Assembly (NCBI GenBank): GCA_947446575.1
Contig: CANFHC010000011.1
Location: 1-64,000, forward strand
DNA: 64,000 bases
Origin: Bacteriovoracaceae bacterium
GTDB taxonomy: Bacteria > Bdellovibrionota > Bacteriovoracia > Bacteriovoracales > Bacteriovoracaceae
Direction of reading: 5' to 3'
Shown: one piece after another, positions 1 through 64,000 of the stretch
Layout of the letters: each line of letters begins with the position of its first letter
Position numbering within the stretch: the stretch's first letter is position 1
Translations under genes and position numbers: made by a program
Notes under the pieces: generated by a model
What the model was told of the DNA's origin: nothing
The model's input: only the letters and a program-made list of their open reading frames with translations
The model's database searches: none

Positions 1-747
1 CCCTTTTTGCAATTTCTCTTTTCCTTCTTCTCTTGAAATTGTTTCGTGACAATTTTGAATTCCAGCGGCGATATATGCGTTCAGTGCTTTTCCTCGCAGC
101 ATTGGACAATGTCCATCGAGATTCATATCAGAGTAAGCTTCAATTTTATCTAAGACTAATTCATTCGCATTAATGACGCCGGGAAAATTCATCATTTCAG
201 CTAGGCCTAAAACATTCGGATGAGTTTTGTACTGAACCATTTCTGAGAGCTTAAATTCTCCTCCATTGCTTTCAAATCCCGGCAAGGCCGGAACACAAGA
301 GGACGTTTGCACGAATAAATTCTGGTGCATTAATTCCGAACAACGAAGAAACCAAGAAAACCCTCTATCACCAATAACATTGGTTATTTCATGCGGATCA
401 CAAATGGCTGTCGTCGTTCCAAGGGGAAGCGTCATGCGCTCAAACTCAAATGGATTCATCATGGAAGATTCTATATGCAAATGCCCATCGATAAATCCCG
501 GGACTGCCGTTAATCCCTTACCATCGATTACCTTGAACGCTTTTGCATCGGCATATTCCAATCCTATACCTGCAATGGTTTTGCCAGAAATGACTATTGC
601 CGAATCCATAATCTCGCCATTAACGAGATCAAGAATTTTTACGTTTTTTATTAAGACATCAGCAGGTGCGTCTCCTCGAGCAACAGCTAAAACATTTTTT
701 AATTCATCGCGAGTGAGAGTCTGTGTTCTTTTAAGAGCTAGTGACAT
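1..747 (-). CDS. ade: Adenine deaminase, partial (3' end beyond window)
   Basis: The frame reads open from an ATG at 747 to the window edge, giving the first 249 residues of an amidohydrolase. The metal-binding signature DGHLHIESS lies near residue 89, preceded by the usual N-terminal beta-sandwich (motif VLIKNVKILDLVNGEI). NCHETISREE near the edge matches the segment in which adenine deaminases carry a conserved His. These enzymes hydrolyse adenine to hypoxanthine and ammonia in cytoplasmic purine salvage. The C-terminal part, including the rest of the active site, is outside the window, so integrity cannot be judged. It is oriented with dacB, which starts upstream and ends 17 bp before it, so the two may be co-transcribed. 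Confidence 0.85.
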   Translation of the reverse strand, partial: MSLALKRTQTLTRDELKNVLAVARGDAPADVLIKNVKILDLVNGEIMDSAIVISGKTIAGIGLEYADAKAFKVIDGKGLTAVPGFIDGHLHIESSMMNPFEFERMTLPLGTTTAICDPHEITNVIGDRGFSWFLRCSELMHQNLFVQTSSCVPALPGFESNGGEFKLSEMVQYKTHPNVLGLAEMMNFPGVINANELVLDKIEAYSDMNLDGHCPMLRGKALNAYIAAGIQNCHETISREEGKEKLQKG

Positions 748-764
748 TGTGAGTTCCTATTTTT

Positions 765-2159
765 TTATTTAAACTGATTAATGAGATCATCAAATAACGG
801 GCGTGCCGCTGATCCGTGATCATAGTCACCGTTGTACATAAAAACAAAAATTAATGGCGAATCATTTTTTCTTCCAATATATCCTGCAAGCCCAACAACT
901 CCGTCGAGGTAACCAGTCTTAGCACGCACAAGTGTCTGCTCACCTTTTTTCATTCGATTTTTAAGTGTTCCATCAACTCCTGCAATTGGAAGTCCTGAAA
1001 GAAATTCTGGAAAAATAAGAAAATCATTTTTAATTGTATTTAAAACCAAGGCCAGCTGTTTTGCTGTAAAACGATTATCGCGAGTAAGGCCCGAAACATT
1101 TTCCAGCGTATAATCTTTCCTAGCAAAGCCCACTATATCCATATATTTTTTTATTTCTTCTATTCCATCTTTCATTTTGGCAGGACTTGCACTGTTTTCA
1201 GCCGCTAAATTTTTAGCCAACATTTCAGCAACAAAATTATTTGAAAATTTAAGCATGTCTGAAAGTATTTCATTTAAATTTTTTGATGGAGATATCGCAA
1301 TCGCATTTGCTCCATTTTCACAAGCAGCAACTTTAACTTTTCCCTTAAGAGTGATTCCTCTTTGTTTTAAAAATTCTTTTAAGTGCATCCCTATCCACAA
1401 ATTCGGATTAGAAATACTTTTGTAGATAACAGCTTCAGGAGCATTATCTGAAATAGATCCACTTACTATTATTTTATCGTGATCGCCAGCTTTTACTCTA
1501 GAAGCTTCCAGTGTTTTTATGCCTGACTTTGCTACTGTCTTCGTTTTGTTTTCTAATTCTAAGTATTCATTTTCTGGATCAAGAAAAACGCGGGCCGATG
1601 CCCCGACAGCTGCTCCTGGCCTAATAAAAATATTTGTACTATTCCAATTAAACGAAGCAGCTGAAATTGGGGCATCAAAAGCGCGATCTACTCTTACTGA
1701 CTCTCTTCCACTATCAAAGAGTTCTTCATCAAAGCGAGTAGCATCTACGCTAATATCACCTTCGATATTAGTCAGTCCTGTGCGTTTTACTTCGTTTACC
1801 AAATACCACATCTTCTCCGAAACAAACGAAGGATCTCCGCCTCCTTTTAAGCAAAGGTCTCCTTTAAGTGCCCCTTGAACTATGGGAACTTTCGCTAAAA
1901 GTTTTGTTTCAAATTTTTTATTGAGAGGAAATGCATTCAACACAGCAGCACCCGTAACAATTTTTGTTAGAGACGCAGGAACCATCAAACGATTGGCGTT
2001 TACATTGAAAATTTCTTTGCCTTCATCTTCTATGTAAAGTCCTAATGTTTGTTCGTTAAAGTGATGCTTCTTGATCACATTTTTAAGGCGCTCACCTAAA
2101 GCGTCAGCGAAACATTGTTGCGCAGAGGTTACAATCAGAAAAAGACATAAAAATTTCAT
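765..2159 (-). CDS. dacB: D-alanyl-D-alanine carboxypeptidase/endopeptidase (PBP4 type)
   Basis: This 464-residue protein has an N-terminal signal peptide (cleavage likely after CFA, about residue 19) and the three penicillin-binding active-site motifs of peptidase family S13: SLTK at 63-66, SNN at 306-308 and KTG at 414-416. The long stretch between the first two motifs (about 240 residues) is the insertion typical of PBP4/DacB and distinguishes it from PBP5-type enzymes. PBP4 proteins act in the periplasm, trimming D-Ala from stem peptides and cleaving D-Ala-mDAP cross-links. In predatory Bdellovibrio, DacB homologues help round up prey peptidoglycan; whether this copy does so is not visible here. 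The gene is read leftward into the adenine deaminase gene. Confidence 0.93.
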   Translation of the reverse strand: MKFLCLFLIVTSAQQCFADALGERLKNVIKKHHFNEQTLGLYIEDEGKEIFNVNANRLMVPASLTKIVTGAAVLNAFPLNKKFETKLLAKVPIVQGALKGDLCLKGGGDPSFVSEKMWYLVNEVKRTGLTNIEGDISVDATRFDEELFDSGRESVRVDRAFDAPISAASFNWNSTNIFIRPGAAVGASARVFLDPENEYLELENKTKTVAKSGIKTLEASRVKAGDHDKIIVSGSISDNAPEAVIYKSISNPNLWIGMHLKEFLKQRGITLKGKVKVAACENGANAIAISPSKNLNEILSDMLKFSNNFVAEMLAKNLAAENSASPAKMKDGIEEIKKYMDIVGFARKDYTLENVSGLTRDNRFTAKQLALVLNTIKNDFLIFPEFLSGLPIAGVDGTLKNRMKKGEQTLVRAKTGYLDGVVGLAGYIGRKNDSPLIFVFMYNGDYDHGSAARPLFDDLINQFK

Positions 2160-2235
2160 AGAAATCTCTTGGTAAGTATTCGCAATATAGATTAGTATTT
2201 TAGCTTCAGTTTTAAATCTTTCACAAGGAGATTAT

Positions 2236-3354
2236 GTGAAAATACCAATGAAAAAGCTTACTTTGATAGCACTTTGTGCAACATCCCTATTCGCTACTAG
2301 TAATGCTTTTGCTCTAGATAAATTAAAATTAATTGGTGATCAAAATATTCCCACTGGTGAAAAGTTTAAAGAAACTGAAATTGGCGGACTCTCAGGTCTT
2401 GTTTGGGACAAAGAGAAAAATAAAGTTCTCGCTATTAGTGATGATAGAGGAAACGTAAACGATCCTCGCTTTTACGAATTCGATTTAAAACTGGATGAAA
2501 AAACTTTTAAAGTCACACCGACTGATGTGGTTATTTTAAAAAACAAAGATGGTAAACCATTTGCGAAAAACATTACTGACTTTGAAGGTATCGCGCTCTT
2601 TAAAGGAGATGTTCTCGTAAGCTCTGAAGGATGGATCAATAAAGAGCCACCTATTAATCCAGAAGTCTTTCAATTCACTCGCGCTGGTTTATACAAAAGC
2701 AATCTAGAAATTCCTGAACAGTTTCTCAACGTGAAAGGCGTTAGTAGGTTTGGCCCAAGAGATAACCAAGTTTTTGAAGGACTCTCAATTACTAAAGACG
2801 GAAAGACTGTATGGGTTGGAACTGAAGAAGCTCTAGAGCAAGACGATCGCACTTCTGCTCCCAATTACGCCAGTACTATTCGCCTCATTCAATACAAAGA
2901 TTTAAAACCAGTTAAACAAGTAGCCTATAAATTAGAAAAAGTTCCTAGTATAAAAGTAGCGGGACTTACTGTTGGTGAAACAGGCCTCTCTGATATGCTA
3001 GCTATCGATGATAATCATTTTTATTCCATTGAACGCAGCTATCTTCCGTTAGCTAAAAAAACTGTTATTCGTCTGTTTAAAAATTCTATCGACAGCAGTA
3101 CAACTGATATAAGTAAAATGGACTCAATTAATAAAGACTTAAAAAAGATTAAGACTGTAGATAAAGAACTAATTGCTGACCTAGAAGACTTTAAAGGCCA
3201 AATGACCGCTAAATTTCAAGATCTCGACAATATAGAGGGGATCTGTTTTGGGCCAACTCTACCTAATGGACATGAAACTATCATCTTAGTAAGTGATAAT
3301 AACTTCAGAAAAAACCAGCGAACTCAATTTTTGGCCTTTGAAATCATTCCCTAA
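2236..3354 (+). CDS. Secreted phytase-like esterase-domain protein
   Basis: The 372-residue product has a clear signal peptide ending in NAFA, about residue 26. The motif GGLSGLVWD followed by LAISDDRG is typical of the esterase-like/phytase-like domain (PF13449), a beta-propeller found in secreted proteins of Proteobacteria. Later blades are visible as DFEGIAL, NQVFEGLSI and DNIEGICFG. I chose the GTG at 2236 because AAGGAG sits 5 bp upstream; an in-frame ATG at 2248 would be too far from it and would shorten the basic N-region. The substrate is unknown: the domain name comes from distant similarity to phytases and alkaline phosphatases, so enzymatic activity on phytate should not be assumed. 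Confidence 0.8.
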   Translation: MKIPMKKLTLIALCATSLFATSNAFALDKLKLIGDQNIPTGEKFKETEIGGLSGLVWDKEKNKVLAISDDRGNVNDPRFYEFDLKLDEKTFKVTPTDVVILKNKDGKPFAKNITDFEGIALFKGDVLVSSEGWINKEPPINPEVFQFTRAGLYKSNLEIPEQFLNVKGVSRFGPRDNQVFEGLSITKDGKTVWVGTEEALEQDDRTSAPNYASTIRLIQYKDLKPVKQVAYKLEKVPSIKVAGLTVGETGLSDMLAIDDNHFYSIERSYLPLAKKTVIRLFKNSIDSSTTDISKMDSINKDLKKIKTVDKELIADLEDFKGQMTAKFQDLDNIEGICFGPTLPNGHETIILVSDNNFRKNQRTQFLAFEIIP

Positions 3355-3403
3355 ACATCTCAAAATCTGGCTAATGTTTAGACAGCTATAAAAAGTTTTA
3401 CAA

Positions 3404-3438
3404 GGGTTAGGACCAAACAATGGACTAACCCCTATAAT
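3404..3438 (+). promoter_or_regulatory. Inverted repeat next to a TATAAT box
   Basis: GGGTTAG (3404-3410) and CTAACCC (3425-3431) form inverted arms, extended by an imperfect CCA/TGG pairing, and are directly followed by TATAAT at 3433-3438. No good -35 box is seen at the right distance, so this could be an activator or repressor site at the promoter of the small secreted protein gene at 3509. A terminator is less likely because no T run follows. Confidence 0.3.
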
Positions 3439-3508
3439 CCCCGTCGTAAAACCTGGCACTCTCCTTGCTTTATACACTCTCAAGCAATCTTAAAAAAGAG
3501 AGTAAGTT

Positions 3509-3850
3509 ATGAAAGCACTATTTATCACAATCATCGCCATCACAAGCTTTAGCACGAACGCCAGTATCGTCTGTCATACTCCACGTTCAAATAAAGTTTT
3601 TGAAATCAAAGATACAAGAGTGACATTTTTTAACGAGTTCGACTCTGCTGCTAAAAGAGAGCTGGCTTCAGTTGTTGCTCGCTCGAAATCAAATGATTTG
3701 GGTGTGACAAAAATTGTAGAATTTGAAAATCAAAAACACACAATCCATATTGCAGATGCAGCTCATTTTTCAGACGTTGATGACTATATTGTTATCAAAG
3801 CTAAGTCAGGACATGAGGTGACGTATCCACTTTCTTGTGAACAAAAATAA
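3509..3850 (+). CDS. Small secreted protein of unknown function
   Basis: The 113-residue product starts with a good signal peptide (Lys, hydrophobic run, cleavage probably after TNA near residue 18), giving a mature protein of about 95 residues. Two cysteines (in IVCHTP and PLSCEQK) lie at the two ends of the mature chain and could form a disulfide. AGAGAGTAAGTT precedes the ATG. I do not recognise a family. The gene stands alone between the phytase-like gene and the convergent manA, and may be transcribed from a promoter near 3433. Expression as an envelope or exported protein is an inference from the signal peptide only. Confidence 0.65.
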   Translation: MKALFITIIAITSFSTNASIVCHTPRSNKVFEIKDTRVTFFNEFDSAAKRELASVVARSKSNDLGVTKIVEFENQKHTIHIADAAHFSDVDDYIVIKAKSGHEVTYPLSCEQK

Positions 3851-3932
3851 AAAAATTCGCCGGTGTCCCCCCACTCTAGGCGATACTTCAAGCCTTGTTC
3901 TTATTCCCCTTATTGAGGGCAGGGCTTCTATA

Positions 3933-4790
3933 TTAGAAAATTAATAGAAGGGATCCATCTTCCAAAGCTTGAATTTCAAGTTTTGTTTCTACTTCATCCA
4001 AAGTCAGGGCTTGATAAGATTTCATTTCCACTTTATTGAAAATTAAACTTCCACCTAAATTGAGAATAGAGCACGGTCTAGAGAGAGTTAATTTCTGCTT
4101 GTAAACATCACCTTTTTTTTGATTTAATTGAAAAAGTTTAAAATCGGGATGAGAGCAAATTTCACTTAATCCATTTTGATCAAATAGATTTTTTTTATGT
4201 TTGAAAAATTCCAGTGTATTAGTGGCTGGGTCAAAATTAATAACATCCAAAGATTTATCAACATGCAATTCACGCGAATTCCCTAATTTATCCAATCGAT
4301 TCCAATCCCAAACTCGATAAGTGATTCCTGAATTTTGTTGAACTTCAGCTAAAGTAATATTTCGTCCGATAGCATGAATACTTCCGGCCGGAACATAAAA
4401 AAAATCTCCTGCTTTTACTTCGTAAAAATTAAGGTATTCATTAATTGGCTTTTTTTGGACAAGTGCTAGTTTTAAGTTTTCTTTCGTCACGTGTGGTTTT
4501 AATCCAAGATAAATTCCAGCTCCAGGAGTAGCAGCTAAAATAATCCAGCATTCTGTTTTCCCTGAAGCATTTTCATGCATTCGAGCATATTCATCATGCG
4601 GGTGAACTTGAATAGAAAGCTCGTCACTCGTATCGATAAATTTAGCAAGATAAGAAAGTTTCGGATCAAAAATTTCTAGTGTTTCACCTACCGGCTCAAG
4701 ACCCGCTTGAGAGGGAAGACTTTTCATTGTTTGGAGCTTTTGCCCCCCCCAAATTTTTCTCACTATTTCTGGTTTATAGTCCTTAATCAT
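3933..4790 (-). CDS. manA: Mannose-6-phosphate isomerase, class I
   Basis: This is a cupin-fold type I phosphomannose isomerase that interconverts fructose-6-phosphate and mannose-6-phosphate. With the ATG at 4790 it has 285 residues. Zinc ligands are visible in the motif QVHPHDEYA (His 63, His 65), in the Glu of GKTECW (about residue 80) and in the His of GSIHAIG (about 139); YRVWDW near 158-163 is also conserved in the short bacterial class. I prefer the ATG at 4790, which has AAAGG 5 bp upstream; an upstream GTG at 4832 would add 14 residues but has no ribosome site. The product could feed GDP-mannose and polysaccharide synthesis. It is divergent from the LON-domain gene. Confidence 0.9.
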   Translation of the reverse strand: MIKDYKPEIVRKIWGGQKLQTMKSLPSQAGLEPVGETLEIFDPKLSYLAKFIDTSDELSIQVHPHDEYARMHENASGKTECWIILAATPGAGIYLGLKPHVTKENLKLALVQKKPINEYLNFYEVKAGDFFYVPAGSIHAIGRNITLAEVQQNSGITYRVWDWNRLDKLGNSRELHVDKSLDVINFDPATNTLEFFKHKKNLFDQNGLSEICSHPDFKLFQLNQKKGDVYKQKLTLSRPCSILNLGGSLIFNKVEMKSYQALTLDEVETKLEIQALEDGSLLLIF

Positions 4791-4913
4791 CGAAGCCTTT
4801 GTATCCCTTTTGTATCCATATAGAGTTGGCACTATTGTCTCAATTCACGGACGAGTTTTCAAGATAATAGCCCGAATTGCCGTCTTCTGGACAATCTCCT
4901 TTAAAATAGATCT

Positions 4914-5567
4914 ATGAAAAAACCAGTTCCCACACTGTATTTATTCAATAATATCTTCTACCCCCAAACAGTGATTCCGCTGACGGTGAGTGATCAGGTA
5001 TCAAAAGAAATGCTCATGAGTTGTTTTGACCATAATATTCAAATAGCACTCTATCATCCCAGAGAGCGATCAAAAGGAATTGGAACGCTCGGAAAAATTC
5101 TTTTGATCGATGAAAATCCCGATGGAAGCTTGAGTGTAATGGTTCAAGGTTTAGTGCGAGTAAAATTACTTTCAACGGAAGCTGAAGGAGTTTTCCCATT
5201 ATACTATATTGAAGATTTTGGAGATATTGATGAGATCACACAGACACTTACCGACTCTCCTCTTGAGAGGTTACACACCGTTCTCGAGCGCTGGCTCAAC
5301 CGCCATGTGAGCTCAGCTAAAGAGCGCGATCGATTTATGAAAGACATCAGCTCCCCGGTAAAATTAATCAATAATCTTTGTATGCTGGTTATTAAAGATA
5401 TCGAATTGAAACAAATTTTTTTAGAGAGCACCTCTTTACTGGATCGAGTGCGAATGATGAATGCGCTTTTAGTTGGAGATACGCCAGAAAATGAAGATAT
5501 CGAAATGTGTGAGGCGATCAAAAATTTTGAACGCCTCGAAACAGATCATTATAAAAATGCTAGTTGA
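4914..5567 (+). CDS. LON N-terminal (substrate-binding) domain protein without protease
   Basis: The 217-residue protein begins with VPTLYLFNNIFYPQTVIPLTV, very close to the start of LON substrate-binding domains, and keeps the G-x-L-G-K-I...V-x-G-x-x-R-V-K-L pattern (residues about 55-90), then a helical half. It ends before any AAA+ ATPase or Ser-Lys protease part, so it is a stand-alone LON domain as in the YcaO-linked or human-cereblon-like small proteins of many bacteria. Its role is unknown; binding of unfolded or specific client proteins is a guess from the family. It ends 3 bp before the convergent kinase-like gene at 5571. Confidence 0.82.
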   Translation: MKKPVPTLYLFNNIFYPQTVIPLTVSDQVSKEMLMSCFDHNIQIALYHPRERSKGIGTLGKILLIDENPDGSLSVMVQGLVRVKLLSTEAEGVFPLYYIEDFGDIDEITQTLTDSPLERLHTVLERWLNRHVSSAKERDRFMKDISSPVKLINNLCMLVIKDIELKQIFLESTSLLDRVRMMNALLVGDTPENEDIEMCEAIKNFERLETDHYKNAS

Positions 5568-5570
5568 AAA

Positions 5571-6236
5571 TTAAAATACGTTAACAGCAAAATTAAGCAG
5601 AAAAAGTCCCAGACCAGAGATCACAGGAATACAAAGATTGTCATCAACAAATTGAGAGCATAATTCTGAAATAGCTCCAATCAATCCACCAGCAATTGCA
5701 AAAATCAAAAGATTCATACTTGGGCTTGCGTGAATGAGTCCGTAAACCAAAGTCACAATATAACAAACAGTGAATGCAGCAATTGTTCCCTGGAGCGACT
5801 TGTTGGGAAGGATTTTATCGCGCCCATAAAGAATTCCGCAAAATGATGCGATAGGGTCAGCAAAAATTAGGAAGAGTACCGAAAGAATCGCAATTCTTTC
5901 CGGGAAAAAGAAAAGTGAAAGAGAAACACCAAGCGCATAAAACGGCATTCCGCTAACTGAGCTTTTTTCAGACTCTCTCATAACTGGTTTCATTAAAACC
6001 ATGAGAAATTGATTAATCTTTTCATTTCTTAAACGAAGGTATTCAATAAAAAACGAGCAACCAGAAAAGATAAGTAAAACAGTGGCCATGAAATCAGTTG
6101 TGAGGCCAGATTTGTAGTAAAAAGTAAGTCCAATTAATCCAGTAGCCATATGCCAAAGTTTACGAGTGATGTGTAAATCAGATCTCAAACGCAGTGGAGA
6201 TGAAATTCTGATTTGTGACAGAAGGGCTTGTCCCAT
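5571..6236 (-). CDS. Diacylglycerol/polyprenol kinase-like membrane protein
   Basis: The 221-residue product is strongly hydrophobic, with about six or seven membrane segments. The sequence HITRKLWHMATGL near its N-terminus and GRDKILPNKSLQGTIAAF in the middle match the dolichol kinase/CTP-dependent diacylglycerol kinase family (SEC59/DGK1-like, also related to phosphatidate cytidylyltransferases). Such proteins transfer phosphate to polyprenol or diacylglycerol in the membrane. The ATG at 6236 is chosen because AGGAG lies 8 bp upstream; an ATG at 6278 has no ribosome site. The substrate cannot be decided from the sequence. Confidence 0.75.
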   Translation of the reverse strand: MGQALLSQIRISSPLRLRSDLHITRKLWHMATGLIGLTFYYKSGLTTDFMATVLLIFSGCSFFIEYLRLRNEKINQFLMVLMKPVMRESEKSSVSGMPFYALGVSLSLFFFPERIAILSVLFLIFADPIASFCGILYGRDKILPNKSLQGTIAAFTVCYIVTLVYGLIHASPSMNLLIFAIAGGLIGAISELCSQFVDDNLCIPVISGLGLFLLNFAVNVF

Positions 6237-6476
6237 GTAGAGGCTCCTACGATCCAAATAACCAAGTGAGATGGTCATTCATATATTTCAAGTACCTAAT
6301 AGTTATATAGAGTACAATCGGATAGGAATTGTGTAAATCTCCCTGCATTAATTACAACTATTGTGGTTCCGCGTACTTTGGTATTTTTTCCCTTACATTC
6401 TGCTATTTTTCTACCTATAATATTCAAAACATCTGTTAAGATTATGGATTAGGGCTTTGCTAAAGGATGGAATCTT

Positions 6477-7433
6477 GTGTCGATATTAAATGATAATTCA
6501 GGCTTAAATAGTGAATTTCAAACACATTTGGGGACCCAAGGGCAACAGAAAATCTGGGCCATTGGTGGTGGAAAGGGAGGCGTCGGAAAAAGTCTCGTGA
6601 CTGCCAATCTTGCTATTTGTTTAGCCCTTATGGGACACAAAGTAGCGGCAATCGATCTAGATTTAGGTGGAGCGAACCTTCATACTTGCCTAGGTGTACC
6701 TATTCCAGAAAAAACTTTGTCTGATTACCTCTCAAAAAAGGTAAGAAGCCTAAACGAACTGCTTACTCCTACGGCCATTAGTAATCTTTTTATTATCAGT
6801 GGTGCTCAAGATGATTTAGGGATCGCCAACCTTAAACAAATGCATAAAGCAAAACTCTTAACCCAACTGAGTGAATTGCCAGTAGATTATGTATTGCTCG
6901 ACTTAGGTGCTGGAACAACTTTTAATACAATCGACTTCTTCATTTCTGCTGATCAAGGAATTATTACAACTCTTCCTGAGCCGACTTCAATTGAAAACTC
7001 ATACAGATTTATTAAATCTGTTTATCACCGTAAATTAAAAATGGCTGAAGAGCTTCTCGAAATTGGTCCTCTCATTGACCAAGCGATGAACGCAAAATTA
7101 TCTCAAAATTCAACGCCAGCTGACCTCATTAACCGTGTAATTGAAATCAATCCGGTGGTCGGCCAAAAACTTCGTTCAGAAATTAATAAACTTCAACCGC
7201 GATTGATCATCAATCAAGTTCGTACGCAAGCGGATATTGATATAGGATTTTCAATGAAGTTAATTAGCAAAAAGTATTTCGGGATCAATTTAGATTATGT
7301 TGGATATCTCGATTATGATGCGACTGTTTGGCAAAGTGTGAAGAAAAGAAAACCTCTTTTGATGGAATTCCCTAATTCAACACTGGTCAATAACTTTGAT
7401 CGTATTATTCACCGACTTTTAAATATAAATTAA
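6477..7433 (+). CDS. MinD/ParA-like P-loop ATPase
   Basis: The 318-residue protein carries a deviant Walker A motif GGKGGVGKS at residues 31-39 with both signature lysines, the switch I region AIDLDLGGANLHTCLG around 59-74, and the switch II/Walker B DLGAG at 142-146. This places it in the MinD/FlhG branch of SIMIBI ATPases, which position flagella, chemosensory arrays or division sites. No clear C-terminal amphipathic membrane-targeting helix is seen. The GTG start at 6477 has AAGGA about 10 bp upstream. It is followed within 30 bp by a gene for a J-like/HTH protein, a pairing that suggests a polar or envelope organiser rather than plasmid partition. A specific name such as FlhG is not warranted. 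Confidence 0.82.
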   Translation: MSILNDNSGLNSEFQTHLGTQGQQKIWAIGGGKGGVGKSLVTANLAICLALMGHKVAAIDLDLGGANLHTCLGVPIPEKTLSDYLSKKVRSLNELLTPTAISNLFIISGAQDDLGIANLKQMHKAKLLTQLSELPVDYVLLDLGAGTTFNTIDFFISADQGIITTLPEPTSIENSYRFIKSVYHRKLKMAEELLEIGPLIDQAMNAKLSQNSTPADLINRVIEINPVVGQKLRSEINKLQPRLIINQVRTQADIDIGFSMKLISKKYFGINLDYVGYLDYDATVWQSVKKRKPLLMEFPNSTLVNNFDRIIHRLLNIN

Positions 7434-7461
7434 AAATATGTTAGAAATATCAAGAGACGCA

Positions 7462-8247
7462 ATGACGACTATGAGTGATCTAAAAAATTATTATGAAGTT
7501 TTAGAAATTCCTTCAACCGCAAGATCTGAAGAGATTTACCATAGCTATCAAAGGGCTAAAGCCGCCTATTCATCTGATTCATTAGCTCTATATTCTTTAA
7601 TGAGTCCTGAAGAGTGCAGAAATGTTTTAGAGTTAGTTGAAGAAGCTTATTCAATTCTCTCAGACCCCATGAAGAGGAAACGTTATGACGAAGCTCGCGG
7701 TATTAATCGCGAATTCAATGCTCTAAACTATAATGCTCTATCGGATAGAGTCGCTCCAACTAGAAGCGAGCCTTCTTCAGTTTATAGCTCTAATAATAAT
7801 TCTCATTCAGTTAGCTCGATGTTACGAGAGGAATTTACACTTAACTCGCAAAGTTCAGCTCCAATTTCAACAGGTGAAATGTCGCTTAAAGCGGCCCAAA
7901 CACTCTCAAATACTACTAACGTTACTAAACTCGTCACTCAAAAACGGTTCGCTCTTGATTATGTCCAGAACGCAACTTTCGAGCGCGAAATTGAAGATGC
8001 TACTGAATTTACGGGGGAATTGCTTCGTAAAATACGTGAATACAAAAGTGTTGACCTTGAGCGCCTAAGTGATATGACTAAGGTCTCAAGACTTTATCTT
8101 CAGGGTATCGAAAACGAAGACTTCGATAAATTGCCAGCTTCTGTTTACGTTCGCGGATTTGTTTTTCAATACGCGAAATGTTTAAAACTTAAGCCGGAAA
8201 TCGTAGCAAACTCATACGTTGCCCGCATGAAAAAGTTAAAACCTTAA
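7462..8247 (+). CDS. J-like domain fused to RodZ-type helix-turn-helix
   Basis: Counted from an ATG at 7438, residues 17-85 look like a DnaJ domain (NYYEVLEIPSTA, VEEAYSILSDPMKRKRYDEA), but the HPD tripeptide that stimulates DnaK is missing; the corresponding stretch reads AAYSSDS. A Ser/Asn-rich linker of about 100 residues leads to a C-terminal HTH (about 192-258: TGELLRKIREYKSVDLERLSD, then KLPASVYVRGFVFQYAKCL), the HTH_25 domain of RodZ. No transmembrane segment follows, unlike RodZ. I take the ATG at 7462, with AAGAG 5 bp upstream; ATGs at 7438 and 7471 are alternatives. The gene directly follows the MinD-like ATPase gene, and a shared cell-organisation role is plausible but inferred. 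Confidence 0.78.
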   Translation: MTTMSDLKNYYEVLEIPSTARSEEIYHSYQRAKAAYSSDSLALYSLMSPEECRNVLELVEEAYSILSDPMKRKRYDEARGINREFNALNYNALSDRVAPTRSEPSSVYSSNNNSHSVSSMLREEFTLNSQSSAPISTGEMSLKAAQTLSNTTNVTKLVTQKRFALDYVQNATFEREIEDATEFTGELLRKIREYKSVDLERLSDMTKVSRLYLQGIENEDFDKLPASVYVRGFVFQYAKCLKLKPEIVANSYVARMKKLKP

Positions 8248-8267
8248 TTTCCTAATGCGAGATTTTT

Positions 8268-9299
8268 GTGAACACTACTCCAGATACAATTGATACTTCT
8301 ATCGATGTCGATGATGACTTTATTAAACTTACCGTTACAGCAGAAGATCGTGAGAAATATAAACGTCTCGATCAATTCTTAGCCGAAAAAGCTAGCGGTC
8401 ATTCTCGCACTTTCCTTAAAAACCTTTTTGAAAAAAATCAAATCATCTTAAGTGAGGATTCTACTGTTCAAGCAAAATTAGAATTAAAAAAAATGCCTCC
8501 TGTTGGAACGATCATTGAGATATTAGTCCCACCAAGAATTGAAGCGACTGCAGAGCCTGAAAATATTCCTTTAGAAATTCTTTATGAAGATGAACATTTA
8601 GTCTTTGTTAATAAGCCAGCCGGTCTTGTCACTCACCCTGCTCCAGGAAATTACACTGGAACTTTAGTGAACGCGATTTTATATCACTGCAAAGATATTA
8701 AAGGTGTTGGCGATCAAAAACGACCGGGAATTGTCCACCGTCTTGATAAAGGAACGAGTGGAGTTATGGTTGTTGCCAAAACTCAAGCTTGCCACGAAGG
8801 TCTCGTATTGCTTTTTTCAAGTCACAACATTGAACGAATGTATGAAGCTTTAGTTATTAAAAATCGTTGTCAGTCTTATGGAACAATTGAAAGCCTAATT
8901 GTTCGCGATCCACATAATCGCTTAAAAATGAAAACGAGTGGAACTCGAGGCAAAAATGCCATCACTCATTATAATGTTCTTGAAATTTTTGATCGCCATT
9001 TGCATATGGAATTTAAGTTGGAGACTGGACGCACGCACCAAATTCGCGTGCACACTGCTGACATATTAAAAATGCCAATTATCTGCGATTCAACTTATAG
9101 CTCTACCAATGAACATATGATGAAATTGGGACCGGCCTATAAAGAACTTATCGGCGATTATCCATATCCATTTCTTCACGCAAAAATCTTAGGACTCGTT
9201 CACCCGATTACCGGTGAGAAATTGCGTTTTGAAGTTCCACCGCCTAAACTATTCCAAGACGTTTTAAACCATTCAAGAAAGATGCTTGATAATAACTAA
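8268..9299 (+). CDS. rluD: RluA-family 23S rRNA pseudouridine synthase (RluD-like)
   Basis: This 343-residue protein has an N-terminal S4 RNA-binding domain (about 33-90, beginning RLDQFLAEKASGHSRTFL) followed by the RluA catalytic domain. The catalytic motif HRLDKGTSG places the nucleophilic Asp at residue 160, and GRTHQIRVH is the other family signature. The S4 domain plus length point to the RluD-type enzymes that make pseudouridines in helix 69 of 23S rRNA; the exact target sites are inferred. A GTG at 8268 starts the gene, 20 bp after the J-like/HTH gene, within a rightward run that continues into pgeF. Confidence 0.9.
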   Translation: MNTTPDTIDTSIDVDDDFIKLTVTAEDREKYKRLDQFLAEKASGHSRTFLKNLFEKNQIILSEDSTVQAKLELKKMPPVGTIIEILVPPRIEATAEPENIPLEILYEDEHLVFVNKPAGLVTHPAPGNYTGTLVNAILYHCKDIKGVGDQKRPGIVHRLDKGTSGVMVVAKTQACHEGLVLLFSSHNIERMYEALVIKNRCQSYGTIESLIVRDPHNRLKMKTSGTRGKNAITHYNVLEIFDRHLHMEFKLETGRTHQIRVHTADILKMPIICDSTYSSTNEHMMKLGPAYKELIGDYPYPFLHAKILGLVHPITGEKLRFEVPPPKLFQDVLNHSRKMLDNN

Positions 9300-9310
9300 G
9301 AGTTAAGGAA

Positions 9311-9892
9311 ATGGCAGACGCTGCCCTAGTTTTTGAAAAAGAACTTCCTCGTGGTAAATTTTGTATTTATCAAGCTAAACCGTTTTTTGAATTTATCAAA
9401 GTTAAACAGACTCATTCAAATATTGTACTCAATGAATCAGAGGCCCACGATCATGAGGCTGATGGAATCGTGGGGAAAAGTCCTACTCCCAAGGTTATCC
9501 TTACGGCAGATTGTTTACCCATTATTTTACTAGGTGAAAAAGAGCATGCCTTTGTGCATGCTGGTTGGCGCGGTCTGCATAATGAAATTTTAAATAGTCC
9601 TTTGGTGAAAAGCATTAAGCCTGTTTATGCCTTTATTGGTCCCCACATCAGTGCTCCTCACTATGAAGTGCAGCCTGATTTTCAAGATAATTTCTCATTG
9701 TCTGAAGCTTTTAGTGAAAAAGAGGGATCGCTCTATTTCAGTTTATCTATCATGGTGAAGGCACAATTAAATAACTATTACCCCGGCATTAAAATTGAAG
9801 AAGCAGGAATTTGTACATTTGAAAATCACAATTTTCACAGCTATCGTAGAAATAAAACAACTGAACGCAATTGGAATGTTTATATCCCCTAA
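9311..9892 (+). CDS. pgeF: PgeF/YfiH-family laccase-domain protein (peptidoglycan editing factor)
   Basis: The 193-residue protein has the conserved triad positions of the DUF152/YfiH family: His 35 in KQTHSN, Cys 68 in TADCLP and His 83 in FVHAGWRG, plus IGPHISAPHYEV. Family members bind a metal and were first described as polyphenol oxidases; the Escherichia coli homologue removes mis-incorporated L-Ser peptidoglycan precursors (PgeF). At 193 residues it is shorter than the usual 230-260: the N-terminal TxRxGGVS-type segment is absent, so it is a minimal version. It is 11 bp after rluD, which is a very common bacterial arrangement (rluD-yfiH), and directly precedes the VKOR-DsbA gene. Confidence 0.88.
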   Translation: MADAALVFEKELPRGKFCIYQAKPFFEFIKVKQTHSNIVLNESEAHDHEADGIVGKSPTPKVILTADCLPIILLGEKEHAFVHAGWRGLHNEILNSPLVKSIKPVYAFIGPHISAPHYEVQPDFQDNFSLSEAFSEKEGSLYFSLSIMVKAQLNNYYPGIKIEEAGICTFENHNFHSYRRNKTTERNWNVYIP

Positions 9893-9907
9893 ATGGAGTT
9901 AGAAAGT

Positions 9908-11047
9908 ATGCAACAGAATTCGATCTATCAGGACAAGAAGCTCAACACCACCATCATCCTTTTTGTATTAAGTGCATTGATGATCGGGTTTTCTCTTTAC
10001 CTGACTCAACATTATTTTGATCTCAAATATCCGACAGGCCTTGAAGGAAAATCACTTTGTAATTTAAATCAATTTTTCAACTGTGATAAAACTACTCTGT
10101 CAGCGGTGTCAAATATCGCAGGTGTTCCCATTTCAATTTTTGGTGCTCTGATTGGCATTTTTGTAATGGCCGGTTTAATTTTTAAGAATGAAGATTATGA
10201 ACGTACAATTTATTTCTCTTTAGCGGTAAATTTCACTGGCTGTGTAGCCTTATTTTGTTATTCACTTTTTATTCTTAAAGGCCTTTGTCCCTTTTGTACT
10301 CTCTACTATATTGTTTCGGGAATCACACTTTTTTACTTTTTTAAAAAAAGTGCTAGTGCAAAACCAGCTATTGGTTACCTAGTATTATTCGCTGTAATTG
10401 TATTGGCCATCAGTGCGGTCACGAAAATGAATGTAGATTCAAAATCAAACGCTCAAAGTGCAGTAGCAACTGATTTGATTAAACAATATTATTCTTTACC
10501 CAATTTAGGATCTCCTAAAATTGTTTCTGATTATAAAATTGCAACTGCAACCAATGCTCCAATTAAAATGGTTATTTTTTCTGATTTTGAGTGTCCTGCA
10601 TGTAAAGCATTATCAGAAATAACACCGTTAATTGCTGCTCGCTATGAAGGAAAAATTGATATTCAGTATTTCTTTTACCCTTTAGATAACAGCTGTAATC
10701 CTTCAATGGAGCGCCCACTACATCAATACGCTTGCAAAGCAGCCTATGCAGCGAGCTGTATGCCCTTAGCTGATTTTGCAAAAGCGCATGATGAAATTTT
10801 TCATAACCAAGATAAATTTGAAGCTGGGTTTGTTGATCAATATATTAAAGATCACAAATTAGAATCTTGTGTAGCAGATCCTAGAACAAAAGAAAAAGTT
10901 GTTGCCTTAATTAAAGCTGCTGATCCATTTAATATTCGCTCGACTCCTAGTTATTTAATTAACGGAGTAAAAATTGAAGGAGCCTTACCGGCTGATCAAA
11001 TGTATTCAATTATGGATGAAATTTTAAAAAGAGCTGGAAAGAAGTAA
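9908..11047 (+). CDS. VKOR-DsbA fusion, disulfide-bond formation protein
   Basis: With the ATG at 9908 (GGAG about 10 bp upstream; an ATG at 9893 has none) the protein has 379 residues. The N-terminal half is a vitamin K epoxide reductase domain of four or five membrane helices with loop cysteines 51 and 59 (SLCNLNQFFNCD) and the quinone-proximal CPFC at 127-130. After a periplasmic linker, a DsbA/thioredoxin domain begins near 205 with the active site CPAC at 229-232 and a cis-Pro in STPSYLING. Such a fusion would combine the DsbB-like quinone reductase function with the DsbA oxidase, driving disulfide formation in exported proteins, of which this window has many. It ends the rightward run and is followed by a strong terminator. 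Confidence 0.9.
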   Translation: MQQNSIYQDKKLNTTIILFVLSALMIGFSLYLTQHYFDLKYPTGLEGKSLCNLNQFFNCDKTTLSAVSNIAGVPISIFGALIGIFVMAGLIFKNEDYERTIYFSLAVNFTGCVALFCYSLFILKGLCPFCTLYYIVSGITLFYFFKKSASAKPAIGYLVLFAVIVLAISAVTKMNVDSKSNAQSAVATDLIKQYYSLPNLGSPKIVSDYKIATATNAPIKMVIFSDFECPACKALSEITPLIAARYEGKIDIQYFFYPLDNSCNPSMERPLHQYACKAAYAASCMPLADFAKAHDEIFHNQDKFEAGFVDQYIKDHKLESCVADPRTKEKVVALIKAADPFNIRSTPSYLINGVKIEGALPADQMYSIMDEILKRAGKK

Positions 11048-13063
11048 CTCTCGAGCGAGCTCTCTTATAATTAGAGAGCTCGCTTTTTCTAGCATTTTTT
11101 TCTCCATCATCTTTTCTAAATCTGCTCTGGTAAATTCTATAACAACATCTCTTTTATCAATATTTTTTATTTTATCCGCAGGAATTCCCATTCTTTTATA
11201 AAGTCTGGCATGAACTTTAGAAGTAAAAATAAAAACTCTTGAAACACTCTTGTCTTGAACAATTAGACTAGTCGCTTGACTAATAAGAGCAGTCGACATT
11301 TTTTCAGCTTCTACATCTTTTCCAACTGTGAGACGAACTATTTCTACAATTTTTTCATTGGGCTTTTTATCAATTCTAATGCCTGTTGCTTTTTCCAAAG
11401 GAAGCAACTCTTCCGCTTTTTGCGCCTGTACAATTCCGACACCACCGTTAATTTTCATATTGCCCGTTAGAGGAGATTTTTCAGTATTTAAAACTAATTT
11501 TGTTCTGGGGCTCATTTCCACGCTAGATTTAATAAAACTTTCAATTTCATTTTTCGTTAAATTAAGTCGTTCACTGTAAATATTTCCAACGTATCGCCAG
11601 TAGTCTTCTGGGATTTTTTGAACAGAAGTGTTCGTTGATTTAGCAACGGCATTTAAATCCATAATAGAAAACACCCCACTATCTTTTGTGCCAAACTCTA
11701 AACCAACTTGTCCTTTTTTTAATTCATTCAATCCATTTTTATAAATATAAATCGAAATTTCATTAGCACTATTTACTTCTTGGGCAATTACTTGAGGAGT
11801 TTTAATGACTGGTGCGGCTCTGGATAAAAACTTCAACGCATTTACTGAAATATTACTTGTTCCAGCGACCACTAATCCTAATTCAGACAAAAATATTTTT
11901 TCACCCAAACTTTTCTGACAATCCCGAAATTCTCTTAATTCATACTCATTACTTTTAGCAAGAAACTGCACTTCGTTTTTTTTACATTCTTCAGAAAGAG
12001 TTTTTAATTGTTCATAATCTTTTGCAATTATGCCTGCCTGAAATAACATTGAAGTTGCTTTGACAGATCTAATGGCGTCAGTAGATTTCAGTCCCCAGCC
12101 CACTAAACGCTCAGCCATGACCACTTCTGCTCCAAAGGGACCGGCAAAAAGTGGAAGAATAAAGAGTCCTGCATCTAAAGCCAATTCTTTATATTCTTTT
12201 TTTGTTGAATAAGATTTGAATTCTTCAGCATAAAAGCATGCCGAATCATGAGTATTAGAATTTTTAAATGAACCTTCGTAAAAAGAGCTCTTTACTACGT
12301 CTTCCATTATATTGGGAAATCGGGAAGTTACTTTGCCTAAATAGTCCTTAACGTAGACTTCGTTTCCTTTGCTGCGATAAGGTTTTTTACCATCCATCTC
12401 AAACATTGCATATTCTGTTTCACGATTCATTATTTTCCCTAAGTTATCAGATAGGGCTTCTTTTAAATCATCTTCAAAAACACTTTTATTAAAAAGAGCG
12501 TCGCTTTCAAGTATTGGGTTGCTTAAATTAGACATTCTTTCTTCAAATTTTTTATTAGCTAAAATAGGCTGCTTAATAAACAGAGCTGTTTTCATTTTTT
12601 GAACAAGTGCAATTTCATCAGTAATTTCTAATCGTCTAGTTGCAGAACATCGAGTAGTACATATATCAAATTTTTTCTGGAGAATAATCGCTTCCTTAGA
12701 CAATACTGTAAGTCGATCAAAGTCCAGTCTGATTAAATTAATTTCTTCCTGAGATCTTTGATACTCTGGTTCACGAGGACCGTCACGTAGAGAGCGAAAA
12801 AGTGGCACCAACGATTTTTTTAAAGCAATATTCACTTTATTTATTTTTGCTACTTCTTCTTCTAAAAATGCATAATCTGCAACAGACTTCATAGGGCCTG
12901 TTAAATTTTCAAACTGACCTTTCATTTCTTTTTTTCCAGATTCAATTGTGCAACTCGCACATTCTCTCGGTACTGCTTTTTGGCATTCTGGTGGAATCTC
13001 GTATGCATTGGCAGAAAATAAAATAAAAGAGAGCAGAATTAGAATGATTGTAATACTTTTCAT
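11024..13063 (-). CDS. Large secreted protein of unknown function
   Basis: The 679-residue product has a signal peptide (cleavage near NAYE, residue 20). The mature N-terminal part has a CxxC-like CASC and CTTRC cysteines within long predicted helices (about 60-170), a hydrophobic stretch LALDAGLFILPLFAGPFGAEVV in the middle, and a C-terminal section of about 120 residues (EIVRLTVGKDVEAEKM, VSRVFIFTSKVHARLYKRMGIP) that looks like a GNAT or autoinducer-synthase acyltransferase fold. I do not recognise a named family. Its last 24 bp overlap the end of the VKOR-DsbA gene, and that gene's terminator is inside its coding region. Cysteine-rich export fits the neighbouring disulfide machinery, but this is only positional. 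Confidence 0.7.
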   Translation of the reverse strand: MKSITIILILLSFILFSANAYEIPPECQKAVPRECASCTIESGKKEMKGQFENLTGPMKSVADYAFLEEEVAKINKVNIALKKSLVPLFRSLRDGPREPEYQRSQEEINLIRLDFDRLTVLSKEAIILQKKFDICTTRCSATRRLEITDEIALVQKMKTALFIKQPILANKKFEERMSNLSNPILESDALFNKSVFEDDLKEALSDNLGKIMNRETEYAMFEMDGKKPYRSKGNEVYVKDYLGKVTSRFPNIMEDVVKSSFYEGSFKNSNTHDSACFYAEEFKSYSTKKEYKELALDAGLFILPLFAGPFGAEVVMAERLVGWGLKSTDAIRSVKATSMLFQAGIIAKDYEQLKTLSEECKKNEVQFLAKSNEYELREFRDCQKSLGEKIFLSELGLVVAGTSNISVNALKFLSRAAPVIKTPQVIAQEVNSANEISIYIYKNGLNELKKGQVGLEFGTKDSGVFSIMDLNAVAKSTNTSVQKIPEDYWRYVGNIYSERLNLTKNEIESFIKSSVEMSPRTKLVLNTEKSPLTGNMKINGGVGIVQAQKAEELLPLEKATGIRIDKKPNEKIVEIVRLTVGKDVEAEKMSTALISQATSLIVQDKSVSRVFIFTSKVHARLYKRMGIPADKIKNIDKRDVVIEFTRADLEKMMEKKMLEKASSLIIRELARELLLSSSF
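11054..11090 (+). terminator. Intrinsic terminator of the VKOR-DsbA operon
   Basis: AGCGAGCTCTCT (11054-11065) and AGAGAGCTCGCT (11073-11084) form a perfect 12-bp stem with a 7-base loop, followed by a T tract. It lies 6 bp after the VKOR-DsbA stop codon and wholly inside the 3' coding end of the convergent gene at 11024-13063, whose last codons (RELARELLLSSSF) it therefore encodes. Confidence 0.88.
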
Positions 13064-13148
13064 TGAGGACTTATCGTCAATAATTCCTAGAAATTAAGTC
13101 TGTTTTAAAAGCATTTACCCGAGATAAAGACTAGGGTAAAATACACTT

Positions 13149-13964
13149 ATGAGTAAGAAAAAACGCGACATTCCTATCCTCGACTTGCCCATTATTGAGA
13201 CACATTTTCATTTGGATATGTTGAAATCCATGACCAGAGATGAAATTGTAGAAAAAACACGACTTCATCATATTGAGAAGATGATTACCATTTCAACGAA
13301 TCCAAATAATTTAGATGAAGTTATCGCTATAGCAGAAAAATATCCTGAAATTTATTGCACTCAAGGACTTCACCCTCATGAGGGAAAAGAATGGAATGAT
13401 GACGTTCGCGCTCATGTTTTAAAAAATCTCAATGATATATCGAAAAATAAAAAAATTGTAGCCGTTGGTGAAATTGGACTCGATTTTTATTATTCTAAAT
13501 CTCCTCGCGATGAACAGCTAAAAGCATTTGAAGAGCAATTGCAAATTGCAGTTGATCACAATCTTCCAGTTGTTATTCATTCTCGAGATGCAGACGAAGA
13601 TACGATTGCAATCTTAAAAAATTTTTCAACAACTCTAAAAAGAAAAGGTGTTATCCATAGTTTTACATCAGGTTTAGAGCTAGCGCACTTTGCTTTGTGT
13701 GAAAATTTTTATTTGGGTTTTAATGGTATTATTACTTTCAAAAATGCCGAAAATGTAAGAGACGCTCTAAAAATAACTCCGTTAGAGAAGATTTTATTGG
13801 AAACCGACTCGCCCTTTCTCACGCCCGATCCTTATCGTGGTTTTGAAAATGCTCCCTACTATCTTCCCTTTGTAGCCGAAAAAATTGCAGAAGTTAAAGA
13901 GGTAGAGCTCGAGACTATTTTAAAACATGCGTATCGAAACAGTCTCGATCTTTTTAAATTCTAA
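13149..13964 (+). CDS. tatD: TatD-family metal-dependent hydrolase/DNase
   Basis: The 271-residue cytoplasmic protein shows all TatD signatures: ETHFHLD (metal-binding His 19 and His 21), LHPHEG, AVGEIGLDFYY with the bridging Glu, HSRDADED, GVIHSFTSG and the final Asp in LLETDSPFLTPDP. TatD enzymes are TIM-barrel metallohydrolases with 3'-5' DNase activity, linked to oxidative DNA repair and DNA turnover. It is 86 bp from the divergent large secreted-protein gene and its last 4 bp overlap the convergent metalloprotease gene. Confidence 0.92.
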   Translation: MSKKKRDIPILDLPIIETHFHLDMLKSMTRDEIVEKTRLHHIEKMITISTNPNNLDEVIAIAEKYPEIYCTQGLHPHEGKEWNDDVRAHVLKNLNDISKNKKIVAVGEIGLDFYYSKSPRDEQLKAFEEQLQIAVDHNLPVVIHSRDADEDTIAILKNFSTTLKRKGVIHSFTSGLELAHFALCENFYLGFNGIITFKNAENVRDALKITPLEKILLETDSPFLTPDPYRGFENAPYYLPFVAEKIAEVKEVELETILKHAYRNSLDLFKF

Positions 13965-15130
13965 AAACTAGTTAGTGGATACAATGTTGCAATTGCCTGT
14001 CTGTCATACGCAGCCACGAAATCAGTTCCTTCGTAAGACATGATACTTGTTTGCGACTTATCGAACTGGTGATCTAACCCCAATAGATGTCCAAACTCGT
14101 GAGCAGTTGTCGCTTGAAGATTAGCTGTCTCTTCTAGAGTTGTTCCAAATTTTTCGTTCTCTTTTACCCAAATCATTATATCAGCATCAATCAATTTATT
14201 ATTGAATAGATCACCTTTAACAAAGGTCGTTCCCATATTAATGAAACGATTACCTGGAATAGTTTGATAATTTTTTACTGTATATACACAGTGAAAATTT
14301 AAATCACTATATGGTGGATACATTACTGGAAATGACGTTGTCACCTTTAGACGGTTTCCAAGAGCATCTGACCATTGCTCAATCCCTTTTTTATAAATAC
14401 TTCTTAGCTTTTCTGACTTAGCTCCGCAAATTCCAATTTTCAATTCCTCTTTTTGATCCCAACCAACTCGAACTCCTGGGCCATAAAGATATTTATAAAA
14501 ACGAGATGCATTCTCTGCGTATTTAATGTCCACTTTTTTAGTGAAAGTAAAAGCAAGAAGAACTCGTCCTTCGCTTTCATCAGAACTTGTTTCAACCAAA
14601 ATTGAAAAAGCATCCTTTGAATTTTTTAAACTATAGTGAATGGCCTTAACATCATAAAAATAATTTGGAACTTCTAGAGTTGATATTTCTAATTTTCCAT
14701 TTTTTTGTATGAAGGTAAAAGACAATTGAGACTTGGTACTTGAATAAGTAAATACGTTAGCATCTCTGCTAAAGGTAAATAATTCTTTTCTGGCCAACTC
14801 AGAAGAATCTTCAGTAGACGCTTCATTTCCAGATTCTGCAGTTTCTGTATCAGACTTTTCTACAACTTTGGCTTTTTCCGTAAATTGAGAAATATCGCTG
14901 AGTGAATAATTATTAAAATTTTCTAAATTATCAACAGTAAGAAATGAGCTAGAGTTGTTTATACTTCCTTCGATAATTGTTATGGGGTCTCCTTTAACAA
15001 AATAAGTTGTTAAAGCCGTACTCTCAGCTGCTGCTTCACCAGGAATTTCTCCCTTTTTCCCACAAGCACTTGCCAAAAGAATCGTTGAGAGAAGTAGCGC
15101 ATTAGCTTTCGACCAAAACATTTGTGACAT
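13961..15130 (-). CDS. Lipoprotein zinc metalloprotease (matrixin-like)
   Basis: The 389-residue precursor has a type II signal peptide with lipobox LASAC (Cys 23). The C-terminus carries the extended zinc motif HEFGHLLGLDH at 344-354, with the catalytic Glu and three His ligands, and a Met-turn SIMSY at 363-366, the metzincin arrangement seen in matrixins (M10A/M84-like). The N-terminal 200 residues are Ser/Glu-rich then beta-rich, without a clear cysteine-switch propeptide. It should be membrane anchored, with the protease domain in the periplasm or at the surface. It could degrade prey or environmental protein, but the substrate is unknown. Confidence 0.87.
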   Translation of the reverse strand: MSQMFWSKANALLLSTILLASACGKKGEIPGEAAAESTALTTYFVKGDPITIIEGSINNSSSFLTVDNLENFNNYSLSDISQFTEKAKVVEKSDTETAESGNEASTEDSSELARKELFTFSRDANVFTYSSTKSQLSFTFIQKNGKLEISTLEVPNYFYDVKAIHYSLKNSKDAFSILVETSSDESEGRVLLAFTFTKKVDIKYAENASRFYKYLYGPGVRVGWDQKEELKIGICGAKSEKLRSIYKKGIEQWSDALGNRLKVTTSFPVMYPPYSDLNFHCVYTVKNYQTIPGNRFINMGTTFVKGDLFNNKLIDADIMIWVKENEKFGTTLEETANLQATTAHEFGHLLGLDHQFDKSQTSIMSYEGTDFVAAYDRQAIATLYPLTSF

Positions 15131-15229
15131 CCTTATTTAATGAATAATAGGATTATAGAGAAAATTTTGAACCTAAAAGCAAAAACGGAATTTTTTCCTC
15201 ACCAATATTAAAGTGTTTAAATTTTAGAC

Positions 15230-15267
15230 ATTCTAAGGACTAGGCGCAGTGCCTAACTCTTTAGAAT
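15230..15267. promoter_or_regulatory. Long imperfect inverted repeat upstream of ppa
   Basis: ATTCTAAGGACTAGGC (15230-15245) and GCCTAACTCTTTAGAAT (15251-15267) pair with one bulge and one or two mismatches around the 5-base loop GCAGT. It lies between the divergent metalloprotease and ppa genes, 64 bp before the ppa start, so it is not an end-of-gene terminator for either. It may be an operator or an mRNA leader structure. Confidence 0.4.
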
Positions 15268-15331
15268 TACTTTTCATATGGCCCCTTAAGTGCTAGCATT
15301 TGCCCATCATAAATTACTATAGAGGTACCCT

Positions 15332-15940
15332 ATGTCTAAAAAGAACTTTCAAGTGAGTCGTCCTCACCCATGGCACGGAATTAATATTGGCGCTGAAGCT
15401 CCAAAAGTTGTTAAGGCCTATATTGAAATCGTGGCTAATGATCAAATCAAATACGAAATCGATAAAGAAAGTGGTTTCATTATGGTTGATCGTCCACAAA
15501 AATTTTCTTCTCTTCCTCCAGTTCTTTACGGATTAATTCCCCAAACATATTCAGCAGAAAAAACAGCAGCTTTCTCTAAGATGGCAACAAATGGTGACGG
15601 TGATCCACATGATATTTGCGTTCTTTCTGAACTTCCTATTCATAGAGCAGATATCATCATGGACGTAAGAGTTATCGGTGGTATTCGTTTGATCGATTCA
15701 GGTGAAGTGGATGATAAAATCATTGCTGTTTTAAACGGCGACCCATTCTATAAAGGTGTTAACGATATTTCACAAATTTCTGCTGTGATCATCGATCGCA
15801 TGAGACATTATTTCTTAAGCTATAAAACAATTCCAGGTGAGCCGATTAAAATGCAAATCGAATCAATCTATGGAGCTGAAGAAGCTTATAAAGTAGTTCA
15901 AGCTGGAATCGAAGATTACAATAATCATTTCAAAAAATAA
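15332..15940 (+). CDS. ppa: Inorganic pyrophosphatase, family I
   Basis: The 202-residue protein has the family I soluble pyrophosphatase core: the metal-binding DGDPHDICVL (Asp residues 89, 91 and 94), the LYGLIPQTY segment with active-site tyrosines, and VRVIGGIRLIDSGEVDDKI. It hydrolyses pyrophosphate released by biosynthetic reactions. It is somewhat longer than the 175-residue E. coli enzyme and starts with a PRPHPWHG segment seen in the larger bacterial type, in which the DPxDI signature is DPHDI. A GAGG-containing leader (atagaggtaccct) gives the ribosome site. A structured inverted repeat lies just upstream. Confidence 0.93.
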   Translation: MSKKNFQVSRPHPWHGINIGAEAPKVVKAYIEIVANDQIKYEIDKESGFIMVDRPQKFSSLPPVLYGLIPQTYSAEKTAAFSKMATNGDGDPHDICVLSELPIHRADIIMDVRVIGGIRLIDSGEVDDKIIAVLNGDPFYKGVNDISQISAVIIDRMRHYFLSYKTIPGEPIKMQIESIYGAEEAYKVVQAGIEDYNNHFKK

Positions 15941-15966
15941 ATTTCGTATTAAGAGTTCGGCAATTC

Positions 15967-16746
15967 CTAAAGCGAGGATGCCTTGAAAAAAAAAGCTTCA
16001 AGGCCTCCTCTCTTTAAAGTCATAAAGTGCTGATCTAATAAACTTTCAGAATCAAATCCAGAAACTTTCACAAATTGAACTTTTTCTTCTGATATTTGTT
16101 TAAAATCTTTTTTAAGCAATAAAGCTCCATCTTCAGTTGTCGCTTTATCCCCAGTTACATAGGCCATGAAAAAAAGAATATTGTCTTCTGCATGAGCATG
16201 AACCCATTTATTTATTTCAGGAGTAGCTCCATAAGCAGCATCAAACATTCCTAAGGCCTTCACGTCTTGCAAAAATGCTTTCGCATTAACATAACCCATA
16301 AGTCGATTGAGAACTCTATAGGCTCCACTATGACCTGAGAGAGCAACAACTTTACCCGCGAGATGATTTTCTAATTCCGAAAAAAATTGGGCTGAATTAT
16401 CTTTGTTGGCAAAAAACGTATCATAGGTTGTGCATTTTCCAAGGCTCTCTGGAACGACAACAATGGCATTAGCATGAGAGTTTAATAAGTACTGTCCATA
16501 GTTTCCATACAACGGATTGAAATGATCGTAGCCCTCTAAATTGTGCCCATGAAAATGAACAAATATTTGTGGAGTATCACTCAATTTCGCTGGAATAAAA
16601 AAATGAACTGGCCGGGGGTAACTTTTCAAAGTCGTTTTACAGTGAAGCAATTCATCAGTTGAATCAGGCGAACGAGTACAATTTACTTCATTAGCAGAAG
16701 CAAAAAAAGTGACCATTAATGAGATCAGAAGGAGCAGCGTTTTCAT
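15967..16746 (-). CDS. Secreted alpha/beta-hydrolase-like protein
   Basis: With the ATG at 16746 this is a 259-residue exported protein (signal peptide, cleavage near ASAN, residue 18-19). The motif HFHGHN at 65-70 resembles the oxyanion HG segment, and the nucleophile elbow SGHSGAYR puts the serine at about 140; FDAAYG further on is a plausible acidic-residue region. The fold is that of an esterase or peptidase of the alpha/beta hydrolase class; the substrate is unknown. An upstream in-frame GTG at 16806 is rejected because it would lie inside the terminator of the preceding subtilase gene. No strong Shine-Dalgarno precedes the ATG. Confidence 0.72.
   Translation of the reverse strand: MKTLLLLISLMVTFFASANEVNCTRSPDSTDELLHCKTTLKSYPRPVHFFIPAKLSDTPQIFVHFHGHNLEGYDHFNPLYGNYGQYLLNSHANAIVVVPESLGKCTTYDTFFANKDNSAQFFSELENHLAGKVVALSGHSGAYRVLNRLMGYVNAKAFLQDVKALGMFDAAYGATPEINKWVHAHAEDNILFFMAYVTGDKATTEDGALLLKKDFKQISEEKVQFVKVSGFDSESLLDQHFMTLKRGGLEAFFFKASSL
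15976..16008. terminator. Hairpin between convergent ppa and hydrolase genes
   Basis: GAGGATGCCTTGAA (15974-15987) and TTCAAGGCCTCCTC (15997-16010) form a stem of about 13 bp with a single mismatch, 40 bp after the ppa stop. It lies inside the final codons of the convergent hydrolase gene. Only a short T-rich stretch (CTCTCTTT) follows on the plus strand, so termination of ppa is likely but not certain. Confidence 0.5.
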
Positions 16747-16776
16747 TGGAAAAAGAGATATCACTAGCCAAAAAAA

Positions 16777-16814
16777 AAGGGTGAGGTCATGTAAAAATGA
16801 CCTCACCCTTTTTT
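16777..16814 (-). terminator. Strong intrinsic terminator of the subtilase gene
   Basis: AAGGGTGAGGTCAT (16777-16790) and ATGACCTCACCCTT (16797-16810) form a perfect 14-bp stem with a 6-base loop. On the minus strand it comes 13 bp after the subtilase stop and is followed by eight Ts; the plus strand also ends in a T run, so it can act in both directions. It separates the subtilase gene from the hydrolase gene downstream. Confidence 0.92.
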
Positions 16815-16822
16815 AGAAATTC

Positions 16823-19800
16823 TTATTTCTGGTACTTTTCTGTCAAAATTTGAGACTGAAGATCTTTTGAAGTGTTATTTGCAGCTCCAGCATTGTTTGG
16901 GTAAAGAACTAGAAGTCTAGCATTTCCCACTCCACGCTTAAGTGCGATTGTTTCTTCATCATTAGCCTTAATAGTAACGGCTTCTGGCATATCGTAGAAT
17001 GCAAATGCATTTTCAGCGATATTAATTTTTTGCCAAGCTTCACCATGGTTAGCTAAGAAGTCATCAGAGTTATCTTCAGACTCAAGGTTAGATACGGCCA
17101 ATTTAATTCCGATATTTCCTTTCGCGTCTGTTGCGATCTTAGTGATGTCTGTTTCAATTACTGCAACATCAGAGTGATCGTAGAACTTCATCTCTCCAGC
17201 ATCTAATAGTGCTGGAATATAGCTTTCTTTCGTAGTTTTTGGAGACATTTCATATGCAGTTCTAATTCCGCGTGCCATTTTTGCATCTAAAAGAATTGAA
17301 GCAAAAATATCTTGAGTGATCCCTGCAACGTAGCTTGCTTTGATTCCAAGAAGTTCAAGATCAGCTACACCGTCATTATTAGTATCAACTTGAAGTGAAA
17401 TATCACATGGCTGCCACATCGTTAAAGCATCGTATAATTTGATACCGACTTGAAGAACTTTTTTCGTAGCTCCATCAACTTCTTTGTCCACAATGCGAAT
17501 ACCAGCAGCCTCTAGGTCACAAGTTGTGCTCTTAGAAAGATTAAATGGAGGAGTTAAAACTTTTCTCTCATCAGTTCCTAAAAGGTTGAAGACTAAAGCG
17601 TCCCCATCGTTTTGTCCCTTGTTTACTAATTTCAAATTAACTTGAGCGCCCAATTTATCAACTGGTGAATTCGTCATAGTTAAAAAATCAGTTGCTGAGA
17701 TATCAGTTACCTTATTTAATACCGCAAGGAATGGAAGGTTAAGGTTTTCTGAACCATCACCAGATTTAAGAACAATGAATCCATCTGATTCAATGTTGGC
17801 CAGGTCTACTGCTGTTCTTAAAAGAGTAAAGCTAATAGTAAGTTTGAATTTGCTGTTTGCTTTAACTTTAAATGATCCAGGAACATTTACTTTGATATTT
17901 TTGTTGCTCAAAGCTTTTGCTGTGAACACTTGGTCTTTATCAGAAGCATTCGTAAGAGTCACAACTTTAGCAATTGTTTTATTGCTTGAAAGAGAAACTT
18001 CACCAAGAGAAAGAGTCGCTGGCATTGCAAGAAATTTTGATTTGAAAGCTTGGTCTACTTGAACACGTCCCGCTCCTTGAAGAGAAACTGGGATATGAAG
18101 ATTTCCATGCATCATGATCTTAGAGTTGTTTAAAACTTTTGCTTTTAATTCAGCAACTGTTAATTTAGGGAATGCTTGTTTTAATAGAGTCATTACTCCC
18201 GCGATATGTGGACCTGACATAGAAGTCCCACTGAATTGCACTCCTTCACTTCCCGAACCCATTTTTGCTGAAATAACATTTGATCCAGGTCCTGTGATTT
18301 CTGGTTTAATCAATGAATCGATTGAACGAGGTCCACGAGAAGAGAAATCTGTAATTGTATCAATTAGATCGTCACGAGTGATAATTTTTCCTGGAGAAAA
18401 ATTGAAAACGATTTCTACATTATTTTTTAAAGCTTCTTTAATAGAAGTTCCTACAGCTTTTGTAACCATGATAGCTGGGATATTAAATTTACCGTCTCCA
18501 CCCATTGGGATTGGATTAGCATCTTGATTGTTGGCTACTACAACTCCTGTAGCTCCAAGTTTTACAGCGGCTGCTAATTTTTCAACGAATGAAATGGCTC
18601 CGCGATCTATTAGTGCAATTTTTCCTTTAACGGCTAACTTAATATCTTCAGCTATAGGATCTGCTCCATTACCGATATAAACTAAGCTTCCAGAAAGATG
18701 ACTTTCAGCTGCTGGAGTTCCAATAGTTCCTTCAATAGCTTCTAATAATTTTTCATTTGTTCCGATTTTTAAACTAACAGCAGCGATCGCGATATTTTGT
18801 GGCATATCATCAATACCAGCAGCAACTGAAATAGCTTCATCAGCAGTTGAAGGAGCACCTACGATGTAAGGGTTGTCTCCAGAGTTACCTGCACTCGCTA
18901 CAACAACAGTTCCACCCTTGGTTAGGTTTTTGATTGCTTCAGTATAAAGAATTTTCGGTTTTCCATATCCGCCACCTAATGAAAGGTTAACAACATCTAA
19001 GCGATCAGCAGGATTTACTTTCTCACTTGGGTCAGCAGCATATTCAAGGGCCGCGATAACCGCGATATCAGAAGTGCTTCCTTCTTTTCCGAATACTTTA
19101 AGCGCGTAAAGTTTTGCTTCCGGAGCAACACCTGAATATGTTTTTGTTCCGTCACCAAGGCCCGCCACAGTTCCACTTACGTGAGATCCATGTCCAGCTT
19201 CATCAATTGGATTTAAGTCACGTTTAGGAATATTTTTTTCGATATCAGAGTCCCCTGAAGAGTATTCAGTTCCTACGAAGTCCATTCCACCAATAACTTT
19301 TTGGTTTGGAAAAAGATTAGCTGGAGCATCAGCTGTTGGATCAACGGCGTCGTAAACTTCTTTTTTACCAGGGCCACCAAGCATTGAGTGAGTATAATCG
19401 ATACCTGTGTCGATAATCCCAACTCTCATTCCCTGTCCTGAAATTCCAGCAGTGTGAAGTTTATCAGCACCGATGAATGTAACAGTATTGTGTTCGTTTA
19501 AACCTTTATCTGAAAGTGTTGTCGCCAACTCAGAAAGTTTTTGTTCTGTTGAAAAAGTTTTAGGTCGATCAAAGTTTGTATTTTCTACAACCTTACTGAC
19601 ACCTTCAATTTTTGTAATTTTATCTGACAGATCGCTTGGTGCAACGAATGCAACTGCGTTCAGAACTAATTTATAAGTTGAAAGAATTTTGATGTCCGGT
19701 GATAGCGCTTGAAGTTTTGCGATAACATCGTCTTGTTCTTCTAGTAATGTTTTTTTAGCCTCTTCATCAATAACTGCTTTTCCATCAACCATTTGCGCAC

Positions 19801-19969
19801 TAGCTAAAAGCGCCGGTAATTGTAATTGAACTAATCCAACATAAGTCGTTGGCGTTTGTTGGCGCATACTGAAGTAGTCACCAAGAATTAATCCAGGCTT
19901 GCCTGAATTCTTAGGAGCACATGACGACACAAGTGCTAGAGTTATTAGTAGTAAAGAAAGATTTTTCAT
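16823..19969 (-). CDS. Subtilisin-like serine protease lipoprotein with PA domain
   Basis: This 1048-residue protein begins with a lipoprotein signal (lipobox LVSSC, Cys 17). An I9-like propeptide region (about 40-135) precedes a peptidase S8 domain with the catalytic triad in VGIIDTGID (Asp 187), GHGSHVSGT (His 260) and GTSMSGPH (Ser 583). The wide gap between His and Ser holds a PA domain (about 400-525), as in C5a-peptidase and plant cucumisin-type subtilases, which is thought to influence substrate selection. Beta-rich Fn3-like modules fill the C-terminal 400 residues. It is probably anchored in the outer membrane and digests large proteins. A good sigma70-type promoter lies just upstream and a strong terminator follows, so it is likely monocistronic. 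Confidence 0.93.
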   Translation of the reverse strand: MKNLSLLLITLALVSSCAPKNSGKPGLILGDYFSMRQQTPTTYVGLVQLQLPALLASAQMVDGKAVIDEEAKKTLLEEQDDVIAKLQALSPDIKILSTYKLVLNAVAFVAPSDLSDKITKIEGVSKVVENTNFDRPKTFSTEQKLSELATTLSDKGLNEHNTVTFIGADKLHTAGISGQGMRVGIIDTGIDYTHSMLGGPGKKEVYDAVDPTADAPANLFPNQKVIGGMDFVGTEYSSGDSDIEKNIPKRDLNPIDEAGHGSHVSGTVAGLGDGTKTYSGVAPEAKLYALKVFGKEGSTSDIAVIAALEYAADPSEKVNPADRLDVVNLSLGGGYGKPKILYTEAIKNLTKGGTVVVASAGNSGDNPYIVGAPSTADEAISVAAGIDDMPQNIAIAAVSLKIGTNEKLLEAIEGTIGTPAAESHLSGSLVYIGNGADPIAEDIKLAVKGKIALIDRGAISFVEKLAAAVKLGATGVVVANNQDANPIPMGGDGKFNIPAIMVTKAVGTSIKEALKNNVEIVFNFSPGKIITRDDLIDTITDFSSRGPRSIDSLIKPEITGPGSNVISAKMGSGSEGVQFSGTSMSGPHIAGVMTLLKQAFPKLTVAELKAKVLNNSKIMMHGNLHIPVSLQGAGRVQVDQAFKSKFLAMPATLSLGEVSLSSNKTIAKVVTLTNASDKDQVFTAKALSNKNIKVNVPGSFKVKANSKFKLTISFTLLRTAVDLANIESDGFIVLKSGDGSENLNLPFLAVLNKVTDISATDFLTMTNSPVDKLGAQVNLKLVNKGQNDGDALVFNLLGTDERKVLTPPFNLSKSTTCDLEAAGIRIVDKEVDGATKKVLQVGIKLYDALTMWQPCDISLQVDTNNDGVADLELLGIKASYVAGITQDIFASILLDAKMARGIRTAYEMSPKTTKESYIPALLDAGEMKFYDHSDVAVIETDITKIATDAKGNIGIKLAVSNLESEDNSDDFLANHGEAWQKINIAENAFAFYDMPEAVTIKANDEETIALKRGVGNARLLVLYPNNAGAANNTSKDLQSQILTEKYQK

Positions 19970-20001
19970 TGCATGTCTCCCGACGCCTTAATGGACGGGT
20001 G

Positions 20002-20029
20002 ACTATAGCAGGGACGAGATATTAGTCAA
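20002..20029 (-). promoter_or_regulatory. Sigma70-like promoter of the subtilase gene
   Basis: On the minus strand TTGACT (20024-20029) and TATAGT (20002-20007) are separated by 16 bp, both close to consensus. The -10 box is about 33 bp before the subtilase ATG, which has GGGAGA upstream. The -35 box overlaps the last codons of the MFS gene, giving the protease its own promoter. Confidence 0.6.
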
Positions 20030-21285
20030 AGATTTGACTGCTCTTTTTCTAAAAAGTTTAAATTTTTAAGATTTGGGGCCTTCAATGCTGTAAAAAGTAC
20101 TACCAAGAGTGTCATTGTGCCACCAAAAACCACCGAAGGAACGACCCCCATTAACTTTGCGGCAACCCCAGATTCAAAAGCTCCTATCTCATTTGATGAG
20201 CCGATAAAGATAGAATTAACTGCGTAAACCTTACCTTTCATATCGGCTGGAATAAGAGACTGCATAATTGTTCCACGGACGACCACTGAAATATTATCGC
20301 AGGCTCCACTAACAGCGAGAATGAAAATCGAAAGATAATAATTTTTGGAGATCCCAAAAACGATCATGCAAATTCCAAAGCCCATTACGGCCCATAATAA
20401 TTTTTTCCCCGTGTCTTTTACTGGTGGGTAATGAACAATTAGTGCGGCCATTAAAAATGAACCTAAGCTTGGAGCTGCTTTTAAAAAACCTAACCCTTGA
20501 GGACCCACTTTTAAAATATCGTTGGCATAAATGGGAAGAAGAGCGACGGCTCCACCAAATAAAACAGCAAATAAATCTAGAGAAATGGCACCCAAAAAAA
20601 TCTGACTGCTAAAAACAAATTTAACTCCCGACTTAATTGAATCCAACATGGGAGCTTTGGCATCAGCTTTATTTAAATGCGGCTTGGGAGAAATAAAATG
20701 AAAAGCAATCATCGCCAAAATAATAAAAGCAGTTATCACCAAGTAGACGTTATAAGAAATAGCCGAAAATAAAAATCCACTTCCACCAGCTCCTAACATG
20801 AAAGCCACTTGCCATAAAGTTGAATGCCATGAAGTCGAGTTTACATAATGCTCTTTGGGCACGCACTCAGTAAGTATAGAAAATAATGATGGCGCAATTA
20901 TTCCACGAGCAAATCCACTCATCGCAATTACGCAATAGAGAAGCCAGACTTGTTTATCAACTGTGACGTAATAAGCTGTATGATAAAGAGCAAGACTGCA
21001 AAGAAGCAAAACACTTAAACACGAATACACAATTTTTTTTCTATCGTATAAATCTGCAAAATGTCCGGCAAATAAAGTAACTGCAAAATTAGGAATAATT
21101 TCAACTAAACCAATTAATCCTAAAGAAAGAGGATCGTGGGTAATGGAGTAGATATGCCAACCAACGATGACAGACTGAAACTGCAAGGCCATGGTAATAA
21201 GAATTTTAACTTGAACAAAGTAGCGAAAATCAGAAAATTTTAAGGCTATATAGGGATCGGGTTTCACTAATTTATCGTTTTTCAT
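20026..21285 (-). CDS. Major facilitator superfamily transporter (EntS-like)
   Basis: The 419-residue protein has about 10-12 hydrophobic segments and the MFS loop 2-3 signature GHFADLYDRKKIV near residues 74-86. The ending of TM5-TM6 (MSGFARGIIAPSLFSILTECVP) and the general pattern resemble the enterobactin exporter/MFS_3 group, which contains drug and siderophore exporters. No siderophore biosynthesis gene is present in the window, so the cargo is unknown. It is an inner-membrane protein. The gene is upstream of, and in line with, the subtilase gene, but that gene has its own promoter. Confidence 0.85.
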   Translation of the reverse strand: MKNDKLVKPDPYIALKFSDFRYFVQVKILITMALQFQSVIVGWHIYSITHDPLSLGLIGLVEIIPNFAVTLFAGHFADLYDRKKIVYSCLSVLLLCSLALYHTAYYVTVDKQVWLLYCVIAMSGFARGIIAPSLFSILTECVPKEHYVNSTSWHSTLWQVAFMLGAGGSGFLFSAISYNVYLVITAFIILAMIAFHFISPKPHLNKADAKAPMLDSIKSGVKFVFSSQIFLGAISLDLFAVLFGGAVALLPIYANDILKVGPQGLGFLKAAPSLGSFLMAALIVHYPPVKDTGKKLLWAVMGFGICMIVFGISKNYYLSIFILAVSGACDNISVVVRGTIMQSLIPADMKGKVYAVNSIFIGSSNEIGAFESGVAAKLMGVVPSVVFGGTMTLLVVLFTALKAPNLKNLNFLEKEQSNL

Positions 21286-21357
21286 CCTTGTATTGTAGCG
21301 AGGTTAGCACCCCTTGACCATACGAAGAGCGAACTATGTTAAAATAGAGTTATTAAT

Positions 21358-21372
21358 CAACTAAATTAGTTG
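21358..21372. promoter_or_regulatory. Palindrome upstream of the HD-GYP gene
   Basis: CAACTAA and TTAGTTG flank a single central A at 21358-21372. The site lies about 47 bp before the HD-GYP start and just after a TAAAAT box with TTGACC upstream of it at a long spacing. It is well placed for a dimeric repressor or activator, but no known regulator motif is recognised. Confidence 0.3.
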
Positions 21373-21418
21373 GTTTAGAGAAATGTTAACTCCCAAAGAA
21401 AGGTACCGATAACTAATT

Positions 21419-22567
21419 ATGACCAAAATGGGGAATAATTTTTTTTCAATCTCTTTCGATTTGATTGTTGTCGATCGAACGATTCCCTACGACCTTTATG
21501 TCAACTCTTCAGCAAATGAAAACAAAGAAAAGTATGTTCGCATCTACCCCAAAAATGAATCGTTGAGCTCTGAAGAACTTAAGCGCTTTAAGAAAAAATA
21601 TTTTCAAATGTACGTGCACGAATCTCAAAGAGAAGAATATTTAAAAAGTCTTATCTATATCAACGGCGTTAATGATGGTCAAAAATCAGAAATCATCAAA
21701 GACTCAGCTATTCATTATTTAGATAAATTATTTGATGCAGATAAAGAATTTACTACGGAAATTCTCACTGAAACAATTCAGGGTTGTAAAACAACTGTCG
21801 AATCAATGGTCGATGTGATAAAAGATTACGATGTCTCAAAATTGCAAAGTTTAATAGCGACTTTAAGCTTTCACGATTTTTATACTTACGACCACTCTAT
21901 TAACGTATCTATGTATTGTATCTCTATTTATACAGCGATGAAGCCCAATGCTCCTAAAGAAGAAATTGTTCTTGCAGGCCTCGGCGGATTATTGCACGAC
22001 ATTGGAAAAGTAAAAATTTCAACAGACATTATTAATAATCCAAACAAACTTTCAGACGAAGAATTTGATGTTATTAAAAAGCATCCGAATTATGGTTATA
22101 ATTTATTAGTGGAAAATCCGTGCGAATGTGAGGGGGTTGATTTTAATATTATCAAAAGAATTGTTCATGAACATCATGAAAATTTTAACGGTACTGGTTA
22201 TCCCTCTAAACTGGCAGGAATTGATATCCACTTACTTGCAAGAATCACTGCCATCGCTGATTTCTTTGATGCAATTACAACGAAGCGCTCTTATCACGAA
22301 GTGCTTCCAACAGAAGATGCCATTGCTGTAATGACGAAATCAGTAGGAAAAAAATTAGATCCACAATTATTTGAAATTTTTACCAAGAACATAAAACAAT
22401 TGGTGCTCTCTGGAAAAATCAACAAAGAGCTGCCGGAAGATTTCGATCCATGTCAGCCGCAAAACGTACTTCCCTTCCGTGCACCAACTCCAAGTTTTAA
22501 AGTTGAAGGTTTTGGCGATAAAGAAAAAGCACTGGCCTTTGGAAAAATTAAAAAGAAGGTTGGCTAA
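21419..22567 (+). CDS. HD-GYP domain protein, probable cyclic-di-GMP phosphodiesterase
   Basis: The 382-residue protein has an N-terminal DUF3391-like region (about 10-110) and a C-terminal HD-GYP domain (about 145-335). Visible metal and motif residues are DHSINV (His 159), LLHDIGK (HD 193-194, Lys 197), KHPNYG, HEHHENF and the GYP motif as NGTGYP at 257-262, followed by RITAIADFFDA. All catalytic residues appear intact, so hydrolysis of cyclic-di-GMP is likely. It has no membrane segment or receiver domain. Such proteins tune motility and surface behaviour, and act in predatory lifestyles in Bdellovibrio. It is convergent, 3 bp apart, with the XRE regulator gene. Confidence 0.9.
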   Translation: MTKMGNNFFSISFDLIVVDRTIPYDLYVNSSANENKEKYVRIYPKNESLSSEELKRFKKKYFQMYVHESQREEYLKSLIYINGVNDGQKSEIIKDSAIHYLDKLFDADKEFTTEILTETIQGCKTTVESMVDVIKDYDVSKLQSLIATLSFHDFYTYDHSINVSMYCISIYTAMKPNAPKEEIVLAGLGGLLHDIGKVKISTDIINNPNKLSDEEFDVIKKHPNYGYNLLVENPCECEGVDFNIIKRIVHEHHENFNGTGYPSKLAGIDIHLLARITAIADFFDAITTKRSYHEVLPTEDAIAVMTKSVGKKLDPQLFEIFTKNIKQLVLSGKINKELPEDFDPCQPQNVLPFRAPTPSFKVEGFGDKEKALAFGKIKKKVG

Positions 22568-22570
22568 AGT

Positions 22571-24028
22571 CTATTCCGTCAATTGGCTCATGGCCTTTAA
22601 TCGCAATTTTTTTTCAATCTCTTTTTGATAAACACTGGCCGGAACAACTCGCTCAAAGCAATCAGATATTGGGCATCTCTCACAAGTTTGCCCAATAAAA
22701 ATGCGCTTTAAATTTTTATCATCTAAAAACTTAACGACATTTTTTAATTCATCATTGACCAAAAAGCCAATCGTAAGTGAATTGAGAGTTTCATCTTCAA
22801 GACTGGACTTATTCGCTAGTGAAATTGAAAAGTATTCTTGCCCATCGAGCACAACGGAAATTTGCCCAAGGACAAAACTCTCAAGCTCTGGGTTCTTTTT
22901 AAAATGTTGCAAACTTTTAATCGCAACCCAACGGCGACAATAATTTTCATTCATGCGCACACCATGAGGACTATGCAGTTGGGATAAATGCAATTCGTTA
23001 TTAATGATAAATTCTTCGCGCTCTTGCAGTTTAGTCGTTACCGATAAAAAGAAAAGTTCATTCACTTTAAAATGCGAAGGAAGAACCTGTGTCAAACGGT
23101 GAAATAAAACTTCAGGGCTGACTTTATATTTATTCAATAAAGATAAAAAGTTCTGTGCTTCAAATTTGGGATTACTTAAAAAAGCTTTAATATCTTTTGA
23201 GAATAAATTTTCTTCTAATAATATTGCTCCGGCAAAATAACTCGTTTTAAAATCGTCGAGCATTTCTCCCAAGTTTTTCTTCTCCATTTCTTTTTTAGTT
23301 CCCAATACGAGATGACCCAATTCTTTAGCCAGGCAAAAAGTTTTTTGATTTTCTTTTAATTTAGGATTGATAAATAAGCATTGTGGAGCAGATCTTTTGA
23401 CTAAAAATTTTGTTTCACTAAAGAGAGCGTTGTCTCCCAATGATTTTTCATCCGTTTCATATTGATAATTAGTTTTAAGTTGGGTTTTTAAATCTGAAAA
23501 AGATATGGCATCTGCCACAAGATTTAAATGAGCTTTAGTTTTTTGGGCTATTTTTTCTAACTCTGGAAAATAATTATCATGTCCTTCAATGTATGAGCGC
23601 AAAGCTGCAGCATACACATCATCCATTTTTATATCGAACGAGCGAGAAATTTGCAGAACTGTTAAAACAAAAGAAGCGAATTTTTCTGGATCGTGTCCCA
23701 TGAGATCGACAACATCAGATTCACTAAGACCAAAGAGTTCAAGTGGAACATTTTCCACCATATCGCTTTCTAAAAATTTTAATAAGGGGTGAAGATTTCT
23801 TCCTGTCTTAAAAGAAACTAATTCACCTAAATCAATATTCAAGCTTTGAGCAAGTGCCGCGAGCTTTTCTATTTTGGGATATTTTTTTCCTTTTTCAATT
23901 TCATTCAAATACGAAATCGAAAGATCGGCGGCTTCAGCAAGCTCTTTTAAAGAGAATCCACGCTTTATGCGGAGTTGGCGGATTTTTAACCCTAAGATGA
24001 ATCTCAGTACTGTTTTTTTCTTAAGCAT
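22571..24028 (-). CDS. XRE-family regulator with ImmA/IrrE-like and DUF2083 domains
   Basis: The 485-residue protein has an N-terminal XRE HTH (about 15-70, LKIRQLRIKRGFSLKELAE), a middle region resembling ImmA/IrrE, and a C-terminal cysteine motif CERCPISDC (449-457) typical of the short-chain fatty-acyl-CoA-type regulators (ScfR/RamB-like, DUF2083). In these regulators the middle region senses acyl-CoA and controls carbon metabolism. Here the peptidase-type HExxH appears as KELGH at 235-239, so the first zinc ligand is missing and proteolysis is unlikely. It ends the leftward gapA-pgk-tpiA-secG run, 16 bp after the aminotransferase gene, so a metabolic role is plausible. Confidence 0.85.
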   Translation of the reverse strand: MLKKKTVLRFILGLKIRQLRIKRGFSLKELAEAADLSISYLNEIEKGKKYPKIEKLAALAQSLNIDLGELVSFKTGRNLHPLLKFLESDMVENVPLELFGLSESDVVDLMGHDPEKFASFVLTVLQISRSFDIKMDDVYAAALRSYIEGHDNYFPELEKIAQKTKAHLNLVADAISFSDLKTQLKTNYQYETDEKSLGDNALFSETKFLVKRSAPQCLFINPKLKENQKTFCLAKELGHLVLGTKKEMEKKNLGEMLDDFKTSYFAGAILLEENLFSKDIKAFLSNPKFEAQNFLSLLNKYKVSPEVLFHRLTQVLPSHFKVNELFFLSVTTKLQEREEFIINNELHLSQLHSPHGVRMNENYCRRWVAIKSLQHFKKNPELESFVLGQISVVLDGQEYFSISLANKSSLEDETLNSLTIGFLVNDELKNVVKFLDDKNLKRIFIGQTCERCPISDCFERVVPASVYQKEIEKKLRLKAMSQLTE

Positions 24029-24044
24029 AGTTTTCTTTATTTTT

Positions 24045-25190
24045 TTAATGGTCTAGAGCTTGAATGAGCTCATCAACTTGAGCATTCGTATTAAAGATAT
24101 GGAAAGATAATCTGATATTTCCTTGGCGGACAGAGACATCAACGTTGCGTTTTTTTAACTCTTTCTCAAGGGTAATACTGTCACCCTGATTGGCTTTCAA
24201 ACAAACTATATTCGCCATATGCTCCAGTGGAGTTACAAGCGTATATTTTTCTTTGGGATAGTTCGCGAGAAAATAATCGCGCACACTTTCGTTATGTTTT
24301 CTAATATTGGGAAGACCCATTTCCAAAAGAAAACTTAAACTTCCTTCTAAACATCCCGAACACAATAGATTTGCAGCTTGCCCACGATCGTATTGCCGAG
24401 CTCCAGGAAGAGTTTCAGTAGTGTAGTCGAGTAAGTTATAAACTTGTTTAGAATTTGGACTTAAAATCCAATTGGCATTCAAGTGATAAATTTGATCTTG
24501 TGCTTTTTGACTGAAGTAAGCAAACGCATGTCCGTAAGGGCCCAACATCCACTTATAAGAAGAAACCGTTAAAACATCGATATTCACTAATTCTTCAGCA
24601 GTAATTTCTAATCCGCCTAAGGCTTGAGTTGCATCAACAACAAATAAAATATTTTTTGATTTTAAGTATTTTCCGATCGCTAAAAGATCAATTTTTTTTC
24701 CAGTATCAAACGTTACGTAGGAAACATTAAAAATTCTGGTTTGAGGTTTTAAATTTTTTTCTAACCATTCTGGAGTTGGAACAACTTCTGATCCAAGATC
24801 TAATTTATCAAAGGTAAACTTTCCGTGTCTTTCGGCCAGCATCCAAGGAAGTATGTTGGAGGGATAATCTTTATTAATGGCAGCAACATGGTCACCTTTT
24901 TCAAAAATAAATCCGTTGGCGACAATATTTACGACATCAGAAGAAGAAGTAGAATGAGTTATTGTGTCTGCACTCACATTAAGCAGACGAGCAAACTTAA
25001 CTCGTAATTTTTCCGAGATACTCATCCAATCATCATAGGCATAAAATGATGGATCTAGCTCCCGCTTCATGGCCGCAAGTATTGTGTCTTTTGATCGAAG
25101 GGGACTTGGACCAAAATAGGCTGCATTAAAATAGATTGAACTTAACTCTGAAAATTCTTTTGTGATTAAGCTTTGTGTAGCTGAATCCAT
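24045..25190 (-). CDS. Aminotransferase class V-fold PLP enzyme
   Basis: The 381-residue protein is a fold type I PLP enzyme: the PLP-pocket Asp and Gln are in VVDATQALGG (Asp 186, Gln 189) and the Schiff-base lysine is Lys 213 in VSSYKWMLGPYG. The overall pattern is that of the cysteine desulfurase/isopenicillin-N-epimerase-like group, but no active-site cysteine loop for a desulfurase is obvious, so the reaction is undecided. It starts 6 bp after secG and ends 16 bp before the XRE regulator gene, so these are probably co-transcribed. Its presence at the end of a glycolytic cluster is unusual. Confidence 0.82.
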   Translation of the reverse strand: MDSATQSLITKEFSELSSIYFNAAYFGPSPLRSKDTILAAMKRELDPSFYAYDDWMSISEKLRVKFARLLNVSADTITHSTSSSDVVNIVANGFIFEKGDHVAAINKDYPSNILPWMLAERHGKFTFDKLDLGSEVVPTPEWLEKNLKPQTRIFNVSYVTFDTGKKIDLLAIGKYLKSKNILFVVDATQALGGLEITAEELVNIDVLTVSSYKWMLGPYGHAFAYFSQKAQDQIYHLNANWILSPNSKQVYNLLDYTTETLPGARQYDRGQAANLLCSGCLEGSLSFLLEMGLPNIRKHNESVRDYFLANYPKEKYTLVTPLEHMANIVCLKANQGDSITLEKELKKRNVDVSVRQGNIRLSFHIFNTNAQVDELIQALDH

Positions 25191-25196
25191 TACAAA

Positions 25197-25622
25197 TTAC
25201 TTCGTTGTTGTAGGCGTTGCAGCCGCAGGAGTTGTAGTTGCTTTCACTGCATCTTTAGCTGCTTTTGCTGCTTCTGCTGGAGTTGCTGCTGGCGCAGTTT
25301 TTGTTGCATCAGCTTTTGGAGCTACTGGGGCTGTTGCATCTGAATTCAATGGGCGAGCCACTGGTTTTTCAGAATCTAAAAGAGACTTTTGAAATTTTGT
25401 GTCTTGTAAACGTGCAAGAAGAATTGAATTTCCAAGGAAGATGATTGCTAAAACTGCTGTGATTTTAGTCATAACATTTCCACGAGTAGAGCTCGACATA
25501 ATCGACTCACTACCAGCAGCTGTCATTAATCCTGCTTCTGCTCCTTTACCGAACTGAAGAAGAACAACGATAATAAGAAATACTGATGTGATCGCTTGAA
25601 GTAACATTAGAGCTGTAGTCAT
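25197..25622 (-). CDS. secG: Preprotein translocase subunit SecG with extended Ala-rich tail
   Basis: The first 75 residues match SecG: a hydrophobic helix (ITSVFLIIVVLLQFGKGAEAGLM), then the Ser/Thr-rich turn GSESIMSSSTRGNVMTKIT and the second helix AVLAIIFLGNSILLA. SecG sits with SecYE in the inner membrane and helps SecA-driven export. The remaining 65 residues form a Pro/Ala/Thr/Lys-rich low-complexity tail (TKTAPAATPAEAAK and similar) that is absent from the E. coli protein but common in this group. Position right after tpiA, 80 bp downstream, is the classic gap-pgk-tpi-secG arrangement. Confidence 0.92.
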   Translation of the reverse strand: MTTALMLLQAITSVFLIIVVLLQFGKGAEAGLMTAAGSESIMSSSTRGNVMTKITAVLAIIFLGNSILLARLQDTKFQKSLLDSEKPVARPLNSDATAPVAPKADATKTAPAATPAEAAKAAKDAVKATTTPAAATPTTTK

Positions 25623-25702
25623 GAATCATTCCTTAAAAAAATTTCTTCTTAATTAAATAGCAAAGTTAGGGCGCCTTTGTAAAGGGAAGGGATTGTTCTT
25701 CC

Positions 25703-26458
25703 CTATTTCCTAATCACACTTGCACTTCCACATAATGCCCTAAAGTCTTGAGCCTTTAAGCTTGCTCCACCAACTAATGCACCGTCAATATTTTCCTTCA
25801 CGAGCAATGAGTCGATATTATCAGGTTTCACTGAACCTCCGTACAAGATAACGGTCCTCTCAGCGTGAGTTGTTAATTGCGAACGAATAAAAGCATGCGC
25901 CTCTTCAGCTTGTTCAGCAGTGGCCGTTTTTCCAGTTCCAATGGCCCAAACAGGTTCATAAGCAATTAAAAGATTGGCGGCTTTGTCTTCTGGAAGATTT
26001 TTTAAGCCAAGTGACATTTGTTCTGCCAAAACTTTTAGCGTTAAATCAGCTTCGCGCTCCTCTAGAGTTTCACCTACACAATAAATGACTTTTAATCCAT
26101 GACTTAGGGCCTTAAGAACTTTTTTATTTAAAAGTTCATTGGATTCTTTATAGATGGTTCTTCTTTCACTATGTCCGATAATAACAAACTCTACTCCCAT
26201 ATCCGCCAGAGCTAATGGAGAAATCTCTCCAGTAAATGCTCCTGCATCTTGCTCACAACAATTCTGAGCGCCCACTTGAATTGAGCCAGTTGTAAAAGCA
26301 ATTTCTTTGAGTATTGGAATATGTAGGGCCTGTGGAGCGATCCATGCTTTGCATTTTAATTCCATTTTCATTTTGGACATCTCAACAAAAAAATTGCTGA
26401 TTTCATGCATTGTTTGATTCATCTTCCAATTGCCGACGATGTGAATTTCGCGTTTCAT
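25703..26458 (-). CDS. tpiA: Triosephosphate isomerase
   Basis: The 251-residue TIM barrel starts MKREIHIVGNWKMN with catalytic Lys 12, then shows IGHSERR with the catalytic His and AYEPVWAIGTGKTA with the catalytic Glu, ending YGGSVKPDN and GALVGGASL at the phosphate-binding loops. It interconverts dihydroxyacetone phosphate and glyceraldehyde-3-phosphate. The ATG at 26458 has AGGGGAAAT directly upstream; an in-frame ATG at 26479 would overlap pgk by 14 bp and has no better ribosome site. It is the third gene of the gapA-pgk-tpiA run. Confidence 0.95.
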   Translation of the reverse strand: MKREIHIVGNWKMNQTMHEISNFFVEMSKMKMELKCKAWIAPQALHIPILKEIAFTTGSIQVGAQNCCEQDAGAFTGEISPLALADMGVEFVIIGHSERRTIYKESNELLNKKVLKALSHGLKVIYCVGETLEEREADLTLKVLAEQMSLGLKNLPEDKAANLLIAYEPVWAIGTGKTATAEQAEEAHAFIRSQLTTHAERTVILYGGSVKPDNIDSLLVKENIDGALVGGASLKAQDFRALCGSASVIRK

Positions 26459-26465
26459 ATTTCCC

Positions 26466-27668
26466 CTAATCGATTCCAAATTTTAGAGCTTGAATTCCAG
26501 GTAGAGTGCCGTTTTCGATATACTCTAAACTTGCTCCACCACCAGTAGAAATATGGGACATTTTATCTGAGAGACCAGACATTTTTACTGCACTTACTGA
26601 ATCCCCTCCACCAACTAAAGTGAAAGCTTTTAGCGTTGATAAAGTTTTGGCAATTCCTAAAGTTCCTTTAGCGAAACTTGGATTTTCAAAAAGTCCCATT
26701 GGACCATTCCATAAAACAGTTTTAGCAGACGCCAGGTAATCATTAAAATTTTGTAAAGTAGACGGCCCAATATCTAAACCCATTTGTCCATCGGGAATAT
26801 TAACTTGGTTTATTTCAGAAGGCAGTCCACCGAAAGTGCTCGATACAATATGATCGCTTGGAAGAACAATTTTTCCTTTAGAAGGAGTGTTTAATATTCT
26901 TCTTGCAAGGGAGACATCTTCATCAGTACAAAGTGAAGTTCCAATAGTATGTCCTTGAGCTTTTAAAAACGGATAGGCCATAGCTCCACCGATTAAAAGT
27001 TTATCAACAGACACAAGCAGCATATCGATGATTTTAATTTTGTCAGAAACTTTTGCTCCACCAACGATGGCAACAAAGGGTTTAACTGGATCATTTACAA
27101 CTTTATCAAGAGATTCAACTTCACGTTTAAGAAGTAATCCACCGAAAGCTTTATTCTTGAAGAAAGCATTGATCTCGTAGGTAGAAGCGTGTTTTCTATG
27201 AGCCGCTCCGAAAGCGTCAAAAACAAATACATCACCATAAGTTGAAAGAGTGCGAGCAAAATCTCGATCGTTAGCTTCTTCTTCTGGGTGAAAACGTAGA
27301 TTTTGAAGCATAACAATTTTAGATTCATTTAATCCTAAAAGAGTTTTGATTCCACGATCAAGAGCTGTTTCAGTTAATAAAACTTCTTGGCCTAATTTCT
27401 CTGCTAAGTATTTTGCTACTGGCTCCAGAGAATATTGTGGATCTACTTTTCCTTTTGGACGACCGAAGTGACTCATTAATATAAGTTTTTTTGGTTTGAG
27501 ATCTAAGATCGCTTGGATTGTTTCAATAGCTTCATCAATACGTGTTGAGTCGGCAATTTTTGTTGGATCATTTTTATCCATCGGTACGTTAAAATCAAAT
27601 CTTGCTAAAACTTTTTTATCCTTAGCAAGGGCCTGGAAACTTTCGTCAGTGATATATTTTAAGGCCAT
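26466..27668 (-). CDS. pgk: Phosphoglycerate kinase
   Basis: The 400-residue protein has the N-terminal substrate motif ARFDFNVPM, the basic-patch segment LMSHFGRPKG, FVAIVGGAKVSDKI in the middle, and the C-terminal nucleotide-binding motifs WNGPMGLFE and LVGGGDSVSAV...GGGASLEYIE. It transfers phosphate from 1,3-bisphosphoglycerate to ADP. It starts 3 bp after gapA stops and its end nearly abuts the tpiA start, indicating translational coupling in one transcript. Confidence 0.96.
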   Translation of the reverse strand: MALKYITDESFQALAKDKKVLARFDFNVPMDKNDPTKIADSTRIDEAIETIQAILDLKPKKLILMSHFGRPKGKVDPQYSLEPVAKYLAEKLGQEVLLTETALDRGIKTLLGLNESKIVMLQNLRFHPEEEANDRDFARTLSTYGDVFVFDAFGAAHRKHASTYEINAFFKNKAFGGLLLKREVESLDKVVNDPVKPFVAIVGGAKVSDKIKIIDMLLVSVDKLLIGGAMAYPFLKAQGHTIGTSLCTDEDVSLARRILNTPSKGKIVLPSDHIVSSTFGGLPSEINQVNIPDGQMGLDIGPSTLQNFNDYLASAKTVLWNGPMGLFENPSFAKGTLGIAKTLSTLKAFTLVGGGDSVSAVKMSGLSDKMSHISTGGGASLEYIENGTLPGIQALKFGID

Positions 27669-27671
27669 GAA

Positions 27672-28685
27672 TTAAAGTCCTTTTGAACCGATTAAATTAA
27701 CAAGATCTAAGACGCGGTTTGAAAATCCTGCTTCATTATCGTACCAAGAAACAACTTTTATGGTGTTTCCAATAACGTTTGTAAGAGAAGCATCAAGACA
27801 TGATGAATGTCTCATTCCCATGAAATCTACAGAAACTAATTCTTCTGTTTCGTAACGTAAGATTCCTTTTAAGCTCGTGTCCGCAGCTTCTTTTAAAGCT
27901 GCATTGATTTCTTGCTTTGTAGCTGACTTTTTCAATGTCGCTACGAAATCAGTAAGTGAAACATTTGGAGTTGGAACGCGGAATGAATACCCATCAAGTT
28001 TTCCTTTAAGCTCAGGAATGATTTCTCCAACAGTTTTAGCAGCTCCAGTAGTTGTCGGAATGATCGACATAGCAGCAGCTCTCGCTCTTCGTGGATCAGA
28101 GTGTGATCCATCGAGAAGCATTTGATCTGAAGTGTATGAGTGAACAGTTGTCATGAATCCGTTTTCGATTCCAAAATTGTCATTCAAAACTTTTACGATT
28201 GGAGCCAGACAGTTTGTTGTACAGCTTGCGTTTGAAATAATGTGATGTTTAGTTGCATCGTAAGAAGTGTGGTTAACTCCCATAACAAATGTTGCATCTA
28301 GGTCTTTTCCTGGAGCACACATAATGACTTTTTTAACCGTTCCTCTCAAATGCTTGCCGAGACCTGATTTATCTTTAAAAATACCAGTCGCATCAACAAC
28401 AATCTGCACCCCTAGGTCGCTCCAAGGAATCTCGGAAGGGTCACGTTGAGTAAAGAACTTAATCGTCTTCCCGTTGATATTTAAATGTTCACCTTCCATT
28501 TTTGCTTCGAAACCAAAGCGGCCATGAACAGAGTCATATTTTAGCAGGTGAAGATATTCAGCTGGATTACCTGGATTATTGACTGCAACGATTTCAAAAT
28601 CATTTTCAGCGCGGTTAAAATACTCTCGAAGAACTGTGCGTCCGATTCTTCCCATCCCATTGATTCCGACTTTTACTTTAGTCAT
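27672..28685 (-). CDS. gapA: Glyceraldehyde-3-phosphate dehydrogenase, type I
   Basis: The 337-residue protein has the nucleotide-binding GINGMGRIGR, the catalytic SNASCTTNC with Cys 155, TTVHSYTSDQ with the base His, and the phosphate-site segments PTTTGAAKTVG. It oxidises glyceraldehyde-3-phosphate to 1,3-bisphosphoglycerate. The loop after the second beta strand reads VAVNNPGN, where NAD-specific enzymes usually have an Asp (VAINDL); an Asn here may relax NAD versus NADP preference, which I cannot verify. GGAGG lies 5 bp before the ATG. It heads the gapA-pgk-tpiA-secG transcript and is divergent from the YhaM-like gene. Confidence 0.95.
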   Translation of the reverse strand: MTKVKVGINGMGRIGRTVLREYFNRAENDFEIVAVNNPGNPAEYLHLLKYDSVHGRFGFEAKMEGEHLNINGKTIKFFTQRDPSEIPWSDLGVQIVVDATGIFKDKSGLGKHLRGTVKKVIMCAPGKDLDATFVMGVNHTSYDATKHHIISNASCTTNCLAPIVKVLNDNFGIENGFMTTVHSYTSDQMLLDGSHSDPRRARAAAMSIIPTTTGAAKTVGEIIPELKGKLDGYSFRVPTPNVSLTDFVATLKKSATKQEINAALKEAADTSLKGILRYETEELVSVDFMGMRHSSCLDASLTNVIGNTIKVVSWYDNEAGFSNRVLDLVNLIGSKGL

Positions 28686-28798
28686 AAGGCCTCCAAGGCA
28701 AAACTATTACTAACGTTTATGAATTGATCCTATTTTTTAATTGCCTAAATATGCCATAATGGCGAAGAATTGAATAGCTTAATTCCTAGGAGTTTCAC

Positions 28799-29875
28799 TT
28801 GAACAAAACGCAATTTATTTCCCAACTCAATGCCAAAGACGACGTGCTCTCACCCTTTTTAGTCAAATATATCGCAATCGCGGAGGGAAAAGACGGCAAA
28901 AGCTATTTGAATGTAGTTTTAGCCGATAGCACAGGAGAAATCGAAGCGCGTAAATGGCAAGGTGCAGAGTTGGCCATGCAAAGAATTGTGGCCGGCGATA
29001 TTGTTATTGCGAGTGGCAAGATCAATCAATTCCAAGGAAGAATTCAACTTATCATTCAAGACATGACTCCTCTTTCAGAAGATCAATTCAAGCGTGAAGA
29101 TTATATTCAAAAAGCAGGTACAGCTCCGGAAAAAATGTTTTCCGAACTTCTTGCAATCGTCGAATCATTAGAAGAAATTTATATTCGCGATTTATTAGTT
29201 CTGGTTTTAAACGATTATGAAATTTCAAGACGTTTAAAAATTTGGCAAGCTGGAAAGACGATTCATCACGCTTATCAATCAGGACTTCTTGAACATATTC
29301 TCTCTTGCTCTAAATTGGCCATCACTTTGTCTCCTCATTATAAAGTAAATCGTTCATACGTAGTCGCCGGTTGTATTTTACATGATCTTTGTAAAATTTA
29401 TGAACTCACTGAAGGCCCAATGGTTGACTACACAGACGAGGGAAAACTTATTGGTCATTTAGTAAAAGGACTAGAAGTGGTTGATCACTATGCTGCCAAA
29501 ATAAAAGATTTTCCTTACTCGATGAAATTGCATATTAAACATATTTTACTTTCTCACCATGGGGAATATGAATATGGGTCACCAAAAATTCCCAATACCA
29601 GCGAAGCATATTTGGTACACTTAATCGATTTAATGGATTCTAAAATGAGTTCATTTGAACAAGTTAAAAAAGCGGATTCGAGCACAGGCAATTGGAGTGG
29701 GTTTGTTAAACACCTAGATCGTATAGTTTATAAAAATGAGCTGCCAACTTACCCGCATTATTTAACGGAAGAACATCCAATGCGATCGGACAAAACCAAT
29801 CATTCCAAAGAAAAATCTAATGGCAAACCAACTGCGTTTGCCAATTTATTAAAAGATATAAAAATTGATGATTAG
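28799..29875 (+). CDS. YhaM-like 3'-5' exoribonuclease (OB fold plus HD domain)
   Basis: The 358-residue protein has an N-terminal OB-fold nucleic-acid-binding domain (about 15-90, with SYLNVVLADSTGEIEARKW) and an HD phosphohydrolase domain (about 150-310) with HHAYQSGLLEH, CILHDLCKIYE (His 195, Asp 196) and LSHHGEYEYGSP. This combination is the YhaM/Cbf1 family, which degrades RNA and DNA from the 3' end in the cytoplasm. It starts with TTG at 28799, supported by AGGAG 8 bp upstream and no better in-frame start. A C-terminal Lys-rich extension of about 35 residues is present. It is divergent from gapA. Confidence 0.88.
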   Translation: MNKTQFISQLNAKDDVLSPFLVKYIAIAEGKDGKSYLNVVLADSTGEIEARKWQGAELAMQRIVAGDIVIASGKINQFQGRIQLIIQDMTPLSEDQFKREDYIQKAGTAPEKMFSELLAIVESLEEIYIRDLLVLVLNDYEISRRLKIWQAGKTIHHAYQSGLLEHILSCSKLAITLSPHYKVNRSYVVAGCILHDLCKIYELTEGPMVDYTDEGKLIGHLVKGLEVVDHYAAKIKDFPYSMKLHIKHILLSHHGEYEYGSPKIPNTSEAYLVHLIDLMDSKMSSFEQVKKADSSTGNWSGFVKHLDRIVYKNELPTYPHYLTEEHPMRSDKTNHSKEKSNGKPTAFANLLKDIKIDD

Positions 29876-30047
29876 CTGAAGACTTTTATCCTTCACTTTT
29901 TTGTATGATTGCCCTTAATCTAAGATTATGTGAAACACACACCTTGCAAATTTAAGAAACAAACTTCTTATATAGAGCTAATCAATCAAGTATAGGCAAC
30001 TTTACCCTCCTTTGCTGTCCCCTCCTGATTCACCGTATAATATTTTA

Positions 30048-30995
30048 ATGACGACGGTGCAGAACAAATTAAAAGAGCCTATTAAAAATGAGAATCTAAA
30101 AAATCTCAAACCAATGAATGGCAAAACTCCAAATACGCATGGATTAAAAACTCCAGCCATCCCGACCATTTCTGAGACCGCAAAAACTCTAAACGCAAAC
30201 TCTCCTGAGCCCTCATCTCCAGAAAATCCGGGCCCACCTACAGCTCCTTCGGCGCCTGTGACTGCACCAGAAGCAAGTAGTGCGGCCAGTGGAGTTGCTA
30301 AGGCGTTGGCGAAAATTCCTGTGCTCCCAATTGTGACTCCAAGTGAATCTAAAGATACAAAAAAACTTGAAGAGAAAATTTCCAACCCCAAACTCACTTT
30401 CATTAAAAAACCGGCCGTTATTTTCATTGAAGGATTTAGTGCATTTGGAATTTCTAATGGCGATGGCGTAAAAGATATGGCCGACAATCTCCCCGGTTCA
30501 AAAAGATTTTCTTGGGATGAACAAGATAAAATTGTTGATGAAATAAAAAAACATGCTCCTGATCAACCAGTTGTTTTAGTGGGGCACAGCTTTGGTGGAG
30601 ACAGCGCGGTTGAAATTGCCAATACTCTTAACTCTGTTAAAAATGGGTTTAGAAATATTGATTTAATGGTCACGATTGATTCGGTTGGAATGAATCATTC
30701 GATCATTCCGATGAATGTAAAAAGGAATTTGAATTTTTTCGGTGAAGGAGTTATTCCCTTTCTTCATGGCGATCCCAACGTAGCTCGCAATACCGCCTAC
30801 ACTGAAGTCTTAAATGAATTGCGTTCAGAGTTGCATTCAAAAATGGAAGACTCTCAAGAAGTGCAATTTCAAATTTTCGATTCCATTAATGAAGTATTAA
30901 ATGAGAGCAATCACCCAGATCTTTTCGAAGAAATGCAAAAGAGTGAGATGATGAAATCTATTCTTGGCAGTCTTCCGGCTCATTCGAAACCGTAA
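30048..30995 (+). CDS. Alpha/beta-hydrolase (lipase-like) protein with Pro-rich N-terminus
   Basis: The product has 315 residues if it starts at the ATG at 30048; a TTG at 30012 would add 12 residues, and neither start has a clear Shine-Dalgarno. The first 110 residues are rich in Pro, Ala and Ser and look disordered, followed by a short alpha/beta-hydrolase core: VIFIEGFSAFG, then VVLVGHSFGGDSAVEIA with the nucleophile serine at about 181, as in class-3 lipase-type folds. No signal peptide is seen, so the location is uncertain. Its 3' end overlaps the convergent small-protein gene by 38 bp. Substrate unknown. Confidence 0.72.
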   Translation: MTTVQNKLKEPIKNENLKNLKPMNGKTPNTHGLKTPAIPTISETAKTLNANSPEPSSPENPGPPTAPSAPVTAPEASSAASGVAKALAKIPVLPIVTPSESKDTKKLEEKISNPKLTFIKKPAVIFIEGFSAFGISNGDGVKDMADNLPGSKRFSWDEQDKIVDEIKKHAPDQPVVLVGHSFGGDSAVEIANTLNSVKNGFRNIDLMVTIDSVGMNHSIIPMNVKRNLNFFGEGVIPFLHGDPNVARNTAYTEVLNELRSELHSKMEDSQEVQFQIFDSINEVLNESNHPDLFEEMQKSEMMKSILGSLPAHSKP

Positions 30996-31323
30996 GTTTA
31001 CTCTTATCTCCAGTCCCTTCTACTTGTAAGCAAACAGGAACTTTGTCGTCGTGAGCTTTTGTCAGGTACTCATGCATATTAGGACAATCTGAATATGTAT
31101 CCATATAAACATTATGAGCGACCTTTCCATTATTATAAAAAGTCATCCATCCAACGTAACCACCACAATCTAATATAACTTTTTCGAAAACTTTTGTTTT
31201 AACTTCAAAGGCAAAATCTTTATCTGTAACAGGAATGTAATCTTCCATCATCGCTTTCTCAACTAATTCTGCCTGTGCACCAACTGCCAAGAAAAGTCCG
31301 ACTAAAACAATCACCTTTTTCAT
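30958..31323 (-). CDS. Small secreted protein of unknown function
   Basis: The 121-residue product has a signal peptide (cleavage after AQA, residue 18) and four cysteines in the mature chain (DCGGYV, SDCPN, PVCLQV, EDCQE), which suggest two disulfides in an exported domain. No family is recognised. It overlaps the end of the convergent hydrolase gene by 38 bp. The four-cysteine content agrees with the use of an envelope disulfide system, such as the VKOR-DsbA fusion in this window. Confidence 0.68.
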   Translation of the reverse strand: MKKVIVLVGLFLAVGAQAELVEKAMMEDYIPVTDKDFAFEVKTKVFEKVILDCGGYVGWMTFYNNGKVAHNVYMDTYSDCPNMHEYLTKAHDDKVPVCLQVEGTGDKSKLTVSNEPEDCQE

Positions 31324-31475
31324 AAATAATCCCCGCTAGATTTGTTACTAACCTAGTCGGGCATTCAAAAAAGAAGTTGAGCTTTTTATTTAAAAAAGGT
31401 GACAAAAAAATTTTCTTCAACTTTTTTTATGTTAGGCTATATTGTCTTATTTTATTTGACCGATATGGAGGGTTC

Positions 31476-31700
31476 ATGAAATTCGTAATTTTACTTGCAC
31501 TTATTACTTCGTTCCAAGCTTTCGCACAAACTCAAACAGCACCTGCTGCAGCTCCTGCTCAAGATCATATGGCAGCTCCAGCTGCTGGAGAATCTTCAAT
31601 GGCCGCTCCAGAAGCAAAACATGCTAAAAAGCATGGTAAAGCTCACCATGCTGCTAAGAAAAAGCACCACAAGAAAAAGAAACACCACTCAGCTAACTAG
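31476..31700 (+). CDS. Small exported Ala/Pro- and His/Lys-rich protein
   Basis: From the ATG at 31476, with GGAGG 4-5 bp upstream, the product has 74 residues: a signal peptide cleaved after AFA (about residue 17), an Ala/Pro-rich middle, and a C-terminal third made almost only of His, Lys and Ala (HAKKHGKAHHAAKKKHHKKK). Such a tail could bind metal ions, polyanions or membranes. No family is recognised. A strong terminator follows 9 bp after the stop, so it is probably a single-gene transcript. A longer reading frame from 31377 is rejected because it lacks a ribosome site and would bury the signal peptide. Confidence 0.7.
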   Translation: MKFVILLALITSFQAFAQTQTAPAAAPAQDHMAAPAAGESSMAAPEAKHAKKHGKAHHAAKKKHHKKKKHHSAN

Positions 31701-31708
31701 TGAGATAA

Positions 31709-31736
31709 AAAAGGTCGCGCAAGCGGCCTTTTTTTT
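31709..31736 (+). terminator. Intrinsic terminator of the His/Lys-rich protein gene
   Basis: AAGGTCGC (31711-31718) and GCGGCCTT (31723-31730), with one G-T wobble, form an 8-bp stem with the loop GCAA, preceded by an A run and followed by eight Ts. It is 9 bp after the stop codon of the small gene. Confidence 0.9.
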
Positions 31737-31809
31737 GGTTCATTTAGTTTTTATGAATGCATAAAGATATGTGTATACGTTTTTTTTTACGCTTAAGGGA
31801 AATCTGCTC

Positions 31810-32556
31810 TTAGAATTTCAAGCTATATCGAAGTGCCAATCCCCTAAATTCTTCTGTGGGTGAAAGAAGCAAAGCTGATTTAGGATTTTCATTATTTTTA
31901 GAATTAAGCGAGAGAGAAATACCATAGCTCATTCCTATTGTAGCCCCGGCCATTACGTCGTGGAGATAATGATGATTATCATGCATTCTGCAAAAACCGA
32001 CATAGGAGGCCATGACATAGGCAGGTATTCCTATATACCAAGGATGCTCACTTGCCACAAAGGAAGCGAAAGCAAATGCACTTGTGGTATGCCCTGAAGG
32101 AAACGAGAGACCTCCACCATTAGGTCTTTTTTCATTAGCTGATCGTTTCAATATTTCAGTGATAAGATCAGAGTAAATGGTTGCTTTGGTCATTCCAATT
32201 GCTCTTCTTTTTGACTCCTCATTACTATTGAAATAAAAGTCGAATCCAAATCCAATTGTATAAAAAATATTGGGCAAAATTTGTAAATACTTATTTCCAG
32301 GATCTGTTAAATGACAACAGAATGGACGATCCTCTTGGAGATCATTTTGCATTTTTTTTTCAAATGTATTTTTAAATAAGACAGTGATCAATGTAGCGCT
32401 AGCGCCAATTAAAAGAACTTTTTGAGAATCATCGTAATGAACAGGGGCTGAAAAATCCTCCCAAATACCTGCATATAAATCAAAACTTAAAAGCAAAATG
32501 ATTATAAAAGTAATAATTCTAAAAAAATAAATTAAGCTTTTTTGCTTCGTCGACAT
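31810..32556 (-). CDS. PAP2-superfamily membrane phosphatase
   Basis: The 248-residue protein shows the three phosphatase motifs of the PAP2/type 2 lipid phosphatases: KRSANEKRP (K-x6-R-P), FPSGHTTSA (PSGH) and CRMHDNHHYLHDV (R-x5-H-x3-D type). An N-terminal hydrophobic helix (residues 10-27) and several further membrane segments are present. Family members dephosphorylate lipid phosphates such as undecaprenyl pyrophosphate or phosphatidate on the outer face of the inner membrane. The exact lipid is unknown. A stretch KKMQNDLQEDRPFCC after the first membrane segments is unusual. It stands alone, with a 437-bp gap upstream. Confidence 0.87.
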   Translation of the reverse strand: MSTKQKSLIYFFRIITFIIILLLSFDLYAGIWEDFSAPVHYDDSQKVLLIGASATLITVLFKNTFEKKMQNDLQEDRPFCCHLTDPGNKYLQILPNIFYTIGFGFDFYFNSNEESKRRAIGMTKATIYSDLITEILKRSANEKRPNGGGLSFPSGHTTSAFAFASFVASEHPWYIGIPAYVMASYVGFCRMHDNHHYLHDVMAGATIGMSYGISLSLNSKNNENPKSALLLSPTEEFRGLALRYSLKF

Positions 32557-32993
32557 TTCATACTCTACCTCGATCTTTTAATCTTAGAGTTGAGAGGAAA
32601 AAAATGCTTAACTCACTCGCCAATGAACAAGTACTTAACAACGAGTCAAATCATTTTAAACAAGAGAATTAAGATCATTAATTTGTTTAAAATTGATTTT
32701 ATCAATTGAGTGATATGCTCTTTATTTTTGCAATCATCCATAGGCTTATCCGATCGCAGGCACTGTAGAAAATTAATAAAGCTTTTATAGTTTTTTTATA
32801 TGAACGAGCTACTAGCTTTTTTCTTAACGTAAATTTTTAGGGCATTTTTATTGCAGCTAAGTTCTTCGCTGTTGGATATTTCACTTTTTTTGATAGTGAG
32901 AAATTATCCATCTAAGAATTAATACTAAAAATTTCGAATCGCAAATGATTGCCAATTATTTTTTGGTAAGTTCTATAAACAAGGAGGTCTGTA
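32557..32993. other. Intergenic region between PAP2 and lectin genes
   Basis: This 437-bp AT-rich gap lies between divergent genes. It shows a short inverted repeat AGCT-act-AGCT at about 32811-32820 followed by six Ts, which may be a weak terminator, and an AAGGAGG at 32981-32987 that is the ribosome site of the lectin gene. I see no convincing reading frame or RNA gene. Confidence 0.45.
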
Positions 32994-33965
32994 ATGCGTT
33001 TTAAATTTAGTTTGCTTTTTTTAACTCTCTTTCTGCTTATTTCAACTTCTGCTGTAATTGCTAGTCCTGATAGTAGTGAAGACAATTTAATATCTAATAC
33101 TACCTATTCTGATAGTGAGAAAGTTGATACTACTTTAGCAAATCTTCAAGCTCCCATTTGGTCTAACTGGTTAAGCATTGGAGGAGTTGGTACTTCTGAT
33201 CCAGCCTCTTGTTCACGAACTAGTTTTAAGTTTTCAGTTTTTGTCAGAGGAGTAGACAATGCTCTTTGGTTTAGAACATGGAATGGTTTTTCCTGGACTC
33301 CTTGGAGCTCACTCGGTGGAATTCTGACCTCATCACCCGCAGTCGCCTGTAGAGGCTCCAATCGAATGGATGTCTTTGTGCGAGGAGTGGACAATGCTCT
33401 TTGGCAAAGAACTTATGTTAGTGGGGCATGGTCTGTTTGGAAAAATTTAGGAGGAGTATTAACCTCTGGTCCAGCCGCCTCTGCTTGGTCTGGGAATCGA
33501 CTTGATGTTTTTGTTCGCGGGACTGACAATGCTCTTTGGCATAAATGGTCTGCCTCAGGACTTTGGTCTGGATGGGAGTCTTTGGGAGGAATTCTTACGA
33601 GTGATCCTGGTGTGGCGTCTTGGGCAGCTGGAAGATTAGATGTCTTTGTTCGCGGTACTGACAATACTCTTTGGCACAAATGGTTTAATGCAGGCACTTG
33701 GTCCGGATGGGAATCTTTAGGAGGTGTTCTTACATCTTCACCAGACGTAGCATCTTGGGGAGCTGGACGCTTGGATGTCTTTGTACGTGGAACTGATAAT
33801 GCGCTCTGGACAAAAAACTTTAGTGGCGGAATATGGTCAGGATGGACTAGCCAGGGAGGAGTTTTAACTTCCGGTCCTGGTGCAAATTCATTAGCTGGTA
33901 AAAGTTTTCTAGTCTTTGTTAAAGGAGCAGACAATGCCATCTGGTATAAAGGTTATAAAAATTAA
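32994..33965 (+). CDS. Secreted PLL-type beta-propeller lectin, six repeats
   Basis: After a signal peptide (cleavage near VIAS, residue 24) and a Ser/Asp-rich spacer, six near-identical repeats of about 45 residues follow from residue 55 to the end. Each has the frame W-S-x-W-x-S-L-G-G-x-L-T-S-x-P, then R-L-D-V-F-V-R-G-T-D-N-A-L-W. This is the pattern of the Photorhabdus PLL/PHL lectins, seven-bladed propellers that bind fucose and methylated sugars between blades. Here only six units are counted, so the fold may have six blades or a strand swap. It is preceded by AAGGAGG, 6 bp before the ATG, and followed by a terminator: a well-expressed single gene. It could recognise glycans on prey or hosts; that is an inference. 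Confidence 0.87.
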   Translation: MRFKFSLLFLTLFLLISTSAVIASPDSSEDNLISNTTYSDSEKVDTTLANLQAPIWSNWLSIGGVGTSDPASCSRTSFKFSVFVRGVDNALWFRTWNGFSWTPWSSLGGILTSSPAVACRGSNRMDVFVRGVDNALWQRTYVSGAWSVWKNLGGVLTSGPAASAWSGNRLDVFVRGTDNALWHKWSASGLWSGWESLGGILTSDPGVASWAAGRLDVFVRGTDNTLWHKWFNAGTWSGWESLGGVLTSSPDVASWGAGRLDVFVRGTDNALWTKNFSGGIWSGWTSQGGVLTSGPGANSLAGKSFLVFVKGADNAIWYKGYKN

Positions 33966-33987
33966 TTCAATTAACTAATTAAATAAG

Positions 33988-34012
33988 GGCCTAATCTGAT
34001 TAGGCCTTTTTT
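33988..34012 (+). terminator. Intrinsic terminator of the lectin gene
   Basis: GGCCTAA and TTAGGCC form a 7-bp stem (33989-33995 and 34001-34006) with a 5-base loop, followed by TTTTTT, about 25 bp after the lectin stop. Confidence 0.85.
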
Positions 34013-34062
34013 CCAATGGGTTCTACATGGAGTTATATTCTGAAAAAAAATTTTTATGATCA

Positions 34063-35031
34063 TTATTTAGCAATATTTCGCGGTGACTCGGAATTGACTT
34101 CAGGATTTTGATCTAATGGTTTTGAACTTCTCCTGATGCTTGAATTCACGGCAGTCGAAACGCTCTCAGGTGGAGCCTCTTTTCTGCGAACACCTCTGGA
34201 CTCCAAAATCTTGGCCACCATGGCTTCATTTCCCGCACCTAAGCCAGCGTCTAAAAATTCCATGATTGAAGCCTCACGCCCAGGCTGCCAGGTGGCCTTA
34301 GGTGGATTTGCATTTTTACAAGTTCTTCCTTCATAGAGACCGATTGCCGAGCCCAGCCGCCCAGGTGAATTGGTATTATTAGGAGTAGCATGAACATTGG
34401 GGTTCACCATACCGGTGCCCAATTTTGTTCCACCGTTATTTGTAATGAGAGTTTCATTTTTAATGAATTCACCCCATGGCACTTGTCCCATATGCTGGCC
34501 CCTAGCGGCTCCATCGTTGGCATATCCATCTGGATTAGGTTCAATCATTGCCATATTAGGTCCAGAGTAAGAGTCAGAGCAATAATTAACGGCCTCTGAT
34601 GCTTTATATTCATATTCATCACGCAACCCAAGAGTATGTAGGTATTCATGAAGCATCATTGTCGATGGAGAAATAGAAGTTATAACAGCCACACTCCCTC
34701 CGCTTCCACCATAATTTGGATTATCTTTGACAACCAAAACCTGATCAACACCTCTAGAAGCGGCTTCACGTGTTATGTCTTGAGTATCACAACCAATTAA
34801 TCTATCATTACCTAAACGTGGACCACAATTAAGGCTAGCACTAGCTACGGATTTTATTTCAATTTCAATTTCAAACTGGCTAAAGGGATAAGTGGTTTTA
34901 AAAGAGTTGAGAACATCGCGGGCCTTTACTTCATCAGGCTGGTCAGTATAAATGGAAATTTTATAGGCAAAAGCGCTGGAAATGCAAAAAGGCAGAAGTA
35001 GAATAACGAAACTCTTCATATGCATTTTCAC
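34063..35031 (-). CDS. Secreted M64-like zinc metalloprotease
   Basis: The 322-residue precursor has a signal peptide ending in SAFA (residue 22). The zinc site is MLHEYLHTLGLRDEY at 127-140: HExxH (His 128, Glu 129, His 132), with the third ligand probably Asp 138, and the GLxDEY that marks the IgA-peptidase M64 family. Cysteines in NCG, GCD, YCS and TCKN suggest disulfides in an exported enzyme. The C-terminal tail of about 50 residues is Ser/Pro/Asn-rich. It may act on host or prey proteins; the specificity is unknown. It begins with GTG at 35031, overlapping the stop of the upstream small gene by 4 bp, so the two are translationally coupled. Confidence 0.83.
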   Translation of the reverse strand: MKMHMKSFVILLLPFCISSAFAYKISIYTDQPDEVKARDVLNSFKTTYPFSQFEIEIEIKSVASASLNCGPRLGNDRLIGCDTQDITREAASRGVDQVLVVKDNPNYGGSGGSVAVITSISPSTMMLHEYLHTLGLRDEYEYKASEAVNYCSDSYSGPNMAMIEPNPDGYANDGAARGQHMGQVPWGEFIKNETLITNNGGTKLGTGMVNPNVHATPNNTNSPGRLGSAIGLYEGRTCKNANPPKATWQPGREASIMEFLDAGLGAGNEAMVAKILESRGVRRKEAPPESVSTAVNSSIRRSSKPLDQNPEVNSESPRNIAK

Positions 35032-35465
35032 TGAACAACTCCTTCACCTATAAGTTTTTGATTCGCTTTGAAAAAAATTTTATAACTGACGATATTTACT
35101 TTTTTTCCAATAATAGAAAATTTAACATTTCTAAACTGTGGAGCTAGAACGACTTTATTTTTTCCAAACGAGCTTGACTTGGGTTTTAAAAGTTCTATGA
35201 CAGTCATTGTATTTAAAAAAACTGCTTTTTTATTTAAGACTTTTTTATTTTTATCAAACAAAACAAGATCAAAATTAGCGTTAATTTCTTTCGTACCTAA
35301 ATCGCAAAACTCTTCATCCATAAAATAAAAATTTTCAATGGATGCTTTTTTCTTAACCGGATCATACTTCATGACTGTATTTAAAAGATTTCCACAGCCC
35401 GAGCTAACCTCTGCGTGAGAGACATTCATTAAAATGGTAAAAATAAAACACAGGCTAAACTTCAT
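35028..35465 (-). CDS. Small secreted protein coupled to the M64-like protease
   Basis: The 145-residue product has a signal peptide ending in SHA (residue 18) and a mature chain with cysteines in SGCGN and EFCDLG. The mature part appears to be mostly beta strands (FDLVLFDKNKKVLNKKAVF, VNIVSYKIFFKAN), in the style of an immunoglobulin-like or inhibitor-type domain. No family is recognised. Its stop overlaps the protease start by 4 bp, so production is coupled, which would fit a chaperone, inhibitor or propeptide-like partner; this is an inference from position alone. Confidence 0.68.
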   Translation of the reverse strand: MKFSLCFIFTILMNVSHAEVSSGCGNLLNTVMKYDPVKKKASIENFYFMDEEFCDLGTKEINANFDLVLFDKNKKVLNKKAVFLNTMTVIELLKPKSSSFGKNKVVLAPQFRNVKFSIIGKKVNIVSYKIFFKANQKLIGEGVVQ

Positions 35466-35859
35466 TTTTATGTCCCATAAAAGTCCTCAGACAGTTTATC
35501 ACAAAATCAAATAGATTGAACTTGTGACACCTCATCACGAACGTCACGATAGCCTAAAACGTTCTCAAGTCTCTTAAGCTCTTAATAATTCTATGGATTT
35601 CCTATAATCTTATGCTTGATAGACAAGGCAATCTGACGCTCCAATTTGTGTCACTTGGGAAAAAAATCAAATTCTATTTTTTAGATGCTATATCAATGCT
35701 CACTCTGTAGATAAAAACTTTTTTTATACCCACTTCACCTATTATGATAATTTCGAAAAGGTTCCGAAAAGGTTCCTCCGAAAAGGTTCCAGGAACCTTT
35801 TTCGAGATTCATACCTTTGTCTAGTTGGAAAAAATGCATGAAAATGAGATAACTTGTCT
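35466..35859. other. Intergenic region upstream of the photolyase gene
   Basis: This 394-bp gap lies between divergent genes. It holds GTGACAC (35524-35530) and GTGTCAC (35648-35654), a separated inverted repeat about 118 bp apart, and the direct-repeat cluster at 35754-35804 described separately. I see no reading frame worth calling. Confidence 0.5.
35754..35804. repeat. Three direct CGAAAAGGTTCC repeats plus one inverted copy
   Basis: CGAAAAGGTTCC occurs at 35754-35765, 35765-35776 and 35779-35790, and GGAACCTTTTTCG at 35792-35804 is its inverse with one extra T. The third direct copy and the inverted copy together form a near-perfect hairpin. The cluster is about 55-105 bp before the photolyase start, so repeated operator sites are the simplest reading. 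Confidence 0.7.
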
Positions 35860-37089
35860 ATGCGCGGCTTATATTGGGTTCGTACGGACCTCAGACTTAA
35901 TGACAATCTAGCATTGAAAACATTCCTAGAGGAATGTAGCGAGGGCCTTATTCTGTGGTGTTCAAATAAAAGCACTAAGAGTTCAGGTTTTTTTCGACAA
36001 AACTTCCAAGAAGACACGCTTTTTTACTTTAATAAAAAACTCTCCGACATAGGTCAGCAGTTGCATATTAGTGACGAAGAGATACATTTTGAGCTGCCTC
36101 AGATTTTTAGAGAATTTAACTTTGATAAGATTTATTTTTCTACACTTTCGGCAGTAGCAGAAAAAAAAGAAGAAGCTGATGTCATTGTATTTTGTCAAAA
36201 ACACAATCTTATGTGGGAAGCTTTCGATCAAGAGACTTTAATCTTAAAAAAAGATCTTCCCTTTTCTCTCGATCAAATGCCTTTTATTTTTTCTGATTTT
36301 AGAAAAAAAATTGAGCAAGAGCTTGTCATTGTATCAACAGTTTCCCAGACTTTGAAAAGAAATCTGCCACTCAAAAATTTTAACTATCAAAATAAACTAA
36401 AGCCCCATCCACAACTTCTTTTTAATGGAGGCGAAGAGTCGGCGCTCAAACGACTTTCTTATTATTTTTGGGAAACTAAAGCAATTCACACATATAAAGA
36501 AACTCGCAATGGAATGCTTAATGAAAATGATTCATCACGATTTTCGCCCTGGCTGAGTCTCGGTGTTTTATCTCCAAGAATGATCATGGAAGAGCTAAGA
36601 AAATTTGAATCAGCAAATGGCACTAATGAATCGACCTACTGGATGCTCTTTGAACTTCTCTGGCGAGATTACATGAAATTATTTTCGCAAAAATATCAAA
36701 AACAACTATTTCTTGAAGATGGAATAAAAAAAGGCAAACACTACTCTTCTATTAGAAATAAAAAATTGTTTCAAGAGTGGTGCAAAGGAATTACTCCTGA
36801 GCCATTCATTAATGCAAACATGAATGAATTAAATCGTACAGGCTGGATGTCTAATAGAGGGAGACAAAATGTAGCAAGCTACCTAGTTCATAGTTTGAAA
36901 ATTCCATGGACTTGGGGAGCTGCCTATTTTGAAGAGCAATTAATTGATTACGATTGCGATTTAAACTGGGGCAATTGGCTTTACCTCTCAGGAAACGGTT
37001 CAGATCCAAGGGCCAGAATATTTAACATTTTGAGGCAATCCGAAGTTTATGATCCTAATTCTCTCTATCAAAAAAAGTGGTTACTCTGA
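35860..37089 (+). CDS. Cryptochrome/photolyase, CRY-DASH-like
   Basis: The 409-residue protein (ATG at 35860; an upstream TTG at 35854 is possible) has an N-terminal Rossmann-type antenna domain (GLYWVRTDLRLNDN) and a C-terminal FAD-binding domain. SRFSPWLSLGVLSPR, FELLWRDYMK, NELNRTGWMSNRGRQNVASYL and NGSDPRARIFN match photolyases of the CRY-DASH group, which repair UV-damaged DNA or act as blue-light sensors. The family's tryptophan chain and FAD contacts (W, N) look present. It is followed by a DUF3253 gene overlapping its end by 13 bp. A repeat array directly upstream may regulate it, perhaps in response to light, but this is not shown by sequence. Confidence 0.9.
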   Translation: MRGLYWVRTDLRLNDNLALKTFLEECSEGLILWCSNKSTKSSGFFRQNFQEDTLFYFNKKLSDIGQQLHISDEEIHFELPQIFREFNFDKIYFSTLSAVAEKKEEADVIVFCQKHNLMWEAFDQETLILKKDLPFSLDQMPFIFSDFRKKIEQELVIVSTVSQTLKRNLPLKNFNYQNKLKPHPQLLFNGGEESALKRLSYYFWETKAIHTYKETRNGMLNENDSSRFSPWLSLGVLSPRMIMEELRKFESANGTNESTYWMLFELLWRDYMKLFSQKYQKQLFLEDGIKKGKHYSSIRNKKLFQEWCKGITPEPFINANMNELNRTGWMSNRGRQNVASYLVHSLKIPWTWGAAYFEEQLIDYDCDLNWGNWLYLSGNGSDPRARIFNILRQSEVYDPNSLYQKKWLL

Positions 37090-37271
37090 ATGATAAAAAT
37101 TTATTAGAAGAAACTATTATTCAATTACTTCTGGAGCGCGGTCCTGAAAAATCCATTTGTTCATCAGAAGTTGTGCGAATGCTTAACCCAAATGATTGGC
37201 GCTACAAAATGAAAGACGTAAGAAGTGCTGTCCCAAGCTTAGTACTAAAAAATATCATCGTGATCACTTAA
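37077..37271 (+). CDS. DUF3253-family small protein
   Basis: The 64-residue product matches the compact DUF3253 family: LLLERGPEKSICSSEVVRML followed by NPNDWRYKMKDVRSAVPSLV has the conserved S-x-V-A and W-R residues of this small winged-helix-like domain. It starts with a GTG at 37077, 13 bp inside the photolyase gene end, so it is translationally coupled to it. Function unknown; a DNA- or photolyase-related role is suggested only by the overlap. Its length is slightly below the usual 80-100 residues. Confidence 0.78.
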   Translation: MVTLNDKNLLEETIIQLLLERGPEKSICSSEVVRMLNPNDWRYKMKDVRSAVPSLVLKNIIVIT

Positions 37272-37287
37272 AAAGAACTGACTTCAA

Positions 37288-37307
37288 TAAAATGAACTTA
37301 CTTATTT
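37288..37307 (+). repeat. Fragment of the dispersed repeat
   Basis: The sequence around 37288-37309 (AAAATGAACTTACTTATTTAA) repeats the right end of the larger element seen at 39203-39363 and 40374-40526. It is located between the DUF3253 gene and the deacetylase gene. Confidence 0.6.
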
Positions 37308-37551
37308 AAGATTCTTATAAACGTTCTCATTATATGGTTCAAAACCTCTAATGCCTATGTTCCTTTATAATAAGATTATAAAAAAATGAAAACATTATTC
37401 CTTCGCTTTGAAAATACCGAACTCCCTTCTAGAGAAAAGCGATAAGGGAACTCCAAAGGCGATTATCTTGTTTATTGGTGAAACTAAAGCTTTCAACCTA
37501 TTATTCCGACAAACTCATTCAACACTTATACTTTTATCAGAAGTAGTAAAA

Positions 37552-38370
37552 ATGATGAAATTCAATGCAATTTTGGCACTAATCTTCTCAAGCGTATCTA
37601 TGGCCAGTGACTTTAGCTGCCCTGATGGCAAGACCTATCCAGTTAGTTTAACTTTTGATGATGGACCGGCCGGAGCAAAAACCCTGAAAGCGTTAGATAT
37701 CTTGAAAAAAAATGACGTCAAAGGAACTTTCTTTGTTCTAGGAGAAAACTTTGATAGCGAAGAAAAGCGAAAGGCCAATTATCCTATTTTAGAAAGAATG
37801 AAACGAGAAGGCCATACTATAGGAAGTCATACTTTCAACCATATTCCACATACGGCAGTCTCAACGGAGCGAGCCTTTAGCAATATTGATCGAGCCACAG
37901 AACTCTTAAAAGGCTACATGGCCCCTATCGTTAGGCTTCCTTATGGTGATGGCTCTTTCGCCACAAGTAAGCCAGAAAAGAAATTGGCGAGTGAGAAAGT
38001 CATGAAGCATATTAAAGAGAAGGGCTTAACTCACGTTGGTTGGAGTATTGATACAAATGACTGGGATGTTAAGAAGCGACCATTTGTTCTTGAGTCAATG
38101 ATGAAACAAATTTGTCAGCAGCATGGTGGTGTAATTCTTTTCCACGACATTCATCAAAATACAATTGATCATCTAGAGGGATGGATTAGCGAGCTAAAAA
38201 AAGCTGGCCATCGTATTGAACCACTTAACTATTTTTATAAAAATCTCGATAGTAATGTAGTATCTAAAAAAGAAGATTTCATGGGTTATTGTCAGTCAAA
38301 TCAAAATAAATCAATGCCTATAGACAATTTATCCAAAAAAATTAATGAAATCTGTAACAAAATAAAATAA
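37552..38370 (+). CDS. Secreted polysaccharide deacetylase (NodB-like)
   Basis: From the ATG at 37552 the product has 272-273 residues with a signal peptide (cleavage near SMAS, residue 18). NodB motifs follow: LTFDDGP at 33-39 (metal Asp residues), SHTFNH at 92-97 (zinc His residues), and RLPYGDG (the motif 3 Arg). The rest (WSIDTNDW, ILFHDI) completes the CE4 catalytic core. CE4 enzymes remove acetyl groups from peptidoglycan or chitin-like polymers; predatory Bdellovibrio uses such enzymes to mark and modify prey wall, but here this is not shown. A reading frame back to 37408 is open; I reject the longer start because it would bury the signal peptide. It is followed by a second exported-protein gene 11 bp downstream. 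Confidence 0.86.
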   Translation: MMKFNAILALIFSSVSMASDFSCPDGKTYPVSLTFDDGPAGAKTLKALDILKKNDVKGTFFVLGENFDSEEKRKANYPILERMKREGHTIGSHTFNHIPHTAVSTERAFSNIDRATELLKGYMAPIVRLPYGDGSFATSKPEKKLASEKVMKHIKEKGLTHVGWSIDTNDWDVKKRPFVLESMMKQICQQHGGVILFHDIHQNTIDHLEGWISELKKAGHRIEPLNYFYKNLDSNVVSKKEDFMGYCQSNQNKSMPIDNLSKKINEICNKIK

Positions 38371-38380
38371 GGAATCTTTC

Positions 38381-38980
38381 ATGAAAAATATAATATTCGC
38401 TTTACTCTTAGCAAGCAGTACTAATGTCATGGCCGCAAGTCACAAGCATTTTACGGCCTTAGGTAATGGTGAAAACTCTATCTACGTCTCTCTTAAAAGT
38501 AGAACTGATAACCATGCACCGATGAGCTCACTTTTTGAAATAACGGATAAAAGCAAAAAAGAAATCAAACTATCTGAAGAAATTAAAGAAAGAGAAATAG
38601 TTGGGATTTTCTTATCTAAGAAAAGACTCTTCATCATCTCTCAAATGACCACAGAACAGGGGGATAATCCCATCGTCTATGAAAACGTTAAAAATAAATG
38701 GAATAAGATTGTAGAGATTGACTGCAAAAATTTTTCTAAAATAGAAATTTTGAAAAATGATTTGTCTGTTTTTTGTGAGCATGAAACTGAGAATAAAATC
38801 AGCAATGAAACTAAAATGGTAAGTATTAAAAATATGAACATAGAAAAAAAGATCACTATTCCTCAGCTGGAAATCAATGACAATAAAATTAATGCAAAAC
38901 TTGAAGGATCACCGTTTGAATGGGATAAAGTCAAAATCGGAGACAATAAATTAAAAATTTTAAGTGTGAATGATTTTTAG
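38381..38980 (+). CDS. Secreted protein of unknown function downstream of the deacetylase
   Basis: The 199-residue product has a signal peptide (cleavage after VMA, about residue 18). The mature chain alternates short beta-strand-like segments (YVSLKSR, LFIISQM, LKILSVN) with Lys/Glu/Asn-rich turns, as in a beta-propeller or sandwich domain, and has two cysteines (DCKN and FCEHE). I recognise no family. AAGGAATCTTTC precedes the ATG, and the gene is 11 bp after the deacetylase stop, so co-transcription is likely. Confidence 0.65.
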   Translation: MKNIIFALLLASSTNVMAASHKHFTALGNGENSIYVSLKSRTDNHAPMSSLFEITDKSKKEIKLSEEIKEREIVGIFLSKKRLFIISQMTTEQGDNPIVYENVKNKWNKIVEIDCKNFSKIEILKNDLSVFCEHETENKISNETKMVSIKNMNIEKKITIPQLEINDNKINAKLEGSPFEWDKVKIGDNKLKILSVNDF

Positions 38981-39202
38981 TTAATCATTTTTTTTCTCAA
39001 ATTCCTTGCTCGTTTATTCTTAGACTATAGATGAATTTAAAACACTATTGACTCAATTAGAATACGACTAAACTCCCCATCCCAATGACAAAATACTGCC
39101 TCTATCTCGCTTGCCTTAAGCTGGACGTATAAATCGCTTATAAGCTCAGGGTCCGAGACTATAGGATCCCTTAGAACACTATTGTACAAAAAATCAAAAT
39201 TC

Positions 39203-39345
39203 TAATTTACTCCCTTGAGAAAAAACAGACAATCGCTCCTGCTAATGTCTGCACACATCACATCCTGTGAATAAAGGAGCGCCTTCGTCCACTCTGATAA
39301 TTTTATTGAGGTCACTTTTTAAAAAATCTGGTTATAATGAAATGA
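39203..39345 (+). repeat. Dispersed repeat, copy A
   Basis: About 140 bp here match 40374-40511 at most positions (for example AACAGACAATCGCT, ATGTCTGC, CATCACATCCTGTGAATAAAGGA, CACTCTGATAATTTT, AGGTCACTTTT, ATCTGGTTA). Inside are CAGACA/TGTCTG arms, CGCTCC/GGAGCG arms and the small hairpin TCACA-tcc-TGTGA, so the copy could fold into a cruciform or RNA structure. The element ends in TATAAT (39333-39338) just before the ACTT tract. Confidence 0.85.
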
Positions 39346-39390
<45 letters not shown>

Positions 39391-39475
39391 TTAATCATAT
39401 TCAAAAGTATTATCAATTTAAATCAGAATAAAAGTGAATATTTCAATTATAAGTTTTTTACTCTAGAGTATTGAA

Positions 39476-40204
39476 ATGAAAAAAATATCGTTTTTGTTAT
39501 TAATTCTTACCAGTCTAAACCTATACGCCGAAAGTAATACTTTTGTTCAATTGGAAGGCTCCTTGCTATATCAAACTCGAAACGTTCAGCGAATACCGGG
39601 CAATGGTGGTACGCAATTTGATTTAAGTGATTTTAAGCAAGGGGCATTTGAAGCCACCAGATTATATTTGGGAAAAATTTTTAATGACCGCCATGAATGG
39701 CGCTTATTATATGCTCCGCTTGAAATTGATTTAAAAGCGACACTACCGGGAACCGTTCAATTCAATGGACAAACTTTTAATGCTGGAGCAGCCGATGCCT
39801 ATTATAAATTTAATTCTTATCGTCTGACTTATGCTTATCACTATAAGCCTATTCAGGAATGGAAATTAGCCCTGGGGGCAACAGCAAAGATTCGCGAGGC
39901 GGAAGTTAAACTAAGCCAAAGAGGAGTTGTTTCAAGCAAAAAAAACACTGGTTTTGTTCCATTGTTAAATTTTCAGGCAATTCGTCCAATTGCTGAAGAT
40001 TGGAACTTTCGATTTGACTTCGATGGTCTCGCAGCTCCCCAAGGGCGTGCATTTGATATCTCAACGCTCGTTGAATATAAGTCTCAAAAACATTTTTCGA
40101 TTTTAGCAGGCTATCGGATGCTTGAAGGTGGAGCCGATAATGATAAGGTTTACAACTTCGCTTTTCTTCATTATGCGACCGTGGGTTTAAGGGGCGATTT
40201 TTAA
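39476..40204 (+). CDS. Outer-membrane beta-barrel protein
   Basis: The 242-residue product has a signal peptide ending in LYA (about 18), then alternating amphipathic strands (FVQLEGSLLYQT, TRLYLGKIF, EWRLLYAPLEIDL, YRLTYAYHYKP, WKLALGATAKIREA) and ends with a C-terminal Phe (LRGDF), the signature for insertion by the BAM machinery. About ten strands can be counted, compatible with a small barrel of 8-10 strands. No closer family is recognised. The ACTT tract and TATAAT-like box upstream (39333-39389) suggest variable expression. A second copy of the repeat lies about 170 bp after the stop. Confidence 0.75.
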   Translation: MKKISFLLLILTSLNLYAESNTFVQLEGSLLYQTRNVQRIPGNGGTQFDLSDFKQGAFEATRLYLGKIFNDRHEWRLLYAPLEIDLKATLPGTVQFNGQTFNAGAADAYYKFNSYRLTYAYHYKPIQEWKLALGATAKIREAEVKLSQRGVVSSKKNTGFVPLLNFQAIRPIAEDWNFRFDFDGLAAPQGRAFDISTLVEYKSQKHFSILAGYRMLEGGADNDKVYNFAFLHYATVGLRGDF

Positions 40205-40542
40205 TAATCCTTTATTTTGGGTCCAGCATGCTTGTCGGGACACAATGTTCCCATAAAGGTATGTTGGAACGTAGCTTCGATAAAAAATATTGATCATAAA
40301 GATAAAAGAAAAACAAAAGAGCCAAGAAGACCATAGGAACAATTAGAACAACATTTAGAAAAAATTTAAATACTTAATTCACCCCCTTTAGAGAAAACAG
40401 ACAATCGCTTCTGCTCATGTCTGCATACATCACATCCTGTGAATAAAGGAATGCCTTCAGACACTCTGATAATTTTCTAGAGGTCACTTTTAAAAAAATC
40501 TGGTTAGAATGGAACTTATTTACTTAAGAGTACGAAATAGAA
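40205..40542. other. Intergenic region carrying repeat copy B
   Basis: This 338-bp gap between convergent genes has no good reading frame. Its last 150 bp are copy B of the dispersed repeat (40374-40526). A possible short hairpin near 40228-40250 (GTCGGGACACAATGTTCCC) could serve as a weak end for the outer-membrane gene. Confidence 0.5.
40374..40526 (+). repeat. Dispersed repeat, copy B
   Basis: This copy aligns to 39203-39363 with scattered changes but keeps CACATCCTGTGAATAAAGGA, the CACTCTGATAATTTT block and AAAATCTGGTTAGAATG; the -10-like box is TAGAAT instead of TATAAT and the ACTT stretch has only one clean unit plus TTTACTTAAG. It is about 1.17 kb from copy A in the same orientation, with the outer-membrane gene between them. 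Confidence 0.85.
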
Positions 40543-41253
40543 TTAAGGAATTGATCCCACCCAAGTCTCTTGCAAAGTGGAAACTTGTGTTCCTGAGCAA
40601 GGTGTATTTTGGATGCGGACTTTTTCAACCCCAACATACTTGGCCCCTAACTGTGAAGCATCAGTTGCAATTTTAATTTCTTCGGAATTTAATGGATTAA
40701 ATGATCCTTTGGAATCTTTTAGTCTCGTAGTAATTTGAACCGTCTCATATTTATCAGCACTCACTAAAAAAGCTACAGTAAAAAGTTTATCCCCAACAAT
40801 ATTTGAGTTTGAGACATCTTTAGCTGTGTTACCTGCATCGAGCATGACTTTGCAAATTGCAGAAAGTGCAGATGTTTTTTCGGTCACAACATCAGTAATA
40901 TAATTTATCGTTGTACTGTACTCTAAATCCGTCCCTGCCAAAACGATAGGGAACGTCTGTTTGCTGGTTTCTGTGGATTTATTATTACAATCATTTCTTT
41001 GAACATTAAAAGTATAAGCAATACTTCCAGCATGTGTGATTAGACTATTTCTTTTCGTTTGAAGAGATGTACAGATGTGAGTAGCAATTAGAATTTCAGT
41101 TGCCGTAAGAGAATGCTGAGTTGGTTCTTCGAGACCGCCAATTCCTTTAAAAATATTTTTTAAAGAGACACCCGCTCGCTGATCGCGCAACTTTCCACAT
41201 CCTGAACTCAGGACAAGAAAACTCATGGCCGAAATAAACAAAAAATTTTTCAT
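40543..41253 (-). CDS. Lipoprotein of unknown function
   Basis: The 236-residue precursor has a type II signal peptide with lipobox LSSGC and the modified Cys at residue 19. The mature part has repeated cysteines (HICTSL, RNDCNN, AICKVM, TPCSGT), four in all, and beta-rich segments such as FTVAFLVSADKYETVQITTRL. I recognise no family. The start lies about 167 bp downstream, on the minus strand, of a repeat fragment at 41421-41456. It is transcribed toward copy B of the repeat and may be anchored to the outer membrane. Confidence 0.68.
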   Translation of the reverse strand: MKNFLFISAMSFLVLSSGCGKLRDQRAGVSLKNIFKGIGGLEEPTQHSLTATEILIATHICTSLQTKRNSLITHAGSIAYTFNVQRNDCNNKSTETSKQTFPIVLAGTDLEYSTTINYITDVVTEKTSALSAICKVMLDAGNTAKDVSNSNIVGDKLFTVAFLVSADKYETVQITTRLKDSKGSFNPLNSEEIKIATDASQLGAKYVGVEKVRIQNTPCSGTQVSTLQETWVGSIP

Positions 41254-41420
41254 AAGCTTAATTTTAACCTAACTAAGCAGTTCCTTGGAAGATATTGTAA
41301 AAATTACTTGTATTTTCTAAAGGTCATTGAGGTTTTGTACGCATCAGTGGCGCCTTTTTTAATACTGGGAGCGCCTAACTGCTGATTTCTCATCACAGAC
41401 CATAAAGTTTTGAAGCATAG

Positions 41421-41456
41421 AAAATCTGGTTATAATGAAATTAACTTACTTATTTA
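41421..41456 (+). repeat. Fragment of the dispersed repeat
   Basis: AAAATCTGGTTATAATGAAA followed by TTAACTTACTTATTTA repeats the right end of copy A, including the TATAAT box (41431-41436) and two ACTT-like units. It is 168 bp upstream of the lipoprotein start but on the opposite strand, so it does not drive that gene directly. Confidence 0.7.
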
Positions 41457-41627
41457 GAATTTTTCCTACATTTTTTAAATTCTTTGGATTAACAATTTCA
41501 ACTTTGAGTTCGTTATAAACCTCATTCAATTGTTTCGAAATTTTTATCGACTCATTTCTAATTCTCTCCAGAAAAATTCCTAGAGATTGGAGTAATTTGG
41601 CTTAAATTAACTTAAATGTTAATTATG

Positions 41628-41662
41628 CAAAAAAAAAGGGAGACCTAAATCTCCCTTCTTTT
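41628..41662 (-). terminator. Intrinsic terminator of ssb
   Basis: AAGGGAGA (41636-41643) and TCTCCCTT (41650-41657) form an 8-bp stem with a 6-base loop; on the minus strand it is followed by a run of eight or nine Ts. It is about 85 bp after the ssb stop. The other side also has CTTCTTTTT, so it may work in both directions. Confidence 0.85.
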
Positions 41663-41723
41663 TGTAATTTGAATTGTTGCTAATTAAGCAAATTGCCCGC
41701 TCTTTCGCTCTTGCCTTTCGCGT

Positions 41724-41743
41724 GCACACATCACATCCTGTGA
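41724..41743 (+). repeat. 20-bp fragment of the dispersed repeat at the ssb end
   Basis: The sequence at 41724-41743 (GCACACATCACATCCTGTGA) is identical over 20 bases to 39251-39270 in copy A and nearly so to 40423-40442 in copy B. It holds the hairpin TCACA-tcc-TGTGA and ends at the ssb stop codon. Confidence 0.8.
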
Positions 41744-42202
41744 CTAAAACGGAATATCGTCAGCTGTAAAATTTGTATCAGTCGAAATGTCATACTCTTG
41801 ATTTACCATGCTTGATTCATAAGATGGTGCAGCTCCAGCGCCTTGAGAATTTGATTTCTCAGCTCCAGTTGATGCTTGTCCACCAATGAACTGAACAGTC
41901 TTTGCATTGATTTCTGTCGTATAACGTTTTTGTCCACTCTTGTCGTCCCATGAACGAGTTTGAAGGGATCCTTCGATGAATGCTTGTCTTCCTTTCGTAA
42001 GATATTGGTTACAAAGCTCAGCAAGTTTTCCCCAAACAACAATTCTATGCCATTCAGTTCTTTCTTGTTTTTGTCCTGCTTTGTCTGCCCAAGACTCGCT
42101 TGTTGCTAGAGTAAAATTACAAACTGCCATTCCACCTGGAGTGTATTTCAACTCTGGATCTTGCCCAAGACGGCCAAGGATAATAACTTTGTTTACGCTC
42201 AT
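41744..42202 (-). CDS. ssb: Single-stranded DNA-binding protein
   Basis: The 152-residue protein begins with the OB-fold signature [20 protein letters not shown] and [14 protein letters not shown], followed by [13 protein letters not shown] and the tip residues of strands 4-5. After a Gly/Ser/Gln-rich linker it ends with DDIPF, the acidic C-terminal tip used to recruit DNA-replication and repair partners. It binds single-stranded DNA as a tetramer. A 9-bp inverted repeat lies 25 bp upstream and a terminator follows. GGGAGATCTCT gives its ribosome site. It should be transcribed alone. Confidence 0.96.
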
Positions 42203-42226
42203 TAGAGATCTCCCTTTGTTTATTCA

Positions 42227-42256
42227 CAGTAAGTGCATCGATTTAAACTTACTGTT
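42227..42256. promoter_or_regulatory. 9-bp inverted repeat upstream of ssb
   Basis: ACAGTAAGT (42227-42235) and ACTTACTGT (42248-42256) are a perfect 9-bp inverted pair separated by 12 bp, 25 bp before the ssb start. It could be an operator or an mRNA hairpin. It is not a clear LexA box of the TTAC-N3-GTAA type known from Bdellovibrio. Confidence 0.45.
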
Positions 42257-42364
42257 ACCTGATTAATTTAGTTTTATGTTGCAACATTAAAGCTAAATTC
42301 CTAAGAGCAAAAGGATAATTTTCTGACAAAATATAAGCGGTGAATTTATTAGATCTGCTTAGCG

Positions 42365-42748
42365 TTAAAGCTTCGATTTTTGATCGACAAGCCCCTGTTT
42401 CTGCACCCAGAAATCCTTAACTAGTTGGCGCGCCACTTTTACATCGCGTTTATACCAAGTCGCATCGAAACCACAATGAGGACATGAAATTTGTTTTTTG
42501 TAATCTGTGCGCACTGCAAGCTCAAAAATCCCCCAAACAACGAAGAAAACAAAAAAACACTTAACTCCGATGAATGGAAAGAGCGCACTACCTAAAACAA
42601 TGGCAGTTAAAAAAATTTGAAACATATTTTTTTTAGTGAGTCTTGGAGATGTAGTAATTCCTCTTTCTGTACTACAGAGAGGACAAAAGAAAGTACTCGA
42701 CTTGTTTTTGTATTTATAAACTCGGCTGACTAATGGTTTTTTACTCAC
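42365..42748 (-). CDS. Zinc-ribbon membrane protein of unknown function
   Basis: The 127-residue protein has two cysteine pairs, FFCPLCSTERG (about residues 21-26) and SCPHCGFD (about 88-93), that would form one zinc ribbon from both sides of a membrane segment, and between them two hydrophobic helices (MFQIFLTAIVLGSALFPFIGVKCFFVFFVVWGIFELAV). No family name is recognised. Both Cys pairs are thus predicted to be on the same side, presumably cytoplasmic. It ends 160 bp before ssb, on the same strand. Confidence 0.72.
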   Translation of the reverse strand: MSKKPLVSRVYKYKNKSSTFFCPLCSTERGITTSPRLTKKNMFQIFLTAIVLGSALFPFIGVKCFFVFFVVWGIFELAVRTDYKKQISCPHCGFDATWYKRDVKVARQLVKDFWVQKQGLVDQKSKL

Positions 42749-42921
42749 GGATTCTCCTACTCTCTATTATAGCGATAGATCGAGCCAATAGAGAATCGGG
42801 GTGATTTTTTCCGATTAAAATCCACTTGTGAAAATGCAAAGGTGTCATTATCAAACTTAATTCAACTATTTTAAAAGTGATGATACTTGCTAGAAAATTT
42901 CTTGAGAATTTAAGAAGTTTT

Positions 42922-42977
42922 CTAGTGGGTGAAGGGAGGAACCGCAAACCAACCCGGTATCACACCCACTAGTTTTT
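42922..42977 (+). ncRNA. Candidate short structured RNA with terminator-like stem
   Basis: CTAGTGGGTG (42922-42931) and CACCCACTAG (42963-42972) form a perfect 10-bp outer stem enclosing a 31-base internal part, and TTTTTAAA follows at 42973. On the plus strand this is terminator-like; the internal sequence (GGAACCGCAAACC...) is unusual for a plain terminator. It resembles no riboswitch class I can name. Confidence 0.35.
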
Positions 42978-43032
42978 AAATCTTAGCATAAACACAGTAG
43001 GTATCAACCGAGTAATAAACTACAATAATTTG

Positions 43033-43165
43033 ATGATAGTTTTCTTAGTGGCTGCGAAACTATTTTGGGTGATGGCACCTACTGGTGGGCGAGCCAGGAC
43101 CCCCGCGAGTCCTGGTGATTGAAAGTTCAGTCTGGAGTGCGAAGCACATTGAGGGTGGTAGTGAT
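43033..43165 (+). ncRNA. Candidate structured non-coding RNA
   Basis: The stretch shows a series of hairpins in an AT-rich genome: TAGTTT/AAACTA around 43036-43060, CACC-tact-GGTG near 43076-43088, CCAGGAC (43094-43100) with GTCCTGG (43109-43115) around an 8-base loop, and GTGC-gaa-GCAC near 43138-43148. A TACAAT box lies just upstream (43021-43026). I compared it by eye with tmRNA, RNase P, 6S and SRP RNA signatures and found no match. Confidence 0.35.
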
Positions 43166-43290
43166 GTGATTGCCGAAATACAACAAACGGACTGCTAATC
43201 TAGACTCGACTCTCTAGAACTAACTTTATCAACTTCAAGTACCGTACCAAGTTCATAGGACCAGTGTAGGACCAGATTTCAATGAATTGT

Positions 43291-43319
43291 TTGACCTTGA
43301 AAATCCCCTTCGGTAGCAT
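43291..43319 (+). promoter_or_regulatory. Promoter-like TTGACC-17-TAGCAT before the Tad-domain gene
   Basis: TTGACC (43291-43296) and TAGCAT (43314-43319) are separated by 17 bp. The -10 box is 38 bp before the GTG start of the Tad-domain protein, giving a leader of about 30 bases with AGGA near 43348. Confidence 0.5.
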
Positions 43320-43356
43320 TGAGACACCTCTATTGATTTTTTGGGATTAGGATCTA

Positions 43357-46080
43357 GTGATTAAAGGTAACCGCGGCCAATTAAGTATCTTCATGGGCAT
43401 CACTCTTATTATTGTAATGGGAATGCTTGCTTTCATTATCAATGTTGGATTGTTCGTAAAAGCTAAAATTAACTTACAAAATGCGACCGATGCTGCTGCC
43501 TTTGCAGGAGCTGCGGTTCAAGCACGCCAGCTTACCAATATTGCCTATGCCAATTGGGAACTTAGAAATACTTACAAAGAATGGATGTTTAAATATTATA
43601 TTCTTGGGCAATTGGGGCTCTTCTCTACTCAGAACCCCGTTCCAAATCCGTTGCAAACTTCAAAAATTTCTGGCAAACAAAAAGTTAGTTTTCAAATTCC
43701 TACTCCGCAAATTGCAGGGCTAAGACAAGATCAATTTGATAAATACAATCTTCCTTCGATTTGTATTCATAATAACGCCAAAACAAATGTGTGCGCGATT
43801 TACGCACTTCCCGGGATTCCACGCTTTGATTCAATTGGTATTGCTGGTATTTCTGAAATTCATGAAGCGTTCGTTGATAAACTCGTTGAAGAAAAAGGAA
43901 AGGATTGTTCAAAAAGAAGTAAGCTTAATTATCTAACTGCTCTGACTTGGGCATTTGGTGCTGGAGGAAGTGGACCCGCTGATGAAGAAGCACCACTTGT
44001 TGCAACTAATCGTCCAGGAGCATGGCCTGAGTCAGTTGAGCTCGCTATTAGAATTAGAAATTTAGAAATGATTGTGAATCGCCCAGCAATCGCTGATATC
44101 AATAGATCAAACGTCGATCAACTAAGTGATCAAGCACCAGAAATTGGATTTAACGAGCGCCCTGTAAAAGCTTACTGGTCTGCATATAGAAATCTTGGTG
44201 GTGGAAAGTATAAAGACGGCAACACCGACGGCAGTGGTGGCAAAACAAAAGATAGTTTCACTTTTGACTTTTCATTGACTGAACTTCCTCCTACTGCCTT
44301 TAATGCTAAAGCAAATGGTGATAGTGTTTCATCGTTTCTTATTCCCGATACTGCTGTTTATCCCTCGGGCTCAGGAAGTCCTTTAAATAAACAATATCTT
44401 GATTTGCAATTGATGCCCGTTAATTACGCTACACTATTTTCTACATTTGTTGATATGGCCCAATTCAACACTGCTATCGGAGTGCAATCAGAAGCAACTT
44501 GTGGAGTTTCAAAAACAGCTATGCCGGTTCCAGGATACATTTTAGGATTCAATAAAAATCCGGAAGTCATCACCTACTACGCTGTCAAAGGTGAGAGTAA
44601 ATTCGTGGGATTATTTTTTCCAATAAATGGAGAGAAAAAAGATGGATTTAAACTAACTGCTTACGCTGCAGCCAAACCATTTGGTGGAAGAATCGGTCCG
44701 AAGTTGTTTACTTATGTTGATGGTCAAACTGTACGAGCGAGAAATGATGTTAATAAAAAATCTTCTCCTTATGTCAGTGGATTAAAAATGGATATTATGT
44801 CTCCGGCCGGATTTGAGCCGGGAATGCCGATTCCCCCATTTGCTAGTTTTTGGGATGACTCTCATGCTGTTATTGGTGGAGTTCCCGGAACTGGAAATCC
44901 TAATCCGACTTTCGGTATTCCCAATATGATTTATGATTTTGAAGATGCTGCTGATCTCAATGTTCAAAGTCAAAGCAGTGAAGAAGTGCAAACAATTGTT
45001 CCTCAGGCCATTGCGGGTACTGCCACTGCGGAAACTTTAGGAATGTATCATTCTCCTCAATTGCGATTACTCAAAGAAAGTATCGGGCCTATTACGCCAG
45101 GGACTTCTATGACAGGTGATTCTGTTTTTAGAGCTATTATCAGGGCAAGAAGACCTACTCGATACGATGCTATGAACTATCTCATTCCCGATTTTCGCGA
45201 AGTAAATAACAAAGGAAATGCAGCTCCGTTTATTCAAAAATTACGGCAAATTCCCAACGCTGATCAAAGTTTTAGTTATAAACTATTTGCTCCTCTGTTG
45301 GGACCAAACCTCCTTTATAAAAATGCCAATGATGTTGAATCTGTCATCAATGTGTATTTAAGATTAAATGAGCCAGCAGTTAAAACTTATGTTGGTGCTC
45401 TTTTAAAAGTGGCCAATGGAATTCTTGCAAATGCCACTAAAACAGGAACAAATACGAACCTAGAAGCGGCCCGCTCAATTCATGCCAATGCCGGCACTGG
45501 TCCAGATGAACCTGCCCTCTTGATTGAAGCACCTCCTGGAGATCCAGGGTGCAAGAATGATATTGCTTCGAAATTTTTTCATTTTTTTAGAGCAGAAAAA
45601 ACGGGTTGTGGAATTGTTCCTCTTCGCAAAATGATGATCAATTTTATTGCAGATAGAAGTAAGAATGAAAATGGGTTAAACCGGGCCATGTACTATGAAG
45701 GCTTTTATTACAATGATCCGAATTCTTCACTTATGCTCACTCAAGATCAAGTTATGAGTGCTTATTTTCCAGGAGTAAGGCAAGGAGTCTCTCCCCAAGG
45801 TGTTGCTGAGCATCCATTAAAGCTGGCGGCCGGCTCAGATAGTTATTCTGCGAGACGTAATTATTATTCTACTAAGTTTTTCCAAATGGCCAAATTGATC
45901 GATTCTCCGCCCGTCACAAGGACCAGTACTCGTGGAAAGGCTGATTATGAGGCTGAACCGGCGTTAAGAGAGAGCAATGTAACAGTTCCTCAGGACTTAC
46001 AGAACAATATCAGTATCCGAAACTCGCTCAAATATGATGCGTCTACTGGCATTAATAATATTTACTATCTCGATTTTTAA
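43357..46080 (+). CDS. Tad-domain (TadE/G-like) protein, 907 residues
   Basis: The N-terminus (GNRGQLSIFMGITLIIVMGMLAFIINVG, then DAAAFAGAAVQARQL) is the Flp-pilus-associated Tad domain: a single membrane helix followed by a Glu/Asp-Ala-rich start of the mature chain, as in TadE, TadF and TadG pseudopilins. The remaining 850 residues are periplasmic, Asn/Pro/Gly-rich and beta-rich, with cysteines (SICIH, VCAIY, GCKND, GCGIV) and no recognised domain. It starts with GTG at 43357 after AGGA. No other tad/flp gene is in the window, so this is an orphan or the tip of a longer distance system. It could be a surface structure or minor pilin; which one cannot be said. Confidence 0.75.
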   Translation: MIKGNRGQLSIFMGITLIIVMGMLAFIINVGLFVKAKINLQNATDAAAFAGAAVQARQLTNIAYANWELRNTYKEWMFKYYILGQLGLFSTQNPVPNPLQTSKISGKQKVSFQIPTPQIAGLRQDQFDKYNLPSICIHNNAKTNVCAIYALPGIPRFDSIGIAGISEIHEAFVDKLVEEKGKDCSKRSKLNYLTALTWAFGAGGSGPADEEAPLVATNRPGAWPESVELAIRIRNLEMIVNRPAIADINRSNVDQLSDQAPEIGFNERPVKAYWSAYRNLGGGKYKDGNTDGSGGKTKDSFTFDFSLTELPPTAFNAKANGDSVSSFLIPDTAVYPSGSGSPLNKQYLDLQLMPVNYATLFSTFVDMAQFNTAIGVQSEATCGVSKTAMPVPGYILGFNKNPEVITYYAVKGESKFVGLFFPINGEKKDGFKLTAYAAAKPFGGRIGPKLFTYVDGQTVRARNDVNKKSSPYVSGLKMDIMSPAGFEPGMPIPPFASFWDDSHAVIGGVPGTGNPNPTFGIPNMIYDFEDAADLNVQSQSSEEVQTIVPQAIAGTATAETLGMYHSPQLRLLKESIGPITPGTSMTGDSVFRAIIRARRPTRYDAMNYLIPDFREVNNKGNAAPFIQKLRQIPNADQSFSYKLFAPLLGPNLLYKNANDVESVINVYLRLNEPAVKTYVGALLKVANGILANATKTGTNTNLEAARSIHANAGTGPDEPALLIEAPPGDPGCKNDIASKFFHFFRAEKTGCGIVPLRKMMINFIADRSKNENGLNRAMYYEGFYYNDPNSSLMLTQDQVMSAYFPGVRQGVSPQGVAEHPLKLAAGSDSYSARRNYYSTKFFQMAKLIDSPPVTRTSTRGKADYEAEPALRESNVTVPQDLQNNISIRNSLKYDASTGINNIYYLDF

Positions 46081-46083
46081 ATC

Positions 46084-46113
46084 TTGAAAAATTTCAAATT
46101 TTCACTATATACT
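46084..46113 (+). promoter_or_regulatory. Sigma70-like promoter of the Lys/Ala-rich protein gene
   Basis: TTGAAA (46084-46089) and TATACT (46108-46113) are separated by 18 bp and begin 4 bp after the Tad-domain gene stop. The GTG of the next gene is 60 bp downstream, with GAGGG 8 bp before it. Confidence 0.5.
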
Positions 46114-46172
46114 CTTCTGCAGTTGATTAAGAGAAATTTGTAGTCATAAAAACTCATTCAGAGGGTAATATC

Positions 46173-46952
46173 GTGGCAAAAAAACCAGTTAAAAAAGCTC
46201 CTGCTAAAAAACCAGCAGCGAAGATTGCACCAGCAAAAAAAGCAGCTACGGCAAAAAAGCCAGCAGCAAAAAAAGCTCCTGCTAAAAAAGCAACACCTGT
46301 AAAAAAGGCGGCTGCTAAAAAGCCAGTTGCAAAAAAAGCTGCTCCAGCAAAAAAACCAGTTGCAAAAAAAGCAGCTCCAGCGAAAAAGCCAGTGGCGAAC
46401 AAAGCAGCTCCGGCAAAAAAAGTTGTAGCGAAAAAAGCAGTTGTAGCTAAATCTGCTCCCGCTAAAAAAGTGGTAGCGAAAGCCGTTCCTTCTAAAAAGG
46501 ATTCATCGCCTAAAACTCTTTCAAGAGAAGAAGCGATCAAAAAATATAAGAGTTCACATGTTGAACCAGTAAAAGCTAAGTCTAAAACAAAATCAAAAGC
46601 TGCTCCAATTCTTGATGATGAAGATGAAGAGTTTGACTTGGAGGTTGATCTTCTCGATGAAGAAGATGATGCTGAAACAGTTGATCAAGCTATGGGTGAT
46701 GAAGACTTCGTTGATGACGAAGATGAAGAAGGACCTGTTGGAAGTCGTTTTCCTGCTGAAGAATTCGATCCAGATGAAGATGAAGAAGTTAAAGCAGAAG
46801 GCTCATATTCTTATGGATGGGGTTATAACGATGCTTTCGATAAACCAGAAGATGTCGATTTAGATAATGATTTAGACGAAGACGCTCAATATGCCTTCGG
46901 AAAAAAATCAGCTGACGAAGACGATAGCTTCGATGATGATGATGATTACTAA
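46173..46952 (+). CDS. Bipolar Lys/Ala/Pro-rich protein with acidic C-terminus
   Basis: The 259-residue product has a first half (1-115) of repeating [11 protein letters not shown]-type units with about 40% Lys, closely like histone H1 C-terminal tails and the bacterial H1-like proteins (AlgP, Hc1). From residue 145 the composition switches to strongly acidic ([20 protein letters not shown]..., and a final [12 protein letters not shown]) with a central aromatic patch [12 protein letters not shown]. The basic half should bind DNA, RNA or polyphosphate; the acidic half could neutralise it or bind a partner. The change of composition within one reading frame excludes a simple homopolymer artefact. 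It has its own promoter and terminator. Confidence 0.75.
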
Positions 46953-46969
46953 AAAATAGATAATTAGCT

Positions 46970-47004
46970 AAGGGGCTTCTTTTACAGAAGCCCCTTTCAT
47001 TTTT
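46970..47004 (+). terminator. Intrinsic terminator of the Lys/Ala-rich protein gene
   Basis: AAGGGGCTTCT (46970-46980) and AGAAGCCCCTT (46986-46996) form a perfect 11-bp stem with a 5-base loop, followed by CATTTTTA. It is 18 bp after the stop codon. Confidence 0.9.
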
Positions 47005-47023
47005 ACGAACAAGGCACTATTTT

Positions 47024-47284
47024 ATGAAGTCTCCAATTTTAGAATTATATTATTTTGATGCTTGTCCTTATTGCCAAAGAGTTCTCAAAGTCATTGATGA
47101 ATTAAAAATCAAAGTTGAATTTAAAGATATTTATGCTGATGTAAACGATATGCAGAAACTTATTTATATCACAGGTAAAAAAACTGTTCCTTGCCTTTTT
47201 ATCGAAGGCAAACCAATGCATGAGTCATTGGAAATTATGGAATGGCTGAGAACAAATCAAGCTAAATTAGAAAAAGCACAATAG
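47024..47284 (+). CDS. Glutaredoxin
   Basis: The 86-residue protein matches a monothiol/dithiol glutaredoxin of the GST-N-like type: YYFDACPYCQRV with the dithiol CPYC at 14-17, then TVPCLFIEG with the cis-Pro and KPMHESLEIMEWL. It should reduce disulfides or mixed glutathione disulfides in the cytoplasm. It starts 27 bp after a terminator and is 25 bp before the HD phosphohydrolase gene, which may be co-transcribed. Confidence 0.87.
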   Translation: MKSPILELYYFDACPYCQRVLKVIDELKIKVEFKDIYADVNDMQKLIYITGKKTVPCLFIEGKPMHESLEIMEWLRTNQAKLEKAQ

Positions 47285-47309
47285 TCCACTGAGAATAAGG
47301 AAAAAAGTA

Positions 47310-48623
47310 ATGGAAATTCGCGACCCTGTTCATGGTTCAATTCATATCCTTGATGAAGAGATCCCTATTATTAGGGATGATTTTTTCCAACGATTAAGAA
47401 ATATTAAACAACTAGGATTTTCTGAATTTGTTTTTCCTGGTGCAACTCACACTCGATTTATTCACTCTATTGGGGTAATGAACGTAGCCGATAAAGCTTT
47501 TGATCGTTTATTCAAAGATAGACTTCATGATGTGAATTTTCGCCGTTTAAAAGAAACTTTTAAACTTGCTTGTCTATTGCATGATGTAGGTCATGCACCT
47601 CTATCACATTCGACAGAAACAGTTATGCCACAATTGTCTGAATTAAAAATTCCTAAGGAATTTTTATCACAGAAAGATCAAAGTCGCGATCGTCAAGCTA
47701 CGCATGAAGACTACACAATCAAAGCTATCGTCGATAGTAAGTTTGCTGAGTCTTTTAACTTAGTAGAAAAATCTTTTGGTGTTCAAAAAAAATATATCGC
47801 GGATTTAATTACTGGTCACACTACTGACCCAAGTTATTTTACGATTGAAGGAATTAATTATTATCCAATTTTTCATCAATTAGTTTCAAGTGAACTAGAT
47901 TGTGATCGCATGGATTATTTATTAAGAGACAGTTATTTCTGTGGAGTTAGTTACGGCTCTTATGATCTGGATTGGTTATTAGATAATTTAGAAGTTTGTA
48001 TTGAAGGGAATATTGCTTATTTGGGAATAAATGAGCGTGCAGTTGTGACGTTTGATGATTTTCTTTTATCTCGCTACCACATGTTCATCATGGTTTATTT
48101 CCATTACCGTGCCGTTTGTTTAGAACAACTTCTTTTTAAGTACTTTAAAACGTCACCGGAAGAATACGTAATTCCTGCAAGCATCGAAGAGTATATTGAA
48201 CATGACGATCAATACTTAATGAAAGTATTAAAACGTTCAAAGAATAAATACGCTGAGGCGATTATTAAAAACCAAGTTCCCCAAAAGATTTTTGAATCAT
48301 TCAATGAGCCACAAGAAATTCACCTACAAATGATTCAAGACTACTTAGAAAAAGAAAATATTGAATACATCAGATCGGGATCAAGTGGTCGTTTGTCAAA
48401 ATACTACGTGGATGAAAATAGTATCAGTAAATACCCGATGAAAGTTGTCAGAAAACTTTTTGGAAGCGAAGAAAAGATTACTTTTAATATTGATGAGGCA
48501 ACTGACCTGTTCACTAAATTTGCCAAGGCCCACGCGGTAAACCGTCTGCACTGTGATCTTGAAACCTTAACACCTGTTCAACAAAAGAAACTTTTGGAAC
48601 TCATTCACTCGACTAAGAATTAA
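47310..48623 (+). CDS. HD-superfamily phosphohydrolase (SAMHD1/dGTPase-like)
   Basis: The 437-residue protein has the signature RDPVHGSI, QRLRNIKQLG, HTRFIHSIGV (His 52) and LLHDVGHAPLSHS (HD 91-92), with the second metal Asp in SSELDCDRMDYLLRDSY. This is the COG1078 family, related to SAMHD1 and dGTP triphosphohydrolases, although substrates of bacterial members vary and are often unknown. It follows the glutaredoxin gene by 25 bp. GGAAAAAAGTA gives a plausible ribosome site. Confidence 0.88.
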   Translation: MEIRDPVHGSIHILDEEIPIIRDDFFQRLRNIKQLGFSEFVFPGATHTRFIHSIGVMNVADKAFDRLFKDRLHDVNFRRLKETFKLACLLHDVGHAPLSHSTETVMPQLSELKIPKEFLSQKDQSRDRQATHEDYTIKAIVDSKFAESFNLVEKSFGVQKKYIADLITGHTTDPSYFTIEGINYYPIFHQLVSSELDCDRMDYLLRDSYFCGVSYGSYDLDWLLDNLEVCIEGNIAYLGINERAVVTFDDFLLSRYHMFIMVYFHYRAVCLEQLLFKYFKTSPEEYVIPASIEEYIEHDDQYLMKVLKRSKNKYAEAIIKNQVPQKIFESFNEPQEIHLQMIQDYLEKENIEYIRSGSSGRLSKYYVDENSISKYPMKVVRKLFGSEEKITFNIDEATDLFTKFAKAHAVNRLHCDLETLTPVQQKKLLELIHSTKN

Positions 48624-48630
48624 TTGCCTC

Positions 48631-48692
48631 ACTCCTTTAAAGATCTCCTAGCGTCTACAATTAATATTGTGACCTAGGGACCTTTAAGGAGT
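48631..48692 (+). promoter_or_regulatory. Inverted repeat sequestering the rhodanese-gene ribosome site
   Basis: ACTCCTTTAAAGATCTCCTAG (48631-48651, 21 bases, given as 11+10) and CTAGGGACCTTTAAGGAGT (48674-48692) pair over nearly their full length with two bulges and one mismatch; inside are ACAAT/ATTGT arms. The second arm contains the AAGGAG (48686-48691) of the gene at 48697. No T run follows, so it is not a terminator. Confidence 0.6.
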
Positions 48693-48696
48693 ATTT

Positions 48697-49218
48697 ATGG
48701 ATCTTAAAATTTTTCAAATGTTGGAATTCATCAATTCTCGTCTCAATAATATTGAGAAAAATATTTCTCGCATGGATGAAAAATTAGACTTCTCTATAAC
48801 ACTTCAAAGAAATCATCTAGTGCGTGTAAAAAATGGTGAAGAAATCGATGATAATATGATTTTAATGGGTCGTCCTTATAACGACATCAATCCGCAAAAA
48901 GCCTGGAGTATTTACAATAATCCCAATATTGATTTTTTTGTTTTAGATGTCACTGCGAAGTCGTTCCAAGGAACAAGACTACAAGAAGCTATTCATATTC
49001 CAATTGAGGAATTACATGTTCGTTTTGTAGAAATTCCGAGTAAGACAGTTCCAATTCTAGTCATTTCTGAAAACGGACTCCGCTCTATTACTGCTTGTGA
49101 AATCTTAGTTAAGAAAGGATTTTTTAACATCAATAATATTTCTGGTGGCTATGACTTCTGGCCGGGAAATAATCCTAATGAAACGAAAAAAGATGAAAAT
49201 ACATCCGCTGACATTTAA
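48697..49218 (+). CDS. Rhodanese-fold protein without catalytic cysteine
   Basis: The 173-residue protein has an N-terminal coiled-coil-like segment (about 1-35, LKIFQMLEFINSRLNNIEKN) and a rhodanese domain from about 60 (PYNDINPQKAW, FVLDVTA, GTRLQEAIHIPIEEL). At the active-site loop, where rhodaneses have C-R-x-G-x-R-S, this one has ISENGLRS, with Ser 124 at the cysteine position, so sulfur transfer is unlikely. It may be a binding or regulatory module. AAGGAG lies 5 bp before the ATG, inside an inverted repeat that could control translation. It overlaps the convergent HD gene by 4 bp. Confidence 0.82.
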   Translation: MDLKIFQMLEFINSRLNNIEKNISRMDEKLDFSITLQRNHLVRVKNGEEIDDNMILMGRPYNDINPQKAWSIYNNPNIDFFVLDVTAKSFQGTRLQEAIHIPIEELHVRFVEIPSKTVPILVISENGLRSITACEILVKKGFFNINNISGGYDFWPGNNPNETKKDENTSADI

Positions 49219-50129
49219 GAAGCCATAATCAAGGGATCTGACTTTATAATCTTAGAGAGTTCAATGACGTATTTTTCAAAGACTGATCCTTTAAAAAATA
49301 CTTCTATATCTCTGAGTGCCTGTGGTCCCATCTCAGGATTTAGTTGATAATTATATAATTTAATAACAAATTCATGGGCAACAATAAAGACCATAGTTAA
49401 CGGAGTAAGGTTAACACTTGAAAGATTGTGATGATCTTTAATAATGTTTATCACATCTTGGGCCACTTTATCTTCTTTACTCAAATCTTCTGCCATTAAT
49501 TCTGAATGTTTTAAATGAGCCCGTAAAATATTATAAGCGACACTATCGCTTAAATTATTACTATCTGCAATGCTCACTATATCCTCAGGCATTCTTAGGT
49601 CATGCATAATCGCTGCAATCATTAATTTTTCTTTAACCGACGTCAAACTCCACTCGAACTTCTTAGCTAACTCAATTGAGATTATTCCTGCGAGATAGCT
49701 GTGATCATATGTGAATCTTTTTTTATTAAAGATCATCTGCTTTAACAGGTTTGAAATATGTTTGTTAGTTGATATATCTGATAAAAATTTTTCATAAGTT
49801 TTAGAAACTTCTGAACATGTAAAAAGATTAATTCCTAAAGAACCAAGTAATGCATTTAATTCTTTATGGTCAGGCAAAATATCTTTAACGACAGGAGCAG
49901 CAGAATGTGGAACAAGCTCCATTCCAAATTGATCAAAATCTTTTTTTAAAACATAAAAGGAAGTTATATTTTTATTTTCAAAATTTCTTAAAACATCATT
50001 AGTAATTGAATCACCAGAGTTTACAATTTTTACAAATTTTTCATCCCCTAGTCGTAAATAAACATCACAAAGGGTATTTTCATAGCTGTAAAAAAATTTC
50101 AACGGTAGGGATTTAAAAGTCATTTCCAT
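49215..50129 (-). CDS. Degenerate HD-domain protein (HD-GYP-like without GYP)
   Basis: From the ATG at 50129 (GAGG 9 bp upstream; a TTG at 50144 also possible) the product has 304 residues. The N-terminal half is an unknown domain that resembles the DUF3391 region of the HD-GYP protein at 21419 (VYLRLGDEKFVKIVNSGD). The second half has HD-type features: TYDHSYLAGI, AAIMHDLRM and IIKDHHNLSS, but not the HDxGK continuation or a GYP motif. It is probably not an active cyclic-di-GMP phosphodiesterase and may be a sensor or binding protein. It is followed on the minus strand by no close partner; MarR lies upstream. Confidence 0.78.
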   Translation of the reverse strand: MEMTFKSLPLKFFYSYENTLCDVYLRLGDEKFVKIVNSGDSITNDVLRNFENKNITSFYVLKKDFDQFGMELVPHSAAPVVKDILPDHKELNALLGSLGINLFTCSEVSKTYEKFLSDISTNKHISNLLKQMIFNKKRFTYDHSYLAGIISIELAKKFEWSLTSVKEKLMIAAIMHDLRMPEDIVSIADSNNLSDSVAYNILRAHLKHSELMAEDLSKEDKVAQDVINIIKDHHNLSSVNLTPLTMVFIVAHEFVIKLYNYQLNPEMGPQALRDIEVFFKGSVFEKYVIELSKIIKSDPLIMAS

Positions 50130-50251
50130 GGGTGTGAACCTCAAGCTTTTTGATAAAATAGCTTATCGGGAAATGCTAAGAATTACTTACGAGAAAGTAT
50201 TTTGCTCAGACTTATTAAAAATCTATCTGAAATTATTGATACTGAGTGAAT

Positions 50252-50713
50252 TTAATCGGCCAAATGCTCAAACAATCCTGGCTGGATTAAAAGCTTAGAA
50301 TGAAAATTTTTAAGAATGAGTTCTACCCGATTAAGTTCGAGATCCCCAATGAGGTCGGTGTATTTTTTTTCGATCTCATTAATACATTCAAAAAGATTCA
50401 ATTTGAATTTGAGACCGTATTCAGTAAGAAAGATATTTTGTTCACGTTTATCATGCTCATTCATTCTGCGCTCAATGTAGCCACGTTTTTCAAGTTCATT
50501 TAAATGCGAAGTCATCGTTTGTTTTTTTAATCCACAACCGTTTCCAATTTCTTTAATTGTTGGACCTTCGTGTTCACAGATAAATAAAAGGACCTCTAAA
50601 AAAGAAGGACGCAAATCGGTGAAGCCTCTCGTTTGCAAAAGACTTAATAGTTCTACAGAATATGTTCTATATATTTTTTTAACCAGGGAACCAATGCTTG
50701 AAACTTTCTTCAT
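50252..50713 (-). CDS. MarR-family transcriptional regulator
   Basis: The 153-residue protein has a winged-helix domain (about 30-110): FLEVLLFICEHEGPTIKEIGNGCGLKKQTMTSHLNELEKRGYIERR, then the wing DKREQNIFLTEYG. N- and C-terminal helices form the dimer interface. MarR proteins repress nearby genes and respond to phenolic, oxidative or other ligands; the single Cys in GCGLKK may be a redox site. The ATG at 50713 is chosen for AGGAG 6 bp upstream; an ATG at 50734 has its AAGGA too close. Its target could be the HD gene or its own promoter. Confidence 0.88.
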   Translation of the reverse strand: MKKVSSIGSLVKKIYRTYSVELLSLLQTRGFTDLRPSFLEVLLFICEHEGPTIKEIGNGCGLKKQTMTSHLNELEKRGYIERRMNEHDKREQNIFLTEYGLKFKLNLFECINEIEKKYTDLIGDLELNRVELILKNFHSKLLIQPGLFEHLAD

Positions 50714-50809
50714 GAAATACTCCTGGACCTTCATAGTCCTTAAGTGAGACTAAAATAGTGTCCCACGAAGAGATTCTCGCCGTCAAGTCTGATATAGGGA
50801 CTAAAAAAA

Positions 50810-51916
50810 TTAAAAGAGATTACGTGCGTTAGAGATTGAAGTCACTACCCCGCAACAAATCCCAAAGGTGAGAAGATTCGATCCACCATAGGACATGAGC
50901 GGAAGCGGCACCCCAACAATAGGCATGAGACCAGAAACCATGCCCATATTAATCATGGTGTGACAAAAGAAAATAGCGAGCACCCCAACCACCACCACGG
51001 AATCAAAAATCTTATTTACGTTGGAGGCTAGCCAGAGCAATCGATAAAAAAGAGCGAGATAAAGGGCAATTAAAAAAACAGAACCAACAAAACCGTGCTC
51101 TTCATTAAAGATCGCAAAAATAAAGTCGGTGTGATTTTCTGGAAGATAGTTAAGTGCACCTTGTGATGATCTTCTAAAACCTTTTCCAAAAAATTGTCCT
51201 GAACCAATTGCGATTTTTGATTGAATGGCATTGTATCCTGAGCCTTTTGCATCAAATTCAGGATCGATAAAGGTTGTAATACGCTTCTTTTGGTAGTCAC
51301 GTAATCCAAAATTATAGACGACAGTCGCCCCAATCATGGCAAATACTGCAATGATAGTAATCGTTTTCCATTTTAATTTGCGATAAAAAGTGATCATAAA
51401 GAATATCAACATAACAAGCATACCCGTTCCAAGATCGGGCTGAATGATAATCATGATGGCGGGAATAAAAGTCATGGTAAATGGAATAATGAGTTCACGA
51501 AAACCAATCTCTTGCTCGGGCGAAGCTTTGGAGTACCAGCGTGCAAGCACTAACACCATTGCAATTTTAGTTAATTCAGAAGGCTGAAATTTGAGTGGAC
51601 CAAATCCAATCCAACGTTGACCACCGAGAGCGGAATGCCCAACAACTAAAACCATCGCCAGTAAAACAACACTTATTAGATAGCCGGGATAAGCCAAGCG
51701 AAAAAAGTTTTTTGGTTGGATAAAACTAACGAAAATTCCAATTACCCAAGAAAGAAAAAACCAAACGAGCTGAGTTTTATAAAGTCCTTCTTCCGGCCCG
51801 ATTCCTTGGGAGTGAGTTGCAGAATAAAGATTTAAAATACCAATTATAAATATAGCTGAACAAATTCCAAAAAATGAATAATCGTATCTTTTAAGCTCTT
51901 CTCTAAAATTAAACAT
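50810..51916 (-). CDS. rodA: Rod-shape peptidoglycan polymerase RodA
   Basis: The 368-residue protein has about ten membrane segments and SEDS-family motifs, e.g. LGGQRWIGFGPLKFQPSELTKIAMV, TFIPAIMIIIQPDLGTGM, and LMSYGGSNLL with PIVGVPLPLMSYGG at the C-terminal end. RodA polymerises glycan strands from lipid II together with PBP2 in the elongasome. It starts 1 bp after the PBP2 gene ends, so the pair is coupled. It is the last gene of the mreC-mreD-mrdA-rodA run. Confidence 0.95.
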   Translation of the reverse strand: MFNFREELKRYDYSFFGICSAIFIIGILNLYSATHSQGIGPEEGLYKTQLVWFFLSWVIGIFVSFIQPKNFFRLAYPGYLISVVLLAMVLVVGHSALGGQRWIGFGPLKFQPSELTKIAMVLVLARWYSKASPEQEIGFRELIIPFTMTFIPAIMIIIQPDLGTGMLVMLIFFMITFYRKLKWKTITIIAVFAMIGATVVYNFGLRDYQKKRITTFIDPEFDAKGSGYNAIQSKIAIGSGQFFGKGFRRSSQGALNYLPENHTDFIFAIFNEEHGFVGSVFLIALYLALFYRLLWLASNVNKIFDSVVVVGVLAIFFCHTMINMGMVSGLMPIVGVPLPLMSYGGSNLLTFGICCGVVTSISNARNLF

Positions 51917-51917
51917 A

Positions 51918-53969
51918 CTACTCCAGAGGTCCTGTTTGAACTTGCCCAGCTTTTTCCAAAGTGAAGCTTCTGATTAATTTTCCAGTTTCATCGTAGTAAT
52001 CTTTTGTATCAGTTTCTTGAATCATTGGAACTGGATTTAATCTATTGTCTTCTACAATTTGCTGCCAGGTCATTTTTGAATTTTCCTGGGCCATAATTTT
52101 TTTCTGATAACTCGGATAATATTTATTCATATAAGCCGAGATCATCGCCTTTGCGACTGGACCACCTGCACTTGCACCGTGACATCCATGTTCAACAACT
52201 ACGCTAACCGCGATCTTAGGATTTCCTGCTGGCGCGTAGGCTGCAAAAAGTCCATTGTTTCTGTATTTGTATTCTTGGTTTTCACACTTGTTGAAAATTT
52301 TATCTGCTGAAAAACTGATAACCTGAGCGGTTCCAGTTTTTGCAGACATTTGAATCCCGACCCCTTTTGAAGCTCCGGCAGTACCACCTTGAGCATTGGC
52401 CGTATTAAAAAGTGCTTCGTGCACTAGATCCATAGTCTTTCTAGAAATTTTAAACTGATGAATAAGCTCTGGTTCAACTCGTTTTAGCACTTGTCCTGAA
52501 TTTGAGAAAACTTCTTTAACAACGTGTGGTCTCCAAAGTTTTCCTTCGTTGGCCATTGTGGCATAAAACATTGCAAGTTGAAGTGGAGTTACGTTAACGA
52601 ATGATTGTCCGATAACACACGAAAGAGTCTCCCCTTTTTGCCACTCAACACCTGTTCTTTTTTTCTTCCATTCTTGATTGGGAATTAAACCGCTCGTCTC
52701 CCTAGGAAGAATAATTCCTGAGCGCTGCCCCATTCCAAAAAGAGTAGCGTATTTATAAATAACATCGATATCGATTTTATTTCCGATGCTGTAGAAATAA
52801 ACGTCACATGATTCTTTTAGAGCGCGAACGACATCGACAACTCCATGTCCTTCTTTTTTCCAGCAGTGAAACACTCGTCCACCCATGCGGTAACCACCGT
52901 TACACACAACTTTAGTATTTTCATCGACAATTCCCTCTTCAAGAGCAGCTATCGCAGTCAATGGTTTAAATGTAGATCCTGGAGAATAATGCTCTTGAAT
53001 GGAGCGATCGCGAAGAGGTCGCTTGTCATCCATTACAAGTGAGCCCCAATAATTGCTCGATAAACCTGTTGAAAAGTTAGCTGGATCGTAAGCAGGAAGA
53101 GAAACCATGGCGATAATTTCACCAGACTCAACATCAATAGCAATTGCCGATCCGTCTTTTCCTTCAAGCGCATGATAAGCAGCTAGCTGAACATCGCGGT
53201 CAATTGTTAAGCGGACATTTTTTCCAGGAATTGGCGGTTTATTATCTATGCCTGAATAAAGATCATCACTCGTTACGTGCCTGCGAGCGCGCCCCCTAGC
53301 ATCAACTTCCATGAATTGATAACCATCTTCGCCGCGAATTTCTAAATCGTATTGTTGCTCAATTCCACCTTGTCCGATGAAATCTCCTTGCTTGTAATCG
53401 TATTTATCCCGTTCTCGTAAGCGCGGAAGTTTTTCTTGAGAAATTTCTGAAATATAACCAAGTAAATGAGCACCTGTATCTTTATCTGTATATTCACGGC
53501 TGATAAATGTTTCGACAGACACACCAGGAAGTTTTGATGATTCAGTTTCAATGATCGCTACTTCACGACGTGAAATATTTTTTTTAACAACAACTGGTAA
53601 ATACTTAGCTTGGCCCTGGTATTTTTTAAGCGTTTTAATTATGGAATCAGCAGGCATTTCTAGAATTTTTGCAAGATAAGGAATAGTCTCATCATCCCCT
53701 TCTAAATACTGTGGAGTAATGATGGCATCAAAGCGCGGAACATTGTGAGTTAGAAGAACGTTATTGCGGGAGAAAATCATCCCACGAGGCGCGCGAACAA
53801 CGTCTTTTCTTAGACGATTTTCCAACGAGTAATTAAAAAACATTTTCCCATGATAAATCTGCAAATACCAAAGCCTTGCGAGTAAAATCGCAAAACAAAC
53901 AACGATGATATTTAAAATGATATCAGCTCGTTCCTGGTGGGATTTGACGAGGTCGTCTTCACCAAACAT
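51918..53969 (-). CDS. mrdA: Penicillin-binding protein 2
   Basis: The 683-residue protein has a short cytoplasmic start and a membrane anchor (about 18-37), the class B PBP dimerisation/pedestal domain (about 50-240) and the transpeptidase domain with the motifs STFK (332-335), SCD (386-388) and KTG (543-545, SAKTGTAQ). It crosslinks peptidoglycan in the elongasome together with RodA. The C-terminal extension of about 60 residues is longer than usual. The stop of mreD overlaps the start by one base (TAATG). Confidence 0.95.
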   Translation of the reverse strand: MFGEDDLVKSHQERADIILNIIVVCFAILLARLWYLQIYHGKMFFNYSLENRLRKDVVRAPRGMIFSRNNVLLTHNVPRFDAIITPQYLEGDDETIPYLAKILEMPADSIIKTLKKYQGQAKYLPVVVKKNISRREVAIIETESSKLPGVSVETFISREYTDKDTGAHLLGYISEISQEKLPRLRERDKYDYKQGDFIGQGGIEQQYDLEIRGEDGYQFMEVDARGRARRHVTSDDLYSGIDNKPPIPGKNVRLTIDRDVQLAAYHALEGKDGSAIAIDVESGEIIAMVSLPAYDPANFSTGLSSNYWGSLVMDDKRPLRDRSIQEHYSPGSTFKPLTAIAALEEGIVDENTKVVCNGGYRMGGRVFHCWKKEGHGVVDVVRALKESCDVYFYSIGNKIDIDVIYKYATLFGMGQRSGIILPRETSGLIPNQEWKKKRTGVEWQKGETLSCVIGQSFVNVTPLQLAMFYATMANEGKLWRPHVVKEVFSNSGQVLKRVEPELIHQFKISRKTMDLVHEALFNTANAQGGTAGASKGVGIQMSAKTGTAQVISFSADKIFNKCENQEYKYRNNGLFAAYAPAGNPKIAVSVVVEHGCHGASAGGPVAKAMISAYMNKYYPSYQKKIMAQENSKMTWQQIVEDNRLNPVPMIQETDTKDYYDETGKLIRSFTLEKAGQVQTGPLE

Positions 53970-54502
53970 TAGATCTTATCTCCTAGCATACCGCGGTCGT
54001 CGATATTCCAAATCCTATTCAATAGATAAAAAAACAAAGGTGACAAAAGAGAAATAATCAAACTCTGAGGAAGGAAGCGCCATCCTTTATCAAAGATGTA
54101 GTCCAAATTTCCAAGCTGAATATAAATTAAAATCGATTGTACGAAAAACCATAAAAGTTGAAAGACTTGTGTGATTAAAATAGTCATTCCCCAAGAAGAG
54201 AAATGAATCATCTCTCTAACATAAGAGACGAAAACACAAATCACGATTCCCGTTACTGTTCCCATTTCCCAACCTTCAACTGAAAAGAAAGCATGGAAAT
54301 ATTGAACGATCATAATAAGGATCGCAAGATAAGGAGTCTCTAGTCTTAAACCTAAAAAAAGTACTAATAGAATATTAAAAGGTACGCGGAAATTTAATAG
54401 ACCGATCATTGGAAAAATTGCAGTCGTAATGATCTCTAAAACAAAAAGCAGTATAAGTGTTTTAATAAGCGGGAAAACGATATCTTTTAAATTAGTTTTC
54501 AT
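53969..54502 (-). CDS. mreD: Rod-shape determining membrane protein MreD
   Basis: The 177-residue protein is almost wholly hydrophobic, with five to six membrane helices, of the size and composition of MreD, and lies between mreC and mrdA with 4-bp and 1-bp overlaps. MreD assists MreC in organising the cell-wall elongation complex. Recognition rests chiefly on position and hydrophobic profile, since MreD sequences diverge widely. Confidence 0.88.
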   Translation of the reverse strand: MKTNLKDIVFPLIKTLILLFVLEIITTAIFPMIGLLNFRVPFNILLVLFLGLRLETPYLAILIMIVQYFHAFFSVEGWEMGTVTGIVICVFVSYVREMIHFSSWGMTILITQVFQLLWFFVQSILIYIQLGNLDYIFDKGWRFLPQSLIISLLSPLFFYLLNRIWNIDDRGMLGDKI

Positions 54503-55389
54503 CGTTTAACCTCAGTTGTATTGAGTTGCTCTTCAAGTGCTTTCCACTCCAGTTGCTTGTGCTCTTCTTGCTCGTAAACGAGAACTAAAACTTCTTCTAA
54601 TTTAGAAAAATTTACCAAAGGAGTAATCTCTACGTGCTGAGTGATGCCGTAACTTTCGCGTTCAATGCGCGAGATGTATCCGATCTTTAATCCTTTAGGA
54701 TAAACGTTCCCAAGACCTGCTGTTAATACAAGATCGTTTAATATGATAGGCTCAGTTCTATTTACATATTTCATAATACAGCGACCGCGGCTGTATCCTT
54801 CCACGATTCCGTGTGAACGAAGGCGCTCAACAACACCGTCAACGCGATTATTTGCATCTAATATTGTGATAACGTCAGCGAAGTGATCTGTTAGTCGATA
54901 AACATATCCAACTAATCCTTCAGCACTGGTAACGACGGACTGTAATTTTACGCCGTCTTTTAATCCGCGATTGATGCGCACGACTTTGTAATCATCGGCT
55001 GAATCCCAAGAAACAACACGGGCCACGATTTTTTTACGATCGATTTGTTCACCATATTTAATAAGTTCACGAAGTCGGTCACTTTCTTTGATCGCTTCTT
55101 GATAACTAAACATTTCGTTTTGAAGATCGGCGATTTTTCCTTTCAACACAACATTGTCTTTGCTGGCATTTAAGTTTGCCACGTAGTGCTCAACATAAGA
55201 GGAAATTCCCCTTTGGAAAGACGTAACCACATTTTGAACAGGGGCCATTAAATCAATAATGACTCTTTCAGCAATTGATGTTTTTTGAAAGACATAATCT
55301 CGCCGCGACATCCCATAGAGGGCTATCACAAGGATTATGCTGTTAATCACGATCTTGGTTCGTCGCTCTTCTGAATCAGACAGCCTCAA
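54499..55389 (-). CDS. mreC: Rod-shape determining protein MreC
   Basis: The 296-residue protein has a membrane anchor (about 12-28), a coiled coil (about 62-100, with LKGKIADLQNEMFSYQEAIKESDRL) and a beta-rich periplasmic C-terminal domain, including the motifs ARVVSWDSADD, GLKDGVKLQSVVTSAEGLVGYVYRL and NLVLTAGLGNVYPKGLKIG. MreC links the MreB cytoskeleton to PBP2. It begins with TTG at 55389, supported by GGAG about 10 bp upstream and no nearer ATG. No mreB lies upstream: the neighbour is the divergent PpiD-like gene, so MreB must be encoded elsewhere. Confidence 0.92.
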   Translation of the reverse strand: MRLSDSEERRTKIVINSIILVIALYGMSRRDYVFQKTSIAERVIIDLMAPVQNVVTSFQRGISSYVEHYVANLNASKDNVVLKGKIADLQNEMFSYQEAIKESDRLRELIKYGEQIDRKKIVARVVSWDSADDYKVVRINRGLKDGVKLQSVVTSAEGLVGYVYRLTDHFADVITILDANNRVDGVVERLRSHGIVEGYSRGRCIMKYVNRTEPIILNDLVLTAGLGNVYPKGLKIGYISRIERESYGITQHVEITPLVNFSKLEEVLVLVYEQEEHKQLEWKALEEQLNTTEVKR

Positions 55390-55533
55390 GCTTTACTACT
55401 CCGTAAAAGTTTTAATTTAATATTCAAGAGTAAGCTTAAGCAATCTCGCCTAATTTGCCAATAAACTTTGCGAACTAACTTTTTTACCGATACAATATTT
55501 TTAAATTTTTACTAGCAACGAAGGATTGTAACA

Positions 55534-57030
55534 ATGTCAGAATTTACAAAAAGCAAAACGACGAGCGTTTTCGTCACTCTCTTAATTGGACTAATCGTTC
55601 TTTCATTTATGTTTACTGGATACCAATCTATGCAAGCGGGTTCTCCGAATGCAATTGGCAAGGTCGGAGACCTTCCAATTAAATCGGAAGAATACCAACA
55701 AGAATATAACCGCCAAATTGAGTTTTATAAACAAATGATGGGTGGAGAAATCAGCGCAAAACAACTCGAAGGAATGAAGCTTAAAGAAAGTACCCTAAGA
55801 AACCTTATTCAAAGAAAATTGATGATTCATTTCGCCACAGACCTTGGAGCTTATCCATCAGATGAAGAAATCAAAGCTGAAATTAAGTCGCTTCCATACT
55901 TCTTAACTAATGGTCAATTTGATATTAACCGTTACAAAGGACTACTCGCCGCTAACAGACTTACTCCGATTGAATTTGAAGCTGATGTTGTTAATCAGAT
56001 TAAAATGAAAAGTACTCAGGCCCTAGTGTCAAACTTTCCACTTTCTAAAGGATACATGGCCGATCTGCAAAAAATTCGCGATGAAAAGTTGAATGCAGAG
56101 ATCGTTCAAATTTCAAAAAATAGTTTGAGAAATTTTGTTGAAGTCTCGCCAGCTGAACTTACTGCTTTTATGGCCGTTGAAACGAATCAAAAACGCTTAC
56201 AATCTATGTTTAATGAAAGAAAAGCGAGCTTAGACAAGCCTGAAGAAGTTAAGGCTCGTCACATACTACTAATGACTCAAGGAAAAGACGAAGCGAAAGT
56301 AAAAGCTGAAATTGAAAAAATTGAAAAACTTGTAACAGTTGCCAACTTTTCTAAAATGGCCGACAAGTACACTGAAGATCCATCTGGAAAAGGGAAAGGC
56401 GGAGATCTTGGTAGTTTTGGTAAAGGAAGAATGGTTCCAGAATTCGACACTGCTGCGTTTTCACAAAAACCAGGAACAATCTCAGCTCCAATAAAAACTC
56501 AATACGGATACCACCTCCTTTTAGTTGAAAGTAAGTCTGCTGGGCACGTTGCAACTTTCCCTGAATTTAAGGACAAATTTGCTAAAGAACTTATCCAAAA
56601 AGATAAAGTTGAAGAAATCAAAAAATTGACTGTCGATATTTCTAATGGTCTAAGAAAAGCACTTGAATCTAACAATGAAAAAGAAGTTAAAGCTCTTACT
56701 GAAAAATACAAACTTCAATACTCAAAAGGTTCTGTTAACCGTTTAGATGGTGTTTCAACAGGAACTACCCTAACAGCTGAAAACATGAAAGAACTTTTCT
56801 CTGGTGATTTAACGAAGCCACAAATTCACTTATACGATGATGGCGGATCAATCGTTATGATTAAAACTACTCCAGGTGCAGTTGCTCCAGATGCAAATGA
56901 GCAAGCTAAAGTAGCTAGTGATAATGCTGGATTGAAAAATGCTCTATCTAGAAAAATGATGGAACAAGTTTTAAAGAAATTAGAAGAAGATACAAAAGTT
57001 AAAATTTACTCAAACATGATCCAAGAATAG
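55534..57030 (+). CDS. ppiD: PpiD/SurA-like peptidylprolyl isomerase
   Basis: The 498-residue protein has a membrane anchor (about 12-32), a SurA-N-type chaperone region (about 40-200, including YQQEYNRQIEFYKQMMGG) and a parvulin PPIC domain (about 236-330: EEVKARHILLM, GGDLGSFGKGRMVPEFDTAAF, TQYGYHLLLVES). It assists folding of exported proteins on the periplasmic side. It has one parvulin domain and the single-anchor architecture of PpiD. It is divergent from mreC and 9 bp before the ferredoxin gene. Confidence 0.9.
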   Translation: MSEFTKSKTTSVFVTLLIGLIVLSFMFTGYQSMQAGSPNAIGKVGDLPIKSEEYQQEYNRQIEFYKQMMGGEISAKQLEGMKLKESTLRNLIQRKLMIHFATDLGAYPSDEEIKAEIKSLPYFLTNGQFDINRYKGLLAANRLTPIEFEADVVNQIKMKSTQALVSNFPLSKGYMADLQKIRDEKLNAEIVQISKNSLRNFVEVSPAELTAFMAVETNQKRLQSMFNERKASLDKPEEVKARHILLMTQGKDEAKVKAEIEKIEKLVTVANFSKMADKYTEDPSGKGKGGDLGSFGKGRMVPEFDTAAFSQKPGTISAPIKTQYGYHLLLVESKSAGHVATFPEFKDKFAKELIQKDKVEEIKKLTVDISNGLRKALESNNEKEVKALTEKYKLQYSKGSVNRLDGVSTGTTLTAENMKELFSGDLTKPQIHLYDDGGSIVMIKTTPGAVAPDANEQAKVASDNAGLKNALSRKMMEQVLKKLEEDTKVKIYSNMIQE

Positions 57031-57039
57031 GAATTACCA

Positions 57040-57276
57040 GTGGCCGATAAAAAATCTAAATGGACCGAAAACACAGCCGGACAATTTTACGTTGACGATC
57101 AATGTATTGCTTGTGATGCCTGTGTGATTGAAGCGCCTGGCTTTTTTGTCATGAACGATACTGATGGCCATGCTTTCGTAAAACTACAACCAAAGACCGC
57201 AAAAGAAATTGAAGAATGCCTCAGCGCTCTCGCAGCTTGCCCAGTGGAAGCTATCGGGAGCGATGGGGATTCTTGA
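57040..57276 (+). CDS. Ferredoxin, single [4Fe-4S] cluster
   Basis: The 78-residue protein has CIACDAC (Cys 22, 25, 28) and ACPVEAI (Cys 67), the four ligands of one low-potential [4Fe-4S] cluster in the style of Pyrococcus-type monocluster ferredoxins (VMNDTDGHAFVKL between them). The residue after the third Cys is part of VIEAP and no second cluster is seen. It starts with GTG 9 bp after ppiD. It ends 3 bp before the convergent YiiX-like gene. Confidence 0.88.
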   Translation: MADKKSKWTENTAGQFYVDDQCIACDACVIEAPGFFVMNDTDGHAFVKLQPKTAKEIEECLSALAACPVEAIGSDGDS

Positions 57277-57279
57277 TTT

Positions 57280-58749
57280 TTATCTTTCTCGGAAAACTTT
57301 TCTTAAGTCTTTAGGATTTGATTCGCGGAATTTCTCTAGAGCATCTCTTAGCATTTCTGTCGACATCCACTTACCATTTTGAGCAAAATACTCTTCATCC
57401 GCTTTTTTAATTTCGGGAAGTAAAATTCCACCAATTGTTTTTAAGCTCGCCATTGTTGCAATCGTAATTGAAGGAACATCTTTCGTGAAATCTTTTGGAA
57501 GTCCCGAAATCTTTGCCATCATTCCCCAGAGGCCAGGAATATAACGAGTCGACCAAATCGCCTTTGCTGCAACGGATGTTAAATTTTCATGAATTTTATA
57601 ATCGCGTTCATCGATCCATCTAAACATTTCACCTAAAACTGCATCTTTTCTCCAGGAGTCTCTCATTAAACGATAATCTGTCCAATCGAGAACAATTTCA
57701 AAACGTGAATCAGTTTCCATATCTGTTGGAACCATCATCGCACCTTTTTTAATTCCGACACGCCTTAAAAAACTTTCATCGTTCATTGTAACTTCTGACA
57801 TAACTTCAGGCAAAACAACTTTTCCTTCTGAAACTTGTTTAAAAGAATCATAGGCTACTTCTTCACAAGAGAGTTTTGAATTGTCAGAGAAATCTAAATT
57901 ATAATCGTATGGAATAAATTTTTTATTCTTTTTTAAGCTCATTACTTTGTTATACATGTAATCAGCAGCTCGACTTGCAAGCTCTCTGTCTTTCGAGCGC
58001 AAAACGAGAATGCGGGCGTTTTCGTTTTTAAGAGCTTCATCGATATTGTAAATCCCAACACCTTTTCCAACGTAAGACTCAATCGTTGTGACTTCTTTAG
58101 TTTCTTTATCGACGTGAACAAAAACGATATGGCTAAATAGTGATCTTGGATGAGCGATTTCAGAAATCGTACTCGATACAAAACTCACTCCCTTGGTGAT
58201 CATGATATCGCCATTTTTAAATTCAAACTTTTCGCTAGGATCAATTCCTGCACCTACATGAAACGGGTGGTAAGCGGCAGCTTCATAAACTGGAGCTGGT
58301 TGCTCTGGAAACTTTATTGATTCAGAAGAAATTTGTTGATCAGGATAAAAATGGACTCCTACATAATCTTCACTAGCTCGCATTAAAAGATTTAATTCTT
58401 TTAATTTTAATTTACAACTCATTGGCAAAATTTCTAGCAATGAATGGAGGGCCATACGCGCTTCAAAACTTTGATCCAGAATTTTTTGTCCATCCGCTTT
58501 TAGGACAGATAAGTCTAAATTTTGTGGAGACAATAGTTGATAGTCGCTTATGAGTGTGCTTAGTTCTCTTTCACATGTTTCACCATTAATTGCTCTAGTA
58601 GATACAGCGTCGACTATAGATTTAGATTCTAACAAAAGATCTAAACCACCTTGTTCTGCACTTGAGACTCCACGATGAGGTCTTCCTGGTGTCGAACAAG
58701 ACAATGTCAAAACCAACAAACAAACAATTGATAAAAGAGTAGGTTTCAT
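57280..58749 (-). CDS. YiiX-like NlpC/P60 (C92) cysteine hydrolase lipoprotein
   Basis: From the ATG at 58749 (AGGA 7 bp upstream) the product has 489 residues with a type II signal: lipobox TLSC, Cys 18. The central part (about 190-345) has the NlpC/P60-like YiiX/YebB fold: GDIMITKGVSF, FSHIVFVHVDKE with the catalytic His, and YDYNLDFSDNSKLSCEEVAYDSF with the probable Cys. Such proteins cleave amide bonds in peptidoglycan or lipids. N- and C-terminal helical regions flank it. An upstream start at 58791 would run through the flgE terminator and is rejected. Confidence 0.8.
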   Translation of the reverse strand: MKPTLLSIVCLLVLTLSCSTPGRPHRGVSSAEQGGLDLLLESKSIVDAVSTRAINGETCERELSTLISDYQLLSPQNLDLSVLKADGQKILDQSFEARMALHSLLEILPMSCKLKLKELNLLMRASEDYVGVHFYPDQQISSESIKFPEQPAPVYEAAAYHPFHVGAGIDPSEKFEFKNGDIMITKGVSFVSSTISEIAHPRSLFSHIVFVHVDKETKEVTTIESYVGKGVGIYNIDEALKNENARILVLRSKDRELASRAADYMYNKVMSLKKNKKFIPYDYNLDFSDNSKLSCEEVAYDSFKQVSEGKVVLPEVMSEVTMNDESFLRRVGIKKGAMMVPTDMETDSRFEIVLDWTDYRLMRDSWRKDAVLGEMFRWIDERDYKIHENLTSVAAKAIWSTRYIPGLWGMMAKISGLPKDFTKDVPSITIATMASLKTIGGILLPEIKKADEEYFAQNGKWMSTEMLRDALEKFRESNPKDLRKVFRER

Positions 58750-58765
58750 TTTCTTTCCTGCAAAA

Positions 58766-58790
58766 AAAGGAAAGGGCCCGAAGGCCCTCA
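58766..58790 (-). terminator. Intrinsic terminator of flgE
   Basis: On the minus strand AGGGCC (58783-58788) and GGCCCT (58773-58778) form a 6-bp stem, extended by flanking pairs, around the stable loop TTCG, followed by TTTCCTTTTTTT. It begins about 17 bp after the flgE stop. Confidence 0.85.
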
Positions 58791-58804
58791 TCCATTTAAA
58801 AAAA

Positions 58805-60085
58805 TTATCTCTTAATTTGTAATACTTCTTGTAACATCTGATCCGCTGTTGTCAGCGTCTTCGCGTTAGCTTGGAAGTTTCTTTGTGCCGTCATCAAGTT
58901 TACAAACTCGTTGGCGATATCAACGTTAGAAAGTTCGATAGATTTTGAAAGAACTTCTCCACGTCCTGCCTCACCAGGTTTACCGAATGTTGCCTGTCCT
59001 GAAGATTTAGATTCTTTAAAAAGGTTTTTCCCAATTTTAAATAATCCTTCGTTGTTTTCAAATTTTGCAATCGAGATTTGCGCGATATCTTTTGATTCAC
59101 CATTGTTGTAAACCGCAGTTAAAATCCCTTTATCGTTAAATGAAAGTGAAGTTAATGTAGCAGCAGTTGTCCCGTCTTGAGTTCCACGAGAAATTGCTGA
59201 ATCAGATCCGTATTGAGTACTAGCATCCAGACCAGTTCCGCCATCTTTAATTGTTTGTCCCCAGGCAAGAGAGATTTTTTGATCTTTCGCTGCACCTTTA
59301 TTGAAGTTAAATGAGTTTTTCCCTTCAGTTTTTTCTTCTAATTGTCCTTTGTCATTGAACTTTAATTTACCATTTGCCATTTCGTACATTGTATCTGCTT
59401 TTCCGCCTTCAACATCTTTTCCATCTGCACCAACATGGTATTCCCACTGGTTGTTATCAGTTTTGTTATAATAAACTGTAACGTTTCGTGCTGTACCAAC
59501 ATTGTCATAAACAGTTAGTGAGTTGGAGAAATTTGAAGTAGCTTCAGGTTTCTCAATATTAAATTCCATTTTATTTACACGTGAATCTAAGTTCATCATT
59601 AGATTCATTTCTTTTGTAGCTTTGGCAGGAATTGTTGTTCTTCCTAATTTAATTGGATCAAGTTTATTGATAACTGAACCTTTTTCATCATAGCCAAATC
59701 CCATGACTTTGTATCCGTCCATAGTTGTTAATTGTCCGTCCTTATCAAAGTGGAAAGATCCATCACGAGTAAATGTTCTTCCTGCTGGAGAATCGATTGT
59801 GAACATACCATCACCTGAAAGGGCAAGGTCTGTTACTGATTCTGTTCTTGAGATATCCCCTTGGGTCATCAATGGTTTAATGTGACCAAGCTTCGTACCA
59901 GCACCAAACTGATCTCCACCTTCAATACCTTTAAGTGATACTGCTAGTACATCTTGAAATTCTGCTCTTGAAGATTTGAATCCGTTGGTTCCGGCGTTAG
60001 AGATGTTATCACCTATAACTCCCATACCCTGACCGCTTGCATTTAGACCTGAAACACCAATTGTGAATGAACGAAGAATACCCAT
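58805..60085 (-). CDS. flgE: Flagellar hook protein FlgE
   Basis: The 426-residue protein has the flagellar rod/hook N-terminal signature SFTIGVSGLNASGQGMGVIGDNISNAGTNGFK (split 20+12 here: the key part is GDNISNAGTNGFK), then SRAEFQDVL, the FlgE D1 segments DLALSGDGMF and TFTRDGSFHFD, a variable middle and the C-terminal hook/rod signature IELSNVDIANEFVNLMTAQR. It polymerises into the hook after assembly scaffolding by FlgD. RBS TAGGAGGG lies 6 bp before the ATG. It is the last gene of the flagellar run. Confidence 0.95.
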   Translation of the reverse strand: MGILRSFTIGVSGLNASGQGMGVIGDNISNAGTNGFKSSRAEFQDVLAVSLKGIEGGDQFGAGTKLGHIKPLMTQGDISRTESVTDLALSGDGMFTIDSPAGRTFTRDGSFHFDKDGQLTTMDGYKVMGFGYDEKGSVINKLDPIKLGRTTIPAKATKEMNLMMNLDSRVNKMEFNIEKPEATSNFSNSLTVYDNVGTARNVTVYYNKTDNNQWEYHVGADGKDVEGGKADTMYEMANGKLKFNDKGQLEEKTEGKNSFNFNKGAAKDQKISLAWGQTIKDGGTGLDASTQYGSDSAISRGTQDGTTAATLTSLSFNDKGILTAVYNNGESKDIAQISIAKFENNEGLFKIGKNLFKESKSSGQATFGKPGEAGRGEVLSKSIELSNVDIANEFVNLMTAQRNFQANAKTLTTADQMLQEVLQIKR

Positions 60086-60198
60086 TTTGTCCCTCCTAGA
60101 CCTAATGACTCAAAAGATGTTTAAAGCACTACAGGCTTTGAACTCAGGTTTCCGGAAAGGACCAACCATTTTCTTTATGAGCTTTTTTTTTGTTAAAT

Positions 60199-60627
60199 TT
60201 AATTCATTAATATTGTCGAATCTATTTTTGTAAAAACATTTTCTCCTATGCTGTCTTTATCAATCGCAGTCACGATTGTATTTTTTGGTACATCTACGAT
60301 ATAAGCAGCTTTACCAGTTATTACCAGTGAGTCTTGCCCACCTTTTAATTTTAATTTATCCATGGCCGATAAAATCTTTGCATACTCTTCTTTATCAATT
60401 GATAAATTGCGCTCTTGCAGTCTTCTCATTGCATGAGTTGAAAGGTGAAGGCCTTTTGGAGCTTGTGAGGTTTCAGCTGATTGTTCGGAGTCTAATTTGG
60501 TATCAAGAATATTTTTAAACTCAGAGGTTTCCCCCTGATTTAATTTATTTGTCGAATCAACATTCTTTTTCGATGGAATCGAAGAGACATTTGGAATAAG
60601 AATGTTATTAATTTTTGGATTCGCCAT
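60199..60627 (-). CDS. Flagellar operon protein, TIGR02530-type
   Basis: The 142-residue protein has a disordered start and a conserved core from about 65, HLSTHAMRRLQERNLSID, then LVITGKAAYIVDVPKNTIVTAID, as in the flagellar-operon family TIGR02530 located between flgD and flgE in Firmicutes and deltaproteobacteria-like genomes. The function is not established; a hook-assembly role is suggested by location. It lies 28 bp after flgD and 113 bp before flgE. Confidence 0.8.
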   Translation of the reverse strand: MANPKINNILIPNVSSIPSKKNVDSTNKLNQGETSEFKNILDTKLDSEQSAETSQAPKGLHLSTHAMRRLQERNLSIDKEEYAKILSAMDKLKLKGGQDSLVITGKAAYIVDVPKNTIVTAIDKDSIGENVFTKIDSTILMN

Positions 60628-60655
60628 TATTTTTTCTATACACCCTAAAAGCTAA

Positions 60656-61534
60656 TCAATTATTACTTTGGTTCTCTATTTGATTATATGCTGACGTTGC
60701 TTGCTTCTGCAATGCAGGAATTTTTTTACTATCAGCATTTTTTGCCGTAGCTTCTCTATCTGGAAGTGCAAAACTTTCTACGTCTTTTAAGAATACTTTC
60801 TTTCCACCGTTAACATCGAGAATCGTTTCACCATTTTCGAAACGAACTCCTGTAACAGTTCCTTCAGCGCGAGTTGTTCCGAAGAATTTTTGATTATTAT
60901 CGTCGTAAGCAACAACATCAAAATGGTAAGTTTCTTTCGGCGCGATTTGCCCGTCAACTCCAATTCCATCCCACTCAACAGTTTGTTGACCTTTTCCAAG
61001 ATCTGTTCTGTCGATTTTTCCAATCATTTGGTTTTTGTTATCATAGATGTGCACAATGACGTTCTTAGCTGCTTTATCCATATAAAATGGAAGCTCAACG
61101 TTATGTCCGTCACCAGAGTAATCAATCGTCGTACCACTAGTCACAACTTTTTTTCCAAGGAAGCTTGCCCCTTGAAATCTTTTTTCATTGTTATTGTTAG
61201 CAGTCATACCATCGAATTTTTTATTCATCGCTGTCAATTGTTCTAATTGAGAAAATTGAGCGAGGTTAGATGAGAAATCTTTTTGATCCATAGGTTTCAT
61301 TGGATCTTGGTTTTTCAATTGGTGAGCAAGAAGCTTCATGAATCCATCAGGGCCTAGGCTTTCATGCGTTTTTTTATCAACGAAACGCATTTCTGGTTTT
61401 ACACCTGAAATTTTGTTAAGTTCGTCACCTATTTTGGGATCTATAGGTTGTCCATCGACAATTTCTGATTTCTTCATAGCGATATCGCCATAAGAATTTT
61501 TATTAACAAAGGATGGTTTTCCAATCATTGGCAT
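60656..61534 (-). CDS. flgD: Flagellar hook-capping protein FlgD
   Basis: The 292-residue protein has the FlgD N-terminal motif DGFMKLLAHQLKNQDPMKPMD and SNLAQFSQLEQL (about 60-110), then the FLG-type beta domain (VELPFYMDKAAKNVIVHIYD, GQQTVEWDGIGVDGQIAP). It caps the growing hook and directs FlgE assembly. It starts 4 bp after fliK, whose end carries its GGAG ribosome site. A Thr/Ala-rich C-terminal tail extends the family's usual length. Confidence 0.93.
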   Translation of the reverse strand: MPMIGKPSFVNKNSYGDIAMKKSEIVDGQPIDPKIGDELNKISGVKPEMRFVDKKTHESLGPDGFMKLLAHQLKNQDPMKPMDQKDFSSNLAQFSQLEQLTAMNKKFDGMTANNNNEKRFQGASFLGKKVVTSGTTIDYSGDGHNVELPFYMDKAAKNVIVHIYDNKNQMIGKIDRTDLGKGQQTVEWDGIGVDGQIAPKETYHFDVVAYDDNNQKFFGTTRAEGTVTGVRFENGETILDVNGGKKVFLKDVESFALPDREATAKNADSKKIPALQKQATSAYNQIENQSNN

Positions 61535-61537
61535 GGA

Positions 61538-63013
61538 TTAAGCTCCGAATCGCTCTTGGTATTCTTCCCACAACTCTTTTCTTCTTTCTGATCCTTCACT
61601 TCCACTTCCAGTAAAATTGCTAGATTCGAAATTCATCGATTGTTTTGAACTTCCATCAGCTGATTGTTGAAACGAACTTGATTGACGTGAGTCACTTTGT
61701 CCAAACATACTTGATTCACTCATGCTGCTTACAATTCTCAAGTCAGAAAGATTAATTCCAGCTTGATTTAAATTTTTCATTAAGCTCACTTCGTTTTTCA
61801 CAAAGAAGTCATGTCCTTCTTTGCTAGATGATGTAATTTGCATATCAATTAAATTTTGGCCTCTATTCATTGAGTCTGGCATTTTACTTACTTGGATTTT
61901 AAATTCTCCAAGCGACTCATGCTTAACTGTTAAATCAAGAGACTGTTTATTGGCAACTTGGTTTTGCTCTACATAATCTGAAATTCTTTTGATGATTTCA
62001 GTAGTATTAGAAGTTTGAATATTTGAGAGGTCTAAAACTTTTTGATTCGCGTTTGTTTGAGTTTGTGACTCTTGTCCGTGACTATTTTTGGTGTTTTGAA
62101 TTCCCGGAACAACTTCTTGTTTAATGCTAGCTAATTCAGCACCAACTTTAGTTTCTTTATTTTGCAAAATTTCATCGATTCCAGAAAGTGATGACTTTAC
62201 TTTTTTGACGTCTTTATCTGCGAGGTCTTTGGTGTTTTTAATTAATGGATCACTAAGTAGATTTAAACCTTGGCCATATGTTTTAGCATTTGGGTTCATC
62301 ATTTTAGCAATAGGATTTTGCTCAGCCTCACCTTTTATCAAAGTAAGGGTAGCAGATTTTTTTTCTGCTGATTGCATATTCTTAATATAGTCATCAGCAG
62401 TCATAACTTTCACTTGACCTTGAACTACTTCAGCTTTTTTATCTGTTGCAGGCGTTTCAACGCCAACATCTTTTCCTTTAGCTCCTTTCATTAAGAAGTC
62501 TAGAGGTGATTCAGAGTTTAATTCAGCCTTATGGCTCTCACCTTTACGAACAGGTTGAGCATTTGGAATTTTTCCACTTTTTACTTCAGAATTCTCTTCA
62601 GTGACTTGTGAATCAGTTGTGCCTTTAAGTGTATTGAGTAATTGATCAAGGTTGCTTGAAGTCTTTGCAATTTTTTGATCAGTAAGTTTTGATGTATCAA
62701 CAGATAAAGATTTTTTTGGCTCAGCGTTAGCAACGACAACGGTTTTACCATCGACTAATACTTCTGCTGCTTCTTTACCATTTTTTTCTGTTAATAAATT
62801 TTTAAGTGTTTCGCCTGTTTGTGATTTTACCGCTGAAGATTTTTTTCCTTCTGCTGCGGCCATACCAGAAAAAAGTGAAGAGAATTCAGACAGGCCATCA
62901 ACATTTTCTTCGCCAGCTTCAACGCTTGCACCTTTTTTCCCTTCAACAATACCTTGAGTCTTAGGTGACCCTTGTACTTGTTTTGAGTGTTGTTGTATTG
63001 GCAATCCTTTCAT
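61538..63013 (-). CDS. fliK: Flagellar hook-length control protein FliK
   Basis: The 491-residue protein has a long low-complexity N-terminal half rich in Lys, Ser and Asn, as expected for the hook-length ruler, and a compact C-terminal domain (about 345-440: LDLTVKHESLGEFKIQVSKM, HDFFVKNEVSLMKNLNQAGINL) that switches the export apparatus when the hook is complete. GGAAGAT precedes the ATG. It overlaps neither neighbour but is tightly packed with flgD. Confidence 0.9.
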   Translation of the reverse strand: MKGLPIQQHSKQVQGSPKTQGIVEGKKGASVEAGEENVDGLSEFSSLFSGMAAAEGKKSSAVKSQTGETLKNLLTEKNGKEAAEVLVDGKTVVVANAEPKKSLSVDTSKLTDQKIAKTSSNLDQLLNTLKGTTDSQVTEENSEVKSGKIPNAQPVRKGESHKAELNSESPLDFLMKGAKGKDVGVETPATDKKAEVVQGQVKVMTADDYIKNMQSAEKKSATLTLIKGEAEQNPIAKMMNPNAKTYGQGLNLLSDPLIKNTKDLADKDVKKVKSSLSGIDEILQNKETKVGAELASIKQEVVPGIQNTKNSHGQESQTQTNANQKVLDLSNIQTSNTTEIIKRISDYVEQNQVANKQSLDLTVKHESLGEFKIQVSKMPDSMNRGQNLIDMQITSSSKEGHDFFVKNEVSLMKNLNQAGINLSDLRIVSSMSESSMFGQSDSRQSSSFQQSADGSSKQSMNFESSNFTGSGSEGSERRKELWEEYQERFGA

Positions 63014-63063
63014 ATCTTCCTTAAAAAACTTGCAACGCTTTGCGTGCTACTTTTGAGTCTATC

Positions 63064-63633
63064 CTATTTTTTCATCTGAAGAAACTGCTTCTGAAGTCGG
63101 GCAGAAACTTCCTTATCCATTAAGTTAAAAATCTTAGAAGCCTTCTGCGCTTCCAACTGTCCCAGTATCCGAACAGAAAGGTCGGGATCTTGAACCGCTA
63201 AAACATCAGCGGCGTTTTGTGGTTTCATTCCCGAGATAACTTCCACCATTTGAGTAATGCGTTTTTCAACCTTATCGTTTTGTGAATCAACACAACCTAA
63301 GAATCTTTTTTGTTCGTCTTGGAATTCCACTACTTTTTTTTGAAATTCACCGGAATTGATTTTTAACTGCTCTTGTTCTTTTTGCAGTTTAAATTCTTTT
63401 GCTTTTAGTGCATCTTCTTTTTCTAAAAGTTCTTTAGAAAAATCTACCAGGTGTCCACTGCCTGCTTTCTTCATTATTTTTTCAGCTTCAACCATGACCG
63501 CTTTTTTAAATTCTTCTTCGGTATACAATCGCTTCTCGGGCCCTGATGGAGCAGCAGTCTTGGCTGGAGGATTGGCTGCACTTGCAAATGTTGCCTCCAT
63601 AATAATCATAAAAATTAAAATCCTTTTTTTCAT
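63064..63633 (-). CDS. MotE-like flagellar protein (MgtE N-terminal type)
   Basis: The 189-residue precursor has a signal or membrane-anchor segment at the start (cleavage near ASAA, residue 18-19), a coiled coil (about 70-120) and a C-terminal MgtE-N-like helical domain (KPQNAADVLAVQDPDLSVRILGQLEAQKASKIFNLM). This is the design of MotE chaperones seen beside fliJ-fliK in alphaproteobacteria and related operons, which stabilise the MotC-like periplasmic protein. It lies 3 bp after fliJ. A MotE-type role is inferred from domain and location. Confidence 0.78.
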   Translation of the reverse strand: MKKRILIFMIIMEATFASAANPPAKTAAPSGPEKRLYTEEEFKKAVMVEAEKIMKKAGSGHLVDFSKELLEKEDALKAKEFKLQKEQEQLKINSGEFQKKVVEFQDEQKRFLGCVDSQNDKVEKRITQMVEVISGMKPQNAADVLAVQDPDLSVRILGQLEAQKASKIFNLMDKEVSARLQKQFLQMKK

Positions 63634-63636
63634 AGC

Positions 63637-64000
63637 CTATTCCCCCGATCCATTTCTTCTTATCATCAGGAGTTCGTCGATCGCTTCCTGCTCTTTTTTA
63701 TTATACTCTTTTGTCCACTCACCTTTTTTCTTATCTTTAAAATTTTCCATGACTTTAACTTCACCACGAGCTGCCGCAAGTTCAGTGATCTTTACATCAT
63801 ATTTTTTCTTTAGAGACCAAAGCAGGTTTTCTTTGTTTTTAATATCTTCTTTTTTTCCCTGGATAAAATAAGGGAAAAACTGAATCATTCTTCCAGCAGA
63901 AGGATCTTTCATAAAGACCTCTTGCGCTTCATAAGTTTCATCAATAGCAATGTTAGCCAGTGCGATTTTTTCTTCAACCGAACTAATCTCTTTTAAGATT
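63637..64000 (-). CDS. fliJ: FliJ-like flagellar export chaperone, partial
   Basis: The frame is open from the window edge, and at least 120 C-terminal residues are visible; the true start lies beyond 64000. The long charged helices (IALANIAIDETYEAQEVF, KKKYDVKITELAAARGEVKVMENFKDKKKGE) are a coiled coil like FliJ, the escort chaperone and export-ATPase regulator of the flagellar type III system. Family assignment rests on coiled-coil profile and place directly before motE-like, fliK and flgD genes. Confidence 0.75.
   Translation of the reverse strand, partial: ILKEISSVEEKIALANIAIDETYEAQEVFMKDPSAGRMIQFFPYFIQGKKEDIKNKENLLWSLKKKYDVKITELAAARGEVKVMENFKDKKKGEWTKEYNKKEQEAIDELLMIRRNGSGE

Follow-up and report, generated by a model that had tools for sequence, protein, structure and literature searches.

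The window analysed here, a stretch of 64,000 nucleotides from the draft genome of a Bacteriovoracaceae bacterium, carries a gene for a single-strand DNA-binding protein (SSB), a gene for a small Zn-ribbon-like protein, referred to as p127, and, in divergent orientation, a TadE/G-like gene. In the intergenic region between p127 and the TadE/G-like gene we found two structured elements, A and B; for each of them, the minus strand gives the better reading (Table 1). In p127, CPxC-type cysteine pairs flank a hydrophobic middle part, and the gene is kept beside SSB across the family. Inverted repeats at 41630-41663 and 42265-42299 flank the SSB gene, the first of which looks like the SSB terminator. 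Additionally, the plus strand encodes a histone H1-like protein (46173-46952) that is rich in lysine and alanine and acidic in its C-terminal half; it stays under the curated cut-offs of H1-like models.

Table 1 Features of the locus and the evidence for each; positions are those of the window.
Feature	Position	Strand	Basis and remarks
SSB gene	41744..42202	-	PF00436
p127, small Zn-ribbon-like protein gene, downstream of element B	42365..42748	-	no Pfam family; sub-threshold Zn-ribbon models
Element A copy	42883..43012	-	promoter-like TTGATA/TAAGAT 43007-42980, hairpin 42972-42922; R3 matches, stem covariation
Element B, predicted RNA to end of conserved tail CTCGCC	43088..43223	-	R1 and R2 matches; start assumed 10 nt after box
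Element B, GC-rich 3' hairpin CCAGGAC/GTCCTGG	43094..43115	-	covarying pairs; terminator-like in relatives, no T-run here
Element B, small hairpin GTGC/GCAC	43137..43147	-	read from alignment A1, no statistics; GCGC/GCGC in L013
Element B, pseudoknot 3' strand TTCGGC	43172..43177	-	covariation tests
Element B, conserved G-N-ACGTT-N-G-N-TG, here GTCCGTTTGTTG	43181..43192	-	one departure here: C for conserved A of ACG
Element B, hairpin P1, arms TCTAGA 43218-43213 and 43204-43199	43199..43218	-	pairing 98.4%, 6/6 pairs changed on both sides
Element B, pseudoknot 5' strand GTCGAG in P1 loop	43205..43210	-	covariation tests
Element B, promoter-like box TTGGTACGGTACTTGAA	43234..43250	-	sigma-54 geometry GG-N10-G, A at -12; GG and TTG invariant, fixed spacing in 45/45 loci; putative promoter
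Divergent promoter of TadE/G-like gene, TTGACC-17-TAGCAT	43291..43319	+	promoter scan and conservation
TadE/G-like gene	43357..46080	+	PF13400

An earlier note on this DNA had marked 42922-43170 as a GC-rich hairpin island and a likely functional RNA. The composition agrees with this description: among the 150-base bins of 40000-46000, the one at 43075-43224 has a GC content of 0.52, and all others have 0.25-0.49. We also recovered the perfect 10-bp stem that had been described (CTAGTGGGTG at 42922-42931 and CACCCACTAG at 42963-42972, followed by TTTTT at 42973-42977) and the CCAGGAC/GTCCTGG arms at 43094-43100 and 43109-43115. Although the hairpins are real, the proposed interval merges two unrelated elements, one at 42883-43012 (element A) and one at about 43088-43250 (element B). 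Two of the four hairpins proposed at 43033-43165, CCAGGAC/GTCCTGG and the small GTGC/GCAC, are part of element B; the others are not, and the segment 43033-43087 is not conserved among the 13 aligned loci of the genus. The TACAAT box thought to precede these hairpins is present at 43021-43026, but it is not the promoter of the RNA; it lies on the plus strand and is not conserved in the same 13 loci. The extent of the RNA has to be revised as well: element B occupies the minus strand up to ~43250, and the covarying pseudoknot that forms its main structure (43172-43218) falls just outside the earlier interval. In single-sequence folding, the first hairpin stretch stood out against its shuffles (z -3.0; matched by 2 of 200), and the second was unremarkable on either strand (z -0.87 with 33 of 200 shuffles as good on the plus strand; z -1.19 with 27 of 200 on the minus strand). 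It is the comparison with relatives only, and not single-sequence folding, that makes the second stretch significant.

In a BLAST search with 42860-43356 against 57 genomes, the part from 43088 onwards proved conserved in 13 of the 14 genomes of the genus, this genome included, and no other genus was matched at BLAST sensitivity. A covariance model built from the 13 genus loci (R1) matched 44 of 115 family genomes with one copy each, covering 21 of 48 genera. Within the order, a model of the core of element B (R2) found 85 of 129 genomes, again in single copy, from 28 of 48 genera. When R2 was applied to a sample of the phylum, 67 of 290 genomes matched, 66 of which belong to the same family; the sole match outside it (G151, 68 nt, E 5.8e-4) was treated as chance.

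For the comparative analysis, we used 45 loci, 13 of the genus and 32 of other genera. According to tblastn, the TadE/G-like gene adjoins element B in 44 of these (all but L065) and p127 in 43 (all but L007 and L012), and SSB is found nearby in 41 (all but L007, L012, L051, and L069); the L007 and L012 loci stop at a contig edge. The TadE/G-like gene was also present in 19 of 20 genomes without an R2 match. At a laxer threshold, the RNA was detected in the same place in eight of these 19 loci (E up to 0.01), was absent in ten, and was cut off in one; the GG-N8-TTG of the promoter-like box is kept in all eight recovered loci, as judged by eye. Searching via the TadE/G protein gave 80 loci of named relatives, which overlap with the genome sample and 67 of which are matched by R2. 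Carriers among the 80 include Bacteriovorax sp. BSW11_IV, DB6_IX, and Halobacteriovorax marinus 36_234_T64.

Read along the minus strand, element B consists of a TTGG-N-AC-N5-TTGAA box, a linker of 8-16 nt, the hairpin P1, a pseudoknot, a variable stretch, and the GC-rich hairpin. The 3' part of the P1 loop pairs past the conserved G-N-ACGTT-N-G-N-TG, and the core of element B is a predicted H-type pseudoknot, in which a hairpin loop pairs downstream of this conserved segment. In 39 of the 45 loci, UCC or CCC occurs at most 8 nt past the pseudoknot. In the 38 loci that have a T-rich tail, the predicted RNA measures 123-146 nt, counted from the assumed start through the GC-rich hairpin.

Covariation in the aligned relatives, which had been named as a check on the island, was found for both P1 and the pseudoknot. 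The arms of P1 pair in 98.4% of cells in alignment A5 and 99.1% in A7, both of which were fitted to P1, compared to 24-52% in slid controls, and all six pairs show changes on both sides. A MAFFT alignment (A4) misplaced P1, and a block alignment was therefore made, which kept 31 of the 45 loci and left out eight near-duplicates of the genus and six loci with unfitting spacing (L051, L053, L064, L066, L070, and L074). For the pseudoknot, a first test on 36 diverse loci gave a complementarity sum of 543 versus 414 ± 14.7 with permuted partners (best of 20,000 permutations 477), a comparison in which the observed value was favoured because loops were chosen jointly with the pairing. A second test used 31 sequences outside the 45 (67 rows, of which 35 already used and one duplicate or anchorless were set aside) and took the loops from a model that knew only P1, hence without the bias of the first; it gave 423 versus 336 ± 12.8 (best of 20,000 permutations 393), where the sequences are related and the permutation result is thus not a probability.

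Under symmetric scoring, the pseudoknot pairs read on the minus strand include 22 G.U and 0 A.C among 261. The pairs of P1 (5 G.U versus 4 A.C) leave the strand undecided, and the search for the 3' hairpin was noisy (49 G.U versus 29 A.C). RNAalifold on the 13 genus loci yielded -28.8 (covariation -2.7) for the minus strand compared to -22.6 (-0.9) for the plus strand. We assigned element B to the minus strand because of the G.U pairs without A.C in the pseudoknot and the better RNAalifold result. On this strand evidence, and because the conserved part of the plus strand reads as a promoter, we rejected the idea that element B is a leader of the TadE/G-like gene on the plus strand. Judged by the comparison of relatives, element B has a defined structure and strand, one copy per genome, and a fixed locus.

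The box upstream of the predicted RNA carries GG at -24 with a fixed spacing to TTG in 45 of 45 loci. At -12, where a sigma-54 promoter has C (TTGC), we found A in 24, T in 6, C in 4, and G in 2 of 36 diverse loci; because this position is mostly not C, we call the box sigma-54-like only. The pattern TTGGYAY-N5-TTGMW has 18 matches in this genome versus 9 for a reversed control, and four of the 18 lie outside ORFs of at least 100 aa, namely element B and three that end in TTGCT. The sigma factor gene rpoN was found in this genome and, irrespective of whether they carry the RNA, in 28 of the 29 family genomes examined. It was not found in the draft of G034, although G034 carries the RNA (L107). 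A correlation of rpoN with the RNA is uninformative, since genomes without the RNA have rpoN too. We also considered a FliA-type promoter, as many P1 loops contain CCGA. Where this CCGA changes, however, its pairing partner changes too, so that we read it as RNA structure. At the other end, a T-rich tail (four T in eight within 15 nt, determined by script) follows the GC-rich hairpin in 38 of 45 loci, the exceptions being the copy of this genome, L002, L007, L045, L050, L056, and L074. A generic terminator scan of 42200-43500 found no terminator.

No family of Rfam 15, 6S and SRP RNA included, matched the 64 kb at gathering threshold. In a permissive search of the window, the best match was mir-3938 (E 0.017, 24.6 of 94 bits), located in the region of element A, and 16 relatives' loci gave three sub-threshold matches, one of which, to tmRNA, reached 20.6 of 47 bits and lies outside element B (L055:2842-2985). 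All of these are far below threshold and evidently due to chance. Together with the conservation in relatives, this upholds the earlier view of a structured RNA outside the named families. A divergent tmRNA was considered because no tmRNA scores over the cut-off in this genome. Element B does not match RF00023, and we dropped the idea since an ordinary tmRNA over the cut-off is present elsewhere in 9 of 13 genus genomes. Its lack in this 95% complete draft (G000) is probably due to an assembly gap. RNase P RNA (RF00010) is likewise not matched by element B, and its gene sits at G000:C44:4202-4524 (215.9 bits). By reasoning only, we rejected a base pairing between the loop of the 3' hairpin and the CUCGCC tail, for which no linker would remain to span the stem. 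Regarding coding potential, a closed sense ORF of at least 20 aa occurs within 160 nt in 23 of 45 loci, and no reading frame common to several genera was seen by eye in the 45 loci. A search for a phage or plasmid origin of element B found no match. In the open-access literature searched, we found no small RNAs of Bacteriovorax or Halobacteriovorax. We regard element B as a new family within a known kind of RNA.

We propose, with a probability of roughly 0.55, that the minus strand of element B encodes a small non-coding RNA as a unit of its own, which most likely acts in trans; its transcription, promoter type, trans action, and targets are here inferred. Element B would diverge from the TadE/G-like gene, and transcription would start right after the TTGG-N-AC-N5-TTGAA box. 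The 5' end would fold into the H-type pseudoknot by pairing of the P1 loop with a segment that lies 14-21 nt beyond P1, with the conserved G-N-ACGUU-N-G-N-UG in the connecting loop and the UCC(C) stretch directly after the pseudoknot. The RNA would end at the GC-rich hairpin, which resembles a rho-independent terminator in most relatives. In such an RNA, the pseudoknot may act as a 5' cap, while target mRNAs might be paired in trans by those conserved segments that stay exposed. Trans action on mRNAs is a default guess and not a result. For the start regions of its own neighbours, the only three candidates tried, permutations reached duplex energies as good as the observed ones in a fraction of 0.044 for SSB (34 loci), 0.65 for p127 (33 loci), and 0.76 for TadG (35 loci), and none of them gave a convincing pairing signal.

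Pseudoknot aptamers have their conserved letters in and beside the pseudoknot. The conserved letters of element B are located likewise, and element B might bind a protein or a ligand as a decoy, sponge, or sensor, with the conserved connecting loop as the binding site. The standalone terminator-like hairpin in most relatives would fit such a role, and Bdellovibrio has a standalone c-di-GMP-riboswitch RNA, merRNA (PMC3627812). However, known aptamers give no match in Rfam, and the ligand or protein partner is putative; we regard this role as possible but rather unlikely. It is a doubtful and speculative step further to see in element B the founding ligand- or protein-binding pseudoknot RNA of its kind, which would work on its own as a sensor or decoy in the Bacteriovoracaceae life cycle, would be the counterpart of merRNA, and would be transcribed from a box of sigma-54 geometry with a changed -12 base.

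The neighbourhood of p127 raises the question of a cis-acting leader, a riboswitch or attenuator in which pseudoknot aptamer, terminator, and gene would follow each other. Indeed, p127 is encoded on the same strand as element B in all 43 loci measured, and the loci in which p127 was not found (L118, L120, and L121) lack the RNA too. Yet the distance from the RNA core to the start of p127 ranges from 134 to 2028 nt in these 43 loci, and p127 is preceded by its own -10-like box, which scores at least 6 in 46% of loci versus 9% in shuffles; furthermore, seven loci have p127 without the RNA. A leader function is hence unlikely in our view. That the region acts solely as regulatory DNA of the divergent genes, with no RNA made, would be in line with the conserved block taking in the divergent TadE/G promoter and with the unremarkable folding of the single sequence; given the compensatory changes in P1 and the pseudoknot and the presence of G.U without A.C in the latter, we consider it very improbable. 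Element B is a candidate small RNA that is conserved over much of the family, in single copy and at a fixed locus, with a structure backed by compensatory change, so that its structure, putative promoter, and partners are open to direct tests. It would give access to RNA-based regulation in Bacteriovoracaceae, a mostly uncultured and partly predatory family.

Several known RNAs resemble element B in description. The Qrr RNAs of Vibrio are sigma-54-dependent sRNAs; like them, element B would be a short standalone RNA behind a GG-N10 box, with a putative terminator and probable trans action. It differs from them by the mostly A at -12, the single copy, and the 5' pseudoknot. In Staphylococcus aureus, for example, sRNAs with a UCCC motif pair with ribosome-binding sites. 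The UCC(C) of element B, present in 39 of 45 loci, also comes after a structured 5' part, but here the motif follows a pseudoknot and its target is only putative. The preQ1 and SAM-II riboswitches are H-type pseudoknots, in which, as in element B, a hairpin loop pairs downstream and the connecting loop is conserved; in contrast to them, element B has no Rfam match, and p127 has its own promoter-like box. The attack-phase sRNAs of Bdellovibrio bacteriovorus and merRNA are, like element B, intergenic structured RNAs, although of distantly related bacteria, and merRNA also works outside a leader. The authors state that these RNAs have no homologues outside Bdellovibrio and that the promoters of the attack-phase sRNAs are mostly of the FliA-type TTAAG-N16-CCGATA (PMC3627812), unlike the TTGG-N-AC-N5-TTGAA box of element B. 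Moreover, merRNA holds a c-di-GMP riboswitch, whereas Rfam finds none in element B.

Element A is a separate dispersed element beside element B and unrelated to it. Its hairpin has a loop of the UUUGCAGG type (GCGG in this copy), followed by AGAAAACUUC and AAAUUCU. The covariance model of element A (R3) yielded 48 matches in 12 of 37 genomes, five of them in this genome and 11 in G005; 11 of the 14 genus genomes were matched, and G020 gave two weak matches. The copies (L208-L243) are partly clustered (G005:C80 and G005:C158). In the outer stem, eight of ten pairs show changes on both sides (41 matches, 38 distinct, in an alignment fitted to the model). The genes downstream of the copies are mostly unrelated, the only protein links being SSB in three orthologous loci and the pair L217 and L227, which we read as thymidylate synthase. 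With five copies here and up to 11 in G005, element A has the dispersed copies of a mobile repeat (MITE/REP). It resembles REP/MITE repeats or multi-copy sRNAs as a multi-copy hairpin with mostly unrelated neighbours, but differs in its conserved promoter-like pair and its long conserved unpaired parts. Element A may be a multi-copy sRNA or a mobile repeat.

The divergent promoter of the TadE/G-like gene is itself a conserved feature of the locus. At least 9 of 12 positions of TTGACC/TAGCAT match in 38 of 45 loci, with a spacing of 17 in 34 and of 18 in 4 loci, the hexamers having been picked after seeing the data. The region 43291-43335 on the plus strand is unusually conserved including the spacer (GGCTCCAG in many other genera), and a conserved TGAGACAC or TAAGACAC follows TAGCAT. 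This conservation suggests that a putative regulator is bound at the promoter.
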